34,462 nt of DNA from an uncultured Anaeroplasma sp. (GTDB lineage Bacteria > Bacillota_I > Bacilli_A > Acholeplasmatales > Anaeroplasmataceae): positions 1 to 34,462 of the forward strand of contig CANQDJ010000011.1 of the NCBI GenBank assembly GCA_947592005.1, written 5' to 3'. Position numbers and translations under genes: made by a program. Positions 1 through 34,462 of the stretch are shown in pieces (the stretch's first letter is position 1; the number at the start of each line of letters is the position of its first letter). Below the pieces are notes generated by a model, which saw only the letters and a program-made list of their open reading frames with translations, did not search any database and was not told the DNA's origin.

Positions 1-1
1 A

Positions 2-76
2 TGTTGTACTCATAACTATAAATACTCTTTAAGAAGGAGAAAGTATAATCTTAAGTACAATTTGATTATACTAGGT
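2..76 (+). repeat. Terminal promoter/leader repeat, left copy
   Basis: This leader is nearly identical, in inverted orientation, to 34386-34462. Bases 2-23 match exactly, 24-43 are a diverged middle that keeps AAGAAGGAGA, and 44-76 (33 bases) match exactly. It contains a TATAAT box at 44-49, a CTTAAG palindrome at 50-55, and TTGTACT (4-10) facing AGTACAA (54-60). No good -35 is visible at normal spacing. It directly precedes the first transporter gene, and its final AGGT is part of that gene's ribosome binding site. I infer a shared promoter/operator. Confidence 0.75.
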
Positions 77-82
77 GATATT

Positions 83-2554
83 ATGTTTATTGATTCTATT
101 TCAAAAAAATATAAAAAAAATGCTCCGAAAGCATTGGATTCCGTTTCTCTAAAAATAGAAAACAAAGGCTTTATCTTACTTACCGGTAAATCCGGCAGTG
201 GTAAATCCACTTTAATCAATATAATATCCGGATTAGATACCGACTATCAAGGAAATGTGTTCTATAAAGATGTCAACTTAAAAGACTTATCTCGGAAAGA
301 ACTAACCGCTTATCGAAACACCGAAATCGGTTTTGTCTTTCAAGATTATTGTTTGATTGAAAATAAAACCGTCTTAGAAAACCTTTCTCTTCCTTTGAAT
401 ATGCAAAATATCGACCAACAAGATCGTATTGATTCTATTCTTCAACAATTTGGATTGTCTGAACATAAACATAAATATCCCAACGAATTATCCGGTGGAG
501 AACAACAAAGAGTCAGTATCGCCAGAGCGTTACTAAAAAATCCGAATATTGTCATTGCCGATGAACCAACAAGTTCTTTAGATAACACAAACGCTACAAT
601 GATTTTAGAATTATTAAAAGAAATTTCTAAAACCAAATTGGTTATTGTCGTTTCTCATGATACCACATTGGTAGGATCGTTTGCCGATCGAGTTATCACA
701 TTGAATGAAGGTTCTGTCTTATCGGATTCTAATCCTATAGATACTATTGTCGAAGAAACTTCTCATGAATTTCAAACTTTTCATACCACATTTAAACAAA
801 ATTTTTCTATATGTTTAAAACTACGATTGCCTGGTTTTAAAATTATTTTCACATTACTGATATTCATTATTTGTTTCGGATTATTTACCACAGGTATATC
901 TTTCGCTACACAAAATAAAACCAAACTTGTTTTACAAAATATGTATAAAGATAAAGAATATACGGCATCTATTTCATTATTAGATACTATGTATCGAACA
1001 AAAAAACCTAAATATGAAATATGTCGATACTCTAAACAATTCATTCCAACCAAATTGGTAGATCAACTTTTGCAGGAAAAAGATTTGGAGTTATTAAAAA
1101 CAGATTCTTTTTATTCTTCTAACCTACCTCTGAGAGATTGGCAATCCACCTGTGATATAAAAATCACTTTTGACGAAGAAGCCATAAAAAATGGATATAA
1201 AATAAATTTTATCAACGATGGATTTTATGGTTGTTTAGACGAAGATACCACATTATATGATTCTTTTAATTTCCATCTTATTGCTGGAGCGTATCCTACC
1301 AAAGATACAGAAATTGCCCTTTCTAATTTATCTTATTATACATTGAAAAATGAATCCCAAATATTTAAAAAGAACAAAATAAATACTCCTCAGGATTTAA
1401 TCGGACAAATGGTAGAGATAAATTCTAAGTCATTTACCATAACTGGAATTTTTTCTGTTGGAAATATAAATCTTACTCGCTATGAAAATTTGGAAAGTAC
1501 CGCTTTAACTTCGAAACAACAACTTTCCTTATTAAGCGAGATAGAACGACTTAAACTTTCGGCTTATTCTCCTATAATTTTAAACAAAGGATATTTGGAT
1601 AAAAATCCTTTCAACAAACAAAAAATTATGGGATTACCAATTTTGGCTTCTTCCTCAAAACAAAAAATATACTATGATGATAATTATACCATAGATACTT
1701 GTTATACAGATAAAGAAATAAATTTAAAAGAAGATAAAATTCTTTGGTTTGGCGACCCGAAAAATCACTTAGAAAACAATGAAATTCTTCTTCCTTCCTC
1801 CTTTGAATCTCAAAAGGACATTATTCTCGAAGATAATTACGATTATTTATGCTTGTCTAGTAGCAGTTTGAGTAATTACGAAAGTGCAATGTATTATAAT
1901 CATACACCAATTACTCCTGTTGGAATTTATATAGGAGATGGTAAAGAAATGAGTCTTATAATGAGCGAAGCCAAAAGAGATGAATTTTATGATTCTTTTG
2001 GTTTATTCGGATATACTTCTTTATGGATTAAACTTACGGGGAATATCCAAAAAGATATGAAATTGGTAAAATTATTGAATCAATATAACTTAGGTTTAAA
2101 CAATCCTTATCAACTTATGGTCTATGAAATAAGTGAATTTTTATCACTATTCACTTCTATTATGATGGGAATATCTTGTTTTTTACTTTTAATCTTAATT
2201 TTTATGTTGTTGACGTATTATAAGACACTTCTTCACAAAAACAAACGAGAAATCGGACTTTATTTCTCTTTAGGTTATTCCGGATTTGATGTGTCAAAAC
2301 CATATATACTTCATTCGATTTTTATTACTTTTATAACATTATTGCCTTCGGTTGGAATTAGTTTTGCGGTATATAACATCATAAACAATATAATAAACAA
2401 CCATTTTAATACCGCTTTAACTTCCTTTAGTACTCTATGGTCTTCTTTAGGCATATCTATCGTATTCTATTCTGCATTATCTTTATTTATTATGTTCCTT
2501 TGTTTCAAAAAATACTTTAAAGGAAATACTCCTTTACTCGCATTGAAGAGGTAA
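83..2554 (+). CDS. MacB-type ABC transporter, ATPase fused to FtsX-like permease (copy 1)
   Basis: An 823-residue exporter-type ABC protein. The N-terminal ATPase has Walker A GKSGSGKST (about 35-43), Q-loop VFQD, signature LSGGEQQRVSIARA (about 136), Walker B IVIADEPTSSLD (about 156) and an SHD switch (about 190). One membrane helix (about 252-277) leads into an extracytoplasmic domain of roughly 400 residues. Three C-terminal helices (about 690, 745, 790) form an FtsX-like permease. This is the MacB/type VII arrangement used for peptide, lipoprotein or antimicrobial export and mechanotransmission; the substrate is unknown. A TTG at 62 is in frame, but ATG 83 has AGGTGAT at proper distance and is preferred. 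The next gene follows after 25 bases and has an almost identical ATPase, so the two probably work as a heterodimer. Confidence 0.88.
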   Translation: MFIDSISKKYKKNAPKALDSVSLKIENKGFILLTGKSGSGKSTLINIISGLDTDYQGNVFYKDVNLKDLSRKELTAYRNTEIGFVFQDYCLIENKTVLENLSLPLNMQNIDQQDRIDSILQQFGLSEHKHKYPNELSGGEQQRVSIARALLKNPNIVIADEPTSSLDNTNATMILELLKEISKTKLVIVVSHDTTLVGSFADRVITLNEGSVLSDSNPIDTIVEETSHEFQTFHTTFKQNFSICLKLRLPGFKIIFTLLIFIICFGLFTTGISFATQNKTKLVLQNMYKDKEYTASISLLDTMYRTKKPKYEICRYSKQFIPTKLVDQLLQEKDLELLKTDSFYSSNLPLRDWQSTCDIKITFDEEAIKNGYKINFINDGFYGCLDEDTTLYDSFNFHLIAGAYPTKDTEIALSNLSYYTLKNESQIFKKNKINTPQDLIGQMVEINSKSFTITGIFSVGNINLTRYENLESTALTSKQQLSLLSEIERLKLSAYSPIILNKGYLDKNPFNKQKIMGLPILASSSKQKIYYDDNYTIDTCYTDKEINLKEDKILWFGDPKNHLENNEILLPSSFESQKDIILEDNYDYLCLSSSSLSNYESAMYYNHTPITPVGIYIGDGKEMSLIMSEAKRDEFYDSFGLFGYTSLWIKLTGNIQKDMKLVKLLNQYNLGLNNPYQLMVYEISEFLSLFTSIMMGISCFLLLILIFMLLTYYKTLLHKNKREIGLYFSLGYSGFDVSKPYILHSIFITFITLLPSVGISFAVYNIINNIINNHFNTALTSFSTLWSSLGISIVFYSALSLFIMFLCFKKYFKGNTPLLALKR
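138..747 (+). repeat. 610 bp near-identical repeat, ATPase copy A
   Basis: These 610 bases recur as a direct repeat at 2644-3253 (offset 2506). I see only two differences, at 678 (C versus T, Ser to Leu) and 703 (G versus A, silent). Identity stops abruptly at both ends, inside coding sequence, while the permease parts have diverged fully. This points to recent duplication or ongoing gene conversion. Confidence 0.9.
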
Positions 2555-2581
2555 ATATTATATTGAAGAGGTAAATATTAT
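2542..2581 (+). repeat. 20 bp tandem duplication at the gene junction
   Basis: The 20-mer ATTGAAGAGGTAAATATTAT occurs twice head to tail (2542-2561 and 2562-2581). The first copy encodes the last residues and TAA stop of the upstream gene. The second copy supplies the GAGGT ribosome binding site and the first two bases of the downstream ATG. Confidence 0.9.
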
Positions 2582-4802
2582 GCGGTTAGAACAAATTTAC
2601 AAAACATATATAACAAAAAAAGGACAACATTTTCCGGCATTACATTCCGTTTCTCTAAAAATAGAAAACAAAGGCTTTATCTTACTTACCGGTAAATCCG
2701 GCAGTGGTAAATCCACTTTAATCAATATAATATCCGGATTAGATACCGACTATCAAGGAAATGTGTTCTATAAAGATGTCAACTTAAAAGACTTATCTCG
2801 GAAAGAACTAACCGCTTATCGAAACACCGAAATCGGTTTTGTCTTTCAAGATTATTGTTTGATTGAAAATAAAACCGTCTTAGAAAACCTTTCTCTTCCT
2901 TTGAATATGCAAAATATCGACCAACAAGATCGTATTGATTCTATTCTTCAACAATTTGGATTGTCTGAACATAAACATAAATATCCCAACGAATTATCCG
3001 GTGGAGAACAACAAAGAGTCAGTATCGCCAGAGCGTTACTAAAAAATCCGAATATTGTCATTGCCGATGAACCAACAAGTTCTTTAGATAACACAAACGC
3101 TACAATGATTTTAGAATTATTAAAAGAAATTTCTAAAACCAAATTGGTTATTGTCGTTTCTCATGATACCACATTGGTAGGATTGTTTGCCGATCGAGTT
3201 ATCACATTAAATGAAGGTTCTGTCTTATCGGATTCTAATCCTATAGATACTATACAAGAAACAGAAAAATTAAATATAAAAAAATATGCGATTTCGTTTA
3301 AATTTTTATTGACCGATGTTTTCCATAATTTAAGTCAAAACATCAAATTTTATATATTCCTTTTATTCGCTACTATATTTTCTCTTTCTTTGGTAGGAAG
3401 CACCATCACAATGAATCAATTCAATGAAGATCATATCTTATACAATTCCGTTAAAAACTTTGATGAACAATTTATAACATTTTCTTCTCCTGATTCTACC
3501 ATTACCGACACAGACTACAAACCCACACTTCAAAAACAAATCATTCCAATCGAAACCTGTAAAGCATTGGAAAACTCATTATATACCGAATTTGATTCTC
3601 TGTTTTCTATCGATACTTCCTATTTGGCCGATGGCTGGTTTTCCGGAATCATTGTTTTAAATCAAAAAAACTTAAATACCCTACCTTATACCTTATCGGA
3701 AGGACGATTTCCAAATAAAGAAAATGAAATTGTTTTAACGGATTATATATTTCAAACCTATAAAACTTTGGGATATTCAATAGAAGATACTTCTTATTCC
3801 ATTCAAACTTTTTCCGATTTGGAATCTGTTCCTTTTTATATAAACCAAAAACAATATAAAATTGTAGGAATCATAGATACAAAATTCAATTATTCCTATT
3901 ATAAAAACCAAATCAAACAAGAAGTTTCCAAGCATTTATTCGATGAAATTGACGCTTTAAATCAGGGAATACATACCGCTGTTTTCGTTAATGAAACATT
4001 TTTTGATTCTATACCTGTCATAATGGATTTGGAAATAAAACAAAACGATAAAACACTTTATTTTACCGACTCAATCCAAATAAACAAAAATCTAAACGAT
4101 TACGAAATCCAATGTTCTCTCGATACAGGAGAAGGCTTGTTGGAATTTTCAAACATAACTATTCCAATCCATATTACTTCCAATGAAGAAGATATATTAT
4201 ATGTATCGGAAAAACTATATTCCGAAATCTTAGAACAATATACCGCAAGACAAACCAATCATATTCTTTTAAAACTATCTAATAAAACTTCCACTGATTT
4301 AAAAAATATACAGTTTTTGAAAACAAAAAATCTACAAATAGAAAGTCCGCATAAAGTAATGATAAATTATATAAAAGAAAACTACAACTTATTAAAAACC
4401 ATTATTTTATGCCTAAGTGTCTTTCTATTATTACTCGGCTTACTTTTAGGTTTTAAATTTTCTTCAGAATCCATTAGTTCGAATAAAAAACAAATTGCCA
4501 TTTATAAAGCATTGGGAATGACACAAACAGATATATCTAAAATATATATTCTTCAATCTATCATTTCCGCTTGTTTTACCTTTATCCCTTCTACCCTTCT
4601 TTCCTTTTTATCTAATTGGATAATAAACGGAATAATCAATAAAACAATGACTACCTCTCTTGCCCTTCCAAGTTTTTCTATTTTCACTTTCTTATTCTTA
4701 TTCTTCGTTCCTATATTTTTATTTACTGTTTCTATAATCTATCCACTCTATAAATACAATAAAAAATTAAATCCATTCCAACTACTTCATTCTGTGGAAT
4801 AG
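2580..4802 (+). CDS. MacB-type ABC transporter, ATPase fused to FtsX-like permease (copy 2)
   Basis: A 740-residue protein with the same architecture as its upstream neighbour: ATPase (Walker A GKSGSGKST near residue 37, signature LSGGEQQRVSIARA, Walker B ADEPTSSLD), a first membrane helix at about 257-278, an extracytoplasmic domain of about 320 residues, and three C-terminal helices with the FtsX-like segment SNKKQIAIYKALGMTQTDIS. Residues about 22-224 are encoded by DNA almost identical to the first gene, but the remainder shows no obvious identity. The ATG is preceded by GAGGT in a tandemly duplicated 20-mer. It is followed by a strong terminator, so the two genes form a bicistronic unit. 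The substrate is unknown. Confidence 0.88.
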   Translation: MRLEQIYKTYITKKGQHFPALHSVSLKIENKGFILLTGKSGSGKSTLINIISGLDTDYQGNVFYKDVNLKDLSRKELTAYRNTEIGFVFQDYCLIENKTVLENLSLPLNMQNIDQQDRIDSILQQFGLSEHKHKYPNELSGGEQQRVSIARALLKNPNIVIADEPTSSLDNTNATMILELLKEISKTKLVIVVSHDTTLVGLFADRVITLNEGSVLSDSNPIDTIQETEKLNIKKYAISFKFLLTDVFHNLSQNIKFYIFLLFATIFSLSLVGSTITMNQFNEDHILYNSVKNFDEQFITFSSPDSTITDTDYKPTLQKQIIPIETCKALENSLYTEFDSLFSIDTSYLADGWFSGIIVLNQKNLNTLPYTLSEGRFPNKENEIVLTDYIFQTYKTLGYSIEDTSYSIQTFSDLESVPFYINQKQYKIVGIIDTKFNYSYYKNQIKQEVSKHLFDEIDALNQGIHTAVFVNETFFDSIPVIMDLEIKQNDKTLYFTDSIQINKNLNDYEIQCSLDTGEGLLEFSNITIPIHITSNEEDILYVSEKLYSEILEQYTARQTNHILLKLSNKTSTDLKNIQFLKTKNLQIESPHKVMINYIKENYNLLKTIILCLSVFLLLLGLLLGFKFSSESISSNKKQIAIYKALGMTQTDISKIYILQSIISACFTFIPSTLLSFLSNWIINGIINKTMTTSLALPSFSIFTFLFLFFVPIFLFTVSIIYPLYKYNKKLNPFQLLHSVE
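2644..3253 (+). repeat. 610 bp near-identical repeat, ATPase copy B
   Basis: Second copy of the direct repeat at 138-747. Recombination between the copies would delete 2506 bp and leave one in-frame gene with the first start and the second permease. Confidence 0.9.
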
Positions 4803-4810
4803 TAAAAAAA

Positions 4811-4863
4811 GAGGCTGTGAAACCTTTCTTTTCAAAAGTTAGGTTTTTCACAGCCCCTTTTTT
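4811..4863. terminator. Bidirectional intrinsic terminator between convergent units
   Basis: A GGCTGTGAAACCT arm (4813-4825) pairs with AGGTTTTTCACAGCC (4841-4855) with a two-base bulge. A-tracts precede and T-tracts follow, so it can stop both the plus-strand transporter pair and minus-strand glnA. Confidence 0.85.
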
Positions 4864-4955
4864 AAAGTAGGGAGAGTATATATAAATTATGAAAAATTAA
4901 CTTTGTCTTTCTCAGACATTTATACTATTCCCCAATTTTCTTTATTTATACATAT

Positions 4956-6311
4956 TTAATATCTTTTAATATATCTTTCGATTTCCCATTTTGTTACATG
5001 GCGTCTGTATTCATTCCACTCCAACATCTTCGCTTCGATCATTTTATTGACTGTATGTTCTCCCATCGCTTCTTGCATCAAAGAATCCTGTTTAAAACAC
5101 AACACCGCATTATACAAATCGGAAGGCAAAGAATCCACTCCCAATGCCTTTCTTTCCTCGTCATTCAACGCATATAAATTTTCATAAATTGGGGCAACTT
5201 TTTCACAATTTCCCTCAATACCATCTAATCCTGCCCGAAGGATAGCCGCCAAGGCCAAATATGGATTTGCCGCAACATCTACACTTCGTATCTCCGTTCT
5301 GGTTTTCATTCCTCTGGCCGCAGGAATACGAATCATAGTTGAACGATTGGAATCACTCCAAGAAATATAACATGGGGCTTCAAAACCGGGAACGATTCTT
5401 TTATATGAATTAACGATTGGGTTTGTAATCAAACAAAACCCTTTGGCGTGAGCCAAAATACCCGAAATCCAACGATTCGCCACATCACTTAATTGATTGG
5501 GTGTCGTTTCATCAAAAAACGCATTCTGTCCATCTACCGTCATCAAAGAACAATTTACATGCATACCGCTACCATTGATTCCTTCTACCGGTTTCGGCAT
5601 AAATGTCGCATGAAGCCCATGCCTTCTCGCTATATTTTTAACAACCAATTTAAATGTTTGAACATTATCACAAGCCTCTAAAGCGGAATCAAACTTAAAA
5701 TTAATCTCATGTTGACCAGTAGAAACCTCATGATGTGCCGCTTCAATCGTAAACCCTATTTTCTGTAATTCCAACACAATATCTCTTCGACAATCTTCTG
5801 CACAATCTACCGGAGCCAAATCAAAATAGCCTCCATGATCGTTAAACTCCAACGTAGGATTGCCTTTATCATCTAATTTAAACAAGAAAAATTCCGGCTC
5901 TACTCCACAATTAAATGCCTTAAATCCCATTTTTCGCATAACTGCCAAATTCCGTTTCAACACACCTCTCGGATCTCCTTCAAACGGAATATGTTCGCCA
6001 TTATGACCAGGACGATACACATCACAAATAAATCTAGCAACTTTACCATATAATGTATTTTCCCAATTCAACACCAAAAACGTATCCAAATCCGGATGTA
6101 AAAACATATCCGCTTCATATATTCTTACAAACCCTTCAATCGAAGATCCATCAAACATTACCGCATTATCCAATGCGTCTTCTAATCTGGTTACGGGAAT
6201 TTCCACATTTTTTAACATGCCCATCATATCCGTAAACATCATTCGAATATAACGAATATTCTCTTCTTTACATATTCTTCGAATATCTTCTTTCGTATAT
6301 CCTTTTATCAT
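4956..6311 (-). CDS. glnA: Glutamine synthetase type I
   Basis: This enzyme makes glutamine from glutamate, ammonia and ATP in the cytoplasm. The 451-residue length and motifs [13 protein letters not shown] (about 53-65), [22 protein letters not shown] and [13 protein letters not shown] are typical of GlnA. The length fits the GSI-alpha group of Firmicutes, and I see no adenylylation-type tyrosine motif, so feedback inhibition and transcription are the likely controls. The ATG follows GAGGAGG at good distance. It is transcribed alone from a consensus promoter at 6421-6449, with a leader of about 100 bases that contains an intrinsic terminator. It converges with the transporter pair on a shared terminator. 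Confidence 0.97.
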
Positions 6312-6414
6312 ACATTTCCTCCTCTATAGTATACTCTTCAACAAAAGAAAAAAGTCGCTGAAAAACAATCGTTTTGCGACTTTGCATCTAAGTATTGTTG
6401 TAAGCACCATTGCT
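6312..6414 (-). promoter_or_regulatory. glnA leader with possible attenuator
   Basis: The leader between the predicted start of transcription and the glnA ribosome binding site contains a complete terminator hairpin (6345-6383). A small alternative stem ACTT/AAGT (6379-6393) overlaps its 5' arm, so the two cannot form together. This fits transcription attenuation. The alternative is that the hairpin simply ends the upstream operon and glnA has another start downstream. I recognise no known riboswitch. Confidence 0.4.
6345..6383 (-). terminator. Intrinsic terminator in glnA leader / after the Gx operon
   Basis: On the minus strand AAAGTCGC and GCGACTTT form the outer stem, AAAAC/GTTTT an inner stem, followed by TTTTTTCTTTT. 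It lies downstream of the 6472-13854 operon and also downstream of the glnA promoter. Confidence 0.75.
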
Positions 6415-6420
6415 ATTACC

Positions 6421-6449
6421 ATAATACAAAACATTCTTTGAATTGTCAA
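6421..6449 (-). promoter_or_regulatory. glnA promoter
   Basis: TTGACA (6444-6449), 17 bases, TATTAT (6421-6426) on the minus strand is a near-consensus sigma-A promoter. The expected start is near 6414. Confidence 0.8.
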
Positions 6450-6471
6450 TTCATTCCTTTGTGTAAACGCT

Positions 6472-6978
6472 TTATTCTTCCCGTATAAATTGAGAGGTTA
6501 TGCTTCTTTTCAAATACAACCGAACAATCGCTCCACAAAAAATCCCCGTTCCGATAGACAATATCCCGATAAATGGTAAATAATACACCACTGCCTTCGT
6601 CGATAATAACACAATAGCGATTAGAATCTGTCCGATACAATGGGACACACTTCCCAACACAGAAACCCCAATCACACCGAAAATCTTCATTCTTGAAAAA
6701 CAAGCCATCACGATAAAAGACAATATTCCTCCGGATAAAGACATCAAAAACGTAGGAGATAATATCGTCGATCTCAACAACCCAACCAAAACAATTCTCA
6801 AAATATCGACCAAAGCCGCTTCTCTAACCTTAAATTCATACAATAAAATCAAAATAATCCCATTTGCCAAACCCAACTTAACTCCCGGAACAAAAACAGG
6901 AATAAAAGATTCCAAAATACTAAAAACAATAGCCAAAGCGGTCATCATAGCCAATATAGCCATTCGTTTTACACTCAT
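6472..6978 (-). CDS. Gx transporter family membrane protein (EetB-like)
   Basis: A 168-residue integral membrane protein of the family annotated as heptaprenyl diphosphate synthase component I or Gx transporter (PF07456), here with about five hydrophobic segments and the conserved stretch VPGVKLGLANGIILILLYEF. In Listeria the related EetB sits in the flavin-based extracellular electron transfer locus. The true start is ATG 6978, which overlaps the upstream TGA as ATGA; an in-frame start at 7017 would need a long unconserved extension. Its position after ApbE and NusG-II genes matches the FmnB-EetA-EetB arrangement. The biochemical role is unproven. Confidence 0.85.
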   Translation of the reverse strand: MSVKRMAILAMMTALAIVFSILESFIPVFVPGVKLGLANGIILILLYEFKVREAALVDILRIVLVGLLRSTILSPTFLMSLSGGILSFIVMACFSRMKIFGVIGVSVLGSVSHCIGQILIAIVLLSTKAVVYYLPFIGILSIGTGIFCGAIVRLYLKRSITSQFIREE

Positions 6979-7340
6979 ACGACAATATCCACTCCCTCTT
7001 CCGCCTGTTCGATACAAATATAAATTTTATTCGGCAAACAAGTAATCGTTTGATTCTTTTTGGAAATCTTTCCTTGATGCACACATATTCTATCCGGACA
7101 AGTACTATGACTTACCCAAAGGGCTTTATCCTTCACTTTGATTTCCAATTCCCCAACTTCTCCGATAACCGTATATGTATCTTCCTTATCCAAATCAATT
7201 TTTAAAACCAACGTATCATCATAATAAACATACGCCATTATATCTTTTTTAGAAGAAAATAAAAAAGTACATAAAATTCCAATACCCATTATAACCAATA
7301 AACCAACAATCAATAAAACATCATTTCTTACTTTGTGCAT
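6975..7340 (-). CDS. NusG domain II-containing membrane-anchored protein (EetA-like)
   Basis: A 121-residue protein with one N-terminal membrane helix (about 8-28) and an extracytoplasmic NusG-II domain (PF07009). The diagnostic C-terminal pattern is present: two cysteines in CPDRIC, then GKISKKNQTITCLPNKIYI. It overlaps the ApbE gene end and the Gx gene start, so the three are translationally coupled. ATG 7340 has GGGTGG five bases upstream and is preferred over GTG 7349. The counterpart in Listeria is EetA, whose exact function is unknown but which supports extracellular flavin electron transfer. Confidence 0.85.
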   Translation of the reverse strand: MHKVRNDVLLIVGLLVIMGIGILCTFLFSSKKDIMAYVYYDDTLVLKIDLDKEDTYTVIGEVGELEIKVKDKALWVSHSTCPDRICVHQGKISKKNQTITCLPNKIYICIEQAEEGVDIVV

Positions 7341-8299
7341 ACATTCCACCCGCCTGTTTGATAAAGAATATCATTCTCTTTCCACACAAGAACATCAATT
7401 CCCTTAGCCATACAAAATTCCTTTATTTGTTCCAAAGGCATAGAAAATAAAGCAGTCGCATACACATCGCATTCTATACTATTCTTTGTCATAACATTGA
7501 TATTATCATACAACAATGATGGTTTTCCCGTAAACGCATTTAACAAATGATGGTATCGTATTCCGTTTACTATAGTATTTTGATATTTTCCGGAAGATGT
7601 TCCGATGGCTTGATTCTCTTGTTCTACTATACAAATATTTTCATTTTGATACGGCTTTTGTAACGCTATTCGAAACGAATCTTTGCCTTTCTTCCCGAAA
7701 ACAACATTCGAATTTCCGGCATTAATCAAAAAATTATTCACACCTTCTTCTTCCAAATACAACTTCGCCTTTTCTGTGGCATATCCTTTGGCAATTCCTC
7801 CCAAATCAACATTTCCTTCGCCATTTAAAGTGATCTTATCTTCCCGAATATCCAAAGTCGTATGTTCTATAATCTCCAATTCCTCTACGATAACCGAATC
7901 TTCTAAAATCATTCCATCTTTTAATGCGTCCTTCCATAAATGCGTAAGCCTACCCATAAATACATTAAAATATCCATCGGTTTTCTCCATATATTCCAAA
8001 GAAACTTCCAAAAGTTCTTTTAATTCCGGATTCGCTTCTATCTGCCTTTTTTCATTCAAATCATATAGACTATTCTTCTCTTCATTCGAAACAAAATCCG
8101 AAGATATTTTATCATATCTTTGATATATCTTCTTAACCTCATTATAGTGCTTATCCGCATCTTTATCATTATATAACGTTACCTCAATCGTCGTATCCAT
8201 CGCATAAATCGGCAAACAAGAATGAACTTCCAACGTTTTACAAGAAAAAAGAGGTAATATGAAACCTATTATCAAAACAAATAAAAATATCTTCTTCAT
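7328..8299 (-). CDS. apbE: FAD:protein FMN transferase, lipoprotein (ApbE/FmnB type)
   Basis: ApbE enzymes split FAD and attach FMN to threonine of extracytoplasmic proteins. This 323-residue copy starts with a lipoprotein signal whose lipobox is LFSC (Cys about 20), placing it outside the membrane. It has YAMDTTIEVTLY, the binding loop DLGGIAKGYATEKA (about 165), HLLNAFTGKPS, and a metal-region variant ECDVYATALFSM. The start ATG has GGAGTGG upstream. No recognisable flavinylated substrate (an FMN-bind domain or NqrB/RnfG motif) lies in this window, so its target must be elsewhere or unrecognised. Confidence 0.93.
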   Translation of the reverse strand: MKKIFLFVLIIGFILPLFSCKTLEVHSCLPIYAMDTTIEVTLYNDKDADKHYNEVKKIYQRYDKISSDFVSNEEKNSLYDLNEKRQIEANPELKELLEVSLEYMEKTDGYFNVFMGRLTHLWKDALKDGMILEDSVIVEELEIIEHTTLDIREDKITLNGEGNVDLGGIAKGYATEKAKLYLEEEGVNNFLINAGNSNVVFGKKGKDSFRIALQKPYQNENICIVEQENQAIGTSSGKYQNTIVNGIRYHHLLNAFTGKPSLLYDNINVMTKNSIECDVYATALFSMPLEQIKEFCMAKGIDVLVWKENDILYQTGGWNVCTK

Positions 8300-8316
8300 A
8301 TTACCACTCCACTCTT

Positions 8317-8997
8317 CTATTCTTTCTTTTTTCTTTTTAACAATCCCGTAGTCAAAATATGATTATTCGCACAATATCTATATAACACCATACAGAAACA
8401 AGAAACCATAATTCCCGTTGCCAATCCGGCAATCACATCGGTCAAATAATGAACTCCCAATATCGTTCTCGAAAACATAACCAAAATAATCAACAAACCG
8501 AAAACCGTATATAACACTCTTTTTAACCACTTTTTATAATCCGTATGATAAACCAAATAAATCAAAAACGTATATAAAAATCCCGCAGCCGTTGAATGTC
8601 CGGAAGGAAAACTCGTCGTAAACTCATTCGCCCAACGTAATTCTTCATATGGTCGTTCTCTCGAATATAAATCTTTCAATCCAACATTGATAATTACCGA
8701 CAACATCAATCCGAAAACCAATAAAAAGAAACGAAAATCCAATTTGGTTACAATAGCGATTCCCAACAATAAAATCAAAATAAACGTAAAATTACCAAAC
8801 TCCGTAAAAAACTTAAAAAACCAATACAAAAATCCATATTTCTTTCCCCGAATTTGATAACAAAAATCCCGAAATCCCCGATCAATTCCAATCGGTTCTT
8901 CTCGATAAAAATAAATAATTATCGTCAACGCAATAAAAATAACAGCACATAACGCAACACCGGCAACCTTAAATCCCAAAATCCATTTACTATTCAT
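8317..8997 (-). CDS. PAP2-family membrane phosphatase
   Basis: A 226-residue, six-helix membrane protein with all three PAP2 signatures: KDLYSRERP (K-x6-RP, about 106-114), PSGHS (about 130) and SRTILGVHYLTDV (SR-x5-H-x3-D, about 172-184). Such enzymes dephosphorylate undecaprenyl pyrophosphate, phosphatidylglycerophosphate or related lipids at the outer membrane face. UppP in the same operon makes an undecaprenyl-phosphate recycling role plausible. The start ATG 8997 overlaps the preceding gene by eight bases; the longer in-frame start at 9051 would add residues that are really coding sequence of the previous gene. Confidence 0.9.
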   Translation of the reverse strand: MNSKWILGFKVAGVALCAVIFIALTIIIYFYREEPIGIDRGFRDFCYQIRGKKYGFLYWFFKFFTEFGNFTFILILLLGIAIVTKLDFRFFLLVFGLMLSVIINVGLKDLYSRERPYEELRWANEFTTSFPSGHSTAAGFLYTFLIYLVYHTDYKKWLKRVLYTVFGLLIILVMFSRTILGVHYLTDVIAGLATGIMVSCFCMVLYRYCANNHILTTGLLKRKKKE

Positions 8998-9322
8998 TTC
9001 GCACCAACCGTACAATCGTATTATTTTCTGTTTCCTCATAATGAACTTCATCGATTAAGGCATTAATAATCCCAAAATCATCATCAGAAGAACCTTCTCC
9101 CATCAACTGCCAACCATACTCTTCAATTTCCACATTTCTGCCGTTTTTAATATTGTCGGTGATAAACTTCTTTATTTTCTTATCCCACTTATTCATAGTA
9201 AACGTTAAAACACTCTTCTGTTCCGTTTGATTTACTTCCAACGTAAAATCCGAATCACAATTCTCTAAAATAAACAAGGAAAACTCTTGAATGATTTTAC
9301 ATATCTTTTCGTTTCTTTGCAT
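8990..9322 (-). CDS. Small ATPase-like protein, possible anti-sigma/GHKL remnant
   Basis: A 110-residue soluble protein with no membrane segment. Its C-terminus GIINALIDEVHYEETENN, followed by TIVRLVRN, resembles the last strand-helix part of RsbW-type GHKL ATPases, where a glycine is followed by helix, DEV, then a strand ending in VRL. I do not see a convincing N-box or G1 box, so this may be a minimal or degenerate relative, or a chance likeness. ATG 9322 is chosen because AAGGAGAG lies eight bases upstream; it overlaps the preceding gene by 26 bases. The function is unknown. Confidence 0.65.
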   Translation of the reverse strand: MQRNEKICKIIQEFSLFILENCDSDFTLEVNQTEQKSVLTFTMNKWDKKIKKFITDNIKNGRNVEIEEYGWQLMGEGSSDDDFGIINALIDEVHYEETENNTIVRLVRNE

Positions 9323-10610
9323 ACCTGTTTCTCTCCTTATGAAATATTCTTTCTCCACACACAACCAAAATAGACGCCTCAAATCCACAAGCCAATCCAT
9401 TATTATACAAATCAAATCCACCCTGTAAAGATATAACCAACGGGGTAAACACAATATGAATAAATCCACCTAATATACCATATATAAAACCATATTTCCC
9501 ACCAATCGGTGCCAATCCGGTTGCGAAAACAAAAGCGACCAACATATTGATATCCCGATATACCGATATTTCAAAATCCTGCCGAATAGCCATCTTTACA
9601 ACAATCGCCAACGCTCCACCTATCCAAACATACAGCGCATTTTTCAAATGTAATCCAAATGCCGTACACCCCAATATCGCAATAATACTTCCAAATAAAA
9701 TACCATTTAACGGGATAGACAAAATCATAAACAACAACAATAAAATCAATCCCAAAATTCCGAAATTCAACATTACCGGTTCTACTCCGTAATCTCGGAT
9801 ATAATCACTAACCAATCTTCCCGAACTCTTCATCATCGACCAATATTTAGGGAAAACATGAAAATCTCCCAAAATAGCCATTACAATAAATCCTCCCGAC
9901 ACGACACCCAACAAGATATAAAATATCATAGAATTATCTCCATTATAAAGATACACCGTATCGACCTTTAATCCACACAACTGAAATATCGCATAAAACA
10001 TAGCCGATAAAATACCTAAGGCAAATCCTGTATTATATAAATTATATCCCTCATGAAAAGAAATCGTATGTGATGTATAGGCGGGAATCAAAAATCCAAC
10101 CAACAATCCGCACCCGATTCCCAATGGAATCGAAATATAATACGGCAGTCCGAATCCAAAAATAGAATAACTGATCAACGGCGATATTCCGGTTGAAAAC
10201 AAAAGAGAAATAATCAAACTCTTTAAAGGAACTTTCTTAAACTTGGAAAAAAGCCAAATTCCAAAATAAATCGGCAAAGTATTTAATATATTCTTTCCAA
10301 AAAAAGAAAACCCACAAATCATAATCAAACCACTATATACCGGTCCCGATATCGAAACCTTTAAAACTTTAATCAAAATCAAATTAAATAACAACGTAGT
10401 TGCCACATTAAATAACGTCGCTCCGACTCCACCGATAAACACATAATCGGTCAAAAGAATCGATGAACTCATCAAAATCCGCTTATACCCTAAAAACATC
10501 TTCGGAAGCGGTTCAAAACAAAAACTCAAAACAAATAAAATGAAACAAAAGGGCTCTAAATACAAATCTCTATGAATATAACTTAACACATATCTCATCT
10601 TTTGTTTCAT
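9297..10610 (-). CDS. DUF1576-like polytopic membrane protein with internal duplication
   Basis: A 437-residue protein with about ten to twelve hydrophobic segments. Two halves are clearly repeated: first-half GFSFFGKNILNTLPIYFG matches second-half GCTAFGLHLKNALYVWIG, and HEGYNLYNTGFALGIL matches QGGFDLYNNGLACGFE. This fits the uncharacterised DUF1576 family as I remember it. Twofold repeats of this kind are typical of channel-like folds, but the substrate is unknown. It follows UppP by 11 bases. ATG 10610 is preferred over GTG 10619 because AGGTGA lies at good distance. A soluble ATPase-like protein overlaps its end. Confidence 0.75.
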   Translation of the reverse strand: MKQKMRYVLSYIHRDLYLEPFCFILFVLSFCFEPLPKMFLGYKRILMSSSILLTDYVFIGGVGATLFNVATTLLFNLILIKVLKVSISGPVYSGLIMICGFSFFGKNILNTLPIYFGIWLFSKFKKVPLKSLIISLLFSTGISPLISYSIFGFGLPYYISIPLGIGCGLLVGFLIPAYTSHTISFHEGYNLYNTGFALGILSAMFYAIFQLCGLKVDTVYLYNGDNSMIFYILLGVVSGGFIVMAILGDFHVFPKYWSMMKSSGRLVSDYIRDYGVEPVMLNFGILGLILLLLFMILSIPLNGILFGSIIAILGCTAFGLHLKNALYVWIGGALAIVVKMAIRQDFEISVYRDINMLVAFVFATGLAPIGGKYGFIYGILGGFIHIVFTPLVISLQGGFDLYNNGLACGFEASILVVCGERIFHKERNRYAKKRKDM

Positions 10611-10621
10611 TTTATTCACCT

Positions 10622-11491
10622 CTAAACACGAATAACATTACAAATAAACAAAATCAGTAACAAAATACCCAATACAATCCGGTATATACCAAACGGTTTA
10701 AAATCATGCTTCTTAATAAACGCCATTAAAAACCGAATAACCAACAAAGAAACACCAAAAGCCACAACACACCCAATTCCCAAAAACAAAATCTGAGAAC
10801 CGTCTAACATATTCCCATCTATAAAATACTTAACGCCCTTCAATAAAGACGCACCCAACATAACCGGTATAGACAAGAAAAAAGAAAACTCAGAAGCCAC
10901 TTCTCGATTACACAACAACAACATAGCCCCTAATATCGTAACTCCGCTTCTCGATGTTCCCGGAATCAATGCCAATAATTGAAAACACCCAATAAAAACA
11001 GCGGTTTTCCAAGATAACTGTCCCGTTTCATTGATTACAAAAGTCCTTTTTTTATTCCAAATCTCCAATCCAATAAACGCTATACCATATACAATTAACG
11101 TTATAGAAACCGTAATGCAATTATACAAATATTTATCCAAAATATCATCTAAAACCAACCCTACAATCGCCGCAGGCAAACAAGCAACAATAACTTTAGC
11201 CCACAACAACCAAACCGCATTTCTTTCTTCTTTCGTTTTCGTTCTGGTAGAATCTAGCAAAGATTTACCAAACGGATTTAATTTTCGGAAAAAACATACC
11301 ACTACCGCAAGAATTGCCCCTAATTGTATCACAACCAAAAACAAACTCCAAAACGCATGACCATACGCTTCCTCCACATTCAACAATTCCTCAAGAATAA
11401 TCAAATGTCCCGTACTACTTATCGGTAACCACTCGGTAATCCCTTCGACAATACCGAACAAAATCGCCTTTAAGACTTCTATAAATCCCAT
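10622..11491 (-). CDS. uppP: Undecaprenyl-diphosphate phosphatase
   Basis: UppP (BacA) hydrolyses undecaprenyl pyrophosphate to recycle the lipid carrier of wall synthesis and gives bacitracin resistance. The 289-residue length is typical. Both catalytic signatures are intact: EGITEWLPISSTGH (about 17-30) and GTSRSG (about 177-182), with about eight membrane helices. AAGGAGAG precedes the ATG and overlaps the stop of the upstream gene. A PAP2 phosphatase lies three genes downstream, so two unrelated families of possible carrier phosphatase share one operon. Confidence 0.96.
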   Translation of the reverse strand: MGFIEVLKAILFGIVEGITEWLPISSTGHLIILEELLNVEEAYGHAFWSLFLVVIQLGAILAVVVCFFRKLNPFGKSLLDSTRTKTKEERNAVWLLWAKVIVACLPAAIVGLVLDDILDKYLYNCITVSITLIVYGIAFIGLEIWNKKRTFVINETGQLSWKTAVFIGCFQLLALIPGTSRSGVTILGAMLLLCNREVASEFSFFLSIPVMLGASLLKGVKYFIDGNMLDGSQILFLGIGCVVAFGVSLLVIRFLMAFIKKHDFKPFGIYRIVLGILLLILFICNVIRV

Positions 11492-11502
11492 TTTCTCTCT
11501 CC

Positions 11503-11952
11503 TTAATATTTCTTACAATAATACAACTTCACAGCCAAATAAATCACAATATAACTCAATAAAACAATCAATAACGTATAAAACAACAACCTATGAATAA
11601 ATGCCGTAACAATCATCGCAATCCCAATCCCGTATATCGCAATCTTAATCGTCATAGAATCCGTCTTAAGTTTAATAAACCGAATCCGTTCATCATTTTT
11701 CTTCGTTAATTCTATGGTTGCGAAATCCACATTCATTAAAATACGGATATACGTATATATTTTTATTCCAATATACCCTTCCAACAACACCAATATTCCA
11801 TAACGGAATATAACCAAATCCGGAACGGCAGAATCCTTTGTTTGCGGAGCGAGTTCCAAAGCGACTAAAATAATAATCGGCAATATCGTCGATAAACTCA
11901 TAATAATCAATTTTATTTTTGATATCTTTCTTAAATGTTCTAACGTTTCCAT
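11503..11952 (-). CDS. Small four-helix membrane protein paired with XRE regulator
   Basis: A 149-residue protein with four predicted membrane helices (about 15-33, 47-67, 102-122, 125-142) and a charged cytosolic loop in the middle. I do not recognise a named family. It begins one base after the stop of a 66-residue XRE regulator. This regulator plus small membrane protein pairing is common in Firmicutes, where the membrane partner is thought to sense or modulate the regulator; that role is inferred here. Confidence 0.75.
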   Translation of the reverse strand: METLEHLRKISKIKLIIMSLSTILPIIILVALELAPQTKDSAVPDLVIFRYGILVLLEGYIGIKIYTYIRILMNVDFATIELTKKNDERIRFIKLKTDSMTIKIAIYGIGIAMIVTAFIHRLLFYTLLIVLLSYIVIYLAVKLYYCKKY

Positions 11953-11953
11953 A

Positions 11954-12154
11954 TTACTCTTTCTCCTCTAACATAAAAATACTTTCTACAGGAACTTGAA
12001 AAACTTTCGCAATTTTCAAGGCTAGCGGTAATGACGCAATATATTTCCCTTGTTCAATCGAAATGATTGTCTGGCGGGTTACTCCTACTTTCTTTGCCAA
12101 ATCCTCTTGCGTCAATTTCATTCCTTTTCTAAATTTATACACTTCATTTTTCAT
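11954..12154 (-). CDS. XRE/Cro-type HTH regulator
   Basis: A 66-residue DNA-binding protein consisting only of a Cro/C1 helix-turn-helix: MKLTQEDLAKKVGVTRQTII (about 12-31), followed by SIEQGKYIASLPLALKIAKV. ATG 12154 has GGAGGAG upstream and is preferred over GTG 12160. It sits 11 bases after the M3 peptidase and one base before a membrane protein. No separate promoter is visible, so it is probably cotranscribed and may autoregulate the pair. Confidence 0.9.
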   Translation of the reverse strand: MKNEVYKFRKGMKLTQEDLAKKVGVTRQTIISIEQGKYIASLPLALKIAKVFQVPVESIFMLEEKE

Positions 12155-12165
12155 AGGCACTCCTC

Positions 12166-13854
12166 CTACAATTTAATCTTTTGAATCACAGGTAAAAGTC
12201 TATTCACTATATTTTGAATACTTCCTTCTTTAAAAGGATTATGTAATCCGGCTTCTTTCAACAATTCCAAAAAAGACATACTGCCACCCAATTTACATAA
12301 ATGAACATACCGACTCCAAGCCTCTTCTCGATTATCCAAACTATCCAAATAAAACTCCAATGCACAAACTTGGGCAAGCGTATAATCTATATAATAAAAC
12401 GGAGAAGAGAAAATATGTCCTTGATTGAACCAAAAGGCCCCTTTTTCATACATTTCCATTCCTTCCATATCTCTCCAAGGCGTGTACATCTTCTCGCATT
12501 TCTTCCACATTTTCTTTCTCTGTTCTGCACAAGCATCGGGATTTTCATACACCATATGTTGAAAATGATCAACACAAACCCCATACGGTATAAATATCAA
12601 CGCATTATTCATATGAGATATTTTATATTTCTTTTCCTCTCCCTCAAAAAACAACTCTATCCAAGGATACGCAAAAAATTCCATAGACATCGAATGAATT
12701 TCACACGCCTCACTGGTAGGCCAACCCAAATCCGGATTTTCAATCGTATTTCGACAACAATACGCCATAAAAGCGTGTCCTGCCTCATGCGTTAAAACAT
12801 CGACATCTCCCTTTGTCCCATTAAAATTAGAAAAGATAAACGGGGCCTTATGATTTGGAATATATGTACAATATCCACCATTTGCCTTTTTTGGTTTCGT
12901 TTCCAAATCCAAAAGATTTTCCTCTACCATAAATTCAAAAAATTCTTTGGTTTCCTTTGACATTTCACAATACATTTTCAACGCCTTTTGAACCAACTCA
13001 TCTTTATTTCCTTTAGGAACGGGATTCCCATCTAAAAATTCCAACCCCAAATCATAAAACTTTCCTTCCGGACAATGAATTCTTTCCAAATTCTCTTTTA
13101 TAATATTCTCTACAACCGGAACCAACGTTTTTAAAACCTGTTTCCTATATTTATCAACATCGACCTTATCATAATCCGTTCTACCCATCAACGCATATCC
13201 CAAATCGATAAAATTCTCATAGCCTAATTTCTTTGCCATATCCGTCCTTATATGAACCAATTTATCATATATCGTATCGATTTTCTCTTCATTTTCCTTC
13301 AAAAATTCATTGATTTTCATCATAGCATTTTTTCGCATTTCTCTATCAGTAGAAGATAAATACTTACGGATTTGATTCAAATTATTTACTTTCCCGTCAA
13401 ACTCAATCTGGGCGGAAGCCATTATTTTATCATATTCTAAAGACAATTTACTTTCTTCCGTCAATAAACCCATAATCGATTCATCAAACGTTTTTAAAGA
13501 TAAATCCATTCTTTTAAACCAATAAGAACCATATATCTTTTCCAATTCTTTTCGTAAAGAATGTTGAGTTAAAACTGTAGATAGCGTATGATTACAAGCA
13601 TTTAAAATAACGCCTTCTTCTTGAATAAATTCCACTTCTTTTTCATAAAACGCATCTTGCGTATCAATACTATTTCGAATAAACGCAATCGTTTCCATAG
13701 ACATTTCTTCCGCTTTTATCGCAAAAATCTCTTTTAACGCTTCTTGAATTTCTTCTATTTTATTACTATCTTTAATTCGTTGTGTCCATACTTCCAACTG
13801 CCTCGCAATACCGGAAAAATCCGGTCTTTGATACACATATTCTTCAAATTTCAT
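12166..13854 (-). CDS. M3-family oligoendopeptidase
   Basis: A 562-residue cytoplasmic zinc metallopeptidase that degrades short peptides. The catalytic HEAGH (about 354-358) lies in DVLTHEAGHAFMAY, the usual HExxH of thimet-like M3 enzymes, and length and sequence fit the group of M3 oligoendopeptidases distinct from classical PepF. ATG 13854 is preferred because AGGAG lies seven bases upstream; TTG 13878 precedes that site. It opens a minus-strand series of ten genes with gaps of 17 bases or less. Confidence 0.93.
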   Translation of the reverse strand: MKFEEYVYQRPDFSGIARQLEVWTQRIKDSNKIEEIQEALKEIFAIKAEEMSMETIAFIRNSIDTQDAFYEKEVEFIQEEGVILNACNHTLSTVLTQHSLRKELEKIYGSYWFKRMDLSLKTFDESIMGLLTEESKLSLEYDKIMASAQIEFDGKVNNLNQIRKYLSSTDREMRKNAMMKINEFLKENEEKIDTIYDKLVHIRTDMAKKLGYENFIDLGYALMGRTDYDKVDVDKYRKQVLKTLVPVVENIIKENLERIHCPEGKFYDLGLEFLDGNPVPKGNKDELVQKALKMYCEMSKETKEFFEFMVEENLLDLETKPKKANGGYCTYIPNHKAPFIFSNFNGTKGDVDVLTHEAGHAFMAYCCRNTIENPDLGWPTSEACEIHSMSMEFFAYPWIELFFEGEEKKYKISHMNNALIFIPYGVCVDHFQHMVYENPDACAEQRKKMWKKCEKMYTPWRDMEGMEMYEKGAFWFNQGHIFSSPFYYIDYTLAQVCALEFYLDSLDNREEAWSRYVHLCKLGGSMSFLELLKEAGLHNPFKEGSIQNIVNRLLPVIQKIKL

Positions 13855-14016
13855 TGCCATTCTCCTTATATTAGACAATTATAATATTCTTAATCCTTTT
13901 TCTTATTATACACGAATTCGAAAAGGATTTCATTAAAAACAAACATTTCCTCCAAAAAACGAGAAAGATACCTTATTCCTCTTTCCAACATAAAATAAAA
14001 TAGAGAAAGGAATACT
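13855..14016. promoter_or_regulatory. Divergent promoter region with inverted repeat
   Basis: This separates the M3 peptidase operon from the plus-strand gene at 14017. It holds two TATAAT boxes on the minus strand (13878-13883 and 13905-13910), neither with a good -35, and an inverted repeat AATCCTTTT/AAAAGGATT (13892-13930) around the upstream one, which could be an operator. On the plus strand I see AT-rich sequence and an AAAGGA ribosome binding site. Confidence 0.4.
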
Positions 14017-14586
14017 ATGATGCCCTATTATGATTTAGAATACCACAAACAAAATAACCGAAGCCATATCTTACCGAACATTTTAAACGGAGCCAAACAA
14101 GGCGTATTAAGCCAATTTATAGCGGATATCGTTTTATCGATTCTTCTCTATAACGAAACCATCGTCATTGAAGATATCGAAATCAGCGAAATTCCTGCCT
14201 ATTATGCCGCCGTAATCAGCGGAATGACCGTAGCGTTTTTAATGATCTATATGGATTCATTCGCCGTAGCCTTATTTTCCACATTAACTTACGCCTTTAT
14301 TTTCGAACTATTGGATTCCCAAATCCATCAAACAGAATTCTACCTTCGTCCTGCCGAAATTATATTTGATACCGGTGTTTCCCTTATTTTAATCTATTGT
14401 TTCGATCCGGTTGCCCATAATCAATATCAAAGATATCGAGAAAAAAGACACTTCATCGAACCAATCCATCAAAGAATGGATCGAAATATGGCTCAAAATA
14501 TCTTTATTATCGTATTAGTCAATACCTATGGTTTCTTAAAACTTCAAGAAGAAAAACAAAAAGGGGAAACTTCCCCTACAACTTAA
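14017..14586 (+). CDS. Membrane protein of unknown function
   Basis: A 189-residue protein with a hydrophilic N-terminus, three or four hydrophobic segments (about 35-50, 63-85, 87-105, 118-135) and a charged C-terminal tail. The central hydrophobic arrangement faintly resembles YitT-type proteins, but I cannot assign a family. AGGA lies five bases before the ATG. It is a single plus-strand gene between divergent and convergent minus-strand units. Its last 11 bases overlap the 3' end of prfA, and its 3' coding sequence carries the prfA terminator. Confidence 0.7.
   Translation: MMPYYDLEYHKQNNRSHILPNILNGAKQGVLSQFIADIVLSILLYNETIVIEDIEISEIPAYYAAVISGMTVAFLMIYMDSFAVALFSTLTYAFIFELLDSQIHQTEFYLRPAEIIFDTGVSLILIYCFDPVAHNQYQRYREKRHFIEPIHQRMDRNMAQNIFIIVLVNTYGFLKLQEEKQKGETSPTT
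14553..14577 (-). terminator. prfA operon terminator inside the convergent gene
   Basis: On the minus strand AGGGGA/TCCCCT with a four-base loop (14562-14577) is followed by a T-rich run (complement of 14553-14561). The stem overlaps the prfA TAG stop. Confidence 0.65.
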
Positions 14587-15652
14587 CGGCTTCCTGAGCG
14601 GAAAGTTTTCTTTTTTGATCTTCCGCTATCAATTCCTGAATAACCAAATCCAACTTACCCTCAATTACAGCATCTAACCGATTAATTGTAAATCCGATTC
14701 GATGATCCGTTACTCTATTTTGCGGATAATTATACGTCCTTATTTTCTCACTTCTATCGCCCTTTCCAATCAAAGACTGCCGAGTAGCCCCTTCCGCTTC
14801 TTCTTTTTCCCGAACCAACTGATCATATAATCTTGTCGTCAAAAGTTGTAAAGCTGCAGCCTTATTTTCATGTTGAGAACGATTGGTTTGACACGCTACC
14901 GATAACCCTGTCGGAATATGGGTAACCCGAACGGCAGAATACGTCGTATTAACTCCTTGTCCGCCCGGACCGGAAGAACAAAACGTATCGACACGAATAT
15001 CATTCATATCTAATTGAAAATCAATTTCACTTGCCTCCGGCATTACCAAAACCGTCGCTACAGACGTATGAATTCGTCCCTGAGATTCCGTTGCGGGAAC
15101 CCGTTGAACCCGATGAGCACCGGATTCATATTTTAAAAACGAATAAACCATATCTCCACTAACCATAAACTGAATTTGAGAATAACCTCCCATTTCAGAT
15201 GGCATAGCATCTACCACTTGAATTTTCCAACCTTTTGTTTCGGCATATTTAGAATACATTCTAAACAAATCTCCCGCAAAAATATTCGCTTCATCTCCGC
15301 CGACCGCACCACGAATCTCCACAACAACATTCTTTTCATCATTGGGATCTTTCGGCAACAACAAAACCTTGATTTCTTCGGTAATCTCACTCAATCTCGC
15401 TTCGGTTTCTTCCAACTCCGCTTGTGCCATTTCTGCCATTTCCAAATCATTGGACTTCTTCATTTCTTTTAAATCCGGAATAGCGGATTCCAACTTCTTT
15501 TGTTCCCGATATAAAACAACCACTTTTTCCAAAGAACGTTGTTCCTTCGAAAGTTCCGTCAACTTCTTTACATCACTGACAATCTCCGGTTGCATCAACA
15601 AAGAATTAATCTCTTCATACCGCTCTTCCATAATTTTTAAACGATCTGTCAT
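14576..15652 (-). CDS. prfA: Peptide chain release factor 1
   Basis: RF1 reads UAA and UAG stops and triggers peptide release. The 358-residue protein has the catalytic GGQ (about 227, in GPGGQGVNTTYSAVRVTHIP) and the stop-reading PAT tripeptide (about 184) in RVPATESQGRIHTS, which distinguishes it from RF2. It starts in an ATGA overlap with the dnaB stop, so it is translationally coupled to the replicative helicase. The prmC methylase gene often found after prfA is absent here. Confidence 0.97.
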   Translation of the reverse strand: MTDRLKIMEERYEEINSLLMQPEIVSDVKKLTELSKEQRSLEKVVVLYREQKKLESAIPDLKEMKKSNDLEMAEMAQAELEETEARLSEITEEIKVLLLPKDPNDEKNVVVEIRGAVGGDEANIFAGDLFRMYSKYAETKGWKIQVVDAMPSEMGGYSQIQFMVSGDMVYSFLKYESGAHRVQRVPATESQGRIHTSVATVLVMPEASEIDFQLDMNDIRVDTFCSSGPGGQGVNTTYSAVRVTHIPTGLSVACQTNRSQHENKAAALQLLTTRLYDQLVREKEEAEGATRQSLIGKGDRSEKIRTYNYPQNRVTDHRIGFTINRLDAVIEGKLDLVIQELIAEDQKRKLSAQEAVKL

Positions 15653-17004
15653 ACTGTTCCCTCACCATTATATTCCATGAATTTTTGAAGTGCACCGGTG
15701 AAAGAAAACTTTAATCCTTCTTCCGTAGAAGTTGAACCCGAACGATTCTTCGCAATAATCACATTCACCAATCCCTTTATAGCCGTAGGATCATTATAAT
15801 ATTCTCCACGATACAAAAATAAAATAATATCCGCATCTTGTTCAATAGAACCTGACTCTCTCAAATCCGACATAATCGGTCTTTTATTCTCTCTTTTATC
15901 TACTTCACGAGATAACTGTGATAATGCCAAAACCGGCACTTCCAATTCTCTTGCCATCAATTTTAAATTTCTCGAAATCCTAGAAATCTTCTCTTGTTGA
16001 GAAGCCTTTTGACTACTTAAATCACTTTCAATCAACTGAAGATAATCTACCACAACAAAATCCAATCCGCTATCCGCTTTCAATTTTCGGCACTTTGCCC
16101 GTATGGAAGCAATCGAAGAATCGGAAGAATCATCAAAAAACAAATTTAATTCCCCCAACTTCGAACAACTTGTCGTAAACCTTACCCATGCAGATTGATC
16201 CATCTTTCCTGTTTTGATTTTTCCCAGTTCGACAGATCCGTCTGCCGCAATCAATCGCTCGGCCAGTTGTTCCGCCGACATTTCCAAAGAAAATATAGCC
16301 ACAGAAGCCTTTCCACCCTTATTCTTTTCAGCGATATTCAATGCCAAATTCAACGCCATTGCCGATTTACCGACACTGGTTCTTGCGGCAAGAATAATAA
16401 GTTGACCACTTTGAAAACCTTGTGTATATCGATTCAAAGAAGGAAATCCCGTATCCAAACCGATAATTTCGCTTTTCATTGTAGCGTTCTTTTCCGTATT
16501 TTTTAAAACCTCTTTGGAAACCTGTTTAATCGTACGGAAAGAATCCACTCTTCTTCTACTAGAAAGTTCGAAAATGCTCTTTTCCACATTTTCCAAATAA
16601 TCAAAAACCCCCGTTTTATTATCATAACCCTTTTGAGCCAAATTATTTAACGTATAAATCGTATTTCTTCTCAACGAAGCATTCTGAATCAAATCAATAT
16701 ATGTATCTACATTGGCAGTAGAATAACTGAAATCGGCAATCTTGGAAATATAATCCGTTCCTCCGCATTGTTCCAAAATATGAGCGGAAGAAAGAGAAGT
16801 CAAAACCGTTGCCGGATCAATATGTTTCCCTTCCTTATATAACGATACCATCGTCTTATATATTAACCGATTCTTCACATCATAAAAATCATCAGGCACC
16901 AAAATATCCGCCGATTGAATGATGACACTTTCATCTAAAAAAATACTTCCAATTAACGCAATCTCGGCTTCCATTTCATATGGAATCGTAGGAGCATTCA
17001 TCAT
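15649..17004 (-). CDS. dnaB: Replicative DNA helicase
   Basis: DnaB/DnaC hexameric 5'-3' helicase of the replication fork. The 451-residue protein has the N-terminal DnaB domain (about 8-110) and a RecA-like domain with Walker A ARTSVGKSAMA (about 200-210), Walker B VVVDYLQLI and the C-terminal segments SQLSREVDKRENKRPIMSD and FLYRGEYY. Two adjacent ATGs (17004 and 17001) follow GGAGGG; the second has better spacing. It lies nine bases after the L9 stop, in the usual rplI-dnaB order of Bacilli. Confidence 0.97.
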   Translation of the reverse strand: MMNAPTIPYEMEAEIALIGSIFLDESVIIQSADILVPDDFYDVKNRLIYKTMVSLYKEGKHIDPATVLTSLSSAHILEQCGGTDYISKIADFSYSTANVDTYIDLIQNASLRRNTIYTLNNLAQKGYDNKTGVFDYLENVEKSIFELSSRRRVDSFRTIKQVSKEVLKNTEKNATMKSEIIGLDTGFPSLNRYTQGFQSGQLIILAARTSVGKSAMALNLALNIAEKNKGGKASVAIFSLEMSAEQLAERLIAADGSVELGKIKTGKMDQSAWVRFTTSCSKLGELNLFFDDSSDSSIASIRAKCRKLKADSGLDFVVVDYLQLIESDLSSQKASQQEKISRISRNLKLMARELEVPVLALSQLSREVDKRENKRPIMSDLRESGSIEQDADIILFLYRGEYYNDPTAIKGLVNVIIAKNRSGSTSTEEGLKFSFTGALQKFMEYNGEGTV

Positions 17005-17013
17005 ATCCCTCCA

Positions 17014-17457
17014 TTACTTTTCAATAACATTAATTTCAAACGTAGCGACAATATCCTTATCCAATCGAACACTTGCGGTAAAAATACCAACAGAATTAAT
17101 TTCGGCAGGAAGTTCTACCTTCCTCTTATCCAAATGAATTCCCGTTTGAGCCTCAAATTCATCACAAACCAATTTCGTGGTAATATGTCCGAAATTCTTT
17201 CCGTCCGCACCTACTTTAATATAAATAGAGATAAATTTACCTTGAATCTCACTCTTTAATTTATTCAAAACATCTCTCTTATGCTCTTCCGCAATCCGTT
17301 CTTCTTCTTTCTGTTTTTCCAATTCCTGTAAATTCTCCATCGTCGCCATAACCGCTAATTTATTGGTAATCAAATAATTCCCATACCCGTTGGCAACATC
17401 AATAATTTCGTCCTTTTTCCCTTTTCCTTTTACATCACTCAACAAAATTACTTTCAT
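17014..17457 (-). CDS. rplI: Ribosomal protein bL9, C-terminal part of fusion with its own internal start
   Basis: A full 147-residue bL9: N-domain [20 protein letters not shown] with NGYGNYLI, a long connecting helix, and the C-domain [16 protein letters not shown] with a KRKVELP-type end. The ATG at 17457 lies five to eight bases after AAGGAGAGG (17463-17471), one of the best Shine-Dalgarno sites in the window, although it is inside the gdpP reading frame. I infer that free L9 is made from this internal start in addition to, or instead of, the fusion. Confidence 0.85.
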
Positions 17458-19452
17458 TTTTTCCTCTCCTTCGTCCATATAATCTCTCTTGATAATATCC
17501 AAAATCATTTCACGAACTTCGGAAATCGTCGTATTGGCTATTTGCGTAGCAGCACTATTATAATGTCCGCCTCCACCTAACTCTTCCATAATGATTTGAA
17601 CATTGACATTATCCAAACTTCTCGCCGATACTCCGACACTTCCATTAGATAAAATACCTATCGTAAAAGACGTATCTACTCCATCTATACCCAATAACTT
17701 ATCACTGATTTTCGCCAAAGTCGTCCGATCTTCCACTACCGTAGTATCTTCCAAACATACAATGGCAAAATGACGATCAAAGATTTCGGCACGCATAAGA
17801 GCACTCGCCAATTTTTGTTCGACAGACATCGGTTCCCGCAATAACTTACGAACATATACCATATCCGCACCCATAGATTTCAATGTAGAAGCCGCTTCAA
17901 ACGTTCTCGTTCCGGAACGGAAAGTAAAGTTATTCGTATCAACAATAATACCAGCCAACATCACAGACGCTTCCAACGGCGGTATTTCAATATTATCATT
18001 ATAGAACATAAACATCTCACTAACCAATTCCACACTGGAAGAGGCAGATGATTCTACATAATAGGACAACAAATCCTTATATCCGTCATCTCCCGCTCTA
18101 TGATGATCAATAACCGATACTCTTTGAATTTTTTGAATCAAATTCGGAAACATCGCCAACTTCGGAGATTGTGTATCCGTAATAATCAATAACGTAGTCG
18201 GTTTAATCAATTCCAACGCCTCATTATAACTAATAAAATAATTACTCAACGAAGTTTGAATCAATTCATCAAAAATCTTTTTAACCGTCAAATCCGCATA
18301 TTTGGCTTCAAACACCATTTTGGCATCTACATTGGAACTTAACACCAAATGTAACACTCCCAACATAGATCCAATGGCATCGCAATCCGCCAAATTATGG
18401 CACATAATCAAAACATTGCTACTGCCTTCCACCGCTTCTTTAATAGCCATAGTTTGCATACGGGCTTCCACAAGCGTATTCTTTTCCAACGTATTGGTAT
18501 TCCCACCGAAATATTGAATCTTTTCTCCCTGAATATTTACAACGACTTGGTCGCCACCTCTTTTTTCCGCCAACTCTATCGCATTTTGAGCCAAAGAACC
18601 CAATTCATCGGAATCCACATCATAACAAGCAATACCCATTGAAATACTGGCCTTTAATCGATTCTTCGAAGAAATTTCTCTAACTTTCGATAAAATCGAA
18701 AACTTATCTTCTACCATTTTCCCCAAAGACTCTCGATCCATAATCATAAACATTCTATCATTCGATAACGTTTGTAAATAACAATTATAACTTCCAACCC
18801 AATCGGAAATCTCACCAAGAATTTGACCTCTCAAATTCGCTTTTTCCTGCATATCGAATCTCTTTAAAGACTCTTCCAAATTATCCAATCCAATGATACC
18901 TATACCTGCGATTCTCGCATTATATCGACGAATCGTTTCTTCCCGTTTCGTTACATCGAAAAAATATAAAATATCATTTTGAGAATTATGTATAACGTCA
19001 TAAGAAGACGCATTAAAACTTAAAATCATTGTATTTTTATTTGCGATAACATCATTCACCAATTCTTTGGAAATAACATCTAAAGGAGAATCCACCAAAG
19101 AATGATTAAAAATCTTTTTTACATAATCATTTGCCCACTTCACTTCATAAGAATCATCATAAACCAAAATACCTACAGGCAAATTATTAAAAACTTCATC
19201 ACCGGCTTGATTGACATGATAAGATATATTCGTCCATAATTTTAATCTCGTTCGCATTGCGTCCATTTTTTCTTCCGTATTTCTATTAAAAAATAGAAAC
19301 AAAAATATCATAGCGATAATAATAGAAAGAATAGAAGAAACCAAAAATAATATAGTAAAAACATATTGTTTTTGATCCAAATAAAAATATGTTAAATATC
19401 CAAAACCCGCAAAACATACCCAAAAAAATATACTAAATAAAATTTTACGCAC
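17014..19452 (-). CDS. gdpP: GdpP c-di-AMP phosphodiesterase fused in frame to ribosomal protein L9
   Basis: An 812-residue fusion. Residues 1-665 are GdpP: two membrane helices (about 5-52), PAS-like domain (about 75-160), degenerate GGDEF with GGDQ near 296, DHH domain with [12 protein letters not shown] (about 353) and DHHRAGDD (about 446), and DHHA1 with [10 protein letters not shown] (about 624). GdpP cleaves c-di-AMP. Residues 666-812 are complete bL9. No stop separates them. I recall a CDD/PRK entry (PRK14538) for such a bifunctional protein, so the fusion itself is not unique. GTG 19452 is preferred: GGGGTGATCC matches the 16S tail at correct distance, whereas GTG 19461 overlaps that site. 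Confidence 0.93.
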
Positions 19453-19473
19453 AAGGATCACCCCATTTATTGT

Positions 19474-19502
19474 ATTATACCAAATACGAACCCAATAATC
19501 AA
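19474..19502 (-). promoter_or_regulatory. gdpP-rplI-dnaB-prfA promoter
   Basis: TTGATT (19497-19502), 17 bases, TATAAT (19474-19479) on the minus strand, 22 bases before the chosen GTG. It separates this operon from the upstream ribosomal one. A palindrome GTTAAG-N6-CTTAAC (19515-19532) lies just upstream of the -35. Confidence 0.8.
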
Positions 19503-19557
19503 TAAATGAAAGCCGTTAAGTACAATCTTAACTATTCTTTTATTCTTGGATCTTTTC

Positions 19558-19590
19558 AAAAAAAAATCCTATTGATTTCTCAATAAGATT
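19558..19590 (-). terminator. rpsF-ssb-rpsR terminator
   Basis: Minus strand AATCTTATTGA/TCAATAGGATT (11 pairs with one G-U, loop GAAA) followed by eight or more T. It starts 11 bases after the rpsR stop. Confidence 0.85.
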
Positions 19591-19600
19591 CCCATTCCAC

Positions 19601-19861
19601 CTATTCCTTAACGAAAGGCAACAAAGCCATATGACGAGCACGTTTAATCGCAATAGCCAATTTTCTTTGATATTTTGCAGATGTACCTGTTGCACGACGA
19701 GGTAAAATTTTACCTCTGTCGGTAATAAATTTCTTTAATAAATCCACATCTTTAAAATCAATATGCTCGATATGATTTTGAGTAAAATAACATACCTTTT
19801 TACGACCACGACGTTGTTGAACATCACGATCCATATTTTTATTATTCCGATTTTGTTGCAT
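19601..19861 (-). CDS. rpsR: Ribosomal protein bS18
   Basis: An 86-residue small-subunit protein that binds S6 in the platform. Typical core: [20 protein letters not shown], then [20 protein letters not shown] and the basic C-terminus. ATG 19861 has GAAGGAGG upstream; the longer in-frame start includes that site and is rejected. It is the last gene of rpsF-ssb-rpsR. Confidence 0.97.
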
Positions 19862-19881
19862 AAAATATTCCTCCTTCAAAT

Positions 19882-20361
19882 TTAGAATGGCAAATCATCA
19901 TCCGCCACATCAACTTCAAAAGTTTTTGGGGCTTCGGCAGGATTTTGTCCTGTCGGATTTGCGTTATACGTCGGATTATTATATCCGGCATACATGTTTT
20001 GTTGATACTGAGGCTGAGCATTCGGCTGTGGTTGAGCATTCGGATCTCTCGGTTGTAAATTCTCCACATTCTCCACCAAAACTTCCGTAACATATCTCGT
20101 TTGGCCATCTTGTGCTTGATATTGACGAGTTTGAATTCTACCTTCTACCGATAACAAATATCCCTTTTTAATATATCTAGAGATAAAATCCGCTTGATTA
20201 CGCCAAGCAACACAAGAAATAAAATCTGCTTGCCGATTACCGTTCGCATCTCTTGTATTTCTATCAACCGCCAAATTAAACAAAACATTCGGCAACCCGT
20301 TTTGCGTATATCTCAGCTCAGGATCCTTTGTGATTCTTCCAATTAATAATACCTTATTCAT
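19882..20361 (-). CDS. ssb: Single-stranded DNA-binding protein
   Basis: A 159-residue SSB that protects single-stranded DNA and recruits repair and replication proteins. It has an N-terminal OB fold ([20 protein letters not shown], then AVDRNTRD and [13 protein letters not shown]), a Gln/Asn/Pro-rich linker from about 112, and the acidic partner-binding tip DDDLPF. It lies between S6 and S18 genes as in most Bacilli, with GAGGTG before the ATG. Confidence 0.97.
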
Positions 20362-20377
20362 TTTGGTTCACCTCAAA

Positions 20378-20665
20378 TTATTCCCCGTCAACTACAACAA
20401 TATGACGTATTATTTTTTCGCTATATCCCGCAATACGATTAAATTCGGAAATCGCTTTTGGAGTTGCTTCTACCATTAACCAAACATAATATCCCTTACG
20501 AAGATGTTGAATTTCGTAAGCCAACTCTCTTAAACCCCATTCCTTAGTTTCTAAAACTTTAGAATCATTAGAAGTAAAAATCGCTTCAACAGAAGCAATT
20601 TCTGCCTTAATTGCCTCTTGATCTAAATCAGAACGAAGAATGTACATCACTTCATACTTTTTCAT
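20378..20665 (-). CDS. rpsF: Ribosomal protein bS6
   Basis: A 95-residue S6, first gene of the rpsF-ssb-rpsR operon. The recognisable core is KKYEVMYILRSDLDQEAIKA, then ETKEWGLRELAYEIQHLRKG and YYVWLMVEA. GGAGG lies eight bases before the ATG. The leader has a strong inverted repeat that could relate to S6:S18 autoregulation. Confidence 0.97.
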   Translation of the reverse strand: MKKYEVMYILRSDLDQEAIKAEIASVEAIFTSNDSKVLETKEWGLRELAYEIQHLRKGYYVWLMVEATPKAISEFNRIAGYSEKIIRHIVVVDGE

Positions 20666-20703
20666 ATAATAACCTCCTTTTGGACTTTTGGCCTAGTATA
20701 GTT

Positions 20704-20767
20704 AAACTAAGCAAGGACATTTTCTCAAATGCTTAGTTATTATAGCACATCTAAAAATAGAAATCAA
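20704..20767 (-). promoter_or_regulatory. rpsF promoter and inverted repeat
   Basis: TTGATT (20762-20767), 17 bases, TATAAT (20739-20744) preceded by TGC, a strong extended promoter. Immediately after it, AACTAAGCA (20730-20738) and TGCTTAGTT (near 20704-20713) form a nine-base inverted repeat with a 16-base loop. The predicted start (about 20732) falls in the first arm, so it may act as an operator rather than a full RNA stem. Confidence 0.7.
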
Positions 20768-20825
20768 TAAACAAAATAAATTGAATTTCCTATTCTATAC
20801 TTCATTTCCCTTTATTTTTAAACTC

Positions 20826-20862
20826 AAAAAATAAAAAGCGGCATTTTTAAGCCACTTTTTAC
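20826..20862 (-). terminator. Terminator of candidate ncRNA
   Basis: Minus strand AAAAAGTGGC/GCCGCTTTTT (ten pairs with one G-U, eight-base loop) followed by ATTTTTT. Confidence 0.8.
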
Positions 20863-20990
20863 GGTATTCCACCAAAGACACATCATTTTGAGACCAATTG
20901 AACGATTTTTTTACCATAATAAAAATTTAATGGACAAATAGAAGGGGAATTCGGTGGAATACCTAATTATCCCGTTATTCATTCCCCTAC
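20826..20990 (-). ncRNA. Candidate structured non-coding RNA upstream of rpsF
   Basis: The 434-base gap between the surface operon and rpsF holds a complete minus-strand transcription unit: promoter at 20997-21025, predicted start near 20990, and terminator at 20826-20862. The transcript would be about 160 bases. It contains GGTATTCCACC (20953-20963) and its perfect 11-base complement (20863-20873), and also GGGGAAT (20981-20987) complementary to ATTCCCC (20944-20950). The second pairing encloses one arm of the first, so both together give a pseudoknot, or they are alternative states. The only ORFs (23 and 40 codons) lack proper ribosome binding sites, and the longer runs through the terminator. 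I do not recognise 6S, SRP, tmRNA, RNase P or a T-box. Confidence 0.5.
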
Positions 20991-20996
20991 GCTCAT

Positions 20997-21025
20997 ATTA
21001 TAAAATACTTGATTCCATATATCAA
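20997..21025 (-). promoter_or_regulatory. Promoter of candidate ncRNA
   Basis: TTGATA (21020-21025), 17 bases, TATAAT (20997-21002). No coding sequence follows before the next terminator. Confidence 0.75.
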
Positions 21026-21060
21026 TACTTATATCCTCAAAAACATATAAATTCCTTTAT

Positions 21061-21092
21061 AAAAAAAAGGAATTACCCATTTGGATAATTCC
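21061..21092 (-). terminator. Surface operon terminator
   Basis: Minus strand GGAATTATCC/GGGTAATTCC with loop AAAT and eight T, starting eight bases after the stop at 21100. Confidence 0.9.
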
Positions 21093-21099
21093 CTTGTTT

Positions 21100-23142
21100 C
21101 TAACTTTCACAATTCTTATTTCTTGCCTCACCACTAGCACCACTACCACTTGGAGTTAAAGTAATAGTCGTGCTGGAAGAATCAACAAAATATAAAACAC
21201 CATCAGTTGCATTTCTACGGAAATATAAGATAACCGGTGACCCTGTTTCTCCACTTACTACAAATATCACATCACTCTTATCCGTAAAATCTGAATATCC
21301 ACTACCTGTTCGATAAACAAAATCTACACCTTCTATTTGTCCTGTATATTCAGGAGTCGGACCAACACCTTCTTGATTTCCATTGATACCGATATCCATA
21401 TACAAGAAATATGCTCCTTTTTTATCACCTTTATATAAACAAAATTCCGCATTATTTTCAAGATCTTCTTCCGTTACCTCATATTCAAAATACATTAATA
21501 GATATTCGGGAAGATTATTAGAATAATTATTAATTTCGCTTATTTCTTCTGCGGATAAGTCCTGCCCGGCAAAAGGATTTTCTTTCGTTCCGCTATTGCG
21601 ATAAATTTTAATCAACTTAAAACTTTCACCATCTGAACCGGAATACATTACAAAACGAAGTTTTCCTTTATTTTTCGGTTTAAACCAAATGGCGTTATTT
21701 GGCAAACAAATTCCTCTAGTGTCGTATAAAGGAACATCTTCTCCATACAATTCACCAAAATAATTGATTTGTCCTTGATAAGACCAAGCGTCATTTTGAT
21801 CACTTGATGTTACATTTGTTCCAGCATACCTTTGACTTAACCGAATGGTAAAATAATCAACTTTTATATTACTATCGGGAATCAATTCTTTAATATTTTG
21901 TGGTAAACTTTCAAAAGTTTCCGAATCCATAGCGGTAATATTTGTTTTGGCATAATCTCCATTCCCACCATGAACTATAAAAAATTGGCGTGGCGTCTCC
22001 TTCGCTTCGGATGGCGTTTTACCCTCCACATTTACATAAGGGGCATTCATATCCGATGGTTCAATCAGCGGATCACTAAATATAATATCACTTTTGTTAA
22101 TCTTATTTTGATTTCCTATATAATATCCGATATTTTGGGAAGATACAACTTCCTTAGCCGTCGGACCAGTGTAATTTTCTTCGGTAATTGTCGAAGGAAC
22201 GACGGTAAGAGGCATTTTATTTTGTGTATCTAGTGCCGGATAAGTATTATTTGTAGTAATAGTCGGTAAATAAGGAGATTCTCCCTTATTCGCCAATATC
22301 AAATTTAACCGATCCAATAATAAATCAACATCAAAGTTACCACCATAGGCCAAATCCTGTCCCGGTCCTCCGGATCCCGGTTTATCCGCCCATTCAATAC
22401 TATTTCCATCATAATCTCCTACCAATGCATAATTACTTATATTATCAAAGGCACTTAATTTAGAAATAGATGTTGTTGGATTCATATTAAACCAAGAATA
22501 ATGAATACCTATATTCCTTATCGTTCCATTACTAGCGATATATCCGGCTGCCATTCCTATCAATGTATTTTCGGTTATAGTTTCCACTTCGAAATTATCC
22601 AAATAGAAATTACTTGCTGACATTACAGTAGAACTTGCTATACCGCTAAACGCTTCATTGTAATTCCCTATTATTCCGAAAAATCCAATAATAGAGGCAT
22701 TCTCTATCTGTGTGATTCCGGAAGGGTGGGCTTTTAAATTCGTCATATTATTGGTGGTTACCAAATTGGTTATCGTTTTGGAATTTCCGTCTAATGTTCC
22801 TACAAACGGATTTTCTTCCGTCCCTATTGGTGGAAGGGCCAATCCGTCCATATCAATATCTTGAACAATTTCAAAATGATATTGTTTTTCTAATTCTCCG
22901 TCTACCTTTTTATTAAATTGCCCCAAATACTGTAACCAAGCCAAATTATATAAATGTCTTGGAGTAGCAATTTGATAAGGATCTTCTTCCGATCCATCAC
23001 CGGCAGCAAAATAAGCGGCGGCAGAATACCCAGAAACCGTCGGTCTGTTAAATTCCGTATTGACAAACCAAGCATAAGATACAACAATGACCGTGCTTAA
23101 AACAAAGAAAACACTGACAAATAAAAATATCAATCGTTTCAT
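21100..23142 (-). CDS. Large secreted or surface protein with GLUG-like region
   Basis: A 680-residue extracytoplasmic protein. One N-terminal hydrophobic segment (about 4-26) ends in VSYAWF. Then GDGSEEDPYQIATPRHLYNL (about 48-67), DIDMDGLALPPIG and NPFVGTLDGNSKTITNL form a pattern typical of GLUG-type and parallel beta repeats of adhesins. The middle is rich in Asn, Thr and Tyr; the end is a Ser/Gly stretch without LPXTG or a C-terminal anchor, so it is either held by the N-terminal helix or released. The ATG overlaps the upstream stop as TAATG. A c-di-GMP riboswitch precedes the operon, suggesting an adhesion or matrix role. No specific family can be assigned. Confidence 0.75.
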   Translation of the reverse strand: MKRLIFLFVSVFFVLSTVIVVSYAWFVNTEFNRPTVSGYSAAAYFAAGDGSEEDPYQIATPRHLYNLAWLQYLGQFNKKVDGELEKQYHFEIVQDIDMDGLALPPIGTEENPFVGTLDGNSKTITNLVTTNNMTNLKAHPSGITQIENASIIGFFGIIGNYNEAFSGIASSTVMSASNFYLDNFEVETITENTLIGMAAGYIASNGTIRNIGIHYSWFNMNPTTSISKLSAFDNISNYALVGDYDGNSIEWADKPGSGGPGQDLAYGGNFDVDLLLDRLNLILANKGESPYLPTITTNNTYPALDTQNKMPLTVVPSTITEENYTGPTAKEVVSSQNIGYYIGNQNKINKSDIIFSDPLIEPSDMNAPYVNVEGKTPSEAKETPRQFFIVHGGNGDYAKTNITAMDSETFESLPQNIKELIPDSNIKVDYFTIRLSQRYAGTNVTSSDQNDAWSYQGQINYFGELYGEDVPLYDTRGICLPNNAIWFKPKNKGKLRFVMYSGSDGESFKLIKIYRNSGTKENPFAGQDLSAEEISEINNYSNNLPEYLLMYFEYEVTEEDLENNAEFCLYKGDKKGAYFLYMDIGINGNQEGVGPTPEYTGQIEGVDFVYRTGSGYSDFTDKSDVIFVVSGETGSPVILYFRRNATDGVLYFVDSSSTTITLTPSGSGASGEARNKNCES

Positions 23143-23891
23143 TATGCACTTGCCCCCTTAATAGAAAAATAGAAATCGCAAACATCATAACTAACGTCTT
23201 CTGCATGCGGATTCGTCGGATCCGTATCCGGATTTAAAGCCGCATCATTACCCAAGTTAATAGAATAAATATACTCAATAGATTCCGGAAAATAATCCAT
23301 TACTATATAAACCGTATCTACCATAGTAGCCTCAGATAACGTTATATTTTTTTGCAATTCTCTCGTATCTAAATCAACAAAAGACTTTCTGTCTTCTTCT
23401 GAAAAAGTCGTAGTAATAGTATCTCCATCTACAGAAACGCTCGGAATATAAAAACTAATGACACTACTTAAAGAATTCCCTTCTTTTTTTAAAATCCATT
23501 CGTCGCCATCTTTCGCTTCCGCACCCAAATATCTTGTGGCAGATGTCGTCGCCTCAACCTTTACTCTCGCTTCTTTCTTCAAATGAATTGCGATTAACCG
23601 TTGCGGATAAAATCCTTCACTGTCCAATTCATTGACTATATTATAAGAACCCATCTCTATTTCAGAAGTAATCTTTGTATTAAAAACCAAATTCCCACTT
23701 TCATCTTTTTGATTGGATTTAAAATACTCCACTGAATCAATCAATTCCTCGTTTTTTACAATATGCCCAACTATTCCGTTCGCTTCGGCTTCTTTATTCG
23801 TAACATACCAAGCAAGGCATACAAAAACCAACAAAACCGCTGTCAGCATCATAGAAAGGATAGAAGAATAAAAATAATACTTTTGCTTCAT
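23142..23891 (-). CDS. Secreted or surface protein, partner of the large surface protein
   Basis: A 249-residue protein with one N-terminal hydrophobic segment (about 8-28) ending in CLAWYVTNKEA, similar to the SYAWF junction of its downstream partner and reminiscent of camelysin/TasA-like export regions. The remainder is predicted extracytoplasmic, beta-rich and acidic, ending in DVCDFYFSIKGASA. ATG 23891 has AGGTG just upstream; GTG 23897 overlaps this site. It is the first gene after a c-di-GMP-I riboswitch. The function is unknown; a fibre or adhesin subunit is my inference. Confidence 0.7.
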   Translation of the reverse strand: MKQKYYFYSSILSMMLTAVLLVFVCLAWYVTNKEAEANGIVGHIVKNEELIDSVEYFKSNQKDESGNLVFNTKITSEIEMGSYNIVNELDSEGFYPQRLIAIHLKKEARVKVEATTSATRYLGAEAKDGDEWILKKEGNSLSSVISFYIPSVSVDGDTITTTFSEEDRKSFVDLDTRELQKNITLSEATMVDTVYIVMDYFPESIEYIYSINLGNDAALNPDTDPTNPHAEDVSYDVCDFYFSIKGASA

Positions 23892-23948
23892 AAACACCTA
23901 TGGCAAAAAAAGTCCAACTTTTTAATGCCTTGCCCTCCTTTCAAAAAA

Positions 23949-24024
23949 CTTCAGCAACTGGCTATCCAAGTAGGACCCTATAGTTTTGCGTCACTAGATT
24001 ACTCTAGTTTTGCCTTTGTAATCG
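23949..24024 (-). promoter_or_regulatory. c-di-GMP-I (GEMM-I) riboswitch
   Basis: On the minus strand the diagnostic elements occur in order: GGCAAA (about 24014), hairpin ACTAGA-GTAA-TCTAGT with a GNRA tetraloop, GACGCAAAACTATAGGGTCC, and GGATAGCCAGTTGC. This matches the GEMM-I aptamer. The base before CAAA, equivalent to G20 that contacts the ligand, is G, which fits c-di-GMP rather than the cGAMP variant. It lies 57 bases upstream of the surface operon ATG. The expression platform is unclear: AAGGAGGG and a weak AAAAAGT/ACTTTTT stem lie in between. Confidence 0.9.
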
Positions 24025-24043
24025 CTTTTTATATCTATTTATA

Positions 24044-24072
24044 TATATACCACAAAATAAAATATTTTTCAA
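24044..24072 (-). promoter_or_regulatory. Promoter of riboswitch-controlled surface operon
   Basis: TTGAAA (24067-24072), 17 bases, TATATA (24044-24049), expected start near 24037, just before the aptamer. Confidence 0.75.
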
Positions 24073-24098
24073 GAACTATATTTTTTCCAATTTACTAT

Positions 24099-25358
24099 TC
24101 AAATAAAAAACTGTTTTAACTGTTCAGATTCACAAAGTGTTTCATATTCTTCCTTCATTTGTTGATAACTTTGTAATACCATTCTTTCCTTTTCTTTGGC
24201 TAAAGCCATAATCTCTTCAATATGATCCACAAAATGATTTACAATTCTTGAATCCAATTTATTATCTCTGGCATCTTTACATAAAATATCGATAATCTGA
24301 TCTTCCGAAAACGAATCCTTATAACTTCTCTTACAATACAACGCACTTGCCACATCTGCTACAGCGATAATCTTATCTCCGATAGAAAGATCGATCGCTT
24401 TCAATCCTCTCGGATATCCGCTTCCGTCCAATCTCTCATGATGATTTGACGCAATATCGACAATCTTATAAGAAAAACTACCTTCCAATATCTCTTTGGT
24501 ATATACCACATGATTCTTCATTTCTTTTAAATCCGCTCCCTCTAATTTTCCCGGATAACATAAAATAGAAACAGGAACTCGAATCTTTCCTATATCATGA
24601 ACCAAAGCCGCCAAATAAATACATTGAATTTGACTCTCACTCAACCGAGAAAGTTTCGCCAATTCTTTGGCAATAACCGCCGTAGTTATCGTATGAGCCA
24701 ACGTTTCATGATTATGAAATTCAAAAGCGAAATTGGTCATATCGATATAACTCAATAACTCTTCATCACTATATTCTCCGCTTTGTACAAACGCACTCGT
24801 TTCATGAACAAATAAAGAATTCTTCTGATTTAACTTCTCTATAATATCTTCTTCATCTTTCAACAACCGTATCACTTTTTTAATTTGATCCGGGTGAAAT
24901 CTTCCCGAATTATCGTTTTTTAATAATTCTTCTATCTCTTCTAAAGTATATTCCTGATAAATATATAATACCACCTGATTAATCAAAGTAATCAACAATC
25001 CGCAATAATATTCTTCATTTTCAATATCCGGCATATATTTCGCATTATAAAACAATAACGGCTTTGCCGAATCTTTCAATGGTGAACAATATTTTAAAAA
25101 AGTATATCCCGAAGCGGCAACGGAAGCATAATCATCTTTAGCGATAATCCCATCTTGATAAAAACACCCAATATCTTTTAAAACACACAACAAAACCAAT
25201 TTAACCGCTACTTGTTGATTCAAATTATACTTTTGGGCAAATCGTTTCATAATAAACCCTGCCCGTAATCCATTATCTATATATTCTCTATTGATTTCAT
25301 TCAATACTTTTCTCAAATATTTTAAAATCGTACTTCCGTTATAATAATATGATTCCAT
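24099..25358 (-). CDS. HD-GYP domain protein, probable c-di-GMP phosphodiesterase
   Basis: A 419-residue soluble protein. The C-terminal half is a complete HD-GYP domain: conserved His in NHETLAHT, HDIGK (about 251), NHHERLDGSGYPRGL (GYP near 313) and DKIIAVADVASAL. Such domains hydrolyse c-di-GMP. The N-terminal half looks like a second, degenerate HD domain, with KDIG (about 61) where HDIG is expected. No membrane segment or receiver domain is visible. GGGGAGAGAG precedes the ATG. It follows cardiolipin synthase by 26 bases and lies just upstream, on the same strand, of the c-di-GMP riboswitch operon. Confidence 0.9.
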   Translation of the reverse strand: MESYYYNGSTILKYLRKVLNEINREYIDNGLRAGFIMKRFAQKYNLNQQVAVKLVLLCVLKDIGCFYQDGIIAKDDYASVAASGYTFLKYCSPLKDSAKPLLFYNAKYMPDIENEEYYCGLLITLINQVVLYIYQEYTLEEIEELLKNDNSGRFHPDQIKKVIRLLKDEEDIIEKLNQKNSLFVHETSAFVQSGEYSDEELLSYIDMTNFAFEFHNHETLAHTITTAVIAKELAKLSRLSESQIQCIYLAALVHDIGKIRVPVSILCYPGKLEGADLKEMKNHVVYTKEILEGSFSYKIVDIASNHHERLDGSGYPRGLKAIDLSIGDKIIAVADVASALYCKRSYKDSFSEDQIIDILCKDARDNKLDSRIVNHFVDHIEEIMALAKEKERMVLQSYQQMKEEYETLCESEQLKQFFI

Positions 25359-25384
25359 TAACTCTCTCCCCTATTCTTCCATAA

Positions 25385-26929
25385 TTAAAACATCGGTGCC
25401 AACAAATTCAATATAAACGCCAAAAGTTTCTGATACCAAGGTCGATGACTCCATTTCTCGAAATCAATTTCTTCCGATTGATGAATGGCATTTTCAAAAT
25501 CTTCCTTCATAGATTGAATTTGATCACTATGTAGAATCAACGCTCCACATTCATAATGTAAAAACAAACTCCGATAATCCATATTAATCGTTCCTATAAA
25601 CGCATATTCTTCATCTATAATTATATTTTTAGCATGATTAAACCCAGGAGTAAACTCATAAATTTTTCCACCCGCTTTTAATATCTCCCGATAATTTGCC
25701 CTGCCCATATAAAACACAGAACGCTTATCCGGTATCTTCGGCATCAATATCTTCACATCTACTCCGCTTTTCGCCTTTAACGCAATGATTTGTATCATTG
25801 CATCATCGATAACAAAATACGGAGTGGAAATATAAATCGATCTCTTCGCCTGTGAAAGCAATCCTTGAAATAAATCGTATGCCGGATTATCAATATTCGA
25901 AGGCCCATCGCCAAATGCCATAACGTATCCGTTTTTCTCAAAATGAAATTCCGGTAATTTCTCAACCGCAATCTTTTCTTTTGTCGAAACATACCACATT
26001 TCGGCAAACATAATTAAGAAAGTAGAAACGACTTCCCCTTCGTATTTCGCACAATTATCTCTCCAATACCCAAATCTTACTTTTTGATGAATATATTCGT
26101 CTGCCAAATTATCGCCTCCACAATATGCGATAATTCCGTCGATAATTAAAATTTTTCTATGATCTCTATAATTTACCAAAAAATTTAAATTCAATCCCAA
26201 TGGTTGATAATTATTGATTTTACAATTGGGAATCCGTGAAATTCGTTTTAATAATTTTCTAGTCATTACCCCTTTACTTCCAATATCATCGTAAAGAATC
26301 TTAATTTCAATTCCTTCTTTTCCTTTGGCTTCCAAAATCGGAAATAATTTATCCATTAAATATCCTTTGGCAATGATAAAAAACTCTATATAAATATATT
26401 TTTCCGCCTTCTCCAATTCATGCAAAACATCTTCAAACTTCAATTCACAATCCTTAAAAAAAGTATATTTCACATTGGAATATACCGGAGCCAAAGTAGA
26501 ATGTTGTACAATCTTAACCAAATTCGCTCCCGAAGGGTCTTCTTCTTGAAGACGGGCTAAATCGTCATTTATCTTGTATTGACCAATCGCTTCGTTTATC
26601 TTTCTTTTCTTTCTTTTAGAAAGTCTTCTTGAAGACCCATTTAACGTATATAACGCACAAAACGGCAATGGAAAAATCAAAATCAAAATAGACCAAGTCA
26701 ATTTATAATGAACCGAAATCGGTTTATGTAAAATATAAAGAACATAACAAAACCCAATTCCCAAAGTAATAAAATAAATCCAACGAAATTTGGAAATTGC
26801 GGTAAAATTAATCGAAATATCGAATACCAAAAATAAGGCAAATAATTGAATGATAAAAAAGATAAGAGAAAACAAAAATAAAATAATCTTTTTCCAAATC
26901 GGAATAGACATTCGCTCATTCTGTGTCAT
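25385..26929 (-). CDS. cls: Cardiolipin synthase
   Basis: A membrane phospholipase-D-type enzyme that joins two phosphatidylglycerols into cardiolipin. The 514 residues contain two N-terminal helices (about 11-35, 42-60) and a third hydrophobic stretch, then two HKD motifs: NYRDHRKILIID (about 252) and NHAKNIIIDEEYAFIGTINM (about 429). The ATG follows AGGTGGTGAT. It is the first gene of a pair with the HD-GYP protein. Confidence 0.95.
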   Translation of the reverse strand: MTQNERMSIPIWKKIILFLFSLIFFIIQLFALFLVFDISINFTAISKFRWIYFITLGIGFCYVLYILHKPISVHYKLTWSILILIFPLPFCALYTLNGSSRRLSKRKKRKINEAIGQYKINDDLARLQEEDPSGANLVKIVQHSTLAPVYSNVKYTFFKDCELKFEDVLHELEKAEKYIYIEFFIIAKGYLMDKLFPILEAKGKEGIEIKILYDDIGSKGVMTRKLLKRISRIPNCKINNYQPLGLNLNFLVNYRDHRKILIIDGIIAYCGGDNLADEYIHQKVRFGYWRDNCAKYEGEVVSTFLIMFAEMWYVSTKEKIAVEKLPEFHFEKNGYVMAFGDGPSNIDNPAYDLFQGLLSQAKRSIYISTPYFVIDDAMIQIIALKAKSGVDVKILMPKIPDKRSVFYMGRANYREILKAGGKIYEFTPGFNHAKNIIIDEEYAFIGTINMDYRSLFLHYECGALILHSDQIQSMKEDFENAIHQSEEIDFEKWSHRPWYQKLLAFILNLLAPMF

Positions 26930-27035
26930 TAAATCACCACCTCAATTATTATATAGTATAACACAAGAATGTGTATAAATTATGTTATTTTTTATGTTAT
27001 TTTTTTAAATTTCAACAAAATATTTTAAAACGCAC
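26930..27035 (-). promoter_or_regulatory. cls upstream region with palindrome
   Basis: Contains -10-like TATACT and TATAAT boxes without a good -35. A palindrome ACACA-AGAA-TGTGT (26961-26974), extended on both sides by TATA-like bases, abuts the TATACT box. A direct repeat TATGTTATTTTTT follows (26981-27006). A regulator-dependent promoter is plausible but not shown. Confidence 0.4.
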
Positions 27036-27067
27036 AAAAAGTTCGAAAAATTTTCACTTTCCGAACT
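27036..27067 (-). terminator. opp operon terminator
   Basis: Minus strand AGTTCG/CGAACT with an extended A/T inner stem, followed by TTTTT, just after the stop at 27074. Confidence 0.75.
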
Positions 27068-27073
27068 CCTTCT

Positions 27074-27316
27074 CTAATGTAACCATAGATATAATAGAAA
27101 TCCCGCTAAGGCAAAGCCGATAAGACAAACCAACAATATCGGTAAATAGACGATCAAAGCTGCTTTAATCACTGCAAGTTTTTCTTTTTTCTCTAAAGGA
27201 ACAGAATCTTTTCCTTTCTTTTTATCATGCCATTTAAAGCCTTCTACGTCCATATTATAGATAGTATGTCCATCATCAATGTACTTCGTCTTCTTCTTTT
27301 TCTTCTTTGTTTTCAT
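27074..27316 (-). CDS. Small basic single-helix membrane protein
   Basis: An 80-residue protein: a Lys-rich N-terminus, the stretch DDGHTIYNMDVEGFKWHD (about 14-31), then one or two hydrophobic segments (about 49-79). The motif resembles DDGxTIxxMNVEG stretches that I recall from small uncharacterised Firmicutes membrane proteins, so I think it belongs to a real family. It overlaps the end of oppF by 41 bases in another frame and has only a weak GAAG ribosome binding site. Its position suggests cotranscription with the peptide importer. The function is unknown. Confidence 0.7.
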   Translation of the reverse strand: MKTKKKKKKTKYIDDGHTIYNMDVEGFKWHDKKKGKDSVPLEKKEKLAVIKAALIVYLPILLVCLIGFALAGFLLYLWLH

Positions 27317-28457
27317 TCTTCTTAAAGATATTCTTTAATTTCTCTTTCCATGTAGGCTTTTTTTGTGCCTCTGCCTCTAAACGGGCTAACTCTTCTTCTT
27401 TTTCCATTTTATCATAGTCTTCTATATGATTCATAATTTCTTCGTCATATAAATGACACGCCACAAAATGATTCGGTTCTTTTTCGATAAACTTCGGTTC
27501 TACCAATTTACAAGCCGAAATACATTTTGAACAGCGGGTATGAAACTTACACCCTTTCGGAGGATTAGCCGGAGATGGAATATCTCCTTCCAAAACAATC
27601 CGATTCTTTTTAATATCCGGATTCGGAATCGGCACTGCCGAAAACAAGGCTTCCGTATATGGGTGAAGTGGATTTTTAAAGATTTGATCGGTATCCGCCA
27701 TTTCCATCATATTTCCCAAGTACATTACGATAATGCGATCGGTAATATACTTAACAACAGACAAGTCGTGAGAGATAAATATGTAGGTTAAACCTAAATC
27801 AACTTGAAGTTGTTTCAGCAAATTAATGATCTGTGCTTGAATGGAAACGTCCAACGCACTTACCGGCTCATCACAAACAACCAATCTGGGATTTACAGCA
27901 AGTGCTCTGGCAATACAAATTCTTTGTCGTTGTCCTCCGGAAAATTCATGAGGATACCGATCATAATATTGTGGTTGTAAACCACATTTCTCCATAATAG
28001 AATGAACATGATTCTTAATCTCACCTTTTGGTACAATGCGGTGTACCTTTACGGCTTCTTCGATTATAGCACCAACCGTCATTCTAGGTGGAAGACTGGA
28101 ATAAGGGTCTTGGAAAATCAACTGCATATCCGTCCTCAAAGCACGCATTTGCTTTTTCGAATAATTCGTAATCTCTTTTCCGTCAAAAAATACTTGACCA
28201 TCGGTAATATCATACAATTTTAATATCGTTCGTCCAAGCGTGGTTTTTCCACAACCGGATTCTCCTACCACACCGATGGTTTTTCCTTTTTCAATTCCAA
28301 AAGTTATATCATCTACGGCTCTTAAATAAGCCCGTGGTTTCCCAAATATATTCGTATTTAGAGGGAAATATTTTTTTAAATGCCGAACCTCCAATAAATA
28401 ACGGGGATCCGCACTGTCATTTGGATTTTCTTCTTTGGTTAAATCCAACTGTTCCAT
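27276..28457 (-). CDS. oppF: Oligopeptide ABC transporter ATPase OppF
   Basis: A 393-residue ATPase of the peptide importer. Walker A GESGCGKTTLGRT (about 64), signature FSGGQRQRICIARAL, Walker B VVCDEPVSALDVS, and the C-terminal oligopeptide HPY region with a cysteine cluster (GCKFHTRCSKCISACK). A Lys/Glu-rich tail of about 50 residues extends beyond the usual end. The ATG overlaps the oppD stop (TAATG). Confidence 0.94.
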   Translation of the reverse strand: MEQLDLTKEENPNDSADPRYLLEVRHLKKYFPLNTNIFGKPRAYLRAVDDITFGIEKGKTIGVVGESGCGKTTLGRTILKLYDITDGQVFFDGKEITNYSKKQMRALRTDMQLIFQDPYSSLPPRMTVGAIIEEAVKVHRIVPKGEIKNHVHSIMEKCGLQPQYYDRYPHEFSGGQRQRICIARALAVNPRLVVCDEPVSALDVSIQAQIINLLKQLQVDLGLTYIFISHDLSVVKYITDRIIVMYLGNMMEMADTDQIFKNPLHPYTEALFSAVPIPNPDIKKNRIVLEGDIPSPANPPKGCKFHTRCSKCISACKLVEPKFIEKEPNHFVACHLYDEEIMNHIEDYDKMEKEEELARLEAEAQKKPTWKEKLKNIFKKNENKEEKEEDEVH

Positions 28458-29623
28458 TATTCTCCCTCCTTTTCGTCATAAAGATAACAAGAAACGAAAT
28501 GGGTATCCGATACTTGAACTTCTTTCGGATATTCTCCATTGCATTTATTTATACAACGAGAACATCTATCTTTAAAGAAACAAGTATTCGGCATATTGAT
28601 TGGATTCGGTACCTGTCCCGGAATAGAATACAATGGTTCTTTGGTATCCGTATTGATTAAAGGCTTACTCTTTTGAAGCCCAATCGTATATGGGTGAAGC
28701 GGATTATGGAATATTTCTCTTACCGTTCCTTTTTCAATTACCCTCCCGGCATACATAACAACAACTTCATCTGCCGTTTCAGCAATAACACCCAAATCAT
28801 GCGTAATCAACATAATCGCACAGCCCGTCTTTTTCTGAATGGATTTCAACAATTCCAAAATCTGAGCCTGAATCGTTACGTCCAAAGCCGTTGTCGGCTC
28901 ATCGGCTATAATCAATTTCGGATTACCGGCAAGTGCCATCGCAATCATAACTCTTTGACGCATACCACCGGACAATTCATGCGGATAAGAAGAATATACC
29001 CGCTCCGGCATAGAAATACCAACCTGATTCAACATTTCCAAACTATGTTTTTTTGCTTCTTCTTTTGTCGTTTGAGGATAATGAATAAACATTACCTCAT
29101 CTAATTGATACCCAATCGTAAAAACCGGATTCAAAGAGGTCATCGGTTCTTGGAAAATCATAGTAATATCCTTTCCCCGAACGTTATACATATCCTTCAT
29201 CGGCATTTTCGCAATATCATACGCCAACTTCTCCCCATTTTCATTCATTCCCAAATCATCGGTATTAAAGCGGATTGTCCCTCCGACAATCTGTCCTTGT
29301 GGGGCTTGAACCAACTGCATAATCGATAAAGAAGTTACACTCTTTCCGCAACCGGATTCTCCTACCACACCGACAACCTTTCCCTTAGGAATGGAAAAAG
29401 AAACACCATTTACTGATTTTACTGTTCCATTATCTGTAAAGAAATTGGTATCTAAATTTTCTATTTCCAAAATATTATTCGGATCTTTCATAACAGTCGT
29501 ATAAAAGGAAGGATTCACCTTTCTTTTCTTTAACCGTTCATAATACTTCATTTGTTTTATATTATAATGAATGATTTTTCGGCTTTCTCTCAAAGATAGG
29601 TAATTCTGTTTTTTCTTTTCCAT
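28457..29623 (-). CDS. oppD: Oligopeptide ABC transporter ATPase OppD
   Basis: A 388-residue ATPase partner of OppF. Walker A GESGCGKSVTSLS (about 90), signature LSGGMRQRVMIAMAL, Walker B IIADEPTTALDVT, H-loop ITHD, and C-terminal Cys cluster FFKDRCSRCINKC. A basic N-terminal extension of about 50 residues precedes the ATPase core. AGGTGA lies before the ATG and overlaps the oppC stop. Confidence 0.94.
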   Translation of the reverse strand: MEKKKQNYLSLRESRKIIHYNIKQMKYYERLKKRKVNPSFYTTVMKDPNNILEIENLDTNFFTDNGTVKSVNGVSFSIPKGKVVGVVGESGCGKSVTSLSIMQLVQAPQGQIVGGTIRFNTDDLGMNENGEKLAYDIAKMPMKDMYNVRGKDITMIFQEPMTSLNPVFTIGYQLDEVMFIHYPQTTKEEAKKHSLEMLNQVGISMPERVYSSYPHELSGGMRQRVMIAMALAGNPKLIIADEPTTALDVTIQAQILELLKSIQKKTGCAIMLITHDLGVIAETADEVVVMYAGRVIEKGTVREIFHNPLHPYTIGLQKSKPLINTDTKEPLYSIPGQVPNPINMPNTCFFKDRCSRCINKCNGEYPKEVQVSDTHFVSCYLYDEKEGE

Positions 29624-29631
29624 ACTTTCAC

Positions 29632-30705
29632 CTACTTCTTCGCCTTAGGATCCATGGCATCTCGTAAGCCATCACCCACAAAATTAAATCCCAATACCGC
29701 TAAGACGATTAAGAATCCTGCCGGCAACCACATATTCATATAATAACTTAATATTACAGGGTCATTCGATGCCGCAATCATCGTTCCCCATGCGGCATAA
29801 GGAATTTGAACACCCAACCCCAAATAACTCAATGTAGATTCATATAAGATAACACTACCTAATCCCAACGTCATAGAAACAATCAACTGTGGCATAACGT
29901 TCGGAATCAAATGCTTAAATATTTTTCGCCATGTCGGAAGCCCCATTACTTCGGTTGCCGTAATATATTCCTGTTCCCGAAGACTTAAAATCTGACCTCT
30001 TACCATTCTTGCACAACCGCTCCAGCCGAATACCGTTATAATAACCATCAAATAGTAAATACGGGCACTAGCGGGAATTCCCTTAATAGAATCCAAAACC
30101 GCAGAGGCAATCAATAAAATAGGAAGTGTCGGAATACAGTTAAAAATATCGACAATACGCATAATAACATTATCTACCCAACCACCGAAATATCCGGAAA
30201 TACCTCCTAAAATAATACCAATCACCGTTTCCAAAATAACGACGATAAATCCGATAATCAAAGAGATTCTCCCACCATACATCAATCGAGCAAAAACGTC
30301 CATTCCTCTTGTATCCGTTCCTAAAAGATGATCTTTACTCGGAGCGGCTTTGGAATTGATCGTCCTTGTTACTTCGACTTGTTGAAGAATTCGAATTTCC
30401 TCCCCGTCCGGATCAGTAAACGTATAATGAGATTCCACAATTTCCGTTACCTCACTACGATCTACTTCCACTTCTCCCCATTTTTGATAAATCAATGGTC
30501 CGATAAAGGAAAACAAAAACAACAAAACAATTAATACAAGTCCGACAATAGAAAGTTTGGATCGAAAAAATCTTCTCAAAATCAATCGAAGCGGACTCAT
30601 TTCTTTATATGTTTCCTCTTCTTCGGTAGATTCTTCATTTAATACTTCTTTTTCTTCTGTATTTTCTTGTGTAGGTTCTTCTTTTAATACTTCTTTTTCT
30701 TCCAT
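29632..30705 (-). CDS. oppC: Oligopeptide ABC transporter permease OppC
   Basis: A 357-residue inner permease with six predicted helices and the coupling EAA-like loop REQEYITATEVMGLPTWRKI. The cytosolic N-terminus is unusual: an acidic extension of about 35 residues with a repeated EEKEVL(K/N)EE unit before the usual RFFRSKLSIVG start. A periplasm-side insertion with a TVTD-like segment follows the first helix. ATG 30705 has AGGTGA upstream and is preferred over GTG 30714. Confidence 0.93.
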   Translation of the reverse strand: MEEKEVLKEEPTQENTEEKEVLNEESTEEEETYKEMSPLRLILRRFFRSKLSIVGLVLIVLLFLFSFIGPLIYQKWGEVEVDRSEVTEIVESHYTFTDPDGEEIRILQQVEVTRTINSKAAPSKDHLLGTDTRGMDVFARLMYGGRISLIIGFIVVILETVIGIILGGISGYFGGWVDNVIMRIVDIFNCIPTLPILLIASAVLDSIKGIPASARIYYLMVIITVFGWSGCARMVRGQILSLREQEYITATEVMGLPTWRKIFKHLIPNVMPQLIVSMTLGLGSVILYESTLSYLGLGVQIPYAAWGTMIAASNDPVILSYYMNMWLPAGFLIVLAVLGFNFVGDGLRDAMDPKAKK

Positions 30706-30714
30706 AGATTTCAC

Positions 30715-31722
30715 CTACTTTCCAAGTTTAACTCTCGGGTCGACAACCGAATACATAATATCCGAAAATAACGTACCTATAACCGTTAAAATCGCCAAAA
30801 ACATATTATATCCCATAACAAACGGAACATCGCCGTCCCTTAAAGCATTATACGCCAATCGACCAATTCCGTCAATACCGAACACTTGTTCGGTAATCAT
30901 CATACCACCGAACAAAGACGGTAAAATACCGGCAAGAAGCGTTACAAGCGGAATCATTGTATTTCGAAACGCATGAACATAAATAACCTTTCGTTCAGAC
31001 AATCCTTTCGCTCTAGCAGTACGAATATAATCCGCATTCAAAACCTCTAGCGTATTGGTTCTGGTATATCTCATTAAACCACCAATAGACAATAATACAG
31101 AAACACCGATAGGTAATATCAAATGATGTCCCATATCTATCATCTTTTTCCACCAACCCGCAAATGTTTCGGGATAGGTTGCGGAAGCATCAACTAATCC
31201 ATTAGAAGGGAACCAACCTAAATCAACAGAAAAGATTTTGATGACGATTGCCGCAAAGAAATATGTCGGCAAAGAAATACCAATCATCGTCAAAACGGTA
31301 ACCGTATAATCTCGTATAGAATATTGATGTGTCGCACTGGAAATACCCAAAGGAATAGCGATAAGGAATTGTAAAATGGTTGCGATAAAAGCAATAGCAA
31401 ACGATACACCCATATTCTCGGTAATAACTTGGGCAACCGGTTTTTCATACTTAAATGAATTTCCCAATTCCCCTCTACATAAATTACCCAACCATTTAAA
31501 ATATCCTTGAATAATTCCGACAAACGTCTTATCTCCAATACCATACAAATCCTTAAATCTTTGAATATCTTCCAAATGAATCGCTCCGGATTGTAACTGA
31601 CTGGAGAATTTGGTATCTACATAATCATTCGGCATCATTCTAACTAACGTATAAATAATGATGGATACACCAAATAACACCAACAAAGAGATTAAAATTC
31701 TTTTAATAATATACTTCAACAT
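30715..31722 (-). CDS. oppB: Oligopeptide ABC transporter permease OppB
   Basis: A 335-residue permease: typical start LKYIIKRILISLLVLFGVSI, six helices and the coupling loop NADYIRTARAKGLSERKVIY. The ribosome binding site (GGGTG) is weak and lies just after a hairpin that separates it from oppA. Confidence 0.94.
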   Translation of the reverse strand: MLKYIIKRILISLLVLFGVSIIIYTLVRMMPNDYVDTKFSSQLQSGAIHLEDIQRFKDLYGIGDKTFVGIIQGYFKWLGNLCRGELGNSFKYEKPVAQVITENMGVSFAIAFIATILQFLIAIPLGISSATHQYSIRDYTVTVLTMIGISLPTYFFAAIVIKIFSVDLGWFPSNGLVDASATYPETFAGWWKKMIDMGHHLILPIGVSVLLSIGGLMRYTRTNTLEVLNADYIRTARAKGLSERKVIYVHAFRNTMIPLVTLLAGILPSLFGGMMITEQVFGIDGIGRLAYNALRDGDVPFVMGYNMFLAILTVIGTLFSDIMYSVVDPRVKLGK

Positions 31723-31734
31723 CGTAAAACACCC

Positions 31735-31760
31735 AAGAAGGCTATCAAAATAGCCTTCTT
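31735..31760 (-). terminator. oppA-oppB intercistronic hairpin
   Basis: Perfect 11-base stem AAGAAGGCTAT/ATAGCCTTCTT with a four-base loop. In the operon direction it is not followed by a clear T-run, so partial termination or protection of oppA mRNA from decay is more likely than full termination. Confidence 0.6.
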
Positions 31761-31771
31761 CTTTTCCCTTT

Positions 31772-34378
31772 CTAACTTACTTTTAAAGTAACTTTATGAA
31801 TATCAGACATTAATCCTTTATATGGTGAAAGATCACTATCCGGTGTTAAACTTGTTTCATCAATCTTATTCGCATTATAGGCAAACAAATCATTTCTTTG
31901 ATAAGTAGGTAATTCGACTGCCATTTGCATAACTATATCTAAAGCCTGACTATAAATTGCCGCACGTTCAGTTTGATCCAACGTACTACGTCCCAAATCG
32001 ATCAATTCGGATAAATCTCCCAAAAGCCTCAATTCCGTATCATACTTACCGCTTGTATTCTTTTTAATCTGTGGATATCCCCAGTTATTAACGGAAGTAG
32101 CATTAGAATCGATATGGTATACTTGATACATATCCGGATCGATTGTAGAACCCCATGCGGCAGCCCAAACCGTCAAATCTCCCGTCGTTAACTTCGTCAA
32201 CGCATTTCTATCGGTTGTTACATTGATGCTGAATCCGGCACTATTTAAGATTTCACTTGCGTGATACATAGCGTCCCATGCAGGGTGATCTTGATCTTCA
32301 CCCGCAATAGTAAAGGTATATTTCAACGTAGATGATCCCTTTGCATAAATACCATTTCCATTCTTCTTATACAAGCCGACATCTTCGATTTCTTCCTTAA
32401 TAAACTCCATTTGTTCGGATTCCGTCAAAGAATCACCGGCATGTTTACCCAAACCATTTACATAATTCTTATAGTCCGGATTAACAACACTTAAATCCTC
32501 AGGAATCTTTCCGCCAATATATGGATAATAAGCCGTAGCCCCTTCCGGATATGCCCAACTTGCCAAAGACATAGAACGATAAATCGCCTTCGCATCGCCA
32601 CCATAATAGCCTACGATTTCATTGACATCAATACAATGCATAATCACTTGACGAACGACTAAATCAGGAACTTTACCAGCATTAATACCGATATATCCGT
32701 AACCAGAAGTCGTTATACTCTTATTTCGAATACCTTCATCATGCTTACCTTCTAATTCCGCAATCGTTTCTGGTTTCGCATTCGGTTCGATAAAATCAAT
32801 TTCCTTATTATATAACGCATCTAACATTCTGTTTTGGGCAACAACTTGATACCGAAGTTTCTTAACTTTCGGTTCACCCAATAAATAATTTGGATTACTT
32901 TCAAAATAAATAACTCCCTTATCATAGAAATCACCACCACCGACATTATCCGTTCCTCCGGCAGCCTTACTTGCTTGATAAGCCCCCGCTCCAACCGGAA
33001 CACCGATCTTGCTTGGATTTTTTACAACATTATTCATGAAAGTTTCAGAAGAATATTCTACACCGAAATTACTTACATAATCAAATTTATCAATATATTC
33101 TTGACTAGAATAATAATACATCGGAGCAACCGTAAAGGCAAAGTTCCAAATTGCCTTCGGATCGACATCATTGATAACAATCTTTAAAACTTCATTTGAA
33201 CCATTAGCGACAGCCCCATTTTCATCATACGTCGGAGCAGGATATGTTTTCCCATTTACCGTTATCGGTGCCGTTCTATTCGCAAAAGTGATTCCAGAAA
33301 TATTCGGGAATTCTCTTGTCGCTCCCGCAAAATGTTCTTCCATCGCTTTATTAATCAAATATTCATTCAATGCCGAAGCCGCATTATAATACGTTAAAAT
33401 TTCTTCAATACCATTCGGAATCTTATCTTGAAAAACCGTTTGAATCGCTTGTTCTTTTGTCCAAGTCTTTAACTGCGTATAATCATTGGTTAAGGCAGAT
33501 TCTATTCTATCGTCATTTCGATTATATGTAATATATCCTTCATTATATAAGAAGGCTTCTACATCTGTCGTAAATGGCTTTCTCGTAAGTTTATCTTTAT
33601 TTGTTATAACAATACTATCGGCAGAATCAATAGAATTCGTAAAATCCGTATTCAATTCTTCTTCAAATAATTCCAACAACTTATCATAATCTGTAACAAG
33701 GTTTTCATCACCGAATTCCGCTAATTTCTCACGAAATTCTTCAGAAGATAATGTAGGCCCATTCTTATTTTCCTCGAAAATATCATTAGAACTTTCCATC
33801 AAATTGGTAATTCTAGTAGACGCTGCTGTTTCGAATTGTTCTTTAAATCTCTTTTGTTCTTCTTCATTCGCTTCTTGGGTTCTATATTCTTGTAATCCTA
33901 CAATATCTGTTGAATAAATTGTGGAAGAACCAGAATAAACCGGATCCAAATAAACATAAAGATTAAACAAAACATCTTTCATTGTAAGTGGAGAACCATT
34001 AGAAAACTTAATATTATTCTTTAAAACAAAATAATACTCTGTCGTTTGATCCACATCTTTTATTCCTTTGGTTTCTGTTTCATAATCCAACACAACCGTC
34101 GCTTCATTTTCTCCGTATGTCGGATTCCCTTCTTTATCATTTCCCAACATACCTATCTGTGTCATACCTACGACGCTGCTATCCGCACCGGTAGTGGAAA
34201 AGAATGGATTGAATACCTTATCCACTTCTTGAGAAGAAAGAATCAAAGGTGTATCCGTATTTGGTCCACTTGGATTATTCGGATTGTTCGGATCCGTCTT
34301 CTCTTTGTCCTTTTTACAACTTGTTACGCCTAAAATCAATAGCATAAGTAAGCCTAATAAAGAAAATTTCTTTTTCAT
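31772..34378 (-). CDS. oppA: Oligopeptide-binding lipoprotein OppA, enlarged
   Basis: The 868-residue extracytoplasmic binding protein (SBP_bac_5 family) of the importer. Lipoprotein signal with lipobox GVTSC (Cys about 21), then a Pro/Asn linker. Family features include IKFSNGSPLTMKDVLFNLYV (about 115-135), GAYQASKAAGG and FIEPNAKPETIAEL. It is about 300 residues longer than a usual OppA; much of the excess is a charged, helix-rich insertion at about 155-345. The insertion's role is unknown. It is first in the operon, after the repeated promoter/leader. Confidence 0.92.
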   Translation of the reverse strand: MKKKFSLLGLLMLLILGVTSCKKDKEKTDPNNPNNPSGPNTDTPLILSSQEVDKVFNPFFSTTGADSSVVGMTQIGMLGNDKEGNPTYGENEATVVLDYETETKGIKDVDQTTEYYFVLKNNIKFSNGSPLTMKDVLFNLYVYLDPVYSGSSTIYSTDIVGLQEYRTQEANEEEQKRFKEQFETAASTRITNLMESSNDIFEENKNGPTLSSEEFREKLAEFGDENLVTDYDKLLELFEEELNTDFTNSIDSADSIVITNKDKLTRKPFTTDVEAFLYNEGYITYNRNDDRIESALTNDYTQLKTWTKEQAIQTVFQDKIPNGIEEILTYYNAASALNEYLINKAMEEHFAGATREFPNISGITFANRTAPITVNGKTYPAPTYDENGAVANGSNEVLKIVINDVDPKAIWNFAFTVAPMYYYSSQEYIDKFDYVSNFGVEYSSETFMNNVVKNPSKIGVPVGAGAYQASKAAGGTDNVGGGDFYDKGVIYFESNPNYLLGEPKVKKLRYQVVAQNRMLDALYNKEIDFIEPNAKPETIAELEGKHDEGIRNKSITTSGYGYIGINAGKVPDLVVRQVIMHCIDVNEIVGYYGGDAKAIYRSMSLASWAYPEGATAYYPYIGGKIPEDLSVVNPDYKNYVNGLGKHAGDSLTESEQMEFIKEEIEDVGLYKKNGNGIYAKGSSTLKYTFTIAGEDQDHPAWDAMYHASEILNSAGFSINVTTDRNALTKLTTGDLTVWAAAWGSTIDPDMYQVYHIDSNATSVNNWGYPQIKKNTSGKYDTELRLLGDLSELIDLGRSTLDQTERAAIYSQALDIVMQMAVELPTYQRNDLFAYNANKIDETSLTPDSDLSPYKGLMSDIHKVTLKVS

Positions 34379-34385
34379 TTTTATT

Positions 34386-34462
34386 ACCTAGTATAATCAA
34401 ATTGTACTTAAGATTATACAATCTCCTTCTTTAAGGTTTAATTTATAGTTATGAGTACAACA
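34386..34462 (-). repeat. Terminal promoter/leader repeat, right copy (oppA promoter)
   Basis: Inverted copy of 2-76. It holds TATAAT (34413-34418), CTTAAG and the TTGTACT/AGTACAA pair, ending eight bases before the oppA ATG. The middle (34419-34440) differs from the left copy and is two bases longer. As for the left copy, the -35 is weak. Confidence 0.75.

Follow-up and report, generated by a model that had tools for sequence, protein, structure and literature searches.

The DNA analysed here, a stretch of 34,462 nucleotides (the window), comes from an Anaeroplasma sp., which we take to be a wall-less bacterium of the gut or rumen. Its minus strand carries glnA (4956–6311; TIGR00653, 515 bits), encoding a type I glutamine synthetase and the gene that the leader described below would control. 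Upstream on the same strand is a gene for a heptaprenyl-diphosphate-synthase-I-like protein, which ends at 6472 and is itself preceded by genes for NusG_II and ApbE proteins. The initial annotation had placed a consensus promoter followed by a complete intrinsic terminator at 6312–6449, and both the coordinates and the arrangement proved correct. A promoter scan of 5000–9000 gave as its top-scoring site TTGACA-17-TATTAT at 6449–6421 (minus strand), with 11 of 12 consensus matches. The −35 box (TTGACA, 6444–6449) reads TTGAC[AT] in essentially all leaders of relatives, and the −10 box (TATTAT, 6421–6426, after the 17-nt spacer) keeps its spacing to the first leader hairpin, P1, in these relatives. 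Transcription is predicted to start at ~6414, 5′ of the terminator (6383–6351), giving a leader of ~100 nt up to the ATG; the order on the minus strand is promoter, leader with terminator, ribosome-binding site (GAGGAGG, 6318–6324, 3′ of the terminator) and glnA. The same scan found no good promoter within 6345–6311, and a start downstream of 6345, raised earlier as an objection to attenuation, is unsupported by the sequence. Elsewhere in the window, a c-di-GMP-I riboswitch (23950–24024, minus strand; 60.8 bits) lies upstream of a 251-aa gene without a Pfam match and just 3′ of a gene for an HD-domain (HD-GYP-like) protein, in what is a Mollicute-related genome.

The terminator hairpin (6351–6383, minus strand) was identified by folding and by compensatory changes in relatives. 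It consists of an 8-bp stem, AAAGTCGC/GCGACTTT (5′ arm 6383–6376, 3′ arm 6358–6351), and an inner stem, followed by the T-rich tail TTTTTTCTTTT (6343–6353); because of its 17-nt loop, it was missed by a simple terminator scanner. A terminator alone arose in 212 of 5000 dinucleotide-preserving shuffles of the leader, and the full-length leader showed no unusual folding energy (z = −0.91). Since this energy was not significant, the case was built on motif and conservation instead of stability. Folded in isolation, the terminator state was stabler than the antiterminator state (−14.2 versus −6.3 kcal/mol), as would be expected of a switch that needs a protein for its ON state.

An alternative stem overlapping the terminator 5′ arm, also noted previously, does exist. 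It corresponds to a hairpin at 6386–6375 (minus strand), P2, of sequence TGC-AAAGTC-GCA (UGC-AAAGUC-GCA in the RNA), whose loop and 3′ arm overlap the terminator 5′ arm (6383–6376). A further hairpin of the same form, P1 (AGC-AATGGT-GCT, or AGC-AAUGGU-GCU in the RNA; 6414–6403, minus strand), was absent from the initial annotation and is located at the predicted 5′ end of the transcript. Both hairpins are conserved in relatives and have 3-bp stems and 6-nt loops with A1 and G4 (6411 and 6408 in P1, 6383 and 6380 in P2). Two hexaloop hairpins with A1 and G4 in each are what defines an ANTAR target RNA (PMC3369931, PMC8164766); judged by its sequence, the alternative stem fills the place of the second hairpin in this textbook dual-hexaloop motif. 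The dual A1/G4 motif occurred in none of 5000 dinucleotide-preserving shuffles of the leader. P2 and the terminator share bases and are mutually exclusive in the folds of the host and of its relatives, P2 being the candidate antiterminator. At 16 nt, the linker between the two 3-bp stems exceeds the 5–12 nt spanned by eut leaders in E. faecalis, in which a 14-nt linker did not work (PMC3369931), and falls within the 2–25 nt permitted for ANTAR RNAs of actinobacteria (PMC8164766). P2 retains just two strong pairs, with the third missing, in roughly half of the relatives. A larger linker-to-loop helix around P2 was seen in the nascent fold of the host, but it was absent from folds of the 5′ part in relatives and is not claimed.

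For comparison with relatives, a covariance model of P1, linker and P2 (R1) was built from a seed of 14 leaders and used to search 160 Acholeplasmatales genomes. At E ≤ 0.001, matches were found in 25 genomes, of which 24 are Anaeroplasmataceae with one match each; 10 of these 24 leaders lay outside the seed, and the single match in the host genome was the glnA leader. The remaining match, in G115 (E = 1e-3), falls outside the family and was regarded as chance. Anaeroplasma bactoclasticum ATCC 27112 is among the organisms with the leader. All 24 Anaeroplasmataceae leaders are located upstream of glnA, or of glnN and then glnA (G005 and G007). G4 and the GC/GC closing pairs were kept in both loops of every leader (24/24), and A1 was found in 24/24 P1 loops and 23/24 P2 loops, the exception having G1; variable loop positions were 3 and 6 in P1 and 2, 3, 5 and 6 in P2. 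The outer pairs of P1 showed changes on both sides among relatives. Covariation of the leader, which had been proposed as a check, was also found in the terminator stem: two-sided compensatory changes occurred at five of the eight pairs and 99% of cells paired, values neither of which was reached in 500 shuffles, for trimmed arms whose 3′ arms were located by pairing and T-run (somewhat favouring pairing) and with two leaders of shifted terminator register left out. Variable letters of the P2 loop were compensated in the terminator 3′ arm, so that one set of bases doubles as ANTAR-like loop and terminator arm.

The window itself contains no ANTAR gene. A profile search of the host genome returned exactly one, on another contig (PF03861, 49.3 bits against a cut-off of 27.3): a gene at G000:C26:5631–6224 encoding 197 aa, flanked by glyA and by rnfC, with which rnfCDGEAB begins. 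The glyA–ANTAR–rnfCDGEAB cluster (L001/L080) occupies G000:C26:4389–11064; rnf genes function in ion-translocating electron transport, and the gene names beyond rnfC are presumptive, taken from position and our own reading. A profile for the subfamily of this protein, termed type A, found members in 22 of the 160 genomes, scoring at least 134 bits versus at most 71 for other ANTAR proteins. The type-A gene adjoins rnfC in 20 of the 22, and in G034 and G138 it lies directly 5′ of the leader and glnA and 3′ of glyA. The glnA-type dual-hexaloop leader was present in 22/22 genomes with a type-A protein, and leaders without one occurred only in G005 and G026, both of which are 78% complete. A GlnA tree allowed eight independent genome pairs with contrasting leader states to be drawn; the type-A ANTAR protein differed in parallel with the leader in seven to eight of them and against it in none (sign test, p about 0.008). 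This co-occurrence suggests that the ANTAR protein very probably controls the glnA leader. Weak ANTAR matches in Acholeplasmataceae covered positions 7–38 only, in ~300-aa proteins, and were regarded as false.

The host ANTAR protein was then compared with EutV by alignment, using the residues given in PMC8934654. Lys143, Lys147, Lys149, Glu160, Tyr164, Met172 and Arg175 of EutV are kept; Arg142, Arg168, Asn173 and Arg177 are not. At the profile level, the N-terminal part aligns over its full length with the receiver domains found in Rv1626 and EutV, with His at the phospho-Asp position (His, Gln or Ser in most relatives), and a Pfam receiver match was found in 0/14 members. From its sequence, the N-terminal domain is probably an AmiR-like pseudo-receiver. 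Lacking the phospho-aspartate, this receiver-like domain probably responds to a partner protein or a ligand, in the manner of AmiR, and not to a kinase; glutamine synthetase itself would be the first candidate for a partner.

The gene order of relatives bears on the caveat, raised at the outset, that the hairpin serves only the upstream operon. On that account it would be nothing more than the terminator of the NusG_II/heptaprenyl-diphosphate-synthase-I-like operon, with glnA expressed from a later promoter or left unregulated; its location, ~90 nt past the last stop codon (6472), is such that it could end those transcripts too. However, a near-consensus promoter lies between that stop codon and the hairpin, and the lack of a good promoter at 6345–6311 provides no later one. 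The gene found upstream of glnA in the host occupies that place in relatives both with and without the leader. Where it does so in genomes lacking a type-A ANTAR protein, the element is missing, and any terminator comes before the promoter or else none is there; relatives with the type-A protein show the order promoter, hexaloops, terminator. The leader is also kept behind other upstream genes, such as the ANTAR gene in G034, and an operon terminator leaves the conserved A1 and G4 letters unexplained. The comparison largely excludes this caveat and makes an exclusive role in the upstream operon very improbable, although the hairpin may end that operon's transcripts as well.

A terminator/antiterminator layout alone does not name its controller, and nitrogen could in principle be sensed by a riboswitch, a T-box, a leader peptide or another RNA-binding protein. 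An Rfam scan found no family above its gathering threshold at 6312–6449, riboswitches and T-boxes included, the c-di-GMP-I riboswitch being the sole Rfam match in the window. The leader measures only ~100 nt from predicted start to ATG, and dual A1/G4 hexaloops with a near-perfect link to one ANTAR subfamily are specific; we consider an attenuator of another kind to be correspondingly very unlikely. In many Bacilli the rule is control of initiation by a repressor of the GlnR/TnrA type; if glnA were governed in this way, the terminator would be incidental. A search near the glnA promoter for a GlnR/TnrA-type box, allowing up to one mismatch, found none, and such control would leave the conservation of the leader unexplained, so that this appears the least probable of the explanations considered.

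The glnA leader is thus, with high probability, an ANTAR-responsive transcription attenuator in which binding of the protein would give read-through. Attenuation of glnA, as originally suggested, is strongly supported by motif, conservation, covariation and co-occurrence with the protein, and can be specified as ANTAR dual-hexaloop antitermination. RNA started at ~6414 would fold by default into the terminator and stop near 6345, leaving glnA off. The genome's only ANTAR protein would bind P1 and P2 during their transcription, stabilising P2 above all; because P2 uses bases of the terminator 5′ arm, the terminator could not form while P2 is held, and polymerase would enter glnA. We infer ANTAR binding, read-through and a nitrogen-related signal from these features: a link to nitrogen is the natural guess from the gene controlled, and the ANTAR protein, whose gene is linked to rnf, might instead take a redox or energy input.

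The EutV-controlled eutP–eutG leaders of Enterococcus faecalis (PMC3369931, PMC8934654) have in common with the host leader two short hexaloop hairpins with A1 and G4 in each, a P2 that shares bases with the terminator 5′ arm and a nitrogen-related gene downstream; the host leader differs from these in its longer linker (16 nt) and in its target, glnA. Unlike EutV, the host ANTAR protein has neither a phospho-aspartate nor an adjacent kinase gene. NasR/nasF of Klebsiella oxytoca and AmiR/amiE of Pseudomonas aeruginosa share this RNA architecture. AmiR possesses a pseudo-receiver as well, and the host protein is similar to it in missing the phosphorylation site. The input side differs: NasR carries a NIT sensor, and AmiR has AmiC as its partner.

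Leaders of a second type were found upstream of glnN, the type III glutamine synthetase gene (loci L267, L260–L279, L301, L305 and L306). Within the family, these have a TTGACA-17-TATAAT promoter or a near match to it, a single hexaloop hairpin (GGC-A[AG]NGNN-GCC) towards the 5′ end and a terminator that overlaps it; there is no second A1/G4 loop. G4 was kept in 21/21, with the outer pair changed to A–U in G033. A model of this single-hexaloop leader (R2) matched 24 of the 160 Acholeplasmatales genomes, all 24 of which have an ANTAR protein. Matches both outside the seed and outside Anaeroplasmataceae came from G036, G040 and G043, where the downstream frames seen begin like glnN. The host has such a leader on glnN (G000:C50, L267), a seed member with a weak score of 30 bits. 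Counting both types, a leader was present in 35/35 ANTAR-bearing genomes and in 1/125 genomes without an ANTAR protein (G005; the doubtful G115 match was not counted). Separately, a single hexaloop of the form GAAC-A[AG][AG]GGC-GTTC was seen in G036 (L114), G040 (L115) and G021 (L125), upstream of a divergent glutamine synthetase gene followed by another ANTAR gene; the 5′ arm of the terminator is built from the loop and 3′ arm of this hairpin.

Attenuators with a single hexaloop come as more of a surprise, since EutV is described in the literature as needing two. Walshe et al. (2022) argue that both loops have to be present during transcription, and leave open how single-loop sites are to be understood. 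That one hexaloop suffices for ANTAR-controlled attenuation in Anaeroplasmataceae, with the host protein acting on both the glnA and glnN leaders, seems to us evenly balanced between true and false. A dual-loop glnA leader and a single-loop glnN leader in one genome offer a direct test of why ANTAR targets normally carry two hexaloops.

ANTAR leaders on genes for glutamine and glutamate synthesis have been predicted in other bacteria (PMC3369931 and PMC3369936), and Ramesh et al. list them for glutamate, glutamine and arginine synthases in other Firmicutes (PMC3369931). The gene class is the same as in those Firmicutes predictions; here the leaders belong to Anaeroplasmataceae (Mollicutes), where the ANTAR gene forms part of a glyA–rnf cluster. 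The literature searched held no ANTAR report for Anaeroplasma-like Mollicutes. The dual-hexaloop glnA leader is a known class of switch, found here in this group, in which one RNA-binding protein would control the central nitrogen-assimilation enzyme, and control of glnA would be linked, through the ANTAR gene, to the rnf cluster and glyA.
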